Source: an uncultured Bacteroidales bacterium
GTDB taxonomy: Bacteria > Bacteroidota > Bacteroidia > Bacteroidales > G3-4614
Assembly (NCBI GenBank): GCA_949297125.1
Contig: CASFRS010000001.1
Span: 62,001 to 126,000 of the forward strand
DNA length: 64,000 bases
Direction of reading: 5' to 3'
Shown here: positions 1 through 64,000 of the stretch, piece by piece
Layout: each line of letters begins with the position of its first letter
How positions within the stretch are numbered: position 1 is the stretch's first letter
Made by a program: the position numbers and the translations under genes
The notes under the pieces: model-generated
Databases searched by the model: none
Told to the model about the DNA's origin: nothing
Seen by the model: the letters and a program-made list of their open reading frames with translations, nothing else

Positions 1-1
1 T

Positions 2-1150
2 AACGGAGTAGTAACCCAGAAGACATTCTCTTTGGGGAATTTATACTATGCCATTCTGATTATAGCCCTGCTGTTGACATTCTTCCAGTCCGCAATAAAG
101 CGGCTCAGCGTAAACATGTCGTTCATTTACATGTGCTGCATGCTCAGCATATTGGTCAATGATATTCCGGCGGCATACCAGCCTTGGAGGAGGTTCGCCC
201 TTTTTGTAATAGTTACGGTTATTGCATCGCCGTTTATTCAATCGGCTTTTTATGACAAGTTCAGGATAGACCTGTTCAAATACATCCACAACCTGATGCT
301 GTTGTTGATAATACTCTCCATCCCTGCCATAATATTCAACGAACGCGATACGGCCGGGATGTTTACAGGTTTTACAAACCACTCTATGCTGTTGGCCCCG
401 GTTTCTGCCGTTACGCTGATAACGCTGCTATATTATCTATACGCAAACACGTTCAACAGGGTTGTCATATTTGCTTTAATGGCATTTGCATTCATAGCCC
501 TGCTCCTTGCCGCCTCCAGGATATCGTTGGCCGGGTTCGTGGCTGCGGCGATATTCTTCTTTTACAGAATAAACCGCCACAACATGAGGGCATTTGCAAA
601 AACAGGAGTTTCAATATTTGCGCTTTTCATACTGACATTCCCGCTGTGGAACGGCTACATGGTGGGGATAGAAAAGAAAAACGAAGCGGCGATAGATGCA
701 GAAACAGGAGAAATAAGCCTCGCATCCTCACGAGAAATCATGTGGGCACAAAGAATAGAGGAGTTCAAGTCGAGCCCAATGGTCGGGATAGGGTTCTGCT
801 ATGCCCCGTACGCAACAGGCATGGATGAATTCAGCGGAAAAATGCAGTATACAGAAACCGATACCGGGAATATAGAGCCCGGCTCATCATGGCTGGGTAC
901 ACTCTCCATGACCGGGCTGCTGGGATTTGCGGGAATTATAATCCTGTGGGCCAATTCTTTCAGGATGTGCTTCAAAATGGAGAAGAAAGAGAGGCTGTAT
1001 GCTGCATACCTGTCATCGATGATGGTATTCTGGAGCGTACACATGGTTGCCGAAGGGGAAATCTTCTCTGCCGGGGGAGTGCTGTGCTTTATGGTATGGC
1101 TTGGCATAGGGACGGTTCAGGCGGCATACAATATTTTATACAACAGATAA
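2..1150 (+). CDS. O-antigen polymerase/ligase-like membrane protein (5' end outside window)
   Basis: Very hydrophobic protein with about ten predicted membrane helices and a large hydrophilic loop near residues 200-290, the layout of the Wzy/WaaL (O-antigen ligase) superfamily. In that family the proteins polymerise or ligate lipid-linked glycan at the periplasmic face of the inner membrane. The frame stays open to the first base, and the only nearby start (TTG at 32) is weak, so the gene probably begins upstream and is truncated here. It heads a same-strand run of glycosyltransferase genes, which supports a glycan role. Polymerase and ligase cannot be told apart from this sequence. Confidence 0.75.
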   Translation, partial: NGVVTQKTFSLGNLYYAILIIALLLTFFQSAIKRLSVNMSFIYMCCMLSILVNDIPAAYQPWRRFALFVIVTVIASPFIQSAFYDKFRIDLFKYIHNLMLLLIILSIPAIIFNERDTAGMFTGFTNHSMLLAPVSAVTLITLLYYLYANTFNRVVIFALMAFAFIALLLAASRISLAGFVAAAIFFFYRINRHNMRAFAKTGVSIFALFILTFPLWNGYMVGIEKKNEAAIDAETGEISLASSREIMWAQRIEEFKSSPMVGIGFCYAPYATGMDEFSGKMQYTETDTGNIEPGSSWLGTLSMTGLLGFAGIIILWANSFRMCFKMEKKERLYAAYLSSMMVFWSVHMVAEGEIFSAGGVLCFMVWLGIGTVQAAYNILYNR

Positions 1151-1160
1151 CAAACAAAGG

Positions 1161-2201
1161 ATGAAGGGACAGTACGATATCGTTTACCTGACAAATACTC
1201 CCTCTTTCTACAAGATAAACCTTTGCAACGAGATAGGGAAAAAAAAGAGGCTTCTCCTTGTGCTGTACGGGTACGGGGAGGAGGCCGTGAACAGGGAACT
1301 GGGCGACAGCAGTTCATACAACTTCGATTATGTATTCCTGTGGGGCGGCAATTCGGCCGACAGGAACAAGTTGAAAACATTTTTCCGTCTATGCAGGCTT
1401 ATGCACTCCATATCGTACGGAAAAATCCTGTTCTCCGGGTGGTTTGTCCCCGAATACAACATTTTCGCCATGTTGTCGCCGAAAAGGAAAAACTGCATGC
1501 TGTGCGAATCGACCATATACGAGTCGTCAGTCTCCGGGATAAAAGGATTTATAAAAAAGATAATTATAAACAGATGCAGTATGGCGTTACCTTCGGGTGT
1601 CGCCCATAAGGCAATATTCGACAATATCGGATACAAAGGGAAGATTAAAATAACAGGCGGGGTCGGGATATTCAATAAGGCGCCGCGAGATATGGACAGG
1701 GACAAAGACATTTCGCCGAAACGTTTCCTTTACGTTGGAAGGCTGATTGAATGCAAGAACTTAAGGTTCCTGATAGAGAGGTTCAACGAAAACGGCAAAC
1801 CGCTGACTATTGCGGGGAAAGGGCCTCTTGAAAAAGAGTTGAAAGAAATGGCAAAAGTGAATATCGAATTTACCGGGTTCATTGCAAACGAAAAGTTGCC
1901 GGAAGTTTACAAGGCGCATGATATATTTATCCTGCCATCCCGTACTGAACCATGGGGCGTAGTTGTCGAGGAGGCCATATATTGGGGGCTTCCTGTAATA
2001 ACGAGCGACCGGGTAGGATGCTCGAATGAAATGGTTATTGCCCCGAATACTGGGTGTACGTTCAAGTTGGATGACAAAGGCGGTTTCGACAGAGCAATAG
2101 AATCAGTAGAGGAGAATTATAATGTTTATAGAGGGAATGCTTTGAAATTCGACTTCGATATCCGTGATAAAAAGCAAATTGAGGCATATACCAGTTTATA
2201 G
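1161..2201 (+). CDS. GT4-family glycosyltransferase
   Basis: GT-B fold glycosyltransferase of 346 residues. The C-terminal nucleotide-sugar binding half is clear: 'GRLIECKN' near residue 193, 'IAGKGP' shortly after, and the retaining-enzyme E-x7-E motif in 'TEPWGVVVEEA' near residue 263. The N-terminal half is the divergent acceptor-binding domain. It starts with ATG 10 bp after the polymerase/ligase-like gene and is read in the same direction, so it is probably in one operon. It should transfer a sugar to a lipid-linked surface glycan on the cytoplasmic side. Donor and acceptor cannot be read from the sequence. Confidence 0.88.
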   Translation: MKGQYDIVYLTNTPSFYKINLCNEIGKKKRLLLVLYGYGEEAVNRELGDSSSYNFDYVFLWGGNSADRNKLKTFFRLCRLMHSISYGKILFSGWFVPEYNIFAMLSPKRKNCMLCESTIYESSVSGIKGFIKKIIINRCSMALPSGVAHKAIFDNIGYKGKIKITGGVGIFNKAPRDMDRDKDISPKRFLYVGRLIECKNLRFLIERFNENGKPLTIAGKGPLEKELKEMAKVNIEFTGFIANEKLPEVYKAHDIFILPSRTEPWGVVVEEAIYWGLPVITSDRVGCSNEMVIAPNTGCTFKLDDKGGFDRAIESVEENYNVYRGNALKFDFDIRDKKQIEAYTSL

Positions 2202-2234
2202 CATACGTTACACAAGGCCATATAATAACTTGCA

Positions 2235-3371
2235 ATGAAAGTTCTGCACACAATATCGGGGATGAACAGGGGAAGCGGGGGGCCTACTACCTGCACATAC
2301 AACCTTGTAAGAGGGTTGAGAGGCATTGGCGTCGATACGAAAATCCTGACATTGGCCCCGGCAAACAATGGCGAGCAATATATCTGCGACGAGGATTTTA
2401 TTGTTGCCGTAAAAAACGATGCCGCAAACCCGTTTGTATACAGCCGCAATTTCAGGGATTATCTGAGAACCGACACCGGGTACGACATATATCACGCAAA
2501 CGGGCTGTGGACATACCCTTCGCATATTACGGCAAAACAGGCGCGCAATACAAAAAAGAAATATATAATAGCCCCGCACGGCATGCTGTATCCGGCCGGG
2601 CTGCAATCGAAGCCGTGGAAAAAACGTATTGCGCTTGCAATGTTCCAGCGTTACGATATAGAAAATGCCGATGCCATACAGGCCACATGCCGCCAGGAGG
2701 CGGGATATATAGCTGCTCTGGGGTATAAGAACCCCATAGCCGTAGTGCCTAACAGCATAGACATATCGGGGTATTTACCTGTACGAACCGAAACGAATAA
2801 AAAAAGGAGGTTCGGTTTTGTAGGGAGGATTCACCCGATAAAGAACATTGATATAATACTCGAAGCGTGGAACTCTTTGGGTAACAAAACGTCAGAATGC
2901 GAACTCGTAATTGTCGGCGAGGGCGATGAAACGTATAAGAAAGCACTTTTGGAATATACACAAAAGCATAATCTCAAGAACGTAATATTTACAGGTTTCC
3001 TGGCTGGAGACGAACTGACCGCATGTATCCGCAGTTTCGACTACCTGCTGCTGGCAAGCAAATCGGAAAACTTCGGCATGGTTGTACCGGAAGCGCTTGT
3101 AAACGGGGTTCCCTGCATAGCCACCGAACATACACCATGGGAAGAACTGAACAGTTCCCGTTGCGGCTGGTGGATAAATGACGGGACGGAACCGCTGAGA
3201 GCCGCCATATGTGAAGCAATCGGTTTATCGGAAAAGGAGCGGCAGGAAATGGGTATACGGGGTATTGAACTGGTAAAGACGAATTATTCGGTCGAAGCTG
3301 TCGCAAAAAAGATGCGGGAGTTGTACGGGTGGATATTGAAAGGGGGAGAAAAGCCGGAGTTTATATATTGA
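2235..3371 (+). CDS. GT4-family glycosyltransferase, first of a paralogous pair
   Basis: 378-residue GT-B enzyme. The N-terminal 'SGGPTTCTYNL' loop and 'HANGLWTYPSHITA' segment form the acceptor domain. The C-terminal half has 'GRIHPIKN' and the E-x7-E motif in 'SENFGMVVPEAL'. It is closely related along its whole length to the next gene, including the 'SSRCGWW' segment and a short shared tail (KPEFIY versus KPDFII), so the two arose by tandem duplication. Only 6 bp separate them. Likely role: successive sugar additions in surface polysaccharide assembly; specificity unknown. Confidence 0.88.
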   Translation: MKVLHTISGMNRGSGGPTTCTYNLVRGLRGIGVDTKILTLAPANNGEQYICDEDFIVAVKNDAANPFVYSRNFRDYLRTDTGYDIYHANGLWTYPSHITAKQARNTKKKYIIAPHGMLYPAGLQSKPWKKRIALAMFQRYDIENADAIQATCRQEAGYIAALGYKNPIAVVPNSIDISGYLPVRTETNKKRRFGFVGRIHPIKNIDIILEAWNSLGNKTSECELVIVGEGDETYKKALLEYTQKHNLKNVIFTGFLAGDELTACIRSFDYLLLASKSENFGMVVPEALVNGVPCIATEHTPWEELNSSRCGWWINDGTEPLRAAICEAIGLSEKERQEMGIRGIELVKTNYSVEAVAKKMRELYGWILKGGEKPEFIY

Positions 3372-3377
3372 CGGAAA

Positions 3378-4523
3378 GTGAAGATTCTTCAAACAATAAC
3401 GGACTTGAACCTGTCGAGCGGCGGGGCAGCATCGGCAACACTCAACCTCTTCGACGAACTTCTGAGACAGGGGGTAGACACTACCCTGCTCACCCTCCTG
3501 CCCCACCATGCGGGAGACGAATTTACAGGCAAGGGACGGGAAGGCATAAAGGCTTTTGAATACGACGGTAGAACCCGGTTCGTATATTCCCGCAATTTAA
3601 GAAGATATTTATCCGGAAATAGAGGTTTCGACCTGTACCATGCAAACGGTATCTGGACGTACCCGACACATATAACGGCAAAAACGGCGCTCAGCCGCAG
3701 AAAGCCGTACATAATTACGGTTCACGGCATGTTGAATGAAAATGCCATGAAGTTTACTTCAACAGGGAAGAGAGTGTTCCTTTTCCTGTTTCAGAGAAAA
3801 GAACTCGACAAAGCATCGTGCCTGCACGCCACAAGCGAACATGAGGCCGAATGTATAAAAAGGGCCGGGATACGGACGCCTGTTGCAATAATACCCAACG
3901 GCATAAAGAAGGAGAAGATAATAAACATAAAGAAAGCGGACGACGATATATGCCGGTTTGCATATATCGGAAGGATAGACCCGGTAAAAAACATCGAATC
4001 GTTACTGGAGGCATGGTATAAGGCCGGATTTGCAGACGGAGACAAGGAATTATTGATAACGGGAGGATGCAATGATGCCGGATATTTGAAAAAACTGCTT
4101 AATTTTACAGACAGATACCGTTTAGGCAATGTCCGCTTTACAGGGCAGCTAAGTCATGAAGGAACAGAAAGGATATACGGAAGAATAAAATACCTTGTAC
4201 TGCCGAGCAAATCGGAAAATTTCGGCATGGTTGTTCCGGAGGCATTGGCCAATGGGATTCCTGTAATAGCGACAAAAGGGACGCCATGGGGCGAACTGGA
4301 CAGTTCCCGTTGCGGCTGGTGGGTTGAGAACGACACCGGGGCAATAGCCCGGGCTTTAACCGATGCCTGCAATACTCCGGAAACGGATTACGCCCGAATG
4401 GGAGAAAACGGGATCAGGCTGGTTATGGAGAAATATACTGTGGAGACGTGCGCGAAAAAGATGAAAACCCTGTATGAATACATATCGGGCAACAGCAACA
4501 ATAAACCGGATTTTATAATATGA
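3378..4523 (+). CDS. GT4-family glycosyltransferase, second of a paralogous pair
   Basis: 381-residue paralogue of the preceding enzyme, with the same 'HANGIWTYPTHITAKTA', 'GRIDPVKNIESLLEAW' and 'SENFGMVVPEALANGIPV' landmarks. I take the GTG at 3378 as the start because it gives an N-terminus that aligns with the paralogue (MKILQTI versus MKVLHTI) and falls 6 bp after its stop. The stop overlaps the start of the acetyltransferase gene by 4 bp, which suggests translational coupling. Donor and acceptor are not identifiable. Confidence 0.87.
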   Translation: MKILQTITDLNLSSGGAASATLNLFDELLRQGVDTTLLTLLPHHAGDEFTGKGREGIKAFEYDGRTRFVYSRNLRRYLSGNRGFDLYHANGIWTYPTHITAKTALSRRKPYIITVHGMLNENAMKFTSTGKRVFLFLFQRKELDKASCLHATSEHEAECIKRAGIRTPVAIIPNGIKKEKIINIKKADDDICRFAYIGRIDPVKNIESLLEAWYKAGFADGDKELLITGGCNDAGYLKKLLNFTDRYRLGNVRFTGQLSHEGTERIYGRIKYLVLPSKSENFGMVVPEALANGIPVIATKGTPWGELDSSRCGWWVENDTGAIARALTDACNTPETDYARMGENGIRLVMEKYTVETCAKKMKTLYEYISGNSNNKPDFII

Positions 4524-5083
4524 ACGATAACGGAATAAAGGTGGGTTCGGAATACAAAAGGACCTTGTCTTATAAAAACATAATGGCAAGAGTTGTTTGG
4601 AATACTGCATACATCCTGTTATTCAGGCCATTCCCTACCGTTATATTCGGGAAATGGCGCAATTTCATACTAAGGGTATTCGGTGCAAAGGTCGGCAAAC
4701 ACACATCCATTCGTGCATCGGCTAAGATATGGGCTCCCTGGAACCTGGAAATAGGAGAAGACAGCTGTATAGATAACCGTGCCAATATCTACAATACCGG
4801 CAAAGTAAAAATAGGGAACAAAGTTGTCATATCGGCCGGAGCTTTTATATGCCCGGGGTCTCACGACATATCATCCCCTGCATTTCCGATGATACCTTCA
4901 ACCATAACCATAAACGACTGTGCATGGATAGCCACCGAGGCATTTATAGGGCCGAAGGTTACTATAGGGGAGTATGCCGTTGTAGGAGCGCGGGCCTGCG
5001 TATTCAAGGATGTGGAACCGTGGACGGTTGTAGGCGGCAATCCTGCCGTATTTTTGAAAAAACGGGTTATTATACGAAAATAG
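4520..5083 (+). CDS. Left-handed beta-helix (hexapeptide) O-acetyltransferase, WcaF-like
   Basis: 187-residue protein with hexapeptide-type periodicity from about residue 55 to 175, including 'IGEDSCIDNRANI', 'IGNKVVISAGAFICPGSHD' and 'IGEYAVVGARACVFKDV'. The His in 'PGSHD' is at the position of the catalytic His in WcaF/NodL-type acetyltransferases. The family moves acetyl from acetyl-CoA to a sugar hydroxyl in the cytoplasm. The position inside the glycosyltransferase operon, overlapping the previous gene as ATGA, points to acetylation of a glycan repeat unit. Confidence 0.85.
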   Translation: MNDNGIKVGSEYKRTLSYKNIMARVVWNTAYILLFRPFPTVIFGKWRNFILRVFGAKVGKHTSIRASAKIWAPWNLEIGEDSCIDNRANIYNTGKVKIGNKVVISAGAFICPGSHDISSPAFPMIPSTITINDCAWIATEAFIGPKVTIGEYAVVGARACVFKDVEPWTVVGGNPAVFLKKRVIIRK

Positions 5084-5148
5084 ATGCCGATACCTGATTC
5101 CTGAAAACGAGTACCGTATAAGATATTAGAAATAACAGAATCCTATTT

Positions 5149-6054
5149 ATGCAAGATATTACAGTAATAATTCTTACCCTGAATGAAGAGATACATATTG
5201 AACGCTGTATCTGCAGGCTGGGAGGAATAGCGAAAAAGATATATGTGGTGGATTGTTTCTCGAAGGACAATACCGTTGCCATTGCGGAGAAGTGCGGGGC
5301 TACAGTAGTTCAGCATAAATGGGAAGGGAACCATGCCCGGCAACTGAACTGGGCAATAGACAACCTCCCTATCGATACCGAATGGGTTCTGCGTCTGGAT
5401 GCAGACGAATATCTGTCCGACGAACTGACAGGCGAGATAGAGAACAAGCTTCCGTCTTTAAACGGGAACATTTCGGCTGTGGTCCTGCCGCTCAGAAGGG
5501 TTTTTATGGGCAGGGTAATAAAACACGGAGTGAACGACGTTGCCATGATACGGCTGTTCCGATACGGGTGTGTCCGCTGTGAAGAACGCTGGATGGATGA
5601 ACACATGACTTTATCTGAAGGTGAAAGTACTACCTTTATAAATCCTTTTGTGGATGACAACATAAACACGTTGGGGTTCTTCACGGACAAGCACAACAAT
5701 TACTCCATACGAGAGGCGATAACGATGCTCGACAACGAAATAGGTTTGATATCGAACAATGTTCACAAAAACAACAAACCGACTTTCAGCAAAGAGACTC
5801 TCGAAAAGAGGAAAAAGAAAGACAAATACGCCCGTATGCCGCTGTTCTGGAGGAGTTTCTATTATTTCTGCTTCCGATATTTCGTGAGGGGCGGTTTCCT
5901 CGACGGCAAGGAGGGCTTCCTGTGGCACTTCCTGCAAGGGTGGTGGTACAGGACGCTTGTCGATGCGAAAATACTGGAAATTAAAAAGAACTGCGGTACT
6001 GACAGGGATAAGATAAAGGAGTATATAAGGTATCACTACAATATAGAACTGTAG
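5149..6054 (+). CDS. GT2-family glycosyltransferase, WaaE/KdtX-like
   Basis: 301 residues with a GT-A fold. The N-terminus has 'TVIILTLNEEIHIERCI', then 'VVDCFSKDNT', and the DxD-type motif 'RLDADEYL' near residue 85. The 'LNEExxIxxCI' and 'GFLDGKEGF' segments resemble the WaaE/KdtX group, which transfers glucose or a related sugar to LPS core heptose. The C-terminal third is rich in Lys, Arg and aromatics, consistent with membrane association. 65 bp separate it from the acetyltransferase gene. The role is inferred from family and context. Confidence 0.85.
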   Translation: MQDITVIILTLNEEIHIERCICRLGGIAKKIYVVDCFSKDNTVAIAEKCGATVVQHKWEGNHARQLNWAIDNLPIDTEWVLRLDADEYLSDELTGEIENKLPSLNGNISAVVLPLRRVFMGRVIKHGVNDVAMIRLFRYGCVRCEERWMDEHMTLSEGESTTFINPFVDDNINTLGFFTDKHNNYSIREAITMLDNEIGLISNNVHKNNKPTFSKETLEKRKKKDKYARMPLFWRSFYYFCFRYFVRGGFLDGKEGFLWHFLQGWWYRTLVDAKILEIKKNCGTDRDKIKEYIRYHYNIEL

Positions 6055-6056
6055 AA

Positions 6057-6800
6057 ATGTTCTTCGTACTGTCGCGCATATTTTCATACGTAGCAAGCCC
6101 GTGGCTATACATACTCGCGGCACTAACAGCGGCTATATTCCTTAAAAAGAAAAAGGCTAAAATATATGCCGCATCGGCAGCTGCGTTCCTTTTCCTTGTC
6201 TTTACGAACACGCCGCTTTATTACTCGGCGGAGAAATGGTGGACCGCCGACGTACAGGTTCAACCCGGACAGGGCAAAACATATACATACGGGGTTGTTG
6301 AAGGAGGGTACTCGGAATACGACCCCGCCCGCAACAGGTTAGAGTTCCACGAAGCTGCCGACCGCCTTATTGACGCTGTCATGCTGTACCGTAAAGGTGT
6401 AATAAGGAAGATAATAATTTCGGGCGACGGCTCTATTGTGGATAACGGGGGGAACAAGGATATTGTACTTGAATATTTAACCGCATGGGGTGTACGGCAG
6501 GGGGATATCGTATTTGAGCCCGAAGCAAGGAATACAAAAGAACATCCCTCCGCCATACTAAAACTGTTGGGAGAACAAATAAAGGCAGAGCCGATACTTG
6601 TCATAACGTCGGCAATACACATGAAACGCTCGTTATACGTATTTGAAGAGGCCGGGTTCAAGGCCGACGGATATGCTGTCGATTCGACAATACTGCACGG
6701 GCGGAAATGGACGGAATGGCTGCCTGATATAAACCTGCCTGCAAAATGGTATTGGCTGCTCCACGAATGGATTGGCAACATGGTTTACAGAATAGCATAA
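6057..6800 (+). CDS. DUF218 / ElyC-YdcF family membrane protein
   Basis: 247-residue protein with two N-terminal membrane helices (about residues 5-25 and 30-50) followed by a soluble DUF218 domain. Family landmarks are 'IIISGDGSIVDNGGN', 'ARNTKEHPSAI' and 'LVITSAIHMKRS'. In E. coli, ElyC and SanA of this family act in envelope integrity and lipid-carrier metabolism, but no reaction is firmly assigned. It starts 2 bp after the preceding stop and ends 4 bp before the next start, so it is tightly embedded in the polysaccharide operon. A role in undecaprenyl-linked glycan handling is an inference. Confidence 0.8.
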   Translation: MFFVLSRIFSYVASPWLYILAALTAAIFLKKKKAKIYAASAAAFLFLVFTNTPLYYSAEKWWTADVQVQPGQGKTYTYGVVEGGYSEYDPARNRLEFHEAADRLIDAVMLYRKGVIRKIIISGDGSIVDNGGNKDIVLEYLTAWGVRQGDIVFEPEARNTKEHPSAILKLLGEQIKAEPILVITSAIHMKRSLYVFEEAGFKADGYAVDSTILHGRKWTEWLPDINLPAKWYWLLHEWIGNMVYRIA

Positions 6801-6804
6801 AAAC

Positions 6805-7578
6805 ATGAAAGTCTCTATTGTAACGTGTACATATAACAGCGCCGCAACTGTAGCCGACACGATAAGGTCGGTAAACGGCCAGACGTACCCCGATATTGAA
6901 CATATTATCGTGGACGGGATGTCGGGCGACAATACCGTAAAGATAGCGACAGAACTTTCTTCGTACCGCCAGCGGATAATATGCGAAAGGGACAACGGCA
7001 TATACGATGCGTTCAACAAGGGGATAAAGGCTGCAACGGGCGAGGTTGTGGGAGTACTCAACTCGGACGACTTCTTCACTTCTCCCGACGTTGTGGCGAA
7101 CATTGTAAAGGCTTTCGGGGAAAACGGGGTCGATGCCGTTTACGGAGACGTGCATTTTGTAAACGCCGGCAATTTGTCGAAGCCGGTGAGATACTACTCG
7201 TCGGCCTATTTCCGCCCGTGGATGATGAGAATGGGGTTCATGTTCGCGCACCCTTCGTTCTACGTTAAAAAAAGCCTGTACGACAAATTAGGTGTTTACA
7301 GGACGGATTTTAAAATAGCCTCCGATTTTGAGCTGCTGCTGAGATTTGTCTACAAAGAAAAGATAAAAGCCAAATATCTTTCAATGGATTTCGTTACCAT
7401 GCGGACTGGCGGGGCAAGTACGGAATCGATAAAAAGCAAGAATATCATAAACCGGGAGTGCCTTGTTGCCTGCAAGGAAAACGGCGTGTATTCAAATATG
7501 CTGCTTATGTGGTGCCGCCTCTTTATAAAGGGCGCGGAACTTATGAAATTCAAACTTACCCGGAAAATACAAAAATAA
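6805..7578 (+). CDS. GT2-family glycosyltransferase, WcaE-like
   Basis: 257 residues. The GT-A domain starts at once with 'VSIVTCTYNSAATVADTI', followed by 'HIIVDGMSGDNTV' and 'GVVGVLNSDDFF'-type residues near 85-95, where the DD pair coordinates metal and nucleotide. 'RDNGIYDAFNKGI' is a hallmark of the WcaE / PGL-type GT2 subgroup. The C-terminus lacks membrane helices, so it is a peripheral cytoplasmic enzyme. It is in the same operon as its neighbours. The sugar is not predictable. Confidence 0.88.
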   Translation: MKVSIVTCTYNSAATVADTIRSVNGQTYPDIEHIIVDGMSGDNTVKIATELSSYRQRIICERDNGIYDAFNKGIKAATGEVVGVLNSDDFFTSPDVVANIVKAFGENGVDAVYGDVHFVNAGNLSKPVRYYSSAYFRPWMMRMGFMFAHPSFYVKKSLYDKLGVYRTDFKIASDFELLLRFVYKEKIKAKYLSMDFVTMRTGGASTESIKSKNIINRECLVACKENGVYSNMLLMWCRLFIKGAELMKFKLTRKIQK

Positions 7579-7591
7579 CGGAACAACGGCC

Positions 7592-8590
7592 ATGAAAGGA
7601 AAAGACAATACGGTTTTACACGAAGAATTAAACATCCATATACTGAGAATCGTTGCAAGCATAATGGTTGTCTTTATCCATACCTGCGCCGTAAGCATAA
7701 ACCAAGCTGAAACATGGAATGCCCTTAATCTGTACGATTCCATATCCCGTTGCAGTGTTCCGGTATTCTTTATGATAAGCGGATACTTGATGTTAGGCAA
7801 AGGGTATGAAACCATGCCGTTCTATAGAAAGCGGTTTATCAGGATATTGCCTCCTTTTGTCTTTTTCTCTGCCTTGTTCTTTGTTTTAAGCGGTAACGGA
7901 TATAATATATTCACATTCCTTTCGAGATTCCTGAACGATAAAATATACAGCCATTTCTGGTTTATGTATATCCTGGCGGGCATATATATTCTGTTCCCTT
8001 TTATAAACGGAATGTGGAAGAATATAACTAAAAAGGATAAAAATATTCTGGTTGCGATATTCTTTATAATATCTGTATTAAGCATAACAAAATACAATCT
8101 GGCGTCATTGCTGGGACTGCACGTCTCCTGCATATGGTTTTTCATATTGGGGGGCTGGCTAAGGGATATAAAACTCAACAGGGCCTTATGTTTGTCGGCA
8201 TACCTTATATCTTCTGTCTGTATCTTTATCCTGACATACCGGATATATATTGAAAGCGGACAATTCTCACAAAAATACTATTCTTATACGCACCCGCTGG
8301 TTGTCATTCAGGCAATAAGCATATTTTACTTTATAAACAGCATAAACACCGGGACAGGCTTGCGCCCTGCATGGCGCGGCATACTGAAAGAGCTTTCGGT
8401 TCTGTCTTTCGGGGTATATCTTATACATCCCGTATTTATAATAGGTTTGGATAAGTTTGGATATACTAATTCATATATAAATCCCCTGATTGCCATTCCC
8501 GCCAAAGCATTGCTGTGTTACGGCGCATCGCTGTTCTCAATTTATATAATGTCCAGGATAAGGGTATTAAGGTATTTTTCAGGCGTATGA
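7592..8590 (+). CDS. Acyltransferase-3 family membrane protein (OafA/WecH-like)
   Basis: 332-residue polytopic protein with about ten helices. The N-terminal 'HILRIVASIMVVFIHTC' has the R-x10-H signature of acyltransferase-3 enzymes, which acetylate or succinylate sugars across the inner membrane. 'SVPVFFMISGYLML' is the second conserved segment. The gene is visibly more A+T-rich (many AT-rich codons, long ATA runs) than the protease gene after it, which may indicate recent acquisition within the cluster. It probably decorates the polysaccharide made by the upstream genes. Confidence 0.85.
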   Translation: MKGKDNTVLHEELNIHILRIVASIMVVFIHTCAVSINQAETWNALNLYDSISRCSVPVFFMISGYLMLGKGYETMPFYRKRFIRILPPFVFFSALFFVLSGNGYNIFTFLSRFLNDKIYSHFWFMYILAGIYILFPFINGMWKNITKKDKNILVAIFFIISVLSITKYNLASLLGLHVSCIWFFILGGWLRDIKLNRALCLSAYLISSVCIFILTYRIYIESGQFSQKYYSYTHPLVVIQAISIFYFINSINTGTGLRPAWRGILKELSVLSFGVYLIHPVFIIGLDKFGYTNSYINPLIAIPAKALLCYGASLFSIYIMSRIRVLRYFSGV

Positions 8591-8610
8591 TATTATAAAA
8601 TGGGTTCTGC

Positions 8611-10767
8611 ATGAAAGGGTTCGTTATATCGGTTATACTGGCGCTTCTGTACACGGCTGCAACTTCGGCCGGGGAAAAACTCTCGGCAAGTACCCGGTAT
8701 GCGTTGAAGAAAATCGCCGGGAACGGCAGGATTGGGACAAGGGCCTCTTTTCCGGACAACGCAGAAACGCCGTACATGGGGTTATACATAGTAATGGAAG
8801 AAGGGGCCGACCCGCAGGTGTTCGGCAAATACGGGGCGGCTATAAACATGGTTCTGGACAGCATAGCTTCGGTAAGGCTGCCTGCCGACTCGGTATACAG
8901 CCTCGCGGCCGACAGCCGCGTAAGACGAATCGATTCGGGATACTCTCCCTCACCCGAAACCGATGTCGCCAGAGAATGCGTAAATGCCGACAGGATTGTG
9001 GCAGGAGAGGGGCTTCCCTACCCTTTCGACGGCAAAGGGGTTGTAATTGGGATTATTGACCGGGGCATGCAGTTTGACCATATCGGTTTTTTCAATTCCG
9101 AAAACAAACTGCGCATAAAACGGGTGTGGCTGCAATCGGAGAGAGGGACGCCGCCCGAAAATTTTTCGTACGGCAACGAACTGACCGACGAAGCATCAAT
9201 AATTGCTCACGGCACGGACGTAACGAGCGAAACGCATGCCACTGCCGTTGCCGGGATAGCCGCCGGGAGCAACAAGGGTCTCGATTATTACGGCATGGCA
9301 ACGGAAAGCGATATAGTATATGTAAGTTACAGCACATCGCTGGGCGACGGATACGCATGTATATCGGATGCGGTAAAATACATATTCGATTATGCCGACA
9401 TGGTAAACAAACCGTGCGTAATAAACCTCAGCCTGGGCGACACGCCCGGCCCGCACGACGGTAACTCGCTTTTCGACAAGGTATGCGATGCCATGCAGGG
9501 TGCCGGGCGGCTGATAACAGGTGCGGCCGGAAACGACGGGAACAGTACGGGGCATATAGCTGCCGTCATTGCATCGCCGCAGGACACGCTCAAGACGTTC
9601 TTTTCCTTTATCGGCAAATACGGGAACGGGTATAAGTCCACAAGCAACTTCTACGGCGAGCCTGGCAGGGAGTTCGGCATAAGGCTGTGCGTACTTCAAT
9701 ACGGCTCGGGCAATATCATAGCCGAATCGGAACCGTTCTCTTCGTCGGATGCGGGTACATTTACTTGCCGCTTCAGCAAGGCAGGATACCGCGGAATGGA
9801 TGCCGACATAGATATATTCTGCGATACCGAGCCGGGAAGCGGCAGGCCGCACATAACCATAGATGCCGACATGCCGAATGTTACAGCGGGGTATTCCTTA
9901 GGGATAAAGTTGTACGGCGACAACGGAACGGTCCATGGATGGTCGGACAACAAATATTCGCAATTCAAGAGTTTCAGTACTCCGGCCGGGTGGAGTGCGG
10001 GCGACAACAACTGCACGGCAAATGAAATTGGAGGCGTGGGAAAACGGATAATATCGGTAGGCTCGTACAAAAGCAAGGAGTTTTCCTCTTCCCCGTCGGG
10101 CATAGGCGGAATATCGTCGTTTTCAAGCAGAGGCCCGACTGCCGACGGGCGTATGAAACCCGATATAACCGCCCCGGGCGAATGGGTCGTATCGTCATAT
10201 TCAGAAGCGGTTATAAACAACATATCGTACTCTGCAAGGCTGAAGGAGGGCGACTCGCTGACAGTAGGCAACCGTAAATACGTATACGGTTCCATGAGCG
10301 GCACATCGGCTGCAACTCCTGTCGTAACGGGAACCCTGGCCTTGTGGCTGCAAGCCTGTCCCGACCTGACGCCCGAAGACGTAAGGGAGGTATTGAGCCG
10401 TACGGCCATACGCGACGGATATACCGGGGATACCCCCGGCAATACGTGGGGATACGGAAAACTGGACGCATGGGGCGGGCTGAAAGAGGTCCTGAAACTC
10501 TCGTCGCTGCAATCGCACCGGAACGACACCCGGGAACCGGCAACATTAATCCGCCGCGGGAAAGCATACTCGCTTTTGATTGCGGAAGGAATGGAAAATG
10601 CTAAAGTCGATATATACGATATAAGCGGCAGGAAGGCTGCATCCGTACCGGGAAGGGAAATTGCGGCAGGCGACGAAATACCGTTGCCGCAACTTCCGGA
10701 CGGCATATATGTAATATCGCTAACCGGGAACGGGGTTTTCAAGAGCTTCAAACTTGCCGTAAACTGA
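8611..10767 (+). CDS. Subtilisin-like (S8) protease with T9SS C-terminal sorting domain
   Basis: 718 residues. A signal peptide spans about 1-20. The S8 domain carries Asp150 ('GIIDRG'), His209 ('ETHATAVAG') and Ser566 ('GSMSGTSAATP'), so the triad is complete. About 350 residues lie between His and Ser, including a beta-rich insertion near 330-450. The last ~70 residues ('VDIYDISGRKA', 'LPDGIYVISL', ending 'KSFKLAVN') match a type-A T9SS sorting domain. It should be exported by Sec, crossed through the outer membrane by T9SS and anchored or released after domain removal. It directly follows the polysaccharide operon, 21 bp away. Confidence 0.88.
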   Translation: MKGFVISVILALLYTAATSAGEKLSASTRYALKKIAGNGRIGTRASFPDNAETPYMGLYIVMEEGADPQVFGKYGAAINMVLDSIASVRLPADSVYSLAADSRVRRIDSGYSPSPETDVARECVNADRIVAGEGLPYPFDGKGVVIGIIDRGMQFDHIGFFNSENKLRIKRVWLQSERGTPPENFSYGNELTDEASIIAHGTDVTSETHATAVAGIAAGSNKGLDYYGMATESDIVYVSYSTSLGDGYACISDAVKYIFDYADMVNKPCVINLSLGDTPGPHDGNSLFDKVCDAMQGAGRLITGAAGNDGNSTGHIAAVIASPQDTLKTFFSFIGKYGNGYKSTSNFYGEPGREFGIRLCVLQYGSGNIIAESEPFSSSDAGTFTCRFSKAGYRGMDADIDIFCDTEPGSGRPHITIDADMPNVTAGYSLGIKLYGDNGTVHGWSDNKYSQFKSFSTPAGWSAGDNNCTANEIGGVGKRIISVGSYKSKEFSSSPSGIGGISSFSSRGPTADGRMKPDITAPGEWVVSSYSEAVINNISYSARLKEGDSLTVGNRKYVYGSMSGTSAATPVVTGTLALWLQACPDLTPEDVREVLSRTAIRDGYTGDTPGNTWGYGKLDAWGGLKEVLKLSSLQSHRNDTREPATLIRRGKAYSLLIAEGMENAKVDIYDISGRKAASVPGREIAAGDEIPLPQLPDGIYVISLTGNGVFKSFKLAVN

Positions 10768-10870
10768 TTCTTTGTTCCGGTCTTTATTCCGGTTCGACCG
10801 GGAAGCACGTAGAATCCGGTTGCGTAATGCGCCAAGTCCCGATCCTGCCATGCAAACGGCATAAAAACAG

Positions 10871-10922
10871 ACGGCACGGAATATAGCCGCCCCGGCGGGC
10901 GAATATTCCGTGCCGTTCTTTT
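10871..10922. terminator. Bidirectional terminator between the S8 protease gene and lon
   Basis: A perfect 14-bp stem pairs 10871-10884 with 10903-10916 around a GC-rich loop. It is followed by a T-rich run (10917-10923) on the + strand and preceded by an A run (10863-10867) that gives T's on the minus strand. The two flanking genes converge, so one hairpin can serve both. Confidence 0.8.
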
Positions 10923-10962
10923 TCCGATGCAACCGCTTCCCGGACCCCCCCCCGCCGCAGCG

Positions 10963-13437
10963 TCAGGCCTGAACCGGCGTACCGGGCTGTAAAGCGGGAG
11001 AAACGGTATAATTCAACATCAACGGATGATTTACCTTTTTTTCCGTAAGGGCTATATCCAGAACCTCCGATATTTTACGGACGTAATGGAACTCCAGCCC
11101 TTTCAGGTACATCTCCTGTATCTCCTCTATGTCTTTCCTGTTCTCTTCGCAAAGGATTATCTCCTTTATGCCGGCCCTTTTGGCGGCAAGTATCTTTTCC
11201 CTTATACCGCCTACGGGCAGTACGCGCCCGCGCAGGGTAATCTCGCCTGTCATGGCAAGGTGCGACTTTACCTTCCGCTGCGTAAAGGCCGATGCTATGG
11301 CCGTAACCATGGTTATGCCGGCCGACGGCCCGTCCTTGGGTATGGCGCCTTCGGGAACATGGACATGCAGGTTCCATTTGTCGAAAACTTCCTCGGGTAT
11401 GGAGAGTTCGTCGGAATGGGACTTTACGTATTGCAAGGCCAATACGGCAGACTCTTTCATTACATCGCCGAGGTTGCCCGTAAGGGTCAGCTTTTCGCCT
11501 TTACCTTTTGTCAGGCTCGCTTCTATAAAGAGAATCTCCCCTCCTACAGCCGTCCATGCCAATCCGGTTACCACGCCGGCTATATCGTTGTTTTCATATA
11601 TATCGCGCGTGTATTCCCTTGCTCCGAGGTACTCTTTCAGATCCGCTACGGAAATCTTCCTTTCATACTCCTCGTCCGAGCCTTTCTTCTTTGCCACGCG
11701 CCGCATTATCTTGGCTATCTTCTTGTCAAGCTCACGTACGCCCGACTCGCGGGTATAGCCGTCGATTATGGCCTCCATGGTCTTTTTGGGGATATCCACA
11801 TCGCTCTTCTGCAGGCCGTGCTCGGTTATCTGCTTGGGCAACAGATGCCGCCGCCCTATCTCTACTTTCTCTTCAAGTATGTAGCCCGATATGTCGATAA
11901 GCTCCATACGGTCGAGCAACGGCTGCGATATTGTGCTCAGGTTATTGGCCGTAGCTATGAACATGACTTTTGAAAGGTCATAATCGACATCCAGGTAATT
12001 GTCGTGGAAAGCGTTGTTCTGCTCGGGGTCGAGAACCTCCAGCAGTGCGGACGACGGATCGCCCTTGAAGTCGGCACCAATCTTGTCTATCTCGTCGAGC
12101 ACGAACACCGGGTTGGAACTTCCGGCCTTGTTTATGCCCTGTATTATACGTCCGGGCATCGCCCCGATATATGTACGCCGGTGTCCGCGTATCTCCGCCT
12201 CATCGTGCAGCCCGCCTAACGACATTCGTATATATTTCCTGTTAAGGGCCTTGGCTATGGAACGTCCAAGCGAGGTCTTCCCTACTCCGGGAGGGCCGTA
12301 AAGGCAGAGGATGGGCGACTTCATATCGCCACGCAATTTCAGTACGGCAAGATGCTCTATTATACGCTCCTTTACCTTTTCAAGGCCGTAATGGTCCTTG
12401 TCCAGCTGTTTTTTGGCGTTCTTCAAGTCGAAATTATCTTCGGTGTATTCATTCCACGGCAATTCCACGAATGTCTCCAGATAGTTGAACTGAACGGAGA
12501 AATCGGGCGTTTGCGGATACAGCCGCTGCAGTTTGCGGACCTCCTTGTCGAAAACCGCGGCAACCTCCTGGCTCCAGTTTTTTGAAGCCGCCTTCTCTAC
12601 CAGTTCCGATATGTCCTGGTCCTGCGTTTCGCCCAGCTCTTCCTGTATGGTTTTTATCTGCTGCTGCAGGAAATGTTCCCGCTGCTGCTGCGATATGTCC
12701 TCGCGCGTACGGGACTGTATCCGGGCTTTTATTTCCTGGAACTGCGTTTCCCTGCTCAACTCGGCATAGAGTTTGAACCCCCTCTCCTTTATGGAGTCTT
12801 CTGACAGCAGGGCCTGCTTGCGCTCTATGGATATGGGCAGATTGGCCGACAGGAAATTTATAAGGAAATACGGGTTTCCTATGTTCTGTACGGCAAAAAG
12901 CAGCTCTCTCGACGGATCGCCGAGGTTCTTAAGGAACTCGCCGGTAAGGTCTTTCAATGCCGATACCAACCCCATAAATTCGGGATTATCGTTTTTCGTC
13001 ATTATTTCATCCACAAGTTCCACCTTTCCCCGCAAGTAGGGGTAACTGCTTGTCAGCGACAGCAGCTTGAACCGGTGCTTTCCCTGCAATATGACGGTTG
13101 TATTGCCGTCGGGCATATCGAGGATTTTCACTATCTCCGCTATCGAGCCCATGTAATATATGTCGTCGAAGGCGGGATCATCCACATCGGCCTTTTTCTG
13201 GCAGACTACACCTATATACTTCTTGTTGTTGAAAGCCTCCTTGACCAATGCCAGGGAAGTCCTCCGACCGACAAGCACCGGAAGCGTTATGCCGGGGAAG
13301 AGCGTCATGTTACGCAACGGCAGGATGGGCAGGCTCTCCTCGTCCACGCCCGGGCACTCCAAATCGGGCCCCCCCTCCGCATCGGTTATTATGGGTACAA
13401 AAGCCACCTCTTCTTCTTGATTGAAATAAGTCTTCAT
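10963..13437 (-). CDS. lon: ATP-dependent protease Lon
   Basis: 824 residues, full length for LonA. Order: N-terminal substrate domain ('[14 protein letters not shown]' at about 35), coiled-coil middle ('[20 protein letters not shown]'), AAA+ module with Walker A 'GPPGVGKTS' and Walker B '[11 protein letters not shown]', then the protease domain with the catalytic dyad Ser705 ('KDGPSAG') and Lys748 ('[11 protein letters not shown]'). It degrades misfolded and regulatory proteins in the cytoplasm. A TAATTTTG -7-type element lies at 13519-13526 (minus strand), about 80 bp upstream, without a well-spaced -33 element. The end of the gene abuts a run of nine C's (10945-10953). Confidence 0.98.
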
Positions 13438-13615
13438 ATATTAAATTGCCAATTTGTCATGATTATGGTTGCGTGCCGCATATAGCGCACTGATATATTA
13501 ACGGAACAAGTGCTGTGCCAAAATTAATGCAGCGGACGGAAATTTAACGGCACGAACAAAAAATAATATATTTTTTTAAGTAATGGAGGGCGTAGGAGTT
13601 TTGAAGGTTTTACAA

Positions 13616-13623
13616 TACTTTTG
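13616..13623 (+). promoter_or_regulatory. -7 element for trmN6
   Basis: TACTTTTG matches the Bacteroidales -7 consensus TAnnTTTG. The nearest TTTG upstream (13600-13603) is too close for a canonical -33 box, so only the -7 is firm. It lies inside the frame of an earlier ATG (13583), which argues that translation really begins at 13691, downstream of transcription start. Confidence 0.45.
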
Positions 13624-13690
13624 TATACTGTACGGCAGGTGGAAACGTAATTTCCGGCTACCGCCGTATCCGGCACTATTACCTGTATTT

Positions 13691-14395
13691 ATGGCATTCA
13701 AGTTCAAACGTTTTTCAATAGATGACACCCGCACGGCCATGAAAGTAGGGACTGACGGGGTGTTGTTAGGCGCGTGGGCCGGCCTTTCGGCAGTACCGGA
13801 AAACGGCAGGATTCTCGATATCGGATGCGGCTCGGGAATAGTCGCCCTGATGTGCGCGCAAAGGACCCGGGAACAGACCGTAATCGATGCAATAGAAATA
13901 GATGAGGGGGCAGCCCGGGATGCTGCGGCTAACTTCGGCAACTCCGAATGGCACGGCAGGATAAATCTCTTTTGTACCGATTTTGCAGTATTCGCTCCGT
14001 CATGCAGCGTAGAATACGATGCCATAGTGTCCAACCCGCCGTATTTCAGGAACTCGCTGAAACCGGACGACCGGGCGAGAGACATGGCCCGGCACACCTC
14101 GATGCTCGATTACGACACGCTTGTTTTCTGGAGCGGAAAGATTCTTGCCCCCAACGGCAGGATATCGCTTATATCCCCCTGGGAAAGTTACGATGATATA
14201 GCCAGGGCGGCAACCGAAAACAGGCTCTTCCTGCAAAGGAGAAGCGATATACGTACCGCTGCCGGGGAGGATACCCCGAAAAGGGTGCTGACCGAATGGG
14301 GCAGGACTCCTGCGGACTACGTCTGGGACTGTATCGACCTGAACAGCCGGGAATACTCCGAAATGGTAGGGGATTTCTACATCGGGATGCCGTAA
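13691..14395 (+). CDS. trmN6: tRNA1(Val) adenine-37 N6-methyltransferase (TrmN6/YfiC-like)
   Basis: 234 residues from the ATG at 13691. The frame is open back to 13583, but the extra residues are unlike the family and overlap a promoter element, so I choose 13691 ('MAFKFKRFSIDD'). The Rossmann SAM site is 'ILDIGCGSGIVALMCA', and 'IVSNPPYF' is the NPPY motif of N6-adenine methyltransferases that flips and holds the target base. 'RTAMKVGTDGVLLGAW' is characteristic of YfiC/TrmN6. It modifies A37 of a valine tRNA in E. coli; the same tRNA target here is inferred. It is divergent from lon. Confidence 0.85.
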   Translation: MAFKFKRFSIDDTRTAMKVGTDGVLLGAWAGLSAVPENGRILDIGCGSGIVALMCAQRTREQTVIDAIEIDEGAARDAAANFGNSEWHGRINLFCTDFAVFAPSCSVEYDAIVSNPPYFRNSLKPDDRARDMARHTSMLDYDTLVFWSGKILAPNGRISLISPWESYDDIARAATENRLFLQRRSDIRTAAGEDTPKRVLTEWGRTPADYVWDCIDLNSREYSEMVGDFYIGMP

Positions 14396-14451
14396 CCTGC
14401 GCCATACCCCCCCGCGCACTATTTACCGGCACATACAGCTATCGTACAAAC

Positions 14452-14515
14452 GGCAGGAAACGGAAAACCTTATACCTGTCTTCCGTTTCCTGCCTGTATG
14501 TCTGCGCAGACAGGC
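14452..14515. other. Nested inverted repeats between converging genes
   Basis: A 14-bp perfect stem pairs 14452-14465 with 14481-14494. A second, overlapping hairpin (14492-14515) contains the palindrome TGTCTGCGCAGACA at 14499-14512. No good T tract follows on either strand, so these are weak terminators at best between trmN6 (+) and maeB (-). The two folds exclude each other. Confidence 0.5.
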
Positions 14516-14633
14516 ATTGTGCTATTCCGGAAAGGGGGATACCCTTTAAGGAATGTCCTCCCGCTTCTATGACGGCGCGGCTGTTTGCCGCCGCCTACAC
14601 GGCTGGAGGCCCTGTACCCTCTGCCAGTTTGCT

Positions 14634-16919
14634 TTATTTGTTCTTGTTTATCTGCTCCATTACTATTGCATCCACTACGGCAACCGCTGTAAGGTTCAGA
14701 ATATCGCGCGGCGAACTCTCTATGTCGGTAAAGTGGATAGGTTTGTTAAGCCCCATCTGGATAGGCCCGACAGAGTCATTGACACCCATTTCAAGGAAGA
14801 GTTTGTATGCCAGGTTGGCAGAACTCAAGTTGGGGAATATCAATGTATTGACGTCCATTCCGGCAAGTTTGTTGAACGGGAATGTCTTGTCCCTTAGAGC
14901 TTTATCCAACGCAAAGTTCAACTGCATCTCTCCGTCGATCAAGAGTTCGGGATAATTGGTATGCAACTTCTCTATGGCGCGGTGGACCTTGGCTGCGCTT
15001 CCGCTCTTCTCCGCCCCGAAGTTGGAATATGACAGCATGGCCATTACCGGCTCGTTTGCGAAGAACTTCACAGTGTGTACCGACAGACGGGCTATGTCCA
15101 CCAGCGTGTCTTCGTCGGGATGCGGGTTTATAAGGGTATCGGCAAGGAAGAAGGTCCCTTTCTTGGTCGATACTATGTGCATTGAACCGAAGTGCTTGTA
15201 CTCCGGACGTATTCCTATAACGTTCTTGGCAACTTCAACTGCCTCGGTATAATTGGTGTAGGTCCCGGTTATAAAGGCATCTGCCTCGCCGGTCTCAACC
15301 ATCATCATGCCGAAATATGTGCGGTCGAACATCTTTTCATACGCCTCGTCTACCGTAATACCGTCGCGTTCGCGCTTTCTTGCAAGAATCTCGGCATAGC
15401 GGCAACGCCTTTCGTATTCGTCATCGTGGCGCAGGTTGACGATTTCTATTCCGGTAAGGTCGAGGTTGTTGCGAGCCGCCGTTTTGGCTATCATCTCGTT
15501 GTTGCCGAGCAGTATGGGTTTGCATATCCCTTCTTTGTACGCCGTTACTGCCGCCGAAAGCATGTTCACATGGTTGGCTTCGGCAAAGACCACGCGTTTG
15601 GGATTCTGTTTTGCCATATCTATAAGGCTGCGCATCAGCTTGTTGTCGTAACCCATCCTTGCTCTCAGGCTGTTTTTGTAGGCATCCCAGTCGGTTATTT
15701 CCTTACCGGCCACGCCCGATTCTATTGCCGCTTTCGCCACGGCGGGAGCCACGCATGTAAGCAGACGCGGGTCGAGAGCCTTGGGTATTATGTATTCCGG
15801 CCCGAAACTTATTCTGTTTATGTTGTATGCCGCATTTACCACTTCCGGCACCCTCTCCTTTGCAAGGGAGGCAATAGCATATACGGCTGCGAGCTTCATC
15901 TCTTCGTTTATCTGCGAAGCGTGCACATCCAGCGCCCCGCGGAATATATACGGGAATCCCAATACGTTGTTTATCTGGTTGGGATAGTCGGAACGTCCGG
16001 TGGCGAAAATAAGGTCGGGGCGCGAAGCCTTTGCCTTCTCGTAGGAGATTTCGGGATTGGGGTTAGCCAATGCAAATACTATGGGATTGTCGTTCATGGA
16101 ACGTATCATCTCGGGGGTAAGTATATCGGCACGCGAAAGCCCCAGGAAAACATCGGCGCCTACCATGGCCTCGGCCAGAGTAGTGATGTCGCGGTCGGTA
16201 ACGAATTCCTTCTTTTCGGCAGTGAGGTTCTCGCGCTTGCTGTTGATAACCCCCTTGCTGTCGACCATTACTATATTCTCCCTCTTTATGCCAAGACGCA
16301 TGTAAAGGCGGGTACACGATATTGCCGATGCGCCGGCCCCGTTTACCACAAGGCGGACCTCCTCAATACGTTTGTTCTGCAATTCGAGGGCGTTTATAAG
16401 CCCTGCCCCCGATATTATCGCCGTACCGTGCTGGTCGTCGTGCATTACGGGGATATTGAGCTCCTTCTTCAGGCGGTTCTCTATCTCGAAACATTCGGGG
16501 GCCTTTATATCCTCAAGGTTTATGCCTCCGAACGTGGGGGCTATGGCCTTTACGGCCTGTACGAACTTGTCGGGGTCCTTTTCGTCCACCTCTATATCGA
16601 AGACGTCGATGCCTGCAAATATTTTAAACAGCAACCCTTTTCCTTCCATAACTGGTTTCCCTGCAAGCGCGCCTATGTCGCCTAAACCCAATACCGCCGT
16701 TCCGTTGGAGATTACGGCCACAAGGTTTCCTTTTGCCGTGTATTCATACGCATCGTCGGGATTCTTCTCTATTTCGAGACACGGCTCCGCCACACCGGGA
16801 GAGTATGCAAGGGAAAGGTCCATTTGCGTACTGTACGGCTTTGTCGGAACAACTTCTATCTTTCCGGGTTTCCCGTTACGATGATATTCGAGTGCATCTT
16901 CTTTTGTAATCTTAGACAT
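14634..16919 (-). CDS. maeB: NADP-dependent malic enzyme with C-terminal phosphotransacetylase-like domain
   Basis: 761 residues, the usual length of MaeB-type fusions. Residues 1-400 form the malic enzyme: the N-terminal catalytic Tyr region 'YSPGVAEPC', 'HDDQHGTAI' for metal and substrate, and a Rossmann segment '[11 protein letters not shown]'. Residues 430-761 are the phosphotransacetylase-related domain ('[14 protein letters not shown]', '[11 protein letters not shown]'), which in E. coli MaeB is regulatory (acetyl-CoA inhibition) rather than catalytic. It converts malate to pyruvate, CO2 and NADPH. A TAATTTTG -7-like element lies at 16996-17003 on the minus strand, 77 bp upstream. Confidence 0.96.
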
Positions 16920-17192
16920 AATACTGATTTTTTCTCTTGTTTTTCTCTTGAACCTGTTTACCTGACACGAGTTTAAAAGTGCCTTGAATCCGCGGCAAAA
17001 TTAAATAAAATCGGCAAGCAGATACACAATAATATTATAAAATTCGATAAAACTTTTCTTATTTTTCCTTTATTCATGGTGCTGTACGCCCTTTGCCCAG
17101 CCGCTAACCGACACGCAAGGGGCGCCTTTCCGGGTTATCGCCGTATCGGCTGACGGATACGGGCCTTGCAGTACCGGCATCACGCCAACACG

Positions 17193-19079
17193 TCATAGCT
17201 GCCCGCATTCACTTATCCATGCTGCTGCCGAGGCGTCGCTCGGCATCGACCAGCCGCCGCGCGGCGACAACCCTACACTTCCCACTGCAGGACCGTCGGA
17301 CAAACAGGAGCGTTTGAACTGCTGTGCAAAAAAACGCCGGCAGAATACCGTAAGCCAATGCTTTACGGTTGCCCCGTCGTATTTGTCCCCGAATGCCGCA
17401 AGGGCAAGATAGTGTATCTTGGCCGGAGAGAAACCGTTGCGCACAAAATTGTACAGGAAAAAGTCGTGCAGCTCGTACGGGCCCACAATATCTTCGGTTT
17501 TCTGTTCTATCGCGCCGTCGTCGCCGGCCGGCATAAGTTCGGGAGATATAGGGGTATTCACCACATCGAGCAGGGTGTCGCGAATCTCCCCTCCCAGTTC
17601 GAGCGCCACCCATGCGACCATGTAACGCACCATTGTCTTGGGAATCGCCCCGTTTACGTTGTACATGGACATGTGGTCGCCGTTGTAGGTGGCCCACCCG
17701 AGGGCAAGTTCCGACATGTCGCCCGTTCCGAGATGCAACGCCCCCGTCTTGTTGGCAAAGTCCATAAGAATCTGCGTCCGTTCCCGAGCCTGCGAATTTT
17801 CGTATGTTACATCGTGTACGGAAATATCATGCCCTATATCTTCAAAATGCCTTATACATGCATCTTTTATGGATATCTCCCTTATGGTAACGCCCAAGGC
17901 GCGCATCATGGCAAGGGCATTGGCGTATGTCCGGCCGGTAGTGCCGAATCCGGGCATGGTTATCCCGTATATGTTTTCCCGCGGCAGCCCTGCCTTATCG
18001 AGCGCATTGGCCGCAACAAGAAGCGAAAGCGTCGAATCGAGCCCCCCCGATATGCCCAGCACAATTTTCGTCATCCCCGTATGCCGCAGCCGCTGCAAAA
18101 GCGCCGCAGTCTGTATCTCGAATATCTCCCTGCAACGGGACGAAAGTTCGTCTTTGTCTTCCGGGATAAACGGATGGGCATTTACCTTACGCATCAGTTC
18201 CGTTTTGCCACCGGCCTTGCGCGAGAACTCGACGGCAACCTCCTCCTGCCTGTCGGCGGGATTCTCCGCATCGCTTTCGGCAAGGAGGGAATTCTGCAGT
18301 TTCTCTACATCTATGTCGGATATCGTGCATCCGGCCTCCTGCATAAACCTTGCGCCTTCGGCCAGCACATCGTAATCCTCAACTATCAATGAAGCCCCGC
18401 CGTAAACGTAATCGGTGGTAGATTCGCCTGCTCCGGCAGCAGCCATTACATATGCATTATGTTCCGACGACGATTTGGCGGCAACAAGCGCACGTACGCG
18501 GCCGTTACGCCCCACAAGTTCGGGGTACGCGGCAAGGGCTGCAATGATCCTCCCTTTGCGCAGGGGTGTGTTCAACGTCAGCGCATCCTCTCCTATCCTG
18601 ACCGAAACGCAAACATCTCCGGCCTTGAACACGGTCTTGTCCGACAGGCAGGCCTGTTGCCCGCAGAGGGTTATTTGCTGCTGCACGTTCTCCCCGGAGG
18701 TGAACCAGCGTTTCCATGCCGGGGAAAGAAGGGATTTAGGGACAACTCCCGCTATACGTCCGTACTGAAAGACAACGGCGGCATCGTACACCTTGCCTCC
18801 GGCATACAGGGGAAGCCCGAGTATTACAAGGGGCGACAGGGCGGAAGTTTCGGAAAGTATCCGCGCCAATGCCGTTTCCGCGCTCTGCAACAGATGCCTT
18901 TTGCAAAACAGGTCGCCGCACGTCGCCGCCGTAAGCGCAAGTTCGGGGAATACCGCAATATCGGCGCCGCAATCGGAAGCCTTCTTTATCAACTCTATTA
19001 TTCCGTCGGCATTATAAGACGGGTCGGCCACTTTCACCTTCGGTACAAGTGCCGCCGCACGTACGAATCCGTAGTTCAT
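17193..19079 (-). CDS. nadE: NAD+ synthetase with nitrilase-like domain lacking the catalytic cysteine
   Basis: 628 residues from ATG 19079; a further ATG lies 6 bp upstream at 19085. An N-terminal nitrilase-fold glutaminase domain (about 1-280) is followed by the ATP-pyrophosphatase synthetase domain with 'GISGGLDSTLS' and the C-terminal 'KRSCLSDGP...LSPRGGW' signature. In glutamine-dependent NadE a Glu-Lys-Cys triad releases ammonia. Glu46 ('FPELALT') and Lys115 ('VVPKS') are present, but the usual 'EICED' motif reads 'RIGED', placing Gly163 where Cys belongs. The segment after the Lys is also shortened. The synthetase half looks intact, so it should make NAD+ from deamido-NAD+, probably with free ammonia. 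Confidence 0.92.
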   Translation of the reverse strand: MNYGFVRAAALVPKVKVADPSYNADGIIELIKKASDCGADIAVFPELALTAATCGDLFCKRHLLQSAETALARILSETSALSPLVILGLPLYAGGKVYDAAVVFQYGRIAGVVPKSLLSPAWKRWFTSGENVQQQITLCGQQACLSDKTVFKAGDVCVSVRIGEDALTLNTPLRKGRIIAALAAYPELVGRNGRVRALVAAKSSSEHNAYVMAAAGAGESTTDYVYGGASLIVEDYDVLAEGARFMQEAGCTISDIDVEKLQNSLLAESDAENPADRQEEVAVEFSRKAGGKTELMRKVNAHPFIPEDKDELSSRCREIFEIQTAALLQRLRHTGMTKIVLGISGGLDSTLSLLVAANALDKAGLPRENIYGITMPGFGTTGRTYANALAMMRALGVTIREISIKDACIRHFEDIGHDISVHDVTYENSQARERTQILMDFANKTGALHLGTGDMSELALGWATYNGDHMSMYNVNGAIPKTMVRYMVAWVALELGGEIRDTLLDVVNTPISPELMPAGDDGAIEQKTEDIVGPYELHDFFLYNFVRNGFSPAKIHYLALAAFGDKYDGATVKHWLTVFCRRFFAQQFKRSCLSDGPAVGSVGLSPRGGWSMPSDASAAAWISECGQL

Positions 19080-19498
19080 ATTCATGACTGTTACAACTGT
19101 TCTGTTTTGCCGGAGGCTCGCTTCGGCAGGTGTATATATAGCATTTACGCAAACCGGCGTTACGATGAAACCCGCCTGTCGCTGCGCAAAGTTAAAGAAT
19201 TTTGCCCCGCCATAATCAAAGCGCGGTGCAAAATAATTTTTCCGCCGGACAAAAACAGGGGGGACACGGACAGCCCTGCACCGGAATACGGCATAACGCC
19301 GATACGGGCAGCGGCCTTTTGATTCCGGCTGAAACGCCTCTCTTTCCAACACCTGGGCAAGATGCAAAGACGTGCATGGGCAAAACAAAATATTTTGAAA
19401 ATTGAATGCAAAATTCTCAATTCAAGAGGTATTTTTATATCCGCAGACAGGATGTTATTCAAATATGATGTAAATTTGTTGTCATAAAACAGGATATT
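19080..19498. other. Divergent intergenic region between nadE and the DPP IV gene
   Basis: 419 bp. It holds the nadE promoter candidate and a TAAATTTG -7-type element at 19471-19478 pointing at the DPP IV gene, without a matching -33 box. The minus-strand frame continuing from nadE across most of this region has no family similarity that I recognise and is treated as non-coding. 19390-19470 is A+T-rich. Confidence 0.5.
19187..19220 (-). promoter_or_regulatory. Candidate nadE promoter
   Basis: On the minus strand, TTTG (19217-19220) is followed after 22 bp by TAACTTTG (19187-19194), one base longer than the usual 19-21 spacing. It lies about 110 bp upstream of the chosen nadE start and also upstream of the region where the frame stays open, which supports starting translation at 19079. 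Confidence 0.45.
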
Positions 19499-21676
19499 AT
19501 GAAACTTGGAATAAAAATAACCGTAGCGGCCATATCGCTGGCTTTTCCGTATTCGATGACTGCATCCGCCGCCCGCCTCGACGATTTCGTCTCGGGGAAG
19601 TACGATGTAGAACCGGCATTGAAAGCCATATCGACGGAAGACGGCAAATATTTTGCAGCAGCCGACGATGCCAGGACCCTTGTCCTGAAATACGAATACA
19701 AAAGCGGCAAGGTGGTAGACACCCTGTTCAACGCAGCCAAAGCCAGGGAATGCCCGTTCGACAGTTTCGACGGGTTCGATATGAGCCGCGATTTTAAGAG
19801 AATCCTCCTGTATACCGACTCGGAAAAGATATACCGGCGTTCTTTCAAGGCCAACTACTACACTTTTGAGATTATGCGCAACCTGGTAAAACCGTTGTGC
19901 ATGGACGGGAAGCAGCAGATAGCCACATTCTCGCCGAACGGGCGCATGGTAGCTTTTGTACGCGACGGCAACGTATACCTGAAGAAGCTCGACTACGATT
20001 CCCAGTCGGAGGTAACAAGGGGGGGCGAAAACGGCAAAGTCATATACGGGTCCACATCGTGGGCTTATGAAGAAGAGTTCTCTTTCGTAAACAGCCTCAC
20101 ATGGGCGTCGGACAACTCCACCCTGGCATTCCTCAGAACCGATGAGAGGAATACGCCCCCCTACCCTGTACAACTGTACGGGGGGTATTGCCCCGTTATG
20201 CCGGAACATATGCTCTACCCCGGAACATTCCAATATAAATACCCGTTCCCGGGCGAGGCATGCGCAAAGGCCGAAGTTTATACGTATACGGTGGAGTCGA
20301 GGGTAGTGAAAAGAATGGATGTGCCGCTTGAGGACGGCGGTTATATCCCGCGAATAACGTTTACGAAAGACTCCCTTTCGCTTGCTGTAATGACGCTGAA
20401 CCGCGAGCAGAATATCCTGAACGTATACAGCGTGAACCCCAAGTCGGGGACTGCCCGCCTGCTTATGAACGAAAAAAGCGATACATGGATTGATGAAGCC
20501 ACCTACGGCAATATCGCATTCTACGACAACTTCTTTATTGTACCGTCGATGCGCGACGGATACCGCCACCTTTACCAGTACTCGGCAAAAGGGCAGTTGC
20601 TTAGGCAACTGACATCGGGCAAGTGGGATGTAATAGAGTTTCTCGGTTCGGACGGCAAAGACAGGTTTTATTACAGCGGCAACGCCGAAGGGCCCCTATA
20701 CTGCTCGATATACAGGACCGACCTGTCGGGCAGGACATCAAAACTTACAGGCGGCAAAGGGTACAATACCGCAAGTTTCAATGCCGATGCAAGTTTCTTC
20801 GTAAATACTTTCAGCAACACGGCAACTCCGCCCGTTACCGCACTTGTAAATGCAGGCAACGGGAAAGTTGTAAAGAGTTTCGGGGAAAACAGCCACCTCT
20901 CTTATTCGGGTTGCGGCACCAAGGAATTTTTCTCTTTCACCGCTGCTGACGGAACGACGCTTTACGGTTACATGATAAAGCCGGATGGGTTTGCGGCAGA
21001 CAGGAAATACCCCGTAATAATGACCCAGTACAGCGGTCCGGGCAAACAGACAGTACTCGACAAATGGGAAAGCCCCGACTGGCGCAACTACATGGTAAAC
21101 GAGGGTTACATAATTGTAAGTGTCGACCCGCGCGGCACTCCCGGCAGAGGGAGGGATTTTGCGCACTGCATATACAAGAACCTCGGCCTGCCGGAAGCTG
21201 AAGACCAGATTGCCGCCGCAAAACATATCTCCACGCTCGGCTATGTGGACAAGGAGAACATTTCCATTTTCGGATGGAGTTTCGGCGGATATACGACACT
21301 TATGGCAATGTCGCTCGGCAACGGCATCTTCAACTCGGGTATAGCCGTAGCGCCCGTTACCGACTGGCGATTCTACGATGCCATATACACCGAAAGGTTC
21401 ATGAATACGCCGCAGGCAAACGAAGGTGGATACGATGCCACTTCTGCCGTAAAACTGGCAGGAAGGATGAACGGCAACCTGCTGCTTGTTTCGGGAACGG
21501 CCGATGACAACGTGCATTTTGCCAATACCCTCCAGTATACGGCGGCGTTGATAGAATCGGGGAAACAGTTCGACATGCAGATATACCCCAACAAAAACCA
21601 CTCCATAACAGGGTGCAACACGCGGTTGCACCTGTTTACGAGAGTCTGCGACTTCATAAAGCGGAACAAAAAATAA
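19499..21676 (+). CDS. Dipeptidyl peptidase IV (S9B family prolyl peptidase)
   Basis: 725 residues with a signal peptide at about 1-24. The N-terminal beta-propeller (DPPIV_N) extends to about residue 470, with the 'SWAYEEEF' double-Glu motif that binds the free N-terminus of substrates. The C-terminal alpha/beta hydrolase domain carries Ser594 ('GWSFGG'), Asp669 ('GTADDNVH') and His701 ('NKNHSI'). It removes X-Pro dipeptides from peptides in the periplasm or at the surface, as in Porphyromonas and Bacteroides. The triad is complete and the length is normal. Confidence 0.95.
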   Translation: MKLGIKITVAAISLAFPYSMTASAARLDDFVSGKYDVEPALKAISTEDGKYFAAADDARTLVLKYEYKSGKVVDTLFNAAKARECPFDSFDGFDMSRDFKRILLYTDSEKIYRRSFKANYYTFEIMRNLVKPLCMDGKQQIATFSPNGRMVAFVRDGNVYLKKLDYDSQSEVTRGGENGKVIYGSTSWAYEEEFSFVNSLTWASDNSTLAFLRTDERNTPPYPVQLYGGYCPVMPEHMLYPGTFQYKYPFPGEACAKAEVYTYTVESRVVKRMDVPLEDGGYIPRITFTKDSLSLAVMTLNREQNILNVYSVNPKSGTARLLMNEKSDTWIDEATYGNIAFYDNFFIVPSMRDGYRHLYQYSAKGQLLRQLTSGKWDVIEFLGSDGKDRFYYSGNAEGPLYCSIYRTDLSGRTSKLTGGKGYNTASFNADASFFVNTFSNTATPPVTALVNAGNGKVVKSFGENSHLSYSGCGTKEFFSFTAADGTTLYGYMIKPDGFAADRKYPVIMTQYSGPGKQTVLDKWESPDWRNYMVNEGYIIVSVDPRGTPGRGRDFAHCIYKNLGLPEAEDQIAAAKHISTLGYVDKENISIFGWSFGGYTTLMAMSLGNGIFNSGIAVAPVTDWRFYDAIYTERFMNTPQANEGGYDATSAVKLAGRMNGNLLLVSGTADDNVHFANTLQYTAALIESGKQFDMQIYPNKNHSITGCNTRLHLFTRVCDFIKRNKK

Positions 21677-21737
21677 TGTGTCTAAACGGCTTTATACTTA
21701 ACGCAGATTATTTTGTGATTTATTCAGGCCTCAGGCT

Positions 21738-21769
21738 GTTGCCGCACACTGCGGCGCATTGTATTTTTG
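21738..21769 (+). promoter_or_regulatory. Candidate promoter for the membrane Nudix-like gene
   Basis: GTTG (21738-21741, three of four bases of TTTG) is followed after 20 bp by TATTTTTG (21762-21769), matching the -7 consensus TAnnTTTG. This would give a leader of about 145 nt before the ATG at 21920. Confidence 0.4.
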
Positions 21770-21919
21770 CGCTCCGGGAAAATGCCCGACGGTGCTGTCT
21801 GACTGGAGGATAACCGGAATATTGGAATATATCGAGGAAACACATACCGCTTCCTTTGTATCCGCAAAGACAAGGCACCGGCTGGAACAGGATAACGTAT
21901 AACCGACAAACTGAGGTCC

Positions 21920-22984
21920 ATGACAAACAGATTTTCTGCCAGAACCTTTATCAACATGTGGCATACGCTGGCACTCGTGCCGTATGCCGCAATCGTTTCG
22001 CTGTCGATACCGGAGGCGGTATGCCCGCCCGAAACGCAGGTAATGCTGCACGCCGTTGCAGCAGCCGTTCTGCTGCTGCTTTACACTGTTTTCCGGAATA
22101 TTGCAAAAATAGATGTACCGCTCTACCCTGTTGCAATAATACTGCACGCCGCCACTATATGCCTTATGGTGCTGTCGTGGAATGAGGCCATAGTCCTTGC
22201 CGCCGCCTCCATGCTGCTCTCCGCACTGATTGTGATAGAATACAGGAGGAGGCGTGTCCCGTATAACCGTAACCGGGAAAACGACCGGGACGCATGGTTT
22301 GCCAAAAGGGAATTCTTTTTTGCGGGAAAGATACTGGCATTTATCTATGCAATACTTTTTATAGCAATTGTCATACGGTACAGGTCAGAGGGCAATGCCG
22401 TATGGCGGCAGTCGACAATTATGTTTGCCGGAATAATCCATATTGCCGCTGTCCTGGAGTTTTTCAGGGCAAGATATGTTGCTTGCGGGAAATACAAGAA
22501 GCGTTGGGTTGCCGTTGTCGATGACAGGTACAAGGTTGCCGGACGTATAAAGGCCGGGACGGCGCCCCTGCGCGCCACTGGCGACTACATGTTTATGACG
22601 GTTAGGATAATAGCATTTGAAGGGCGTAACATATATATTGAAAATGCCATACATGCCGACGGCACTCTTGCCGCCGCCGACACGCCGTTTACGTCCATGC
22701 TGGGATATGGGGAGAACTACGAGGAGTGTCTGGGAAGGGCATCGAAAGGGGTATTGGAGAATGAGGCTCTCCGCTATGTAACCAAATACAAATATCGCGA
22801 TGCACACGGCGACCGGGTAGTATTGTTCTACTTGTACAATACGGGCAAGGCAGCCGTTCCGTTCGACTGCACCGGCGGGCGTTTCCGAAGCATTGAAGAG
22901 CTCAGGTCGGCAAAACCCGGAGAGATATCGGATATTCTCCGCGCGGAACTGAACTTCCTGGGCAATACATTTTTTGGCATATAA
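21920..22984 (+). CDS. Membrane protein with C-terminal degenerate Nudix-like domain
   Basis: 354 residues with about six predicted membrane helices: roughly 12-30, 40-58, 70-85, 88-105, 132-150 and 165-180. A soluble C-terminal half follows. Residues 262-284 have the exact spacing of a Nudix box (G-x5-E-x7 then nine residues) but read 'KGVLENEAL' where REUxEExGU is expected, so key metal ligands are missing. The strand pattern after it ('VTKYKYRDAHGDRVVLFYLY') also fits a Nudix fold. No catalytic function can be claimed; a ligand-sensing role is a guess. It ends 15 bp before miaA. Confidence 0.6.
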   Translation: MTNRFSARTFINMWHTLALVPYAAIVSLSIPEAVCPPETQVMLHAVAAAVLLLLYTVFRNIAKIDVPLYPVAIILHAATICLMVLSWNEAIVLAAASMLLSALIVIEYRRRRVPYNRNRENDRDAWFAKREFFFAGKILAFIYAILFIAIVIRYRSEGNAVWRQSTIMFAGIIHIAAVLEFFRARYVACGKYKKRWVAVVDDRYKVAGRIKAGTAPLRATGDYMFMTVRIIAFEGRNIYIENAIHADGTLAAADTPFTSMLGYGENYEECLGRASKGVLENEALRYVTKYKYRDAHGDRVVLFYLYNTGKAAVPFDCTGGRFRSIEELRSAKPGEISDILRAELNFLGNTFFGI

Positions 22985-22999
22985 AGGCTATGGCAGGCA

Positions 23000-23917
23000 A
23001 TGAAAAGTGAATCGATTACTATAACAGGCGTTACGGCTTCGGGCAAGACAGCCTTGGCAACTGCCGTTGCCGCGGCGTTGGACGGAGAGATAATATCGGC
23101 CGACTCCAGACAGGTATACCGCAGAATGGATATAGGGACGGGGAAAGACCTTTCGGAATACCGCGTGGGCGGCAAGGAGGTTCCCTTTCACCTCATAGAT
23201 ATATGCGAACCGGGTTACAGATACAACTTGTATGAATACCGCAGGGATTTTGAAGCGGCATACGGCAGTATTATAGGCCGGGGCAGGATACCTGTAATAT
23301 GCGGAGGCTCGGGCCTGTACATAGAAACCGTACTGAAAGGATATGCCATGCCCGATGTTCCGGAAAACAAGGAACTGCGCAATGCACTGCAGGGCAAGCC
23401 GCTGCCGGAACTGGAAAAGATACTGTCGCAATACAAACGGTTGCACAATACTACCGACACCGATACCTGCAAACGGGCGATACGGGCAATAGAGATTGCC
23501 GAATATTACAGGAACTGCCCTCCGGAACAGCTTGCCGACAAACCGATAGATACTTTGCTGATAGGCATAGACATTGACAGGGAACGCCGCCGCAGCAACA
23601 TAACGGCCCGACTCCACGCCCGGTTGCAGGAGGGGCTGGTAGACGAAGTAAAAAAGCTGCTGGACGAAGGTATACCGCCCGGAAACCTTATATACTACGG
23701 GCTGGAATACAAATACATAACCGAATATGTAACTGGCATGAGAAGCTACGACGAGACTGTAAGGCTTCTGGAGATTGCAATACATCAGTTTGCAAAACGG
23801 CAAATGACATGGTTCCGCGGAATGGAACGCCGGGGGTTTACCATACACTGGATTGACTACAACTTGCCTTTGGGTGAAAAGGTCGCCGAAATACTGACGT
23901 TAGCCGGAAGGGGATAA
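23000..23917 (+). CDS. miaA: tRNA dimethylallyltransferase
   Basis: 305 residues. P-loop 'GVTASGKTA' at about 10-18, then 'IISADSRQVYRRMDIGTGK', the substrate-channel motif typical of MiaA, and 'ICGGSGLYIETVLKG'. The C-terminal half carries the tRNA-contacting helices ('FAKRQMTWFRGM'). It transfers dimethylallyl from DMAPP to N6 of A37 in tRNAs reading UNN codons. The start ATG is 15 bp after the membrane gene. Confidence 0.96.
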   Translation: MKSESITITGVTASGKTALATAVAAALDGEIISADSRQVYRRMDIGTGKDLSEYRVGGKEVPFHLIDICEPGYRYNLYEYRRDFEAAYGSIIGRGRIPVICGGSGLYIETVLKGYAMPDVPENKELRNALQGKPLPELEKILSQYKRLHNTTDTDTCKRAIRAIEIAEYYRNCPPEQLADKPIDTLLIGIDIDRERRRSNITARLHARLQEGLVDEVKKLLDEGIPPGNLIYYGLEYKYITEYVTGMRSYDETVRLLEIAIHQFAKRQMTWFRGMERRGFTIHWIDYNLPLGEKVAEILTLAGRG

Positions 23918-24096
23918 CCGCCTCAACCGCAACACCGGTGCAGGGAAATGCCCGGCAGGCCTTTGGCGGTGGAAAGCGGGACGGATACCCCACACCCCCT
24001 ACCCGACCCGCCCTGCCACGCATTTTGCCGGTTAGCGCTTCACCCGGAGGGGTTTGTACCGCAATGATTCCCTGTTATTTTTTTTTAACCTTACAG

Positions 24097-24129
24097 TTTG
24101 GCTTTCCGCCTGCCTTTTGTATACTTTTG
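24097..24129 (+). promoter_or_regulatory. Consensus Bacteroidales promoter directly before the kinase/RapZ-C gene
   Basis: TTTG (24097-24100), 21-bp spacer, TACTTTTG (24122-24129): a full match to TTTG-N19-21-TAnnTTTG. The start codon at 24138 is only 8 bp past the -7 element, so the mRNA would have almost no leader. Confidence 0.7.
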
Positions 24130-24137
24130 TATATATC

Positions 24138-25583
24138 ATGAATATCTTAAAACAGTTGTTTCTGGCGTATGCCGGACACGAAGCATCGGACATACACCCT
24201 GTTGCCGGGGCGGGGTCGCCGCGCCGCTATTACAGGCTATCATCACCGTCGGTTACGCTTATCGGCGTTCTCGGCGAGTCGCCCGCTGAAAACCGCGCCT
24301 TTATTGCCCTGTCGGGACATTTGTCGGACAAAGGGATAAATGTACCCGAGGTAGTTGCCGCAAGCGATGACGGTATGGCATATCTGCAAACAGATTTGGG
24401 CGATGTGTCGCTTTACGACCGTCTGGCTTCATGCCGTGCAGCGGATATATACGACAGCGAGGCCCTCAGCCTGCTTCGCGAAACCATGAGACAGCTTGCC
24501 GCCATACAGATAAGAGGCGATAAGGGGCTCGACTACGGAAAGGTTTGCTACCCGGTAAGCCGTTTCGATGAACGCTCCGTCATGTTCGACCTCAACTATT
24601 TCAAATACTGTTTTCTCAAAGCATCGGGAGCGGAATTCGACGAGAACAGGCTGCAGGACGATTTTGAAACGATTTCAGAAGAGTTGTCGCTTGCAGGCCC
24701 GACAGGCTTCATGTACCGCGACTTTCAAAGCCGCAACGTAATGATTAAGGACGGCAAACCGTGGTTCATCGACTTTCAGGGCGGGCGTCGCGGACCGGTG
24801 CACTACGATGCGGCGTCATTCCTGTGGCAGGCACGTGCCCGCTACCCGGACGAAGTACGTGAAAGCCTGCTGGATGAATATGTCGCAGCTTTACGGGCCG
24901 AAGGGGTCGACGTAGACAGCACGGCGTTTCGCCGCGACCTTGAAAGGTTTGTCCTTTTCCGCACATTGCAGGTTTTGGGAACTTACGGGTTCCGCGGATA
25001 TTACGAACGCAAATCGCTGTTCCTGCAAAGCATCAACCTTGCCGTTGAGAACCTGCGGCAGCTGTTACGCGCCGGCGTTGCCGACGAATACCCGTATCTG
25101 AAAGATACGCTTGCGAAAATGACCGCGTTGCAGCGTTTCTCTCCCTCACCCACCCGCAACACGCTGCGTGTTACCGTATACAGTTTCTCATACCGCACCG
25201 GCATACCCGATGACGGAAGCGGAAACGGGGGCGGATTCGTATTTGACTGCCGCGCAATACACAACCCGGGCAGATATGCGCAATATGCCCCGCTGACAGG
25301 ACTGGACGGACCGGTAATTCGTTTTCTTGAGGAGAACGGCGAGATTCTGCCATTTCTCGAACATGCCTTCGCCTTGACCGATGCTGCCGTAGAGAAATAT
25401 ACCGGACGTGGATTTACGCATCTGCAGGTTGCATTCGGATGTACAGGAGGACGGCACCGCTCGGTTTATTCCGCGCAGAGGCTGGCCGTTCACCTGCATG
25501 AAAAATACCCTGCAATAGAAGTCTGCCTGATACATCGGGAACAGAATATTTCAACAACCTTTTCACCGCAAACAGCACCATGA
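24138..25583 (+). CDS. Sugar kinase (APH fold, AmgK-like) fused to a RapZ C-terminal domain
   Basis: 481 residues from ATG 24138. The frame is open from 24054, but a consensus promoter occupies that stretch. Residues 1-335 are an aminoglycoside-phosphotransferase-fold kinase with the catalytic loop 'YRDFQSRN' (about 193-200) and 'IDFQGGRRGPVHYD' (about 209-222), which closely resembles AmgK, the anomeric MurNAc/GlcNAc kinase. Residues 340-475 are a RapZ/YvcJ C-terminal domain ending with 'GCTGGRHRSV'. In E. coli that domain binds glucosamine-6-phosphate and small RNAs. The stop overlaps the next start by 4 bp. Inferred role: regulated 1-phosphorylation of a cell-wall amino sugar. Confidence 0.82.
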   Translation: MNILKQLFLAYAGHEASDIHPVAGAGSPRRYYRLSSPSVTLIGVLGESPAENRAFIALSGHLSDKGINVPEVVAASDDGMAYLQTDLGDVSLYDRLASCRAADIYDSEALSLLRETMRQLAAIQIRGDKGLDYGKVCYPVSRFDERSVMFDLNYFKYCFLKASGAEFDENRLQDDFETISEELSLAGPTGFMYRDFQSRNVMIKDGKPWFIDFQGGRRGPVHYDAASFLWQARARYPDEVRESLLDEYVAALRAEGVDVDSTAFRRDLERFVLFRTLQVLGTYGFRGYYERKSLFLQSINLAVENLRQLLRAGVADEYPYLKDTLAKMTALQRFSPSPTRNTLRVTVYSFSYRTGIPDDGSGNGGGFVFDCRAIHNPGRYAQYAPLTGLDGPVIRFLEENGEILPFLEHAFALTDAAVEKYTGRGFTHLQVAFGCTGGRHRSVYSAQRLAVHLHEKYPAIEVCLIHREQNISTTFSPQTAP

Positions 25584-26317
25584 GGGCAATGATTTTCGCT
25601 GCCGGCCTGGGGTCGCGCCTCAAGCCGCTGACCGACCGCATACCGAAAGCTCTTGTACCTGTCGGCGGCGTCCCCCTGCTGCACCGCCTGCTTATAAAAC
25701 TGCATGCCGCAGGATGCACCCACGCCGTAATTAATGTACACCACCATGCCGGACAAATAACCGACTTTATTGCCGCCCGCAACTACGGCATGCGTATAGA
25801 AATATCGGACGAAAGCGGAATGCTGCTCGATACCGGCGGAGGACTGCGCCGCGCAGCCGCCTTCTTTCCCGGCAACGAACCTGTACTGCTGCACAACGTC
25901 GATATTTTATCGAACCTTAAACTCGACACTTTTGCAGCATCCATGAAGCCGGATAGTCTGGCACAGGTTGCGGTAAGCGACCGGTCTTCAAGCCGGCAAC
26001 TCCTCTTCGATGAAGGAAACCGCCTTGCCGGGTGGCGCAATGTCCAGACAGGAGCGACGCGCCCTGCCGATATTGACGCCGCTACATTGGCTACGCTGCA
26101 CCCGCACGCTTTTGCAGGGATACACGTTGTATCGCCGCGCATTTTCGGACTTATGTCGGGATGGCCGGAAAAATTCTCCATTATGGACTTTTATCTGAAC
26201 GTCATGCAAAAGGAGAAGATAGTTGCATACCGGCAGAACGGTCTGGCGATACTCGACGTAGGCAAAACCGACACCCTTGCAGCGGCAGACGACTTTACAG
26301 CAAAATACGGGTTGTAA
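25580..26317 (+). CDS. Sugar-1-phosphate nucleotidyltransferase, MurU-like
   Basis: 245 residues. The N-terminal signature 'IFAAGLGSRLKPLTDRIPKALVPVGG' (residues 4-29) contains the GxGxRLxPLTxxxPK nucleotide-binding motif. 'LLHNVDILSNL' holds the metal-binding Asp and 'DVGKTDTLAAA' lies near the C-terminus. The length suits MurU, the MurNAc-1-phosphate uridylyltransferase, better than RmlA or GlmU. ATGA overlap with the kinase gene suggests a coupled two-step route, sugar to sugar-1-P to UDP-sugar, as in AmgK-MurU recycling known from Pseudomonas and Tannerella. The exact sugar is inferred. Confidence 0.82.
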   Translation: MRAMIFAAGLGSRLKPLTDRIPKALVPVGGVPLLHRLLIKLHAAGCTHAVINVHHHAGQITDFIAARNYGMRIEISDESGMLLDTGGGLRRAAAFFPGNEPVLLHNVDILSNLKLDTFAASMKPDSLAQVAVSDRSSSRQLLFDEGNRLAGWRNVQTGATRPADIDAATLATLHPHAFAGIHVVSPRIFGLMSGWPEKFSIMDFYLNVMQKEKIVAYRQNGLAILDVGKTDTLAAADDFTAKYGL

Positions 26318-26562
26318 TATCGCAGCCCAACAATTTATACGACCTCCGGGCAGAGTCTTCTGTCAGCAAGACATTGGTATACGTTTTTCCAATCACTTCA
26401 CCGTCCAGAAAAGCGGATATCCTTGTTCCTGACCGATATCGGACCTTTTATGTTTGTAAAAGATATAAATAACTTACAAATAACGGTATCGGATATTGCG
26501 ACAAGCCATAAAAACGCCGTGCAGAAACAGGCAGCAAACAGGTCAAAGCCCGATATTGAATC
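26318..26562. other. Gene-free region before the tandem repeat
   Basis: 245 bp between the nucleotidyltransferase gene and the repeat array. An imperfect stem pairs TTTGTAA (26453-26459) with TTACAAA (26474-26480). A 46-codon open frame (26450-26590) runs into the first repeat and ends there; I see no family or ribosome site for it. Nothing else is recognisable. Confidence 0.4.
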
Positions 26563-26619
26563 TATCTTTGCCGTAGAACGGCGAAAATAAGCTGCACTCG
26601 GCATAGCCGAACCTTACGG

Positions 26620-26650
26620 TTTGTCTCTGCCCTCGTTTGCATTATCTTTG
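26620..26650 (+). promoter_or_regulatory. Repeat-borne promoter 1
   Basis: TTTG at 26620-26623, 19-bp spacer, TATCTTTG at 26643-26650, at the junction of repeat copies 1 and 2. Full consensus for the Bacteroidales housekeeping sigma factor. It points to the alkylation-repair genes. Confidence 0.65.
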
Positions 26651-26699
26651 CCGTAGAACGGCGAAAATAAGCTGCACTCGGCATAGCCGAACCTTACGG

Positions 26700-26730
26700 T
26701 TTGTCTCTGCCCTCGTTTGCATTATCTTTG
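26700..26730 (+). promoter_or_regulatory. Repeat-borne promoter 2
   Basis: TTTG at 26700-26703, 19-bp spacer, TATCTTTG at 26723-26730, at the junction of copies 2 and 3. Identical to promoter 1 and 80 bp closer to the glycosylase gene, leaving a leader of about 140 nt. Confidence 0.65.
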
Positions 26731-26873
26731 CCGCAGAACGGCGAAAACAAGCTGCACTCGGCATGGCCGGACTGCAAAATAATTGTATCTTGCGGGATAC
26801 ATCCGTTACCGGCAAAACAGTACGGAGTTGCCGCCATAATGCGACGGATAGTTTTAATTGTTTCTATAAACGC

Positions 26874-27539
26874 ATGTATAACGATACTTTTTTTCGATAC
26901 GGAGAAACGGAACTCTCTTATTTAAAACATGCCGACAGGCGACTGGCCGACGTAATAGAACGGATAGGGCCTGTGAAAAGAAGAGTTATTCCCGACTTGT
27001 TTGCAGCCTTGGTGCATTCCGTTGTAGGGCAGCAGATTTCCACAAAGGCCCACGAAAAGATATGGCAAAGGATGCAGGACGGTTTAGGCGATATAACGCC
27101 GGAAAAGATAACCGGACTTTCCCTTCCCGAACTGCAAAGCTTCGGCATATCGTCAAGGAAGGCGACGTATATCCGCTCCGCTGCACAGAAAATACAGGAC
27201 GGCACATTCGATATAAAGGCGCTTAACGGCATGAGCGACGCCGAAGTTTGCGGCTTGCTTACCGAACTGGACGGAATAGGCGTATGGAGTGCCGAGATGC
27301 TGATGTTGTTCTCCATGCAGCGCAGTGATATCTTAAGTTTCGGCGACCTGGCTATCCAACGGGGATTGCGCATGATTTACCACCACCGCAAAATAACACG
27401 CAAACTGTTTGAGAAATACCGCAGGCGCTTTTCGCCATACAACAGCGTGGCAAGCCTTTATATTTGGGCCGTAGCAGGAGGCGCAATTGAGGGTATGAAA
27501 GATTATGCACCCAAAAACAAAAAGAAATGCAAAACATGA
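26874..27539 (+). CDS. DNA-3-methyladenine glycosylase II family protein (AlkA-like, HhH-GPD)
   Basis: 221 residues from ATG 26874. The frame is open from 26637, but that part is repeat and promoter. The helix-hairpin-helix segment is 'LLTELDGIGVWSAEMLMLFSM', followed by the catalytic Asp in 'LSFGDLAIQRGLRM' as in AlkA/MAG enzymes; 'ALVHSVVGQQIS' is the N-terminal GQQ(I/V)S motif of the family. It excises 3-methyladenine and other alkylated bases. It overlaps the start of the methyltransferase gene by 13 bp, forming a two-gene alkylation-repair operon. Confidence 0.92.
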   Translation: MYNDTFFRYGETELSYLKHADRRLADVIERIGPVKRRVIPDLFAALVHSVVGQQISTKAHEKIWQRMQDGLGDITPEKITGLSLPELQSFGISSRKATYIRSAAQKIQDGTFDIKALNGMSDAEVCGLLTELDGIGVWSAEMLMLFSMQRSDILSFGDLAIQRGLRMIYHHRKITRKLFEKYRRRFSPYNSVASLYIWAVAGGAIEGMKDYAPKNKKKCKT

Positions 27540-28057
27540 AAGCAATCTGTATACAGCAGTATCACTCCCCGTGCGGCGACCTGCTCATCGGGTCGTATGA
27601 AAATGCGCTTTGCCTTTGCAACTGGGTAAAGGAACTGCATGCCGGGGCCGTTGAAAAAAGACTGACAAGAATCCTAAAGAGCAGTTATAGGGAGATGCCG
27701 TCGGATATTACCCTGGCAACTGCCGCGCAGCTTGATGAATACTTCGCAAGACAACGCACCTCGTTCGATATTCCGCTGCTTTTTGCCGGGACTGACTTTC
27801 AGAAGAGAGTATGGAATACCCTTCTGGAGATACCTTACGGACAGACCGTATCGTATGGAGAACTGGCGAAACGGATTGGAAAGCCTGCCGCCGTAAGAGC
27901 CGTAGCTAACGCTATCGGTGCAAATGCCATATCCGTTATAGTTCCATGCCACAGGGTAACAGGGAGCGACCATACCCTTACCGGATACGGCGGAGGCATA
28001 GCGGCCAAAAGGATGCTGCTGGCTCTTGAGTCGTTATCCGCCACGGACATTTACTGA
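27527..28057 (+). CDS. ogt: Methylated-DNA-protein cysteine methyltransferase
   Basis: 176 residues from ATG 27527, or 173 from ATG 27536. The C-terminal half has 'FQKRVWNTLLEIPYGQTVSYGELA' and the active-site 'IVPCHRVTG', where Cys accepts the methyl group from O6-methylguanine, then 'YGGGIAAKRMLLALE'. The N-terminal domain is the short Ogt type, without an AraC/Ada module. It overlaps the AlkA-like glycosylase gene, so the two are co-transcribed from the repeat-borne promoters. Confidence 0.95.
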   Translation: MQNMKAICIQQYHSPCGDLLIGSYENALCLCNWVKELHAGAVEKRLTRILKSSYREMPSDITLATAAQLDEYFARQRTSFDIPLLFAGTDFQKRVWNTLLEIPYGQTVSYGELAKRIGKPAAVRAVANAIGANAISVIVPCHRVTGSDHTLTGYGGGIAAKRMLLALESLSATDIY

Positions 28058-28140
28058 CGGATGAATGGATGAAAAGATATTCGGGAAAGAACAAGATTCT
28101 GCCCGCAACTGACAGGACAGAATTATAAATTATGGGGAAT

Positions 28141-28392
28141 CTAATCGTACATGAAAGTATCGAATCCGCCCGTTTCTGATTTTGAATTTATGGAAAAGAC
28201 ACCTTTACGCCTTGCCCTGCGCTTTTCTTTGCGCTTCCGCTTTTGCTCGGCATATATCCTCAGATTTCCCCGATATTCTCCTTCCGGCATTTTACCTGTG
28301 GCAAGCCGATAAATGGTATATATAAAAACTCCGAATATATACAGTACGAATAAAAGCAGAGCACCGATCAATATGTAGAGAATAATTATCAT
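28141..28392 (-). CDS. Small single-span membrane protein with basic tail
   Basis: 83 residues: one membrane helix (about 3-29), then a Lys/Arg-rich stretch ('QKRKRKEKRRARRKG' at about 50-64) and a polar C-terminus. By the positive-inside rule the tail is cytoplasmic. The architecture resembles DUF4834-type Bacteroidales proteins, but the match is by layout only. Codon use fits the neighbours. Function unknown; the basic patch could bind nucleic acid or phospholipid. Confidence 0.55.
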   Translation of the reverse strand: MIIILYILIGALLLFVLYIFGVFIYTIYRLATGKMPEGEYRGNLRIYAEQKRKRKEKRRARRKGVFSINSKSETGGFDTFMYD

Positions 28393-28470
28393 ATGCAGGA
28401 ATCCTTGCAGTCAAAAATAAGGCAGAACAGCAACACAGCAGCGTATCGCCTGAGGCTTTGCCCTATTGGA

Positions 28471-28508
28471 TAAAAAGCAGAGTGTGCCGGGAAAGCCCGC
28501 ACACTCTG
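28471..28508 (-). terminator. Terminator of the DUF4878-like lipoprotein gene
   Basis: The stem 28478-28490 pairs with 28496-28508 (CAGAGTGTGC/GCACACTCTG core plus GGG/CCC), with one bulge and a short loop. On the minus strand it is followed by a T run (28472-28476). It sits 30 bp after the stop of the lipoprotein gene. Confidence 0.8.
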
Positions 28509-28537
28509 TTTCTGTCGCCACTGTCTGGGACTACCGG

Positions 28538-28948
28538 TTATTTACCTATGTCCATCAGCCACTTGTCGCCTACCTTAACCATTTTCTGGTCGTCTTCTTC
28601 CTCACTTCCGTTGCCGAAAACCTGTTTGAATTTGACTACTGCCGAATTGCCGTCTTCCGATATTTCTTCGGAAATGATAACAATCTCCTTCAAGCCTCCC
28701 TTGCTCTCGATCGACTGTTTGCCTTTGCCCTCCAGCATCTCCTTATACTGTCCGCGGATAAGGTCGGCCTTATCCTGGTTTTCTTCGGAGATATAGATTC
28801 CCTCAACAATCTTGTCATAATCGCCGCTTATCAAACCCGACGAGTAACTTTCCAATGCCGACGACGGAGTTGATGCCGAACCGGAACATGCTGCCAGCAA
28901 TACCAACATTGCTGCAAATACCGAACTTAAACAAATCAATTTTTTCAT
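28538..28948 (-). CDS. DUF4878-like lipoprotein
   Basis: 136 residues from ATG 28948; an ATG 12 bp upstream is also possible. The signal peptide ends in the lipobox 'LLAAC', so it is lipid-anchored. The mature part ('ALESYSSGLISGDYDKIVEGIY', then a beta-rich 'SAVVKFKQVFGNG' and 'GDKWLMDIGK' end) fits DUF4878, a small NTF2/cystatin-like fold in which a helix is followed by a curved sheet. Role unknown. It is followed by a strong terminator. Confidence 0.75.
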   Translation of the reverse strand: MKKLICLSSVFAAMLVLLAACSGSASTPSSALESYSSGLISGDYDKIVEGIYISEENQDKADLIRGQYKEMLEGKGKQSIESKGGLKEIVIISEEISEDGNSAVVKFKQVFGNGSEEEDDQKMVKVGDKWLMDIGK

Positions 28949-29003
28949 GGTACTTAACATTTAATAGTTAATAATAGAATGATTAATAAAAACAGTTTGA
29001 CCC

Positions 29004-29630
29004 TTATCTGATAAACTGATATATCAATTTCAAATTTTTATTTCCCGTCAAATCGCCCGGCATTATGTAGATACCGCCCAGTGCCGGCAGGTTGGCCACC
29101 GTCCTCCGTCCCTCCGTGAGGTCTATACCTTGCTTTCCATACACGAAACTTATCAATTCGGTACAGTACATCTGCGTTGTATCGTCCAAATCGTAGTCGT
29201 GGTCAAACAGCGTACCTCGCCCGGCTATTTCCGCTGCTGCCTCTGCAGTGCGCCGCAAAATACCCGTATCGCAGTCATATCTCATTATTGCCCCGCGCGA
29301 TGCCCTGTCAAACGCATAAAAACTTGCAAGCGGTTCAACCTTTACACGGTCTACATCCCCCTCAAACTCCGGTTCGTCAGGTACAGCATGGATTACATGC
29401 CACACACCGTCTATCCGTTTTAAAATGCCCACATGCGAAAAAACGCCTTTTTCATCGGCAGCAAGTACCACCCTGCTCATTATGCCCATTCCGCGACGAA
29501 AAGCCAAATCGCCATCGGCAAACTCATCTTCCGGAAACGGGATATCCTTTCCTTCCGCATTCCGACACCCCGGCAAGACAAAAAACGGCAGCAACAGCAA
29601 CAGTATTTGAAAAACTCCCTTCATTTTCAT
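29004..29630 (-). CDS. YiiX/YebB-type NlpC/P60-like cysteine hydrolase, lipoprotein
   Basis: 208 residues. The signal peptide has the lipobox 'VLPGC'. The permuted papain fold landmarks are 'DGDLAFRRG', 'FSHVGIL' (catalytic His) and 'MYCTELISFVYG' (catalytic Cys). Family members cleave amide or ester bonds in envelope or lipid substrates; the substrate here is unknown. A possible promoter (GTTG, 20 bp, TATCTTTG on the minus strand, 29823-29854) lies about 190 bp upstream. The DUF4878-like lipoprotein gene follows after 55 bp. Confidence 0.85.
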   Translation of the reverse strand: MKMKGVFQILLLLLPFFVLPGCRNAEGKDIPFPEDEFADGDLAFRRGMGIMSRVVLAADEKGVFSHVGILKRIDGVWHVIHAVPDEPEFEGDVDRVKVEPLASFYAFDRASRGAIMRYDCDTGILRRTAEAAAEIAGRGTLFDHDYDLDDTTQMYCTELISFVYGKQGIDLTEGRRTVANLPALGGIYIMPGDLTGNKNLKLIYQFIR

Positions 29631-30026
29631 ACGTCATATAAACCATATTAAAGAAAAAGGGGGCTTTTACATGCCACCGGATTGCTTGAGGTCTGTCTTT
29701 TCTGTTTTTCCATAATACTACACAAGGCCGACAAAAACTTATTATAACACAGCAAGCATGCAAGACCCAAAAACCCTTTTGCATATGCCGCCCCTCCTGC
29801 GCTTGTCCCTGCTGCTCTAAAGCAAAGATAACAATTTATTTTTTTTAAAGCAACTATTTCCTTTTTTATTTATGCGAACAAATGTTCATATGCAAAAAAA
29901 TATTTACATCGCCATAATCCCGATGCCCTTGTCCGTGCCTTGCAGCGTAAAAAACAGGAGCGGGGTTGCACCGGGACCTCCGGCACAACCCCGCTCGGGA
30001 GTTTCTGTATTTTCCTTCGTCGGGAA
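29631..30026. other. Gene-free region between the 1208-residue cargo gene and the YiiX-type gene
   Basis: 396 bp. It contains a minus-strand -7 element TATCTTTG (29823-29830) with GTTG 20 bp behind it, pointing to the YiiX-type gene, and the terminator at 29947-29997. The remainder is A+T-rich and shows no gene. Confidence 0.5.
29947..29997 (-). terminator. Terminator of the GEVED/T9SS cargo gene
   Basis: The stem GAGCGGGGTTG (29958-29968) pairs perfectly with 29986-29996. On the minus strand a T6 run (29949-29954) follows. It lies 30 bp beyond the stop of the large cargo gene. Confidence 0.85.
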
Positions 30027-33000
30027 TTATTTCACAACCACCTTCTTAACAACGGAAGTATTGTCGGTAACGACCTTTACAAGATATACTCCGGTAGGAA
30101 GCTGTATCTCTGCATTTCCGAAAATATTCAATCCGCTCTTGTAAACAAGACCCGATTTGGCATCGATTACGTCGACCGTAATATTTTCAGAAGACTTCAG
30201 ATAAATTTCCCCGTTTCCGCCTATAACGGCAAACGGCTCATCGGAAATCTCCTCCACACCCGACATGGGGTTGTCAACATTCAACGTAAAATCGACTATA
30301 CCGCCGGCATTGTCCAATATGGAGTTGGACGAGTCGAAACGTCCGCACGGGTCGGTGCTGTCCCAGTCAAGTTTGAAACGTATCCTGTATTCGCCCGAAG
30401 CGTCCTCGGGTACTACAAACGTTCCCAATGCGGCAGAACCCTGGCTCGAAGCCGAAGAGCCGGCAGAGTTTACATCGTCGATATAGTTGAACGACACCAG
30501 TTCGTTCCAGTCGGCAGCCGTACCTACATCGAACGTATAGTTACGGTTCCAGTCTACATACACGTACTTGTGCATCCAGTCTCCGTTGAAAGTAAGCGTC
30601 GGGGTCAGCACGTCGCCCGGCGAGCAGTTGAGCACCTGGTCGGTGTGGTCTTCGTACACGCACCTGTGCGCATCTTGCGACAACCCGCTTATGCTTATCG
30701 ACTGGGGCTCGTCCTTGTATGTGGCCCCCGTGATTTTTACAGAAGTGAGATATCTGTTGTCGTTACCTAATGACGACGGACGGTCGGTTCTCGTAATGGT
30801 GGCGTCGGACGTGCAATATGCCCTTTCCTTTACATTCACCACTACGTTTGCTCCATAGCTTGATGCGCTGAACGTTGCCGTATATACGTTGCCGCCTTCA
30901 TCGCTGTATGCTATTGAAACCCCGTTTACCTTGATGCTTTCAAGGATATAGTTATCGTCCGTCAACGAAACTTCTATATTGAACGTTTCGCCTGCCGAAA
31001 CTTCAGTACCGCTTACTACGGGTTCGCCGCCGGCATCGGTTACAACAGCCGTATAGCCTTCGCCTTCATTAATGGTAAACCGTGGAACTGATACCGGGGG
31101 GAGCGAGGAGTTGACGCGGAATGTATAGAGCGTTCCGCGACGGCGTGCCTGGCACGGACCGCCTCCGTTACTGTTGTATGCAGGCGCCTCGCCCGAACAG
31201 ATTCTTATACCGAAGCATCCTATTGCCACATCGTCGGGGACAGTTATTTCGGTAAGCAGGTTGCTAACCACCTGTCCGGGGTCGTTGAAGAGTTCGTAAG
31301 CCTCGGTAGAGGTGTCCCATACTCCGTCCATGTTCCAGTCGAAATATGCAATTCCCTGCGACCAGCTCGAGTGGGGATCGCCTCCCGATACATAAAGCTG
31401 TATAACATCGCCGGGGCAAACCTCTGCTATGCAGGTTTCAGAAAGGTCGGTTATCGCGCCGCTCCCTTTTGAAAAGGTAAATGCCTGTATTCCGTTAACG
31501 CTCAATGAGCCGCTTGTAATACCGTAGTGGTCGCCGTCGCCATTATTCGGAGCGGAACCTGCACAATATTCGGGGAATTTTGCTTCCATCTTCATGGTAA
31601 GGTTGAGATCCTCGTAGAGGGCTGTCAACGGAAGAGGGTTGTTGGAGGTCATGGTTGCACCATAGGGCATACCGTCCTTGTACCACTGTACGAACTCGAA
31701 ACCTTCGGAAGGAACACATGTTATTTCCACGTTTGTTCCGGCAGCATATTTGCCGTCGTCCCCGGGAGCAGGCGAAAGGGTGAATGTCGCAGCCCCGCTT
31801 ATGCTCGGCGATGCAATTATGGAGAAACGTTCGTCATCGCCCGGCATTACCGTTACCTCGAAGTCGTATACCGAGCCGTTTCCTACTGCATCGCAGGCAG
31901 ATTCGGCGGTAAGTTCGTTATCGGTCATTATCAAACGCAGATATACGTTGCCGTTTATCGCTTCAGCCGGCACATCTATGCTGAACGTATGGGAATCGCC
32001 GGTTATAGCCGTTTTTCCGAGATACTCGTCGGCCGAGAAGGAATGGTCCTTGTTCCAGTCGGCCCACATTGCCACCTTGGCCCATGAGAGAGATGCCGAA
32101 GAAATGGCTTTCTCAACATAGAGGGTAAATGTGGTACCGCGCTTTACGTTCACGCCGCCAAGGACGGAAAGACGCTGTATGTTGGACGATATTTCATCGG
32201 TAGCTTCGGAACTGCTTCCTACATAATACAATGCCGACTGGTTTGCCGGAGTGATAGAGGCCTTTCCGAAATAGTATTTAACGGGCATCTCGCTTTCGGG
32301 CATGCAGAACGGTATTTCTTCAAACTCGGCAACGAGCGTAATGTTGTATTCGGGGTTGAATACGTATTCAGCCTCATTGCTTATTATGCTTCCGGTCTCT
32401 TCGTTGTACCACCCTTTGAACTGGTATCCCGCATTGGGGGTAGCCACTACGGTTACATCCGAACCTTTGTCTACCATAAGTTCGGTAACACCCATTTCAA
32501 GGCCGCTGAACTTAACGGAACCCCAACCGCTCTGGTTGCTGTTGCCGGTAATCTGGATTATAGGCCTTTCGGCATATTCCGCTATTTCCAACGGGATATT
32601 TATTGCATAGCCGTCCACTACGGAACCGCAGCTGGAATATGCGTCGCCGGCTACGGAAGCATCGGAAGCATCGGTAAGTTTTATCCTTATCATACCCGAC
32701 AATATGGGGTTGTTCTCCGGAACAGCCACAGTTGCGGTAAATACCACGTCCTCTCCGCTCTGTACTCCTTCCACACGGCCTATATATTCACCGGCGGATA
32801 CGAATTCCTTATCATCGTTGAAATCGGCAAACACATCGGCTATCCATGCTTCGTTGCTGCCGGACGCGCTCTTCTGTACAAACTCTATCGTGAATTCTCC
32901 GCCCGGGACTGCTACGATGGAAGCAGCCTGGTATTTTTCATACACTGATGCACGTGCGTCGGATGTTATGGATATATCGGTAGATGCGCCGGAAGTTGTT

Positions 33001-33653
33001 ATTTCCGAAATATAACGTCCGGACGTTACCGTTCCGCCTACGTTGCAGTAATCGCTTACCGAACGGGATTCGCTCGACGAATTTACTATTATCTCGTCGA
33101 TATAGATATCCAAATCGGAAGAGAGCCTGTTGACCGAGGTTTCAAGGTCGGGATAAAGGACCAGCCTGTCGATGGTGTAGTTGCTCCCTTTTACGGCAAA
33201 TACGGCATCGCTCCACGCCCCTGCGCGCGATTCGGATATGGAGAGGGTCTCGAACTGGAATGTATTGTGTTCGGTGTCCAGGCCTCTCAACAGAATGCGG
33301 CTCGATACGGGCTTATGGATGAATATGTGTACATACTGCGTTTCCGTCGTAAGGTTCAACGGGGTTTCAAGTTTTATTTCCACGCCGTTCCTGTCGCCTG
33401 CATAGTACGGGCGGATATAATGAAGCACCTTGGTGGTGGGGTTCATATTGTCGGCATACGGATTGTCTATCACCTCCGGGCTTTGGGAGCATTGTCCGGT
33501 ATTGAACGGGGAGTTCTCCCACGTATCCACGAACTTTGTTCCGGACGTCATTCCGTTCTCGAATGTGGCAAGAACGGTTTCCTGTGCTACTGCTTGGTTC
33601 GCCGATAAGGATAAAGCCAACAGTAAAGCGCCTATATTAAATAATTTTCTCAT
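30027..33653 (-). CDS. Large secreted multi-GEVED protein with T9SS sorting domain
   Basis: 1208 residues, signal peptide at about 1-23. Four GEVED-type domains can be seen by their Asp/Asn-rich loops: near 273 ('FADFNDDKEF'), 528 ('WADWNKDHSF'), 769 ('YFDWNMDGVWD') and 1028 ('YVDWNRNYTFD'). Two InlB-like bacterial repeats lie near 391-430 ('YQFKGWYNEETG') and 640-690 ('FEFVQWYKDG'). The final ~75 residues ('SGLVYKSGLNIFG', 'LPTGVYLVKVV', ending 'VVKKVVVK') are a type-A T9SS sorting domain. It is probably a surface adhesin or glycan-binding protein; no catalytic domain is seen. It sits 21 bp after the fucosidase gene and is likely co-transcribed with it. Confidence 0.85.
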   Translation of the reverse strand: MRKLFNIGALLLALSLSANQAVAQETVLATFENGMTSGTKFVDTWENSPFNTGQCSQSPEVIDNPYADNMNPTTKVLHYIRPYYAGDRNGVEIKLETPLNLTTETQYVHIFIHKPVSSRILLRGLDTEHNTFQFETLSISESRAGAWSDAVFAVKGSNYTIDRLVLYPDLETSVNRLSSDLDIYIDEIIVNSSSESRSVSDYCNVGGTVTSGRYISEITTSGASTDISITSDARASVYEKYQAASIVAVPGGEFTIEFVQKSASGSNEAWIADVFADFNDDKEFVSAGEYIGRVEGVQSGEDVVFTATVAVPENNPILSGMIRIKLTDASDASVAGDAYSSCGSVVDGYAINIPLEIAEYAERPIIQITGNSNQSGWGSVKFSGLEMGVTELMVDKGSDVTVVATPNAGYQFKGWYNEETGSIISNEAEYVFNPEYNITLVAEFEEIPFCMPESEMPVKYYFGKASITPANQSALYYVGSSSEATDEISSNIQRLSVLGGVNVKRGTTFTLYVEKAISSASLSWAKVAMWADWNKDHSFSADEYLGKTAITGDSHTFSIDVPAEAINGNVYLRLIMTDNELTAESACDAVGNGSVYDFEVTVMPGDDERFSIIASPSISGAATFTLSPAPGDDGKYAAGTNVEITCVPSEGFEFVQWYKDGMPYGATMTSNNPLPLTALYEDLNLTMKMEAKFPEYCAGSAPNNGDGDHYGITSGSLSVNGIQAFTFSKGSGAITDLSETCIAEVCPGDVIQLYVSGGDPHSSWSQGIAYFDWNMDGVWDTSTEAYELFNDPGQVVSNLLTEITVPDDVAIGCFGIRICSGEAPAYNSNGGGPCQARRRGTLYTFRVNSSLPPVSVPRFTINEGEGYTAVVTDAGGEPVVSGTEVSAGETFNIEVSLTDDNYILESIKVNGVSIAYSDEGGNVYTATFSASSYGANVVVNVKERAYCTSDATITRTDRPSSLGNDNRYLTSVKITGATYKDEPQSISISGLSQDAHRCVYEDHTDQVLNCSPGDVLTPTLTFNGDWMHKYVYVDWNRNYTFDVGTAADWNELVSFNYIDDVNSAGSSASSQGSAALGTFVVPEDASGEYRIRFKLDWDSTDPCGRFDSSNSILDNAGGIVDFTLNVDNPMSGVEEISDEPFAVIGGNGEIYLKSSENITVDVIDAKSGLVYKSGLNIFGNAEIQLPTGVYLVKVVTDNTSVVKKVVVK

Positions 33654-33674
33654 GTTAGTCGTATATTTTCAATA

Positions 33675-35144
33675 TTAATAAACCGATATTCTGCTTATAA
33701 GCGGGCAGACTTTACTGTCTGTTATCGCTACTCTTACCTTCGATGTAGACACAGGCGAAGTGAGTTCGACTATACGTTTGTGTCCTATTGTGGTAGTCTC
33801 TTCGGTTGTAGCGGCTTTCTGCCACGAACCTCCCGACCACGTATATATTTCAAAGCCTTTTACTCTTTGCCCCAGACGTATGTATTCTCCCAGACGGATA
33901 TACTGTACGGTTTGGTTGGAGCCCAGGTCGATGTCGATTGTACCGCTTGTCTGCCCGTCTTCAAGAGCCCAGTATGTTTCGTCATTGCCGTCGGTAACGT
34001 TCGATGCCGCGAATTTACCGCTTACCGAACTTGAACGTTCGGCCGATGCCGTTGCGCTCTTTCCCGATGCAAGGTCGGTACCGAATGCTTCATCCAGCAA
34101 GGTTTTGAACTCTCTCATCCTGCTTACGGTTGCATCGGACAAGCGTCCGTCCCGCCCCGGGGGGAAGTTCAGTATAAGGTTGGAATTGCGTCCTACCGAT
34201 GTCATGTATATCTTGAAAAGCTGCTGCGCGGTTTTCAACTGCGAATCGGAAGACGTGCTTGCAAACCAGCCCGGCCCGTTCTTGGCGTCGCATTCCGACG
34301 GCAGCCAGCGCCAGCCGTCCTCATCGCCGTATTCGTTCCCGTTTGCGCCGTTGTTGTAGATGCTCCACGAAGTCTCGCCGGCCCATCCTTCTTCATTTCC
34401 TACCCAGTGGCAGTCCTGGTCCCAGCCCCATATTGCGCAGTTGGGCTGCAAGTCCCTGATCATCTTGAAGGTGGTATTGAAATCGTAATATGTATTGGCG
34501 TCTATGCTGCGGGTCTCGCGGGCTCCGCCGTAGTATCCGTCGCCGCCGTTGGCGCCGTCGAACCACATCTCGAATATTTCACCGTAATTGGTACAGATTT
34601 CGCGTATCTGGTTGCGGAAAGTCTCAACGTATCCGGCACGGCCATACTCGGCGTTGTTCCTGTCCCACGGGGAGATATAGGCTCCGAACTTGAGACCTTG
34701 TCTCTTGCACTCTGCCGACAAAAGGGCGGGTATATCGACATGCCCGTGTGCTGTAGTGTTGTTCTTTGTAGAATGTTCAGTAGTTTCGGTAAACCATGTA
34801 CAGAACCCGTCATGGTGCTTGCAGGTAATTATTATACCCTTGCACCCGATATTCTTCAATTCGGTTACCCACTGCTCAACATCCAACTCCGCAGTAGGGT
34901 TGAACGTGTTTATCGACTCGTCGCCGTACCCCCACTCCTTGTTGGTAAACGTATTTATCCCGAAATGGATAAACGCATAGAACTCCATGTTCTGCCATGC
35001 CACCTGCACCTCACTCGGAACAGGGAATACCGGTTGCGGTATGTTTTCAGGCGATGACATATCGCACAACTGCGAACTTTGTGCTTTTACCCCCATGACT
35101 GTCATCATGAAAGCCGCACATACTAAAAAAATTCTCCGTTTCAT
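33675..35144 (-). CDS. Alpha-L-fucosidase (GH29) with C-terminal discoidin/CBM32-like domain
   Basis: 489 residues with a signal peptide ('MKRRIFLVCAAF...VKAQ'). The GH29 domain covers about 40-360: 'FIHFGINTFTNKEWG', 'IITCKHHDGFCTW' and 'MWFDGANGG', with Asp196 as the expected nucleophile. The C-terminal ~130 residues ('SSVSGKFAASNVTDGNDETYWA', 'TIDIDLGSNQTVQYIRLGEY') form an F5/8-type carbohydrate-binding domain. It should release fucose from host or plant glycans in the periplasm or outside. It is the upstream gene of a pair with the GEVED protein. A promoter-bearing repeat faces it from 35458-35488, about 310 bp upstream. Confidence 0.92.
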   Translation of the reverse strand: MKRRIFLVCAAFMMTVMGVKAQSSQLCDMSSPENIPQPVFPVPSEVQVAWQNMEFYAFIHFGINTFTNKEWGYGDESINTFNPTAELDVEQWVTELKNIGCKGIIITCKHHDGFCTWFTETTEHSTKNNTTAHGHVDIPALLSAECKRQGLKFGAYISPWDRNNAEYGRAGYVETFRNQIREICTNYGEIFEMWFDGANGGDGYYGGARETRSIDANTYYDFNTTFKMIRDLQPNCAIWGWDQDCHWVGNEEGWAGETSWSIYNNGANGNEYGDEDGWRWLPSECDAKNGPGWFASTSSDSQLKTAQQLFKIYMTSVGRNSNLILNFPPGRDGRLSDATVSRMREFKTLLDEAFGTDLASGKSATASAERSSSVSGKFAASNVTDGNDETYWALEDGQTSGTIDIDLGSNQTVQYIRLGEYIRLGQRVKGFEIYTWSGGSWQKAATTEETTTIGHKRIVELTSPVSTSKVRVAITDSKVCPLISRISVY

Positions 35145-35457
35145 TGTTATTATAATTGGTTTGATAAGAAAAATTCCAAGGCATTTCCTCCTTTATCCTC
35201 CCCGCTCCGTACCCTTACACATCAAAAGCCCATGGCTGAAACCGGCCGCAATTACACCGGCATGTACACATGCCGCACCCGCAATACCGGAAAGGCATCT
35301 CAAAAAACAGCCGATAACATCGGCCGATTTTCCTCAACTATTATGCCGGGTGAAGATTGTTCTGCACGTCCTGCCGGATGAGGTTATGCGCTCACGGCAT
35401 AGTCGGATTTTCCGGCTATTCCCCGCACACATCCGCATTTACCCCTCCAAGGTACGG

Positions 35458-35488
35458 CAAAGATAATGCAAACGAGAGCAGAGACAAA
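35458..35488 (-). promoter_or_regulatory. Repeat-borne promoter facing the fucosidase gene
   Basis: On the minus strand TTTG (35485-35488), 19-bp spacer, TATCTTTG (35458-35465): full consensus. A second, poorer copy (TTTG 35564-35567, 18 bp, TATCTTTG 35538-35545) lies behind it. Confidence 0.6.
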
Positions 35489-35545
35489 CCGCAAGGTTCG
35501 GCTATGCCGGGTGCAACTTATTTTCGCCGTTCTTCGGCAAAGATA
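35458..35545 (-). repeat. Inverted single copy of the 80-bp promoter-bearing repeat
   Basis: Read on the minus strand, this is the unit found in tandem at 26563-26770, with about five substitutions in 80 bp and the TATCTTTGCCG element at both ends. The two internal hairpins are kept. Confidence 0.9.
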
Positions 35546-35940
35546 CTTATTTCGTGTTTTTTTCAAAAAAATTCATCAAAATTATTTCAATCAGCACATT
35601 TCGGCTTATGGCAAGACTATCAAACGATACGCTCCGTACTTCTTCGGGTTGTGCCGTACCGGCATGCGGTATCACGGGGTGGGACAAAGCTCCGGCAAAC
35701 ACCTTTACACGCCCCTCCGCTTGCCTTCCCGGCACGAATACCGGAATTGACGATGCTATGGCGGAATTATTTAAAAACCGCCTTGTTTACGGCGGCTGCA
35801 TAAGGTCTCCCGGCAGCGGCCGGGACTCTCCCGATTAATTTAGTTGTGTTATTATTCCGCATTTTATTCGTAAATCCTCGCGTTTTTACTAATTTTGTAA
35901 CGGGCTTGGAAAGGAAAAGGCTGAAATGTGCTTTTAGGAT

Positions 35941-36471
35941 ATGCATGAAGATAAAACCAAAGAAGGATTCCGTCTTAAACTGACGCAATATCTGGAAAGC
36001 AGCAGATGCAGGAAGACCCCGGAACGTTATACTATTGCCGACATAGTGTACGACGCTGCAAGGAGTTTCAATGCCGAATACGTGTTTGAAGAGGCGCGCA
36101 CCAGGGGCGTAACAGTGAGCCTTGCGACGGTATACAACACTCTTGCGCTAATGACTTCGGCAAACATGATAAGGCGCATCAACGTGAACGGAAGGTCCTG
36201 TTATGAAAAAGACACTGCCCCTTCTTCGTACATACACCTGTGCTGTACGGAATGCGGAAAGTTAAAGGATGTAAAAAACGCACAGCTGCCCGAACTGGCG
36301 GCAGCGAAACGTTTCGGGAAATTTTCGGCATCCTATGCCTCGGTAACCATATACGGCCTGTGCAGTTCATGTGTCAGGGCCAAGCGTAGGGCGGAGCTGA
36401 AAGCCAATATCCTGGCACGGGAAAAGAGAATTCAGGAGAACAGGAAGAAAAAGATAGATACAAGGAAATAA
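35941..36471 (+). CDS. Fur-family transcriptional regulator
   Basis: 176 residues. N-terminal winged helix ('KTPERYTIADIVYDAARSFNAEYVFEEARTRGVTVSLATVYNTLALM' region, residues 25-70) with the TVYNTL recognition helix of Fur/PerR/Zur. The C-terminal metal domain has 'CTECGK' and 'CSSCVR' pairs, giving a structural zinc site. The last ~25 residues are highly basic. Whether it senses iron, zinc or peroxide cannot be decided. purA starts 23 bp after it, so the two may be co-transcribed. Confidence 0.9.
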   Translation: MHEDKTKEGFRLKLTQYLESSRCRKTPERYTIADIVYDAARSFNAEYVFEEARTRGVTVSLATVYNTLALMTSANMIRRINVNGRSCYEKDTAPSSYIHLCCTECGKLKDVKNAQLPELAAAKRFGKFSASYASVTIYGLCSSCVRAKRRAELKANILAREKRIQENRKKKIDTRK

Positions 36472-36494
36472 TATTGTTAAACTGTAAGAAAAAT

Positions 36495-37763
36495 ATGAAA
36501 GCAGATGTCTTATTAGGACTGCAATGGGGAGATGAAGGCAAGGGGAAGGTAGTTGACGTGCTTACACCCGGATACAATGTAGTAACCCGATTCCAAGGCG
36601 GGCCTAATGCAGGCCACACGTTGGTGTTCAACGGCCAGAAATACGTGCTGAGATCAATTCCCTCCGGGATATTCCAGGGCGGGAAAATCAATATCATAGG
36701 CAACGGGGTGGTTATCGACCCGGTGCTCTTCAAACAGGAAGCACAGGCTTTGGCCGAAAGCGGGCACGATTTGAGGGAGAGGCTCTACATATCGAAGAAA
36801 GCCCACATAATACTCCCTACGCACAGGCTGCTGGACGCAGCATATGAAGCGGCTAAAGGAGACTCGAAAATAGGTACTACTGGCAAGGGTATCGGCCCGA
36901 CATATACCGACAAGGTAAGCCGCAACGGGCTCAGGATAGGCGATATTCTTTGCAACTTCGACGAAAAGTATGCTGCAGCAAAGGCAAAACACGAAAGGAT
37001 TCTGAAGTCGCTCAACTTCCAATACGATATCGAGAAGCAGGAGAAGGAGTTCTTTGAAGCCCTTGAATACTTGAAGGAGTTCAGGCTGATCGACAGCGAA
37101 CACGTAATAAACCGCCTCCTCGACGAAGGACAGAGCATACTTGCCGAAGGGGCTCAGGGAACGATGCTGGATGTGGATTTCGGGTCATACCCGTTTGTAA
37201 CATCATCCAACACCATATGTGCGGGGGCCTGTACGGGTCTCGGCATCGCCCCGACCAAGATAGGCAAGGTTTACGGCATATTCAAAGCTTACTGTACACG
37301 TGTAGGAAGCGGCCCGTTCCCTACCGAACTGTTCGATGAGACAGGCGAAACGATATGCAAGAGAGGGTTTGAATACGGCGCCGTAACCGGTCGCAAACGC
37401 CGCTGCGGATGGATAGACCTTGTTGCGCTCAAGTATGCCGTGATGATCAATGGCGTAACAGACCTTATCATGATGAAAAGCGATGTGCTCGACGGTTTCG
37501 AGACGGTAAAGGCATGCGTCGCATACAAGACCAGGGACGGCATAACGGAAGAATTCCCGTTCGATATAAAGGAAGAGGTTGAACCCGTATATACGGAAAT
37601 GCCCGGTTGGAACTGCGACATGACCAAGGTTAAAAGCGAGAATGAATTCCCCGAAGAGTTCAACGCCTACATTTCGTTCCTTGAATCGGAACTCAAAGTT
37701 CCCATAAAGATTGTTTCGGTAGGTCCCGACAGGGAACAGACCATTATACGGTACAACGATTAA
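36495..37763 (+). CDS. purA: Adenylosuccinate synthetase
   Basis: 422 residues from ATG 36495 ('MKADVLLGLQWGDEGKGKVVD'). A TTG 21 bp upstream is in frame but gives a non-family extension. GTP-binding 'QWGDEGKGK', 'GGPNAGHT', 'GTTGKGIGPTY' and the C-terminal 'GPDREQTI' are all present. It makes adenylosuccinate from IMP, Asp and GTP. It is followed by a strong terminator. Confidence 0.98.
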   Translation: MKADVLLGLQWGDEGKGKVVDVLTPGYNVVTRFQGGPNAGHTLVFNGQKYVLRSIPSGIFQGGKINIIGNGVVIDPVLFKQEAQALAESGHDLRERLYISKKAHIILPTHRLLDAAYEAAKGDSKIGTTGKGIGPTYTDKVSRNGLRIGDILCNFDEKYAAAKAKHERILKSLNFQYDIEKQEKEFFEALEYLKEFRLIDSEHVINRLLDEGQSILAEGAQGTMLDVDFGSYPFVTSSNTICAGACTGLGIAPTKIGKVYGIFKAYCTRVGSGPFPTELFDETGETICKRGFEYGAVTGRKRRCGWIDLVALKYAVMINGVTDLIMMKSDVLDGFETVKACVAYKTRDGITEEFPFDIKEEVEPVYTEMPGWNCDMTKVKSENEFPEEFNAYISFLESELKVPIKIVSVGPDREQTIIRYND

Positions 37764-37841
37764 GGCACATCGGAACGGCGGGGCGTAAAGGCTCCCGGCA
37801 ACGCAAGGTTGCGTCATCCCGCCTGTCTGTTACCTATCAAT

Positions 37842-37888
37842 AAAGGAGTCCTGCTCTGAATTGAGATTCAAAAGCAGGACTCCTTTTT
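37842..37888 (+). terminator. purA terminator
   Basis: A 14-bp perfect stem pairs 37842-37855 with 37873-37886 and runs into a T5 tract (37884-37888). It can partly serve the converging gene as well, since A's precede the stem. Confidence 0.9.
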
Positions 37889-37917
37889 ATTCATTGTCAT
37901 GGAAATGCGCCGTACCC

Positions 37918-38583
37918 CTATCTTCCGCACCTGCCGTGGCCATGGCGGGGATGCGGAGTCCCGCAATATGCCGGAGGAACGGGGCGCTCGCCCGTGCGGG
38001 ACAACAGGAGATATTTTTCGGTCTGTTCGGCCGACAGCACCCCTATTATCTTTGCAGAGTATTCGTTTTTTATACTGTCGATACCCATATGCATACCCGC
38101 CATACGCGGCCCGCGGGGAGCGCCATACCCTTTTGTCCCGAACCCTTTGCCGGGTTTCCTGCCATGCGGGGCTGCCGCATACCCTTTACCGGCCGGACAA
38201 CAGCGGGGCCCGCCGTAATAGCAGTCTTCCGGACATGGGCGATACGGACACCATTCTGGAGGCATCGGCTTGCATCCGTTAACGGCAGCATCGGGAGCCT
38301 CGTTTTTTTGGGCCGGGGCATTTTCGGTTTCGGCCCTGGCCGAGGAGAAGTCCGCGCGCTTTTTCTCTATATACTCCTTGCGGGCATTTTCTTCAGCAAG
38401 CACTATATCATACACCTTTTTATACTGTTTGTCGGTAAGCGACAACGCATCCTTCAGCCAGGCGCTTCTCTTCCCGGCCATTTTCCCGGCCGTGGGGGCT
38501 TCCTGCGAATACGACATTTGTACCGGCGCCATCAATAACGCGCTTGCAAGCAATAACGAGATTTTGATTTTTCCGTGTTTCAT
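37918..38583 (-). CDS. Spy/CpxP-like periplasmic protein with Cys/Pro/Gly-rich insert
   Basis: 221 residues from ATG 38583 ('MKHGKIKISLLLASALL'); an ATG 39 bp upstream gives an unlikely leader before the signal peptide. After the signal peptide comes an LTxxQ-type helix ('LKDALSLTDKQYKKVYDIV') and, near the C-terminus, a second one ('IIGVLSAEQTEKYLLL'), the paired motif of Spy/CpxP chaperone-like proteins. Between them lies a Cys/Pro/Gly-rich stretch ('CPYRPCPEDCYYGGPRCC'), and the end is His/Cys-rich ('HPRHGHGRCGR'). That suggests metal binding or disulfides; function unproven. Confidence 0.65.
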   Translation of the reverse strand: MKHGKIKISLLLASALLMAPVQMSYSQEAPTAGKMAGKRSAWLKDALSLTDKQYKKVYDIVLAEENARKEYIEKKRADFSSARAETENAPAQKNEAPDAAVNGCKPMPPEWCPYRPCPEDCYYGGPRCCPAGKGYAAAPHGRKPGKGFGTKGYGAPRGPRMAGMHMGIDSIKNEYSAKIIGVLSAEQTEKYLLLSRTGERPVPPAYCGTPHPRHGHGRCGR

Positions 38584-38674
38584 ATGAATGTTTTTTTGTT
38601 CTTTACTCTTTTGACCCGTCATGCGGGAAAAAGTTTAATTGCATACGGAAACACGCGGCACGCCCCTTCCCTGC

Positions 38675-40219
38675 TTATTTATATTCCCCGCGCCATTCGC
38701 CGCTGCGGGATGCGGCGAGTCTGCCTGCAAGACGCCGGGCTATCTCGGGATACGACTCTACAAGATTCACCCTTTCGCCCGGGTCATCTTGTATATTGAA
38801 CAAAGCTCCGCCCTTGTAGCTGCCGAGTTCGGTGTTAGTCTCACGCTGTATTTCCGGGGCGTTGCTCGGCTCTATATACTTCCACACACCTTCTATGACG
38901 GCAAGCGTCCCGTACATCGACTGCTGTATTACATATTCGCACCCTGGCACGTCCTTTCCCATAAGGACATCGGGATACGGCCTTCCGTCGGGCGCAGCAT
39001 GCTGCGGCAGGGATACGCCGGCAATCGCCGCCATGGTGGGAAAGAAGTCGACATGCGAAAACATATTCTCCTGTCTGGTCCCCGCCCTGATTCCCGATGG
39101 CCAACGGACTATGAACGGAATACGCGTACCGGCTTCATAGATGCTGTATTTGCCTCCGCGGTATATACCCGACGGGGTGTGCCCGTTGAGCATTTCAACG
39201 GCGCAGTCGCGGTATCCGTCGTCGAGGACCGGCCCGTTATCGCTTGTAAACACGAATATCGTATTTTCGGCCAGTCCGAGGCTGTCGAGCGTATTCATTA
39301 TCTCGCCTACCGTCCAGTCGAGTTGCAGGATTACGTCCCCGCGCGCCCCCAAACCGCTTTTTCCCGCAAAGCGCGGATGCGGTATGCGCGGCACATGTAC
39401 GTCCTGAGTTCCCATATACAGGAAGAATGGGTTATCCTTGTTCGCAATTATAAACTGCCTGGCTTTCGACGTTATGGTATCGGCTATGTCTTCATCCTTC
39501 CATAACGCCCGCTTGCCGCCCGTCATGTACCCTATGCGGCTGATACCGTTTATTATGGTATTGTCGTGCCCGTGGCTCGGATGCAGCGTCAACAGTTCGG
39601 GGTGTTCTTTCCCCGTAGGCCAGTCGCCGACCTTACGCCCGTAATCGACATATATCGGGTCGGACGCATCGGCATTCACCACATAGTTGTCTTCTACATA
39701 TACGCACGGAACGCGGTCGACGGTAGCCGGTATTACAAAGTAGTGGTCAAAACCGATGTCATGGGGCGACGGCGTTATCTCCCCGTTCCAGTCGGGGCCT
39801 TCAGCTCCGCCCAACCCCAGATGCCACTTCCCTATCGCGGCAGTGGCATATCCGCACTCCTTGAAAAGGTCGGCCATTGTATATACCGCAGTATCTATGA
39901 CCATGCCCGCGTTTCCGGGGGCGATGCCGGTGTTGTCCTGCCGCCACGGGTATTTCCCGGTAAGCAGGCAGAAACGGGACGGCGTACTGACCGACGACGA
40001 CGAATAGGTATTCATGAACTGCGCCCCCTGGCTTGCAAGGCGGTCTATGTTGGGCGTATGCACCTTTGTTGCGCCGTAACAGCTCAAATCGCCTATCCCG
40101 AGGTCGTCGGAAATTATAAACACCACATTCGGCTTTTCCTTCTGCCCGGCTCCGCCGCATGAGGATAACAGGGCCAGTCCCGCCGGAAGAAGCGAAGCTA
40201 GGAATATTTTGTTTTTCAT
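38675..40219 (-). CDS. S1-family sulfatase, Ser-type, lipoprotein
   Basis: 514 residues, lipobox 'LLSSC'. Sulfatase core: Asp38-Asp39 ('ISDDLG') bind calcium, and the formylglycine motif is Ser78-Thr-Pro-Ser-Arg, so it belongs to the serine type matured by an anaerobic sulfatase-maturing enzyme. 'IGKWHLG' and 'GTQDVHVPRIPH' are also conserved. It hydrolyses sulfate esters, probably on host mucin or glycosaminoglycan sugars. Divergent from rarA. No maturase or sulfatase partner is in the window. Confidence 0.93.
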   Translation of the reverse strand: MKNKIFLASLLPAGLALLSSCGGAGQKEKPNVVFIISDDLGIGDLSCYGATKVHTPNIDRLASQGAQFMNTYSSSSVSTPSRFCLLTGKYPWRQDNTGIAPGNAGMVIDTAVYTMADLFKECGYATAAIGKWHLGLGGAEGPDWNGEITPSPHDIGFDHYFVIPATVDRVPCVYVEDNYVVNADASDPIYVDYGRKVGDWPTGKEHPELLTLHPSHGHDNTIINGISRIGYMTGGKRALWKDEDIADTITSKARQFIIANKDNPFFLYMGTQDVHVPRIPHPRFAGKSGLGARGDVILQLDWTVGEIMNTLDSLGLAENTIFVFTSDNGPVLDDGYRDCAVEMLNGHTPSGIYRGGKYSIYEAGTRIPFIVRWPSGIRAGTRQENMFSHVDFFPTMAAIAGVSLPQHAAPDGRPYPDVLMGKDVPGCEYVIQQSMYGTLAVIEGVWKYIEPSNAPEIQRETNTELGSYKGGALFNIQDDPGERVNLVESYPEIARRLAGRLAASRSGEWRGEYK

Positions 40220-40346
40220 TATTCTGTATTGTTTACATGTTTATTCGCGAACGAAGATAGCATATTTGACAGATATTTTGCCTATTTTCGCATACCAATC
40301 GTCTGCGGTATTTAAAAACATGTCCGCATACATAAACCGTTGCGTT

Positions 40347-41642
40347 ATGAATCAACCTTTGGCCGAACGTTTACGCCCTTCAAGCATAGACGAATATATT
40401 GGACAGAAGCATCTTGTCGGGAAGGGTGCCGTACTGTACCGCATGATAGAGAGCGGCAACATATCGTCCTTCATATTGTGGGGGCCTCCCGGCGTAGGCA
40501 AGACCTCCCTTGCAAAAATCATATCGGTACGGCTGAAAGTGCCTTTCTTTACATTGAGCGCAGTAACGTCCGGGGTCAAGGAGGTAAGGGAAGTAATCGA
40601 CAAGTGCAAGAGCAGTTCGCTCTTTTCGCCCACATCACGGCCTATTCTGTTCATAGACGAAATACACCGGTTCAGCAAGTCGCAGCAGGACTCCCTGCTC
40701 AATGCCGTTGAAACAGGCGTAGTAACGCTAATCGGCGCGACAACCGAGAATCCGTCTTTCGAGGTCATCAGGCCGTTGCTCTCCCGCTGCCAGATTTATA
40801 CACTGAAACCGTTGGACGAGAACGACCTTGCAACTCTTACCGAACGCGCCATTAAAACTGACAGGTTCTTAAAGAGCCTGAAAATAACGGTAAAGGAGAC
40901 GGAAGCCCTGTACCGTTATGCCGGCGGGGATGCAAGGAAACTGCTCAACATCCTCGACCTCCTGACGCAGAACGCGGCTGAAGGCGACGAAGTTGTAATC
41001 GACAATAAAAGCGTAACGGAAAACCTGCAGCAAAATCCGGCAGCCTACGACAAGGGGGGAGAGATGCATTACGATATTATTTCGGCTTTTATAAAATCGA
41101 TACGCGGCAGCGACCCCGATGCCGCAATATACTGGCTCGCAAGGATGGTTGCCGGAGGTGAGGACCCGAAATTCATTGCCCGAAGGCTTGTCATATCGGC
41201 ATCGGAAGATATAGGGCTGGCCAATCCCAACGCCCTTCTGCTTGCCAACGCCTGTTTCGAGGCGCTGGAAAAGATAGGGTGGCCCGAAGGGAGGATAATA
41301 CTCGCCGAGACGACCGTCTATCTGGCGGCTTCGCCGAAAAGCAACTCGGCATATATGGCAATAAACGACGCTCTCGGCGAGGTTGATGCCAGCGGGGACC
41401 TGCCCGTTCCCCTGCACTTGAGGAACGCCCCCACCTCACTTATGAAGAGCATGGACTACGGCAAAGGGTACAAATACGCTCATGATTTCCCGGAGAATTT
41501 CGTAAAACAGGATTACCTTCCCGACAAACTGGGGAAAAGGAACTTCTGGAAACCGCAGCGTAATGCATCGGAAGAAAAACTGAGAGAACGCCTTGAACGG
41601 CTGTGGGGAGAGAGATTCGGCCCGGACGGGAAAAAGCGGTAG
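40347..41642 (+). CDS. rarA: Replication-associated recombination protein RarA (MgsA)
   Basis: 431 residues from ATG 40347 ('MNQPLAERLRPSSIDEYIGQ'). ATG 40320 is also in frame, giving 440; the frame continues upstream without family similarity. Walker A 'GPPGVGKTS', Walker B 'ILFIDEIHRF', sensor 'GATTENPSF', then the tetramerisation domain with 'IKSIRGSDPDAAIYWLARM'. It is a clamp-loader-like AAA+ ATPase acting at stalled replication forks. Confidence 0.96.
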   Translation: MNQPLAERLRPSSIDEYIGQKHLVGKGAVLYRMIESGNISSFILWGPPGVGKTSLAKIISVRLKVPFFTLSAVTSGVKEVREVIDKCKSSSLFSPTSRPILFIDEIHRFSKSQQDSLLNAVETGVVTLIGATTENPSFEVIRPLLSRCQIYTLKPLDENDLATLTERAIKTDRFLKSLKITVKETEALYRYAGGDARKLLNILDLLTQNAAEGDEVVIDNKSVTENLQQNPAAYDKGGEMHYDIISAFIKSIRGSDPDAAIYWLARMVAGGEDPKFIARRLVISASEDIGLANPNALLLANACFEALEKIGWPEGRIILAETTVYLAASPKSNSAYMAINDALGEVDASGDLPVPLHLRNAPTSLMKSMDYGKGYKYAHDFPENFVKQDYLPDKLGKRNFWKPQRNASEEKLRERLERLWGERFGPDGKKR

Positions 41643-41738
41643 CCGCCATATTGCAGACATCGTGCACTACCGTTTACGTGCGGCCTGACAAATAGTTCCG
41701 CGAAATAGGCGTATAGCATGCAATTTGTTCGAGTTTTA

Positions 41739-41769
41739 TTTGCCGGACAAAAATAATGTATTAATTTTG
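41739..41769 (+). promoter_or_regulatory. Consensus promoter for serC-serA
   Basis: TTTG (41739-41742), 19-bp spacer, TAATTTTG (41762-41769): a full match. The leader to the serC ATG would be about 100 nt. Confidence 0.7.
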
Positions 41770-41875
41770 CCGTGTCCAAAAACAAAATTGCTACGGTCGG
41801 CCGGTTTTTGCCGGCACGCGTATGGTAAAGACAACAATAATATTCATAACAATTTACATACAAAATTTATAAACG

Positions 41876-42943
41876 ATGAAGAAGTACAATTTTTACGCAG
41901 GGCCCTCTATTTTGAGCCAGTACACTATCAAGAACACGGCCGATGCGGTAATGGATTTTGCAGGGACAGGATTGTCCATATTGGAAATATCGCACAGGAG
42001 CAAAGAGTTCGTTGCCGTTATGGAGGAAGCACAGGCATTGGTCAAGGAATTGCTCGACGTACCGGCAGGATATGAAGTTCTTTTCCTGGGAGGCGGCGCC
42101 AGCCTGCAGTTCTGCATGGTTCCGTTCAACCTGCTTAAAAAGAAAGCTGCTTACCTCGAAACCGGAACATGGGCCGTAAACGCAATCAAGGAAGCCAAAC
42201 TTTTCGGAGAGGTCGATGTTGTCGCATCTTCAAAGGAGGCAAACTTCAACTATATTCCCAAAGGTTATGAAATACCCGACGATGCGGACTATTTCCACTT
42301 CACCTCCAACAATACCATATTCGGTACGGAAATCCGCAAGGACCCCGATGTGAAGGCCCGTCTGGTATCGGACATGTCGTCCGACATCTTCTCCCGTCCG
42401 ATAGATGTGGCAAAATACGATATCATATATGCAGGCGCGCAGAAGAACCTCGCTCCCGCCGGCGTAACACTAGTTATAGTTCGCGAAGGAGCTCTCGGCA
42501 ACGTAGACAGGGCAATACCCACAATGCTCGACTACCGCACCCATATCAAAAAAGGCTCCATGTTCAACACTCCTCCGTGCCTCCCCATATACTCGGCATT
42601 GCAGACGCTGAAATATTACAAGTCGCTTGGAGGCGTTGCCGCCCTCGAAAAGATGAACGAAGAGAAAGCCGCCATACTTTACGACGAGATAGACCGCAAC
42701 AAACTCTTCAAGGGTACGGCAGCCGTTGAAGACCGTTCCATAATGAACGTCTGCTTTGTAATGAACGACGAGTACAAGGAGATGGAAGCCGACTTTGTAG
42801 AATTTGCGAAGGGCAAAGGCATGATAGGCATCAAGGGACACCGCTCGGTTGGCGGATTCCGCGCTTCTATCTACAATGCAATGACCAAAGAGGGTGTCGA
42901 AGCTCTCGTAGCGACCATGAAAGAGTTTGAAAAAGCTCATTAA
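41876..42943 (+). CDS. serC: Phosphoserine aminotransferase
   Basis: 355 residues, class-V aminotransferase. The PLP-binding Lys lies in '[12 protein letters not shown]'; 'GGGASLQF' and '[12 protein letters not shown]' contact phosphate and substrate; the C-terminal '[15 protein letters not shown]' carries the conserved Arg. It converts 3-phosphohydroxypyruvate to phosphoserine and often also serves pyridoxal phosphate synthesis. serA follows 17 bp later, so both steps are in one operon. Confidence 0.98.
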
Positions 42944-42960
42944 CAGATAAACAGAAAATT

Positions 42961-43881
42961 ATGAAAATATTAGTAGCAACCGACAAACCCTTTGCAGCAG
43001 TAGCGGTTGAAGGGATAAAGAAAGTAGTAGAGGATGCCGGGATAGAACTGGTTCTCCTTGAAAAATACGGCGAAAAGAGCAAGTTGCTCGAAGCAGTAGC
43101 CGATGCAGACGGAATAATAATCCGCAGCGACATAATAGACGCGGAGGTTATGGATGCCGCCAAAAACCTGAAGGTGGTTGTCCGCGCCGGCGCAGGTTAC
43201 GACAATGTGGACCTGGCTGCCGCAACTGCCAAAGGCATATGCGTAATGAACACGCCGGGGCAGAACTCGAATGCCGTAGCGGAACTGGTATTCGGTATGA
43301 CCATAATGGTTATGCGCAACTACTTCGACGGGACTTCGGGTTCGGAACTCAAGGGAAAGAACCTCGGTATCCATGCATTCGGTCAGGTTGGGCGCAACGT
43401 TGCAAGGATAGCCAACGGGATGGGGATGAACGTATTCGCCTTCGACCCCTATTGCCCCGACGAGGTTATGGTTGAAGCCGGCGTAACTCCGGTAAAGGAA
43501 ATCAACGACCTCTACTCGAAATGCCAGTTCGTATCGCTGCATATCCCGGCTACCGATGAAACCAAAAAGTCCATCAACTACGACCTTCTGAAACAGATGC
43601 CGAAGAATGCGGTACTGATAAACACCGCCCGCAAGGAGGTTATAGATGAAGAAAGCCTCATAAAACTGATGGAAGAGCGCACCGATTTCAAATACATATC
43701 GGATATAGCTCCTGCCGCCGCTGCGGACTTCAAGGAAAAATTCGACAAACGCTGCTTCTTCACCCCGAAGAAAATGGGTGCACAGACAGCCGAAGCGAAT
43801 ATCAATGCCGGTATCGCAGCCGCCAGGCAGTCGGTTGGATTCCTCAAAGAAGGGATAGACAAGTTCAGAGTAAACAAATAA
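42961..43881 (+). CDS. serA: D-3-phosphoglycerate dehydrogenase, short form
   Basis: 306 residues, lacking the C-terminal ACT domain of the E. coli enzyme, so serine feedback through ACT is not expected. The D-2-hydroxyacid dehydrogenase fold is clear: 'VVRAGAGYDNVDL', NAD site 'GIHAFGQVGRNVA', and the Arg-Glu-type catalytic region. The usual C-terminal His catalytic segment ('TPHIGAST' in relatives) is replaced by 'TPKKMGAQTAEA', where Lys stands in place of His as in this Bacteroidales subgroup. It makes the serC substrate. Confidence 0.93.
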   Translation: MKILVATDKPFAAVAVEGIKKVVEDAGIELVLLEKYGEKSKLLEAVADADGIIIRSDIIDAEVMDAAKNLKVVVRAGAGYDNVDLAAATAKGICVMNTPGQNSNAVAELVFGMTIMVMRNYFDGTSGSELKGKNLGIHAFGQVGRNVARIANGMGMNVFAFDPYCPDEVMVEAGVTPVKEINDLYSKCQFVSLHIPATDETKKSINYDLLKQMPKNAVLINTARKEVIDEESLIKLMEERTDFKYISDIAPAAAADFKEKFDKRCFFTPKKMGAQTAEANINAGIAAARQSVGFLKEGIDKFRVNK

Positions 43882-43906
43882 CATCATTGCTCCGCAGGAG
43901 AACATG

Positions 43907-43952
43907 CAAAGGGAGTGTGCCGGATAAAAAGCTGTCCGGCACGCGCCCTTTG
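43907..43952. other. Imperfect hairpin between serA and the DUF1015 gene
   Basis: The inner stem 43917-43924 pairs with 43935-43942 (GTGCCGGA/TCCGGCAC) and the outer stem 43907-43913 with 43946-43952 (CAAAGGG/CCCTTTG), with a small internal loop. No T tract follows. It may be an mRNA stabiliser or attenuator within the ser operon. Confidence 0.45.
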
Positions 43953-44089
43953 GGTTTGTATGGCAGTGAAACCGATACCGGCCTGCCTGCCCAACCCGCT
44001 CCTGACGAATGTTCTCCAATATCGCCTGCCCCCGCAACCGGCAGGAGAATTGCAAAAAAACAAACACATACAGTAAACCCTATAACAAT

Positions 44090-45334
44090 ATGGCAAAAAT
44101 AAAACCGTTCAGAGGTGTCCGTCCTCCAAAATCGATGGTAGAGGAAGTGGCATCGCGCCCGTACGATGTCCTCAACTCGGACGAAGCCCGCAAAGAGGCC
44201 GAAGGCAATGAAAAATCTCTTTACCATATAATAAAACCGGAAATAGATTTTGCTCCGGGAACAGACGAACACGACCCAAAAGTCTACGACAAGGCCGTTG
44301 AGAACTTCAACAAATGGCAGGAAAACGGATGGCTTGTCCAGGATGCCAAAGAGAATTACTACATATATGCACAGACCATGAACGGCCGAACCCAGTACGG
44401 CCTTGTAGTGTGCGCAAACGTAAGCGACTACCTCAACGGCGTAATAAAGAAACACGAACTTACCCGGCGCGACAAGGAAGAGGACAGGATGAAACACGTC
44501 CGCATAAACAACGCCAACATCGAGCCTGTGTTCTTCGCCTATCCCGACAATGCCGAGCTGGACGCTATCGTGGCAAGGCACATAAACGGGGAGCCCGAAT
44601 ACGACTTTGTCGCACCCGACGGGTTCGGGCATCACTTCTGGATTATAGACGATGAAAAGGAGATAGCCGATATTACCGCCATATTCGACAAAATACCGTA
44701 CCTCTATATTGCGGACGGGCATCACCGGACTGCTGCCGCAGCTCTGGTAGGGGACGAAAAGGCCAGGCAGAACCCTAGCCACAGGGGGGATGAGGAATAC
44801 AACTATTTCCTTGCGGTATGTTTCCCGGCATCGCAATTGAAGATAATAGACTACAACCGTGTAGTGAAAGACCTCAACGGCCTTACGGAACAGGAATTCC
44901 TGCAAAGGCTCGGCGAAAACTTCATTGTTGAAGAAAAGGGGGCGGAGACATACACTCCGGCTGCACTCCATAATTTTTCACTCTACATGGGAGGCAAATG
45001 GTATTCGCTTACGGCAAAGGAGGGTCGGTATGACGACAATGACCCGATAGGGGTTCTCGACGTAACCATTTCCTCCGACCTGATTCTGCGCGACATCCTC
45101 GGCATAACCGACCTGAGGTCGGACAAAAGAATCGATTTCGTCGGCGGAATCCGCGGGCTCGGGGAACTGAAACGCCGCGTAGACAGCGGAGAGATGAAAA
45201 TGGCCCTGGCCCTTTACCCAGTATCCATGAAACAACTTATGGATATTGCCGACAGCGGCAACATCATGCCCCCGAAAACAACGTGGTTCGAGCCTAAACT
45301 CCGTTCTGGGCTTGTAATCCACAAGTTAAGTTAA
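44090..45334 (+). CDS. DUF1015 family protein
   Basis: 414 residues from ATG 44090 ('MAKIKPFRGVRPPK'). The frame is open from 44009 but without family similarity. DUF1015 hallmarks: 'PYDVLNSDEAR', 'YADGHHRTAAA'-type 'IADGHHRT', 'NYFLAVCFPASQL' and the C-terminal 'MPPKTTWFEPKL'. The family has no proven reaction. It is widely found next to serA/serC in Bacteroidota, as here, so a link to serine or phosphoserine metabolism is inferred. A strong terminator follows. Confidence 0.9.
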   Translation: MAKIKPFRGVRPPKSMVEEVASRPYDVLNSDEARKEAEGNEKSLYHIIKPEIDFAPGTDEHDPKVYDKAVENFNKWQENGWLVQDAKENYYIYAQTMNGRTQYGLVVCANVSDYLNGVIKKHELTRRDKEEDRMKHVRINNANIEPVFFAYPDNAELDAIVARHINGEPEYDFVAPDGFGHHFWIIDDEKEIADITAIFDKIPYLYIADGHHRTAAAALVGDEKARQNPSHRGDEEYNYFLAVCFPASQLKIIDYNRVVKDLNGLTEQEFLQRLGENFIVEEKGAETYTPAALHNFSLYMGGKWYSLTAKEGRYDDNDPIGVLDVTISSDLILRDILGITDLRSDKRIDFVGGIRGLGELKRRVDSGEMKMALALYPVSMKQLMDIADSGNIMPPKTTWFEPKLRSGLVIHKLS

Positions 45335-45385
45335 AAGATAACAAAAGCCGATGTTTTTCGATATAAAAGATTAATTCCATAATTG

Positions 45386-45437
45386 GCCGTGCAGCTATTA
45401 GACAGCAAATTCCGTCTGTCTAATAGCTGTCGGCTTT
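45386..45437 (+). terminator. Terminator after the ser/DUF1015 operon
   Basis: A 14-bp perfect stem pairs 45392-45405 with 45416-45429, extended by GCCG/CGGC (45386-45389 with 45431-45434) and followed by a short T run (45435-45438). It isolates the operon from the ECF sigma gene. Confidence 0.85.
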
Positions 45438-45456
45438 TATACTGTTTCCCGTATAA

Positions 45457-45999
45457 ATGTCCGAACAGCAGCAAAAACTGATTGACGGTTGCAAGCGTGG
45501 CGAAGCCAGGTCGCAGAAATTGCTTTATGATACATACGCCGGAAAAATGATGGCCGTATGCATGAGGTATTGCGGCAATGACAGGGAAACTGCCATGGAT
45601 ATGCTTCAGGACGGTTTTATAAAGGTTTTCACCAACATCGGCAGTTACGACGGACGCGGTTCGTTTGAAGGGTGGATAAGGCGCATTGTCGTAAACGTGG
45701 CATTGGACTACATAAGGTCGGCAGACCTCCTTAAAAACACCGAATGTATAGATGCCGTAAAAGAGACGTCCGCGGAGAACATCGACAGTTCAACGATAGA
45801 CAGGCTGTCGGCCGAAGAACTCATGGAGATTATCGGTGAACTCCCCAGCGGTTTCAGGACAGTATTCAACCTGTATGCAATAGAGGGGTACTCGCACAAG
45901 GAGATAGCCGGGATGCTGGATATTACGGAAAGCACGTCAAGGTCGCAGCTCACAAGAGCCAAGCAACTGTTACAGAAACGACTCAAGGACTTTATATGA
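45457..45999 (+). CDS. ECF-type RNA polymerase sigma factor
   Basis: 180 residues. Region 2 includes 'QKLLYDTYAGKMMAVCMRYCGNDRETAMDMLQDGFIKVF', with the ...DxLQDxFIKVF core-binding helix, and 'SFEGWIRRIVVNVALDYIR'. Region 4 holds 'LPSGFRTVFNLYAIEGYSHKEIAGML' and 'SRSQLTRAKQLL' for -35 recognition. It overlaps the next gene by 4 bp, which points to that gene product as its partner or anti-sigma. The promoter it reads is not evident in the window. Confidence 0.95.
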   Translation: MSEQQQKLIDGCKRGEARSQKLLYDTYAGKMMAVCMRYCGNDRETAMDMLQDGFIKVFTNIGSYDGRGSFEGWIRRIVVNVALDYIRSADLLKNTECIDAVKETSAENIDSSTIDRLSAEELMEIIGELPSGFRTVFNLYAIEGYSHKEIAGMLDITESTSRSQLTRAKQLLQKRLKDFI

Positions 46000-47300
46000 G
46001 CAACAAGAAGGACGATACATATTCGCGCATAAGAGGCAAACTTGCCGATTACGAATGCGATGTGCCGCAATCGTGCTGGGAAACCGTAGAACGAAGGCTT
46101 CGCGGACAGCGCAGGCTGAAAAGGCACAGACGTATTGCACGGTGGGCGGTTTCATTTGCCGCTGCAGCCGTTGCCGGCATATTGTTGCTCACCGACTGGA
46201 ACAGGGCCGGCTACCCTGTTGCAGGACATATTGCAGAAAGCCGCAACAATCGGGTTGTCCCGGAAACCGAAACGGTAGCGGAAAACCCGTCGCCCGACAT
46301 GGTCGGCAGCGGCATTGCCGATGCAGCAGACAAAAAAGCCGGTTATTATGCCGAAAATGCACCGCATCGGGAGAATATCCCCGAAACGCTCAATACCGGA
46401 GTAGAAATACAGGAATCGCTTATAGCTGACAACCCTTCCCTTACAGCGACAGCAAAGGATACCGAAGCTGCAAAAAACGGCTCAATGCCGGACAATGGAG
46501 CGGAAAGCCATGGCATTTCCGATGAAGAAGCCGCAATAGCAGACAATACCGGAAGCATCGACACCGATACGGTAAGCCTGGACAACCTGCTCGAAATGTA
46601 TAAAAAATCGGAACCCGACAGACTTATTGCAAGAGACGAAAGGAGGCGTAATTCCGACCCCGTATCGGACAACGGCATATCCATATCCCTGGTAGCAGCC
46701 AATGCCTTCAATGCAAACAAGCACCGGGACAGGGATTTGTCGCAAAACAGCATGCCGTTGCATGAAGAACTGAGCCTCTATTCAAACGAAGAGAAACTGA
46801 AGTTCAAGCACAAGATGCCAATATCCGCCGGTATAACGGTTGAAAAACGCTGGAAGAACAACTGGGGTATTGAATCGGGAATAATGTACACTATGCTGCG
46901 CTCTACCTATTCGACGGAGAGCAATACACAACAGGGCGAACAGGAACTGCACTACATAGGTATTCCGGTAAACGTTACATACAGGTTTGCAGAAGTGAAA
47001 ATGCTCGGTTTTTACGCTGCCGCAGGGCCGAAAATAGATTTCAACGTTTCGGGAAAAAGGACTGAGAGCGTAGAAAACAGCTATGCGAAAAGCAATGCAA
47101 GCGAAAGCATACGCGACAAGAAACCCCAATTTTCGTTACAACTCAGGCTGGGTGTCGCCTGCACCCTGGTAAAACATCTGGAACTGTATGTCGAACCTTC
47201 ACTCGCCTATTATATCGACAACAAGGGGGAGATTCCGGACTTGTGGAAGGACAGGCCGCTTAATTTCGTATTACAGTTCGGTTTGAGGACAGGATTTTAA
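45996..47300 (+). CDS. Anti-sigma-like single-span protein with C-terminal outer-membrane beta-barrel domain
   Basis: 434 residues in three parts. Residues 1-46 are soluble and charged ('YSRIRGKLADYECDVPQSCWETVERRL'), like the cytoplasmic head of Bacteroidota anti-sigma proteins. Residues 47-67 are a membrane helix. Residues 70-255 are low-complexity and acidic, probably periplasmic linker. Residues 260-434 look like a PorT/OMP beta-barrel: alternating strands such as 'YIGIPVNVTYRF', 'GFYAAAGPKIDFNV' and a terminal 'FVLQFGLRTGF'. It overlaps the sigma gene. It could bridge both membranes and pass a surface signal to the sigma factor; this is inference. Confidence 0.75.
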   Translation: MSNKKDDTYSRIRGKLADYECDVPQSCWETVERRLRGQRRLKRHRRIARWAVSFAAAAVAGILLLTDWNRAGYPVAGHIAESRNNRVVPETETVAENPSPDMVGSGIADAADKKAGYYAENAPHRENIPETLNTGVEIQESLIADNPSLTATAKDTEAAKNGSMPDNGAESHGISDEEAAIADNTGSIDTDTVSLDNLLEMYKKSEPDRLIARDERRRNSDPVSDNGISISLVAANAFNANKHRDRDLSQNSMPLHEELSLYSNEEKLKFKHKMPISAGITVEKRWKNNWGIESGIMYTMLRSTYSTESNTQQGEQELHYIGIPVNVTYRFAEVKMLGFYAAAGPKIDFNVSGKRTESVENSYAKSNASESIRDKKPQFSLQLRLGVACTLVKHLELYVEPSLAYYIDNKGEIPDLWKDRPLNFVLQFGLRTGF

Positions 47301-47339
47301 AAACATTATTGTAAATTTGGACTCCAAAAATATCAGAAC

Positions 47340-48077
47340 ATGAAAATAGTTGCGCACTTGCATATAATACTCGCGGCAGCAGTAACCGGTTTATGCTCCG
47401 GATGTTTGGGGGACAAGGGGAATACCCTGGACTCGTACGATGTAGGGACTGTTACCGAAGTGAACGGGCAGCAGTGCGTAAAACTGGACAACATAAATAT
47501 TTTCATTTCGGGCGCAGGGATGCCGCAATACTCTTCCGACCCTGTAACAAGATGTTTCTGTACGTTCCACATAGACTGGGACAGCCAGCCCGACAATGCA
47601 GCGTCGACCGGAATCTACTCGGCCACAATCAATACGGAATCGGTCTGGAATGTTGAGAAATACGCACAGACACCGGCTTCCCCTTTTGCGGGGAGCGATT
47701 CGCTGGTAAACATATCCCAGCCATATATCACCAGTCTGGCAACGGAGCAGATAATAACATTCCAGACAAGTTCCTATGCAAGCGATAACGCAACATACCA
47801 GCTTGCCGTAGAGGAAATAGACGCGGACAACTCAACCATTACGCTGAACCTTGTCTACTACGGCGGCAATAAAGACGAATCGGCCATTGTGAACAGATGG
47901 CACTCTTTCTCGCTCCCGCCGATTGACAACAATTATACGCTCAACATCAGGATTAAGTCGCATACTACCCCGTCGTTCGGTGTATTGAGGGACACAGACC
48001 CGGTTGCTCCCGAAAACAACGCATACGTATATACGACCAATTATACCCCTTTAAGCGACAATACCGCCACGGAATAA
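47340..48077 (+). CDS. NigD-like lipoprotein
   Basis: 245 residues, lipobox 'LCSGC'. 'YDVGTVTEVNGQQCVKLDN' begins an N-terminal OB-like domain and the rest is a beta-sandwich, the layout of NigD-like proteins. The founding member is in a bacteriocin-related cluster of Prevotella, but the biochemical role is unknown. It lies 39 bp after the barrel protein gene and is probably part of the sigma operon, so it may be a target or accessory of that envelope system. A strong terminator follows. Confidence 0.8.
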   Translation: MKIVAHLHIILAAAVTGLCSGCLGDKGNTLDSYDVGTVTEVNGQQCVKLDNINIFISGAGMPQYSSDPVTRCFCTFHIDWDSQPDNAASTGIYSATINTESVWNVEKYAQTPASPFAGSDSLVNISQPYITSLATEQIITFQTSSYASDNATYQLAVEEIDADNSTITLNLVYYGGNKDESAIVNRWHSFSLPPIDNNYTLNIRIKSHTTPSFGVLRDTDPVAPENNAYVYTTNYTPLSDNTATE

Positions 48078-48120
48078 GGGGGGAAAGTCTACGGCAAAAT
48101 CCGGGGGACTCTCCCACCCC

Positions 48121-48170
48121 GCAAACAAAACGGCATCGGAGCAAAATTCCGATGCCGTTTTGTTTGCGAA
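48121..48170. terminator. Bidirectional terminator between the NigD-like and LRR genes
   Basis: A perfect 20-bp stem pairs 48121-48140 with 48148-48167. The stem itself contains A-rich and T-rich arms, so it ends transcripts from both converging genes. Confidence 0.9.
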
Positions 48171-48236
48171 TGCCTGCGGCAAGATTTAACCGGGCCGGTC
48201 CTGCGCCGCCCGCCCGCACTATCGAGCCGCAACCGC

Positions 48237-48896
48237 CTATTCCGCCATTTCCTCTATTTTATATTTTTTCCATATATCGGAATCCATATATGCATCCCTG
48301 CACCCCGCAGGCACATATATTACCCCTTTTACCTTGCCTATCGAAGAGCCCGATACGCGGGGCGGAACTGCGGCATGCAGATATATGCTTTTGAGCGAAG
48401 AACAGCCGTTGAAGGCGTCATCTCCGATTTGCTCCAGCGATGCCGGCAGTGTTACCGTTTCCATAGAGGAACAATCGTAAAACACGGCATTCCCTATCGA
48501 TTTCAGATTTCCGGGAACGGAAACTTTCTCCAGTCTCCTGCAACCGAAAAACGCGCCGTCGTCTATTGCCGTTACGCTTTCGGGGAAAACGGCCTCTATC
48601 AATGAATCGCTGTAAGCAAAGGCGTTTTCCCAGACCGATGTAACATCATACAGCCCGCCCCCCTTGAAAACCCTGTCCGGTACGGTAACACTCCCTTTAT
48701 AGGAGTTATAGTTAAAATCGCGGTTGGCTACCGCAACTTCCAGAGGATATTCGTCGGATGTAACATTATAGTATATGGTTGTCCCTGTCTTATCGTCCGA
48801 AAAATCATAATCGAACTCCTGAGCCGATGCTGCAAGCGAAACCGGCAGCATCAGCAACGGCAATATGCTCCGCATAGATATACAGATTCTTTTCAT
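48237..48896 (-). CDS. BspA-type leucine-rich-repeat secreted protein
   Basis: 219 residues, signal peptide at about 1-25. From about residue 85 to 190 there are LRR_5 repeats of ~23 residues ('VTAIDDGAFFGCRRLEKVSVP', 'LKSIGNAVFYDCSSMETVTLP', 'LEQIGDDAFNGCSSLKSIYL'). The C-terminal 'VIYVPAGCRDAYMDSDIWKK' is a usual cap of BspA-like proteins. The family is surface-exposed and often adhesive; this one is short and has no clear sorting domain, so it may be periplasmic. Confidence 0.9.
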   Translation of the reverse strand: MKRICISMRSILPLLMLPVSLAASAQEFDYDFSDDKTGTTIYYNVTSDEYPLEVAVANRDFNYNSYKGSVTVPDRVFKGGGLYDVTSVWENAFAYSDSLIEAVFPESVTAIDDGAFFGCRRLEKVSVPGNLKSIGNAVFYDCSSMETVTLPASLEQIGDDAFNGCSSLKSIYLHAAVPPRVSGSSIGKVKGVIYVPAGCRDAYMDSDIWKKYKIEEMAE

Positions 48897-48933
48897 GAAT
48901 ACCTTTATTTGGGATTATGAATGCCGCTACTGT

Positions 48934-49371
48934 TCACTCCTTCTTCTTACCGGCAGCATTCTGCTCTTTCAACAGGTCGCGTATTTCCGTAAGGAGCAAC
49001 TCCTCGGGCGAAGGTTTGGGCGGAGCGGCCGGTTTGCTCTCCTCCTTTTTGTTAAACCTGCTGATAATCCTTACTATCATGAATATACAGAAGGCTATTA
49101 TCAGAAAATCGAATACGGTCTGGAGAAAATTCCCGTAATTGATTGTTACCGGAGCGGACTGTACGCCGTCTATTATTTCCGGCATTTTCAGCGTAATGGC
49201 AAGGTCGGTAAAATTCACGCCTCCTACAAGCAGGCCTATGGGAGGCATAATAACATCAGCCACCAGCGACGAGACTATTTTTCCGAATGCACCGCCGATT
49301 ATTACGCCCACTGCCATGTCGACCACATTTCCGCGCATGGCGAATGTCTTGAAATCTTTCAGAAACTTCAT
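48934..49371 (-). CDS. mscL: Large-conductance mechanosensitive channel
   Basis: 145 residues. The first membrane helix is in the signature '[23 protein letters not shown]'. The second spans about 85-108 ('[21 protein letters not shown]'). The C-terminal helix '[12 protein letters not shown]' forms the cytoplasmic bundle. It releases solutes on hypo-osmotic shock. Length and motifs are normal. Confidence 0.97.
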
Positions 49372-49651
49372 GGTATATATATTTTTTTTGACACCACTAA
49401 TTTATAAAAAACACATGAATTATAGGCACGGATAAAATTTATTTCGTAATTTTGCTCCCGTAGCAGCGCAGAGTGGCATACAGTATACGGATGCCTGTCT
49501 ACGGCATCGGGATACCGCATGCTTGCCGTAATGCCGCCTGCCATACCTGCTTTTCAAGCGAAGTTCCGAAACGGTTTACAAAAAGGGCTTGCCGTTTTTT
49601 CGCGACTTGACCACGGAATTATAATCTGGCAAGTCGGAACTTCCGGTAATA

Positions 49652-49732
49652 TTTTGTTGGGGTGCTTTAAAAAGCTGAGATTATACCCGATGAACCTGTA
49701 CGGATAATGCCGGCGTAGGGAGTTTTCTTCAA
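49652..49732 (+). promoter_or_regulatory. TPP riboswitch (THI element)
   Basis: The conserved THI-box blocks appear in order: GGGGTGC (49659-49664 region), GCTGAGA (49674-49680), ACCCGATGAACCTG (49685-49698), GGATAATGCCGGCG (49702-49715) and AGGGA (49717-49721). Limits are approximate because the P1 stem is weak. It lies 80 bp before thiD and should repress the whole operon when thiamine pyrophosphate is plentiful. Confidence 0.95.
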
Positions 49733-49765
49733 ACATTTTTCACCATACGATTGGTTTTACAGTAA

Positions 49766-49807
49766 GGTACCGTCTTTCGGCTTTGCACTCTTTCATGGAG
49801 AGGTACT
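49766..49807 (+). promoter_or_regulatory. Possible start-site sequestering hairpin of the thi leader
   Basis: GGTACC (49766-49771) can pair with GGTACT (49802-49807), covering the purine-rich stretch (49798-49803) just before the thiD ATG; ACAGTA (49759-49764) could alternatively pair with TACTGT (49804-49809). No T-tract terminator is seen after the riboswitch, so translational control is favoured. Confidence 0.4.
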
Positions 49808-49810
49808 GTT

Positions 49811-50635
49811 ATGAAGAGATATGTAAAATGCCTTACTGTTGCAGGCTCCGACAGCGGAGGAGGTGCAGGGATACAGGCCGATATAAAAACGATGTCGGCT
49901 CTGGGCGTATTCGGCATGAGCGCAATAACCGCCGTAACGGCACAAAACACGACAGGGGTAACGGATATTTTCGCTATTCCGGTTGAAACTGTAAGACGGC
50001 AAATTACGGCGGTAATGGACGATATGGGCGCCGATGCCGTAAAGATAGGCATGGTATATATTCCCGAAACGGCAATGATGATCGCCGAGATGCTGGACAT
50101 TTATCGCCCTGCCAACTCGGTTCTCGACCCCGTCCTGTTGTCCAGTACACGGCACCGGTTGTTTTCCAGCGGGTGCGAAAAGGTTATCAAGCAGGAACTG
50201 ATGAAACGGGTTACGCTGATAACGCCAAATATATACGAGGCGGCACGGCTTTCCGGAGTGGAGATAACCGGGCGCGACGATATGAGAAAGGCAGCAGGTG
50301 TACTTCTCGACAGAGGGGCCAACGCGGTGCTTGTAAAGGGCGGGGATTCCGACGACCGGAAAATGTCATACGACTTTCTCGCAGACAGGGACGGCATGGA
50401 AACCTGGTTGGAAAGCGAACGGATACACAGCCGCAACACTCACGGGACAGGATGCTCGCTCTCTTCGGCCATAGCCTCGTATCTGGCAATGGGCCGCGAC
50501 CTGAAATCGGCCGTTGCGGGTGCAAAACTCTATATAACGGAGGCCATACGCAACGGCAACGATGTTGTTAACGGAAAGGGTTCGGGAGGAATCAATCATT
50601 TTTTTGCTCCCGTAAAACTGATAAAACGCCAATAA
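49811..50635 (+). CDS. thiD: Hydroxymethylpyrimidine/phosphomethylpyrimidine kinase
   Basis: 274 residues, ribokinase fold. 'LTVAGSDSGGGAGIQADIKTM' at the N-terminus binds HMP; 'SALGVFGMSAITAVTAQNT' and the C-terminal anion-hole motif 'HGTGCSLSSAIAS' are both present. It phosphorylates HMP-P to HMP-PP. First gene after the riboswitch; thiS follows within 2 bp. Confidence 0.97.
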   Translation: MKRYVKCLTVAGSDSGGGAGIQADIKTMSALGVFGMSAITAVTAQNTTGVTDIFAIPVETVRRQITAVMDDMGADAVKIGMVYIPETAMMIAEMLDIYRPANSVLDPVLLSSTRHRLFSSGCEKVIKQELMKRVTLITPNIYEAARLSGVEITGRDDMRKAAGVLLDRGANAVLVKGGDSDDRKMSYDFLADRDGMETWLESERIHSRNTHGTGCSLSSAIASYLAMGRDLKSAVAGAKLYITEAIRNGNDVVNGKGSGGINHFFAPVKLIKRQ

Positions 50636-50636
50636 T

Positions 50637-50837
50637 ATGGAAATAAAGGTAAACGGTAAAGCCATTGAAGTAATGGAGGGGACAACTGTGGGCTCTGTTC
50701 CCGCTCTTGCGGGCATAAGCCCCGAGGGTATAGCCATTGCCGTGGAGAACAAGGTGATACGTAAGGCCGACTGGGATACGGCAAAACTCAACGACGGCGA
50801 CAGGGTTACTGTCATAAAGGCCGTATGCGGAGGGTAA
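50637..50837 (+). CDS. thiS: Sulfur-carrier protein ThiS
   Basis: 66 residues, ubiquitin-like fold ('MEIKVNGKAIEV', 'DRVTVIKAVCGG'), ending in the Gly-Gly needed for adenylation by ThiF and thiocarboxylate formation. It donates sulfur for the thiazole ring with ThiG. It starts 2 bp after thiD. Confidence 0.95.
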   Translation: MEIKVNGKAIEVMEGTTVGSVPALAGISPEGIAIAVENKVIRKADWDTAKLNDGDRVTVIKAVCGG

Positions 50838-50862
50838 ACGGCCAGATTTAAATTATGCTTTT

Positions 50863-51456
50863 ATGGAAATAACCATTATAAGCAGGCCCGATATTTTTCC
50901 CGGCGAGGATCTGGCCGTAAAGCTGCTGCTGGATAACGGGGCAGACAGTTTCCATATACGCAAACCGGAATCGGGAAGCCGCAGTGTGGCAGCCCTGCTC
51001 GACAGGATACCCGAGGCATATTACGGCCGGCTTGTATTGAACGGGCATTTCGACCTTCTGCAGGATTACCGCATTGGCGGTGTACACCTCAACAGGCGGA
51101 ATCCGGCCCCACCCGACGGGTTTACGGGAAAAGCGGGATACTCCTGCCACTCTCTTGAAGAACTCGCCCTGAGATGCGACGAAATGGATTACTGTACGCT
51201 CAGCCCCATATACGACAGCATTTCAAAAAGCGGATACGCGTCGGCCTTCTCGCACCATATTCTGACGGATGCCTCCGAAAAAGGCGTTATAAACGGGAAA
51301 GTAATAGCATTGGGGGGGATTACGCCGCAAAGAGTTGCAGCGGTAAAGAGCTACAATTTCGGCGGGATTGCAGTATTGGGATATATCTGGGACTCCCCTA
51401 CCCTTGAAACGATGAAAGAAAAGATAATGCTGCTGCGAAAGCTGGCGGACAGATAG
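50863..51456 (+). CDS. ThiE/TenI-family protein (divergent thiamine phosphate synthase paralogue)
   Basis: 197 residues, TIM barrel of the ThiE/TenI family: 'FHIRKPE', 'GGVHLNRRN', 'CTLSPIYDSISKSGYASAF' and 'KVIALGGIT'. The pyrophosphate-binding residues of true ThiE are only partly kept, and a full ThiE gene comes next, so it may be a TenI-type thiazole tautomerase or a second synthase. It is in the same operon, 25 bp after thiS. Confidence 0.82.
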   Translation: MEITIISRPDIFPGEDLAVKLLLDNGADSFHIRKPESGSRSVAALLDRIPEAYYGRLVLNGHFDLLQDYRIGGVHLNRRNPAPPDGFTGKAGYSCHSLEELALRCDEMDYCTLSPIYDSISKSGYASAFSHHILTDASEKGVINGKVIALGGITPQRVAAVKSYNFGGIAVLGYIWDSPTLETMKEKIMLLRKLADR

Positions 51457-51470
51457 ACAACGGAAGAAAT

Positions 51471-52092
51471 ATGTTACAGTTCATTACTCACGAAACGGAC
51501 AAATACAGCTACCTCGATTCTGCCCTTATGGCGCTCGAAGGGGGATGCAAATGGATTCAGCTGCGGATGAAACACTCGGATACGGATGAAATTATCAGTG
51601 TTGCATCGCGGCTCAAGGAAGAATGCCGCAAGCACGACGCCATTCTGATAATAGACGACCATGTGGATATTGCCGTACAGACCGACGCCGACGGTGTACA
51701 TCTCGGGAAGAACGACATGCCCCCGGCCGAAGCCCGCATGAAAATGGGGGAAAAGTTCATTATCGGCGGAACGGCCAATACATTCGATGATATAAGGAAC
51801 CTGGTGCTTTCGGGTGTCGATTACATAGGCCTGGGCCCGTACCGGTTCACTTCTACCAAAGAACGCCTCGCACCCGTCCTCGGAGAAGAGGGTTACCGCT
51901 CCATTATGGAGCAGTGCAGCAACAAGGGTTTCAGTACCCCTGTCGTAGCTATCGGCGGAATCACATGCGACGATGTCCTTGACATAATGGGTTGCGGGGT
52001 GGCAGGAATAGCTGTTTCGGGAGGCATACTGAACGCCGATGACCCGGTAAGGGAGACAGAAAAATTTTTAAACTTGCTATACAGATACAGAG

Positions 52093-52103
<11 letters not shown>
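51471..52103 (+). CDS. thiE: Thiamine phosphate synthase
   Basis: 210 residues, TIM barrel. '[13 protein letters not shown]', '[25 protein letters not shown]', '[11 protein letters not shown]' and 'VVAIGGIT' are the family signatures for HMP-PP and thiazole phosphate binding. It joins the two precursors into thiamine phosphate. The stop overlaps the thiG start by 11 bp. Confidence 0.96.
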
Positions 52104-54580
<2,477 letters not shown>

Positions 54581-54583
54581 GAG

Positions 54584-55699
54584 ATGTTCAGCGAAGAACT
54601 GGAAAAATACGACTGGGATGAAATTACCCGCAAGATATATTCCAAAACGGAAAACGATGTTGCCGAAGCCTTGAGCAAGGACTACCTGAATGCTGACGAC
54701 TTCATGGCACTTGTATCGCCTGCTGCAGCGGCGTTCCTGGAGCCTATGGCTTCGTTGAGCCGCAGATATACGCAGGAGCGGTTCGGCAAGACCATACAGA
54801 TGTATATCCCGCTTTACATAACCAATTCATGTACGAACCACTGCGTTTACTGCGGTTTCCAGCATGACAACCCCATTAAGCGGATAATCCTCACCGAGGA
54901 GGAGATTGAACTTGAATGCAAGGCCATAAAGAGACTCGGAGCTTTTGAAAACCTGCTGATAGTTACCGGCGAGAACCCGCGCGATGCTGGGGTGGATTAT
55001 ATTGAAAAGGCGCTTAAAATAGCACGTCCCTATTTTGCCAACCTGTCGATTGAGGTTATGCCGCTGAAAAGCGAGGAGTATTACCGCCTGACACAAAGCG
55101 GGCTTAACGGGGTTGTCTGTTTTCAGGAGACCTACCGCCGCGGACATTACAAGACATATCACCCTAAAGGGATGAAGTCGATATTTGAATGGCGCGTGAA
55201 CGGATTCGACCGCATGGGTGAGGCAGGAGTACATAAAATAGGGCTCGGCGTACTGATTGGCCTGGAGGACTGGCGTACGGATGTTACAATGATGGCAATC
55301 CACCTGCGATACCTGCAACGCAAGTACTGGAAGACAAGATATAGCGTTAACTTCCCGAGGATGCGCCCTTCGGAGGGGCACTTCTCTCCAAACGTCGTAA
55401 TGAGCGACAAGGAACTTGCACAACTTATTTTCGCATTCCGCATATTCGACCACGATGTGGATATTTCGCTCTCCACCCGCGAGGACAAGAAATTCCGGGA
55501 CAACATAGCAACCCTTGGGGTAACATCGCTGAGTGCAGGTTCAAAAACCGAACCCGGCGGCTATTTTACCCACCCGGCCGCTCTCGAGCAGTTTGAAGTC
55601 AGCGACGGCCGTTCCCCGCAGGAAGTGGAAGAGAGCATCAGGCGGACGGGCTACGAGGTTGTATGGAAAGACTGGGACAAATCGTTCGACCACGTATGA
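54584..55699 (+). CDS. thiH: 2-iminoacetate synthase
   Basis: 371 residues, radical-SAM. Cys83, Cys87 and Cys90 ('CTNHCVYC') hold the 4Fe-4S cluster; the C-terminal 'SLSTREDKKFRDN' and 'GVTSLSAGSKTEPGGY' are ThiH-specific. It cleaves tyrosine to p-cresol and dehydroglycine for ThiG, so thiazole synthesis here is the oxygen-independent route. It overlaps thiF by 4 bp. Confidence 0.97.
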   Translation: MFSEELEKYDWDEITRKIYSKTENDVAEALSKDYLNADDFMALVSPAAAAFLEPMASLSRRYTQERFGKTIQMYIPLYITNSCTNHCVYCGFQHDNPIKRIILTEEEIELECKAIKRLGAFENLLIVTGENPRDAGVDYIEKALKIARPYFANLSIEVMPLKSEEYYRLTQSGLNGVVCFQETYRRGHYKTYHPKGMKSIFEWRVNGFDRMGEAGVHKIGLGVLIGLEDWRTDVTMMAIHLRYLQRKYWKTRYSVNFPRMRPSEGHFSPNVVMSDKELAQLIFAFRIFDHDVDISLSTREDKKFRDNIATLGVTSLSAGSKTEPGGYFTHPAALEQFEVSDGRSPQEVEESIRRTGYEVVWKDWDKSFDHV

Positions 55700-56397
55700 A
55701 ACTGGAAAGGTTTGAAAGACAGATAATGTTGCCGGAGTTCGGCGAGAAGGGACAGGCAGCCCTTGCTTCGGCTTCCGTACTTATCGTAGGCGCGGGGGGG
55801 CTCGGCGCTCCTGCCGCGCTTTACCTGGCTGCAGCGGGTACAGGGCGGATAGGCATAGCCGACGGCGACCGTGTTGCGCTTTCAAACCTCCAGCGCCAGG
55901 TGCTTTACTGCGAAAGCGACATCGGCCGCGGAAAGGCCGGAAAGGCTGCCGAAAGGCTGTCGGCCCTTTCATCGGCCTGCACAATAATTCCCTACAATTA
56001 TATGCTGGAGAAGGGGAACATTGAGAGTATAGCCTCGGACTACGACATTATTGTGGACGGGTGCGACAACCCCGATACCCGGTATCTTATGGACGAAGTG
56101 TCGAAACGCCTTGGAAAGCCGTATGTCTACGGTGCGATATCCGGGTTTGAGGGTCAGGCCTCGCTGTTCAACTATCTCGGGGGGAAAGGGTATGAAGACC
56201 TGTTCCCCCGCCGCAAAAAAGACGGAGCAGATACACCTCCTGTTACCGGCGTAATAGGCGCGCTTCCCGGGATAATAGGCTCGATCGAGGCCATGGAAGC
56301 CATAAAGGTCGCCGCCGGTATAGGGGAGACACTCCGGAACAGGCTCCTTGTAGTAAACGCCCTCACCATGGAGTTCAATACGTTCTCACTCGATTGA
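55696..56397 (+). CDS. thiF: ThiS adenylyltransferase, short form
   Basis: 233 residues from ATG 55696, overlapping the thiH stop; an earlier ATG in thiH is rejected. 'RFERQIMLPEFGEKGQ', 'VLIVGAGGLGAPAALYLA' and 'GDRVALSNLQRQVLY' bind ATP and ThiS; 'IIVDGCDNPDTRYL' follows. It lacks the paired zinc Cys and the thioester Cys of E. coli ThiF. Last gene of the operon; its stop touches the malQ stop. Confidence 0.93.
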   Translation: MKLERFERQIMLPEFGEKGQAALASASVLIVGAGGLGAPAALYLAAAGTGRIGIADGDRVALSNLQRQVLYCESDIGRGKAGKAAERLSALSSACTIIPYNYMLEKGNIESIASDYDIIVDGCDNPDTRYLMDEVSKRLGKPYVYGAISGFEGQASLFNYLGGKGYEDLFPRRKKDGADTPPVTGVIGALPGIIGSIEAMEAIKVAAGIGETLRNRLLVVNALTMEFNTFSLD

Positions 56398-59067
56398 TCA
56401 ACACCGGCCGCACCCTTTTAGCATTTCGCTTATATCCGCTGCAAACTCGCCGTTTTCCATCAACTCCTCTATGGTAAGATGCATCCTGTAACACCAGTAG
56501 TTATCCTTGTCCGAGGGGTCGTTTATCCTCTCCTCGGAAGCGTCGCGACGCCTTAGTGATGCATCAGATGCAAGCAGGTCCTGCAACGGGAAAATGGCAA
56601 GCATCGACGGCGAGGAGAAATTGCGCACCAGTATTTCGCGGCATATCTCCGGCGTCGCTTCCGCCGGATAATGTCCCTTACCCTTTAATATCCTGTTGTA
56701 ATAGTAGGCTGTAACATCTTTATTTTCCTTCCACCACAAACGTATCCCGGACATGTCGTGCGTAGATGTGGCGCAGACGGACATATACGGATATCGGGTT
56801 ACATCGGCTATCGGCACCCATGCTTCCTTGGGCATGCGTTCAACTTCAAGGGAAAGGATATTGAGGGCTTGCATTACATCCGGTACGGAGGCCGGTATCA
56901 TCCCGAGGTCCTCGCCGCATACAAGCATATCGGTTGCGGACAGCAGAGCCGGAAGTTTGCGCATGGCTTCTTTTTTCCAGAACTCGTTGTGTCTGTTAAA
57001 AAAGAAGTCTTCATACATACGGTCGAATGCCCGCCGCTGCGACTCGTCGAGCGATTTGTATACCCGGCTGTCCGATGCCGCTATCCGGGGGTGATAGGCA
57101 TCTTCCCGTTCGGAGTCCTTTACGAAAAGCACGTCGGCAAGCAACTTCATAAAGACTTCTTTTACCGGAATCCCGCCGGCTTTCTCGTCATCCGGTATGT
57201 TCCGTCCGACCGATACCTGCGTGGAATACCCGTCCTTGAAACGATACTGCCTGCCGTCGGGGGAGGCATCGAAATAAACGTCCCTTATGCGTGTGGCAAA
57301 ACTGCCGAACTCCTCTTCCAGCACTTCATCGGTAACATACGGCTGCAAATAGCGGTCAGCATCGAAATAGAACCCGAACTCCGCCATCTCCATTGCCGTA
57401 AGCGGCATGGCGGGGACAAAATGCCCGAGCAGCCCGCTCCTTGCATCGGAAGGAATGGCCCATATCCTGAAAAATCCGAGTATATGGTCTATCCGGTAGG
57501 CATCGAAGTAACGCGACATGCATTTCAGCCGTCCTTTCCACCAGCGATAACCGTCTTGCCGCATTCTATCCCAACGGTATATGGGGAACCCCCAGTTCTG
57601 CCCGTCTTTTGCAAAATCGTCGGGCGGTGCGCCTGCCTGCAAACCGCAATCGAACAGTTCGGGGTTTTGCCACACATCGGCGCTGTGGCGGTTCACGCCT
57701 ATGGGTATATCGCCCTTGAACATCACCCCGAGCGAATGTGCGTATTCGCGCGCCTCGCTGAACTGCAAAAACAGATGATACTGCACGAAGCAGTAGAAGT
57801 ATATTTCACGGGCCGGTGCGCTTTCCGGGTCCTGCCACAATCCGCTTACCTCCGCATAGTCGTACACGGAATATTTTCCCCACCGGGAAAAATCGCTTGT
57901 CCCGAACTTGTCGCGCAGATAACTGTATGCCGCATATGGAAGCAGCCACTCTTCGGATATCTGCATGAACTCCATGAAGCCGGGGTCGGTGAGGAGGTGT
58001 TTGCAGTTTTCGGCATAGAGTTCCCTTAAATAGCCCTCTTTCAGGCGCACGGCCTTTTCATAGTCGAGTGCCGGAAGCTTGTTCAGTTCCCCGGCAACTT
58101 CGAGGTATTGCTGCATTTTGCCAGCATCGCGCAACACCCCTACCTTCATCACGTCGAGGTAGGCAGGATGGAGCGCAAACGAAGAGTTGGCACTGTACGG
58201 ATATGAATCGTAACGGCTGCGCCCGTTGGTCGTATCATTGACGGGTAACAACTGTATTATCCGCAGTCCGGCCGAAACGGCCCAGTCGGCCATAAGCTTC
58301 AGGTCGGAAATATCGCCTATGCCCCAGCTGCTATTGCTCCTGAGAGAAAAGAGGGGTATTACTGCTCCCGCCCCGCGCCAAAGCTCCGGAGCTACGCGGA
58401 GTATGTCGTCCGACACCATGCACGCCCCTTCATAATCTTTTGCCGGCAGGGTTAAAGTACGGTTGTCGCCCTCTTCCCACGCTTTCAGCTTTTTCGTTTC
58501 CGCATCTATTACTATGTATTTGTATTCAATGCTCTGTTTCAGCATCTCCCGAGGCACGGAAATCTCCCAGAAAGGGTATTCGAGAGGCTTCATCTCCATG
58601 GCCTCTTTTACAGACCATTTGTCGTACAGGAAATCGCCGGTCAGTGCAACCGAACTGTCGTGCGGCAAAAGCGGGGCGCATACCCGGAAAGTAACGGCAT
58701 TGCCGGTTGCGGCATTTCCCATGTACGGACGGCCGAACATTATTGCAAACGGTACGGAATACGCGTATGAATCGGCCGGAGTATCGAGCCACTTATCGAA
58801 CGAAATTATCGCCTCGGGAGCATCTCCCGAAACTATCGTACGCCCCCTGCCCCACTCCCTGCGGAGTACTGTTTCCCCCGACTTGAGGATATATTTGTAG
58901 TTTATCGGACGCCGTTTTTCATACTGGAAGCTTATATGCCAGTTGCCGTTGCCGTAATCCTTCATGGGGAGTACCATCGCTTCTTTGTCATTGTCGCCTT
59001 CCGACACTGCCATGCACAGTGTTTCTCCTGCAGCGGCTACATATCTTATGTTCAGTTCTATGTTCAT
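56398..59067 (-). CDS. malQ: 4-alpha-glucanotransferase, DPE2-like with starch-binding domains
   Basis: 889 residues. Two CBM20-type starch-binding domains occupy about 1-110 and 120-240 ('YGNGNWHISFQYEKRRPINYKYILKSG' and 'YPFWEISVP...IEYKYIV' regions). The GH77 domain follows: 'AYRIDHILGFFR' (catalytic Asp), 'CGEDLGMIP' (acid/base Glu) and 'STHDMSG'. Architecture matches plant DPE2 and Bacteroides MalQ, which disproportionate maltodextrins or transfer glucosyl to glycogen. It ends next to thiF without a gap. Confidence 0.95.
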   Translation of the reverse strand: MNIELNIRYVAAAGETLCMAVSEGDNDKEAMVLPMKDYGNGNWHISFQYEKRRPINYKYILKSGETVLRREWGRGRTIVSGDAPEAIISFDKWLDTPADSYAYSVPFAIMFGRPYMGNAATGNAVTFRVCAPLLPHDSSVALTGDFLYDKWSVKEAMEMKPLEYPFWEISVPREMLKQSIEYKYIVIDAETKKLKAWEEGDNRTLTLPAKDYEGACMVSDDILRVAPELWRGAGAVIPLFSLRSNSSWGIGDISDLKLMADWAVSAGLRIIQLLPVNDTTNGRSRYDSYPYSANSSFALHPAYLDVMKVGVLRDAGKMQQYLEVAGELNKLPALDYEKAVRLKEGYLRELYAENCKHLLTDPGFMEFMQISEEWLLPYAAYSYLRDKFGTSDFSRWGKYSVYDYAEVSGLWQDPESAPAREIYFYCFVQYHLFLQFSEAREYAHSLGVMFKGDIPIGVNRHSADVWQNPELFDCGLQAGAPPDDFAKDGQNWGFPIYRWDRMRQDGYRWWKGRLKCMSRYFDAYRIDHILGFFRIWAIPSDARSGLLGHFVPAMPLTAMEMAEFGFYFDADRYLQPYVTDEVLEEEFGSFATRIRDVYFDASPDGRQYRFKDGYSTQVSVGRNIPDDEKAGGIPVKEVFMKLLADVLFVKDSEREDAYHPRIAASDSRVYKSLDESQRRAFDRMYEDFFFNRHNEFWKKEAMRKLPALLSATDMLVCGEDLGMIPASVPDVMQALNILSLEVERMPKEAWVPIADVTRYPYMSVCATSTHDMSGIRLWWKENKDVTAYYYNRILKGKGHYPAEATPEICREILVRNFSSPSMLAIFPLQDLLASDASLRRRDASEERINDPSDKDNYWCYRMHLTIEELMENGEFAADISEMLKGCGRC

Positions 59068-59259
59068 ATCGCGTTTATTTCCGTTAAAGTGCGGAACTCT
59101 CTGTTTTCTCTATTGAAAAAGGTTATGAACGGACAAGAGATACAAGCATGGAACGATTCCTGTTTTTGCATCCGTTCCATATTTATATCTCTTGCCGGCT
59201 TTACCTGTATGGTAATTGAATGACGTTGTATTTTTCGTTCATCGGAAACACATGCTTGC

Positions 59260-61788
59260 TTATCCGCACTTGGAATATCCGCACGACGGGCAACGCAGGC
59301 ACCCTTCCTGATATATCAGCGTCTCGCCGCATTTCGGGCAGTTCTGTCCGGTTGCCTTGGTCCCGCTCGGTATGTATTTCTTCAAGGCCCTCTCTACACC
59401 GTTCTTCCACGTATTTATCGACTCGCTGTCGAGTTGCAGGCTCGACACCAGCTTCAGGACCTTGTCTATGGGCATTCCGTAGCGCAATACTCCGGATATG
59501 AGTTTCGCATAGTTCCAGTATTCGGGGTCGAACTTCTCGGAAAGGCCTTCTACCGTGGTTTTGTAGCCCCGCTTGTTGCGGAACTGGAAGTCATACCGTT
59601 TGTTCCCGTCTTCGTCTATCGCCTTTATTATCTTTCCGCGCTCTACGCTCTTGGGTATCAGCAGGCCCTCTTCGTCATCGGCCAATCCGGTAAATATCTC
59701 GTACGGACGCCCGTCCTGCAGCCCGATGAACGCAATCCACTTCTCGCGGTTGTTCTGGAAACGTACCACATCGGCCTCGAGTTCGGTTGGACGGACAAGG
59801 TCGAACGGACGGGGGGTGGATGTTTCGTCTTTCTTCTTCTTGTCTATCGATATCAGAACGCCGGAGCGCGAACCTTCGCGATATACGGTACACCCCTTGC
59901 ACCCGCTTCTCCAGGCTTCTACATAGAGGTTGCCCACCAGCTCTTCCGACACGTCGGCCGGCAGGTTTATGGTTACGCTTATGGAGTGGTCCACCCATTT
60001 CTGTACACGCCCCTGCATGCGGACCTTCTGTATCCAGTCTACATCGTTCGATGCCGCCTTGTAATACGGCGAATCCTGTATAAGCCGCTCTATTTCTTCG
60101 GGGGTATATCTGTCTTTCTTCTCGTAACCGTTCACCTGCATCCACGTGAGGAACTTGTGGTGGAACACGGTATATTCCTCGAATGTATCGCCGTTCTCGT
60201 CGGTATAGTCGACATGCACGTCGGCATCGTTGGGATTTACCTTGCGGCGTCTGCGGTATACGGGCATGAATACCGGCTCTATACCGGATGTTGTCTGGCT
60301 CATCATGCTTACCGTTCCGGTAGGTGCGATTGTCAGGCATGCAATATTGCGACGGCCGTATTTCTTCATATTCTCATACAACTGGGGATCGGCCTCGGCC
60401 AGACGTTTTATAAACGGGTTGCCTGCTTCGCGGTTTATGTCGAACACCTCGAATGCCCCGCGCTCCTTGGCCATTTCAACCGACGAATTGTACGCCGCTA
60501 TTGCCAGCGCCTTGTGTACGCTTTCCGAGAATTCCGTAGCTTCGGGAGTCCCGTACCGCAGCCCGAGTGCGGCGAGCATATCGCCTTCGGCTGTCGTACC
60601 AACACCCGTCCGGCGGCCTTTCAGGGTTTTGGCCCTGATCTTCTCCCAGAGGCATTTTTCGGTATGCTTTACTTCCTCGGTCTCCGGATCGGATTCTATC
60701 TTTTCCTGTATCTTCTGGATTTTTTCCATTTCAAGGTCGATAATATCGTCCATTATGCGTTGGGCTATGCGGACATGCGACTTGAAAAGGTCAAAATCGA
60801 AACGGGCGTCTTTCGTAAACGGATTTACCACGTACGAGTACAGGTTTATGGCCAAAAGGCGGCAACTGTCATACGGACACAGGGGTATCTCGCCGCACGG
60901 GTTGGTAGATATGGTCTTGAACCCGAGGTCGGCATAACAGTCAGGTACGGATTCCCTCTGTATCGTATCCCAGAAAAGTACTCCGGGTTCGGCCGATTTC
61001 CATGCGTTATGGACAATTTTATGCCATAGAGCCGAAGCGTCTATCTCCTTCGACACCATTGGGTTGTCGGAATCCACCGGATATTTCTGTACGAACGGCC
61101 TTTCTTCTATTGCCGCCGTCATGAACTCGTCCGTTATTTTTACCGATACGTTTGCACCCGTTACCTTTCCTTCCGTCATCTTGGCATCGATGAACGACTC
61201 TGAATCGGGATGCGCTATCGACACGCTCAACATCAAAGCTCCGCGCCGTCCGTCCTGCGCCACTTCGCGCGTTGAATTTGAATACCTCTCCATAAACGGC
61301 ACAAGGCCTGTTGAGGTCAGGGCCGAGTTCTTTACTGGCGACCCCTTAGGCCGGATATGGGAGAGGTCATGACCTACCCCGCCGCGACGCTTCATCAGCT
61401 GCACCTGCTCTTCGTCTATCTTCATTATGCCGCCGTACGAGTCGGCATTGCCTTCCATACCTATGACAAAGCAGTTCGACAGCGAACCAATCTGATAGTT
61501 GTTGCCTATTCCGCTCATAGGACTGCCTTGCGGTATAATATACTTGAAGTGGCGGAACAACCCCATCAACTCCTCTTCGGTCATGGGATTGGGATATGTG
61601 TTTTCTATCCTGACTATCTCTTTCGCAATACGCCTGTGCATGTCTTCCGGCGTTTTTTCATATATATTGCCGAACGAATCTTTAAGCGCATATTTGTTAG
61701 CCCACACGCGCGCGGCAAGTTCATCACCGTCGAAATAATCGGTCGAGGCTTTAACTACCTCATCGAAAGAATAAGTCATAGGTTCCAT
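59260..61788 (-). CDS. nrdJ: Adenosylcobalamin-dependent ribonucleotide reductase (class II)
   Basis: 842 residues, usual length. 'GSLSNCFVIGMEGNADSYGG' holds the first redox Cys, 'NPCGEIPL' the active-site loop with the thiyl Cys and Glu, 'CLTIAPTGTVSMM' and the C-terminal Cys-rich 'CPKCGETLIYQEGCLRCPSCG' that relays reduction. It reduces ribonucleotides without oxygen, using vitamin B12, so the organism needs cobalamin. No other RNR gene is in this window. Confidence 0.96.
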   Translation of the reverse strand: MEPMTYSFDEVVKASTDYFDGDELAARVWANKYALKDSFGNIYEKTPEDMHRRIAKEIVRIENTYPNPMTEEELMGLFRHFKYIIPQGSPMSGIGNNYQIGSLSNCFVIGMEGNADSYGGIMKIDEEQVQLMKRRGGVGHDLSHIRPKGSPVKNSALTSTGLVPFMERYSNSTREVAQDGRRGALMLSVSIAHPDSESFIDAKMTEGKVTGANVSVKITDEFMTAAIEERPFVQKYPVDSDNPMVSKEIDASALWHKIVHNAWKSAEPGVLFWDTIQRESVPDCYADLGFKTISTNPCGEIPLCPYDSCRLLAINLYSYVVNPFTKDARFDFDLFKSHVRIAQRIMDDIIDLEMEKIQKIQEKIESDPETEEVKHTEKCLWEKIRAKTLKGRRTGVGTTAEGDMLAALGLRYGTPEATEFSESVHKALAIAAYNSSVEMAKERGAFEVFDINREAGNPFIKRLAEADPQLYENMKKYGRRNIACLTIAPTGTVSMMSQTTSGIEPVFMPVYRRRRKVNPNDADVHVDYTDENGDTFEEYTVFHHKFLTWMQVNGYEKKDRYTPEEIERLIQDSPYYKAASNDVDWIQKVRMQGRVQKWVDHSISVTINLPADVSEELVGNLYVEAWRSGCKGCTVYREGSRSGVLISIDKKKKDETSTPRPFDLVRPTELEADVVRFQNNREKWIAFIGLQDGRPYEIFTGLADDEEGLLIPKSVERGKIIKAIDEDGNKRYDFQFRNKRGYKTTVEGLSEKFDPEYWNYAKLISGVLRYGMPIDKVLKLVSSLQLDSESINTWKNGVERALKKYIPSGTKATGQNCPKCGETLIYQEGCLRCPSCGYSKCG

Positions 61789-62187
61789 TTACAGCTGAAT
61801 TAAATAAGCGTTATATTAAATAATAATGAATATATTCTGCAATGATTTTTTTACGGAAATATTTTCACTTTGCAAGTTTATATATAATATTTGTCATGCA
61901 CAAATAAACAACCGTATTTTTATCAACAATATTACAGTTTTCCAAAACAAAAACAATATCGGCTGATTATCAACATATTACAATTTCACACAAGCGGAAA
62001 AGTTTCCCAAAATTGTAAATATCAACAACTTGGTGCAGACAAAAACTGACCATAACGACAAAACCCTCCTTTTACAATACGCTCCAGAATATTCATTTAT
62101 TTAACAATTCCATCCCCATGGCAGGAAAGGCTCAAACGGGCGCATGCGGATTATTTTTATTACCTTCGCGGAAAATTCAAAACTATT
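61789..62187. other. A+T-rich intergenic region upstream of nrdJ
   Basis: 399 bp between divergent nrdJ and the nitroreductase gene. It contains a 17-bp palindrome at 61889-61905 (ATTTGT-N5-ACAAAT). No consensus promoter was found on either strand and no cobalamin riboswitch is evident. No open frame stands out. Confidence 0.5.
61889..61905. promoter_or_regulatory. Candidate operator upstream of nrdJ
   Basis: Inverted repeat ATTTGT-CATGC-ACAAAT, six perfect bases on each side, about 100 bp upstream of the nrdJ start. The symmetry suits a dimeric regulator; which one is unknown. Confidence 0.35.
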
Positions 62188-62934
62188 ATGGACTCTCAGA
62201 TTTTAAGACAAAGAAGGACTATCAGAAAATACAAGGACAAGGATATTCCGCAAAGTCTGCTAAACTCCCTTCTCCAAACAGCCGCACAGGCATCCACGAC
62301 AGGGAACATGCAACTTTACAGCGTTATCGTAACCCGCGATGCGGAAAAGAAAAAAGCCCTTGCTCCGGCGCATTTCAACCAGCCCATGGTAACGGCGGCG
62401 CCGGTCGTGCTTACTTTCTGCGCCGATTTCAACCGCTTTGTAAAATGGTGCGAATTGAGGAATGCCAAACCGGGATATGACAATTTCCAGTCTTTTCTGA
62501 CTGCGACACTCGACGCGGTAATATTTACACAGCAATTCTGCACGGCTGCAGAACTTGAAGGCCTCGGTATCTGCTATCTCGGCACGACAACCTACAACCC
62601 CGACATGATAATAAAGGCTCTCTCGCTTCCCAAACTTGTAATGCCCGTTACCACCATAACGGCAGGGTATCCCGACGATATGCCGCAACAGCCCGACCGG
62701 CTGCCCTCCTGCGCCTACATACACGAAGAACAATACAACGATTACGACGGCAAGGCCATAGACTCGCTGTATGCCCCCAAGGAGGCTCTTCCGGAAAACA
62801 GGGGGTATGTCGAAGAGAACGGGAAAGAAACCCTTGCCCAGGTATTCACCGATATAAGGTACACGAAACAGAACAACGAAATATTTTCCGTGAAGTTCCT
62901 CGAGACCCTGAAATCGCAGGGATTCGATTTTTAA
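62188..62934 (+). CDS. Nitroreductase family FMN oxidoreductase
   Basis: 248 residues. The N-terminal 'RRTIRKYKDKDIPQSLLNSLLQTAAQASTTGNMQ' is the FMN-phosphate-binding segment of the nitroreductase family, and 'AELEGLGICYLGTTTYNP' is the conserved mid part. The C-terminal ~70 residues are longer than in NfsB-type members, more like NfsA. It reduces nitro or quinone substrates or flavin; the substrate is not predictable. A terminator follows at 62994-63046. Confidence 0.88.
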   Translation: MDSQILRQRRTIRKYKDKDIPQSLLNSLLQTAAQASTTGNMQLYSVIVTRDAEKKKALAPAHFNQPMVTAAPVVLTFCADFNRFVKWCELRNAKPGYDNFQSFLTATLDAVIFTQQFCTAAELEGLGICYLGTTTYNPDMIIKALSLPKLVMPVTTITAGYPDDMPQQPDRLPSCAYIHEEQYNDYDGKAIDSLYAPKEALPENRGYVEENGKETLAQVFTDIRYTKQNNEIFSVKFLETLKSQGFDF

Positions 62935-62993
62935 GCGGCTGCTCTTACGGAAAGAGCAAAAAAGGAAGCGGATACTTCTGCGGAAAGCGACAA

Positions 62994-63046
62994 CGGGAGG
63001 AAGATTCCGGCAAACCATACTGGACGTCGGGAATCTCCTCCCGTAT
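62994..63046 (+). terminator. Terminator after the nitroreductase gene
   Basis: The stem 62994-63008 pairs with 63030-63043 (CGGGAGGA/A/GATTCC with one bulged A). A T-rich run is short (TATTTC), so strength is moderate. Confidence 0.6.
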
Positions 63047-63136
63047 TTCATTACAGTTGCAGCCGACAGCCGTCCCCTGCCGCAAGGCGAGTTGCAACAT
63101 CCTTGCTCAGGAATATATATAAAAAGGTTATTGCAC

Positions 63137-63293
63137 AAAAAAAGCGTAAAGACACCTCTATCGCCGCCTTGGCCTACCACAGCCAACTTATCCATAAGAG
63201 ATGCCTCTACGCTAAACGTAAAAACACACTCCACCCTGGATAAGATTATAAACATACGATAGCCTGTGCTGTCATGTGGTAGTTCGACGGTGG
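63137..63293 (-). ncRNA. Candidate structured RNA ending in a long stem and U7
   Basis: On the minus strand a 16-bp stem (63197-63212 with 63144-63159, plus one A-U pair) closes a 37-nt loop with a nested TTGGC/GCCAA hairpin. It is followed by seven U's (63143-63137). The stem holds only if G-U pairs are allowed on the minus strand (the plus strand has mismatches), which indicates the direction. Upstream, CCACC (63231-63235) and GGTGG (63289-63293) could close a further domain. No known RNA family was recognised. Confidence 0.45.
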
Positions 63294-63643
63294 AAAGGCT
63301 TTTATTTCAAACGCCATGCAGGGATACCTCCGTACCCTGCCGCAAAGCGGCAAACCCTCTGAAAATAAACAGATATACGGATGTTCCCCGCTTCAACGAA
63401 TCTAATATGCACGCAAAGTTAAACTATAATACGGAAACAAGAAATATTTTAACAAAAAATATAGAGAAACCGGATACCCGCAAAAAAACGGAAGCATGGA
63501 GAAGAAGTGAAGTGCACCCTTATACTCTGCCATGTTTTCCGTCCTGCACGAAAACAGACGCTGCAACGAATATGCGGGAAACGGCACGCGGCAGGCGGGG
63601 CGGAGACGTCAGCCCCTCCCTTGAAGCTTGCCGGCACGGCATT

Positions 63644-64000
63644 TCAGCGCAGCTGTTTTCCGTCGGAGAAAGCCGTACCGGCCTTGTCGCCGATTTTAAG
63701 ATAGGTGTGATGGACCGGATCGTAAACTATCGGCTTTAATCTGGCAACATCAATCTGTCCGTCGGAGCCCAGAATATCCTCATCTGCCGAAACATTTACA
63801 ATCTTGCCGGTCATGAAATTGCTTTCCTTGTCGTATGAAAGCAGTTCGCACTCCAGAGCCATAGGGAGTTCGGCTATTAACGGAGCGTTTACGAATTCCG
63901 ATTTTACGGCATGGAAGCCGGCTTTGGCAAACTTCCCGGGCTCCCGGTTGCCCGAAACAATGCCTACATAATCGCACGCTATTACCCTGTCGGCAGTAGC
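63644..64000 (-). CDS. Flavin reductase family protein (5' end outside window)
   Basis: The open frame runs to the last base of the window without a stop, giving 118 C-terminal residues. 'ACDYVGIVSGN', 'FHAVKSEFVNAPLIAELPMALEC' and 'TGKIVNVSADEDIL' match the flavin-reductase-like (DIM6/NTAB) FMN-binding split barrel. It reduces flavin with NAD(P)H or acts as an oxidoreductase. It faces the nitroreductase gene, with the 709-bp region between. Confidence 0.85.
   Translation of the reverse strand, partial: ATADRVIACDYVGIVSGNREPGKFAKAGFHAVKSEFVNAPLIAELPMALECELLSYDKESNFMTGKIVNVSADEDILGSDGQIDVARLKPIVYDPVHHTYLKIGDKAGTAFSDGKQLR

Follow-up and report, generated by a model that had tools for sequence, protein, structure and literature searches.

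A dispersed hairpin element of Bacteroidales that apparently spreads through promoters without silencing genes

Correia elements are small, mobile MITEs that carry outward promoters, and in these respects they resemble the element described here. To our knowledge, they require neither a pre-existing -7 box nor site-specific arms, and their sequence differs. The nearest described promoter-bearing tandem MITE is BrickBuilt of Porphyromonas gingivalis, which shows promoter activity in E. coli reporters and is considered a putative mobile promoter (PMC4596501). Like our element, BrickBuilt is found in Bacteroidales, is non-coding and intergenic, and has tandem repeats within a dispersed element (PMC4596501). 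It has features of its own: 23-nt repeats, a leader and a tail, a description from one species and bidirectional promoters. Its target duplications vary in length and sequence (PMC4596501), and it is not known to insert at a -7 box. Our element has a period of 73-86 bp and another organisation, the two being set apart by their descriptions.

The nearest hairpins are the REP/BIME sequences associated with RAYT (GTAG and CGTC families; PMC3733652), which are likewise short, dispersed, clustered and present in many genomes. However, the GTAG/CGTC foot and the Y1 transposase are absent here, and our element lies upstream of genes, in a fixed orientation and at the -7 box. Finally, the Bacteroides sigma-ABfr promoter has the consensus TTTG / TAnnTTTG (PMC7366714), which is shared by the terminal box and the element-borne TTG, but here the promoter is divided between the host box and the element.

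We analysed a 64-kb stretch of DNA (the window) and propose, with rather good confidence, that its main tandem repeat belongs to a dispersed MITE/REP-like hairpin element of Bacteroidales that inserts at the -7 box of promoters, duplicates the box and brings its own TTG, the gene keeping a complete predicted promoter.

The array and its relatives

In the whole window, the array spans positions 26563-26770, where an 80-bp unit is repeated 2.6 times. The first two copies do not differ from each other, and the third is cut short at 48 bp. TRF reports the array at 26563-26769 (period 80, 2.6 copies, 97% match) with the clear top score among the window arrays. Both TRF and the sequence thus confirm the original observation of an 80-bp repeat in 2.6 copies, the first two identical. 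The features are as follows:

25580..26317, + strand: upstream co-oriented gene, nucleotidyltransferase (Pfam PF00483)
26563..26642, + strand: unit 1 (80 bp), with box TATCTTTG at 26563-26570, P1 hairpin, core hairpin and TTTG at 26620-26623; it has close relatives elsewhere in the genome
26620..26650, + strand: junction promoter candidate 1, TTTG-N19-TATCTTTG, from sequence, spacing count and the consensus of PMC7366714
26643..26722, + strand: unit 2 (80 bp), same sequence as unit 1, with box at 26643-26650 and TTTG at 26700-26703
26700..26730, + strand: junction promoter candidate 2, the one closer to the gene, TTTG-N19-TATCTTTG, from sequence and spacing count
26723..26770, + strand: partial unit 3 (about 48 bp), with terminal box TATCTTTG at 26723-26730, P1 hairpin and part of the core
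26874..27539, + strand: downstream gene 1, HhH-GPD base-excision glycosylase, AlkA-like (Pfam PF00730)
27527..28057, + strand: downstream gene 2, 6-O-methylguanine DNA methyltransferase, Ogt-like (Pfam PF01035)
35466..35545, - strand: second copy in the window, a single 80-bp unit with boxes at 35545-35538 and 35465-35458; the gene downstream of it (33675-35144) is also on the minus strand

The TTTG motifs at 26620 and 26700 each lie 19 nt ahead of a TATCTTTG box (26643 and 26723), and the predicted TTTG-N19-TATCTTTG arrangement is indeed present at both junctions of the array. No TTG is seen by eye 17-22 nt upstream of the first box (26563). Since this box lacks a -33 partner at the right distance, the locus has three boxes but two complete TTTG/TAnnTTTG pairs. 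The last box of the array lies about 150 bp upstream of the first ATG. The PF00730 and PF01035 matches of the next two genes bear out the "alkylation-repair operon" that had been placed downstream. A mechanical open reading frame with a TTG start (26637-27539, + strand) crosses the array into the glycosylase gene, and annotation pipelines could wrongly lengthen the protein into the repeat.

When the 208-bp array was searched by BLAST against its own 2.14-Mb genome (G000), it had 47 matches spread over about 40 sites, far above chance, which answers the original proposal of a genome-wide search for the unit. A profile built over the loci brought this to at least 50 arrays and about 96 units, which fall by length into subfamilies of 73-75, 80-81 and 82-86 bp. 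As in a MITE, the units are short, non-coding, intergenic and multi-copy. The element is also dispersed beyond this genome, in many gut bacteria of the order. Indeed, a degenerate core pattern was found in more than 100 stretches, and nearly all of those with informative titles come from Bacteroidales, including Prevotella, Xylanibacter, Parabacteroides, Duncaniella, Alistipes, Barnesiella and Paludibacteraceae. Cultured carriers among them are Parabacteroides gordonii, Xylanibacter ruminicola and Duncaniella muris. With a covariance model, at least 15 of 99 sampled Bacteroidales genomes were positive, some with at least 27 copies. Among the open-access papers searched, the core 13-14-mers retrieved only one unrelated paper. 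The element appears undescribed so far across Bacteroidales, a novelty that we regard as provisional. Twelve IMG/VR viral contigs (L168-L179) also match the core pattern, and these could be host prophage regions or contamination.

Position relative to genes and sites of insertion

In G000, the downstream gene is on the same strand as the array at 39/40 sites, then at 46/47 in an enlarged set in which no array lies between convergent genes; the genes are codon-usage ORF calls, whose start codons may shift but whose strands hardly do. Box-bearing arrays of three other families are likewise co-oriented with the downstream gene (17/18, 17/17 and 10/10, or 44/45). The link to promoters suggested for the array is therefore strongly supported by position, and a placement of the copies unrelated to genes is excluded. 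Targeting of the -7 box is not a trait of the whole family, since copies with arms other than TAnnTTTG show no orientation bias. These other copies (L055-L167) have the same core, with arms such as ATTGTC/GACAAT, and lie away from promoters. In G007, the 3' box of one copy (L304) is succeeded first by a sequence closely resembling the P1 region and next by an apparent tRNA (TAGCTCAGTTGGTAGAGC), which places the insertion at or just before the tRNA gene.

The recA promoter provides a clean empty site at single-base resolution, and it is the only one to do so. G007 is empty and reads ...CCCAAT TATCTTTGCAATAGAAAA CGAGAG..., and G002 and G006 have the G007 sequence plus an insertion (85 bp, measured in G002) with an exact 18-bp duplication, TATCTTTGCAATAGAAAA, that begins at TATCTTTG. 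The comparison of filled and empty sister sites at recA thus reveals a target-site duplication, as in a MITE. In G005, a P1-only remnant (box, loop and inverted box, the core being gone; L321) lies beside the same recA start; it could be either a deletion footprint or an insertion intermediate.

At other loci the comparison was made with G003. The ancestral upstream flank leads straight into the array's first box at nagB, etfB, nfo, tsaB, BI-1 and dnaX, and the downstream flank resumes from the last box at panB and yicC, at flank identities of 67-89% between species that are about 70-75% identical at one aligned locus. Flanks that join the first or the last box, together with the recA pair, therefore indicate that the -7 box is the point of entry and that the inserted element has a box on either side. 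Truncation has removed the first or the last box from some arrays. In relatives, guaA has only a distant second type and gives no empty site, and the flanks of thrA and pepP were not alignable in this comparison. The AlkA-like gene (26874-27539) has a match in none of the seven sister genomes searched, so the window's own array offers no empty site. Lastly, the orthologous promoters of rsmI, dGTPase and ybaK have arrays in two species, with units of different type and number.

We propose the following course of events. The element would enter an existing promoter precisely at its -7 box, oriented with transcription. The box would remain at both ends, giving a target-site duplication that is 18 bp long at recA and at least 8 bp elsewhere, and the native -33 region would stay attached to the first box. 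An arm of the element's hairpin would then place a TTG or TTTG 19-20 nt upstream of the last box. With a complete predicted promoter after insertion, copies could accumulate in promoters, and such tolerance might explain their distribution.

The unit might instead be a transcription-factor site and the arrays protein-binding operators that mark one regulon. The upstream location and the two direct CTGCNCTCG motifs of each unit would fit. However, the exact duplication of the box and the empty sites are signs of insertion, and the variable arms, which covary (see below), are unlike fixed operator sequences. In addition, the downstream products, recognised by eye, are of mixed housekeeping functions with no obvious common pathway, and on these grounds a single regulon was rejected. 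We thus hold the operator explanation to be very improbable.

Hairpin structure and possible routes of movement

Each unit reads as a box T (TATCTTTG), the P1 loop, T' (inverted T), a bulged hairpin core (GGCTGCACTCGGCATA...CTGCNCTCGNTTGCAC) and T again. The "two small hairpins" first described in each unit are better seen as one P1 hairpin and one larger bulged hairpin. Aligned copies from 43 sites share one hairpin with fixed bulges. Indeed, 91% of the hairpin cells pair, as against 28-47% for slid control structures, and double-sided changes number 193 versus 65 in shuffles, with none of 500 shuffles reaching 193. The core columns belonged to the search pattern, in which the arms were left free, and the invariance of the core therefore carries little weight.

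The arms also covary. Of 118 sites, 70 have an outermost arm of exactly 6 Watson-Crick pairs and none has one of 7 or more; 73 sites have at least 5 pairs, versus 9.4 for shuffled partners. The sequence of this arm differs between sites, the junctions being N6 + GGCTGC / TTGCAC + N6'. In promoter copies, the -7 box serves as the 3' arm and is complementary to the 5' arm, with an imperfect match in the 80-bp units of G000 (AAAATA versus TATCTT). The P1 hairpin links the upstream box to the complement arm, and its inner arms match site by site (79% versus 47% when shuffled). G-T pairs make up 12% of the non-Watson-Crick cells, against 19% expected. As they are not enriched, pairing is probably kept at the level of DNA.

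This result also bears on the possibility that the hairpins are cis-regulatory RNAs of a regulon, 5' leader elements or thermosensors, spread by selection. Covariation is strong, transcripts from the first box would include the hairpins, and two species have arrays at the rsmI, dGTPase and ybaK promoters, all of which would suit such RNAs. However, structures kept at the RNA level would be expected to be enriched in G-U pairs, the hairpins lie upstream of the terminal promoter, some copies are located outside promoters, and the downstream genes have no obvious common pathway. Moreover, Rfam matched no family in the window stretch, and at seven related loci it returned only tRNA, SRP and sub-threshold chance families. 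An RNA role is thus unlikely in our opinion, though somewhat less so than operator arrays.

A short bulged hairpin that is dispersed, intergenic, clustered and non-coding also recalls a REP element moved in trans by a RAYT (Y1 HUH) transposase, and HUH enzymes act on single-stranded DNA hairpins. However, PF01797 is missing in four of the six genomes searched (G000, G028, G071 and G090), of which G028, G071 and G090 are copy-rich, and no GTAG or CGTC foot was seen. Y1 elements are also not known to produce target duplications. In G007, which has a RAYT, the repeats around that gene are unrelated to our element. Altogether, mobilisation of this kind seems to us highly unlikely. This RAYT-type Y1 transposase (L054, contig C1 of G007, near 4541-4882) has REP-like repeats of its own on its flanks, GTCTGAAAGACAATGTTGAGCAAAGCG... 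and CCGTCTGCAAAGACGGG. The bulged hairpin had also raised the idea of an integron attC site, which was dropped since no core sites were seen by eye. The 6-bp inverted outer arms are present but vary between sites, and the search for a parent element covered Y1 alone.

An arm that mirrors its target could mean that the target is recognised by base pairing, or that the element moves by fold-back template switching. We tentatively put forward, as a possibility that we do not favour strongly, that the element represents a new class of hairpin element with no obvious transposase, targeting the -7 box and preserving promoters across the order. T' may pair with the melted promoter strand, or template switching may fold back at TAnnTTTG, in either case with the box duplicated and a -33 of its own brought in. 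If insertion at the -7 box is true, it raises the puzzle of how a hairpin with arms fitted to every target is mobilised.

Promoter parts, box decay and array growth

A TTG is found 19-20 nt ahead of the last box for 99 of 107 element-preceded boxes in G000, G028, G090 and G071 (45/46, 17/22, 27/29 and 10/10 by genome). With the native -33 at the first box and the element's TTG before the last, insertion would therefore split the promoter and then re-complete it, and judging from these motifs promoter function should be preserved.

Along the arrays, the boxes have fared differently. TAnnTTTG is kept in 26/76 internal junction boxes (34%) versus 69/86 terminal ones (80%; Fisher p=4e-9). The young 80-bp subfamily keeps its internal boxes, and their decay is seen in the subfamilies of 73-75 and 82-86 bp as well as in the other families. 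The losses are mainly one-base deletions (TACTTTG, TAATTTG) or an altered last G (TATCTTTT, TATCTTTA). Several arrays of older subfamilies (L245-L247, L016, L021 and L034) have internal boxes minus one base (TACTTTG, TAATTTG, TTCTTTG) and a perfect terminal box. Selection against internal promoters is a possible cause of the loss.

These counts weigh on the proposal that tandem duplication adds promoters and that copy number sets gene expression. The junctions of the 80-bp subfamily hold full TTTG-N19-TATCTTTG pairs, and the rsmI, dGTPase and ybaK orthologues differ in unit type and number, as copy-number tuning would allow. However, a single unit is found at many sites, and since internal boxes decay outside the 80-bp subfamily and terminal ones are kept, tuning is possible at this locus but not as a general role. 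We consider it a rather unlikely explanation of the element. The idea that copy number sets promoter number is thus compatible with the present array and its subfamily and does not extend beyond them. The motif pairs that tandem duplication was thought to create are there, but duplication would come second to insertion of the hairpin element at a -7 box that was already present.

Following insertion at the -7 box, arrays might lengthen in two ways, by duplication between the direct-repeat boxes and by renewed insertion at the box. Unit similarity is 0.89 within arrays versus 0.76 between arrays, with five arrays at 0.97-1.0, and this likeness suggests duplication between direct repeats. In three mixed arrays (L015, L016 and L033), a single unit of the 80-bp type lies beside the gene and all units before it are of 75 bp, which suggests a fresh insertion at the terminal box.

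If our reading of insertion at the -7 box is true, dozens of promoters per genome would have been rebuilt by one small DNA element, among them those of recA, dnaX, nagB and panB in various species. It would be a concrete example of an insertion into a -7 box after which expression of the gene should continue. Promoters with no copy, one copy or several copies would also form a natural series for gauging the effect of the repeat on expression.

Several contigs of G000 end within arrays (C4/C18, C11/C27, C7 and C16), and the unit types suggest joins of the end of C4 to the start of C18 and of the end of C11 to the start of C27.
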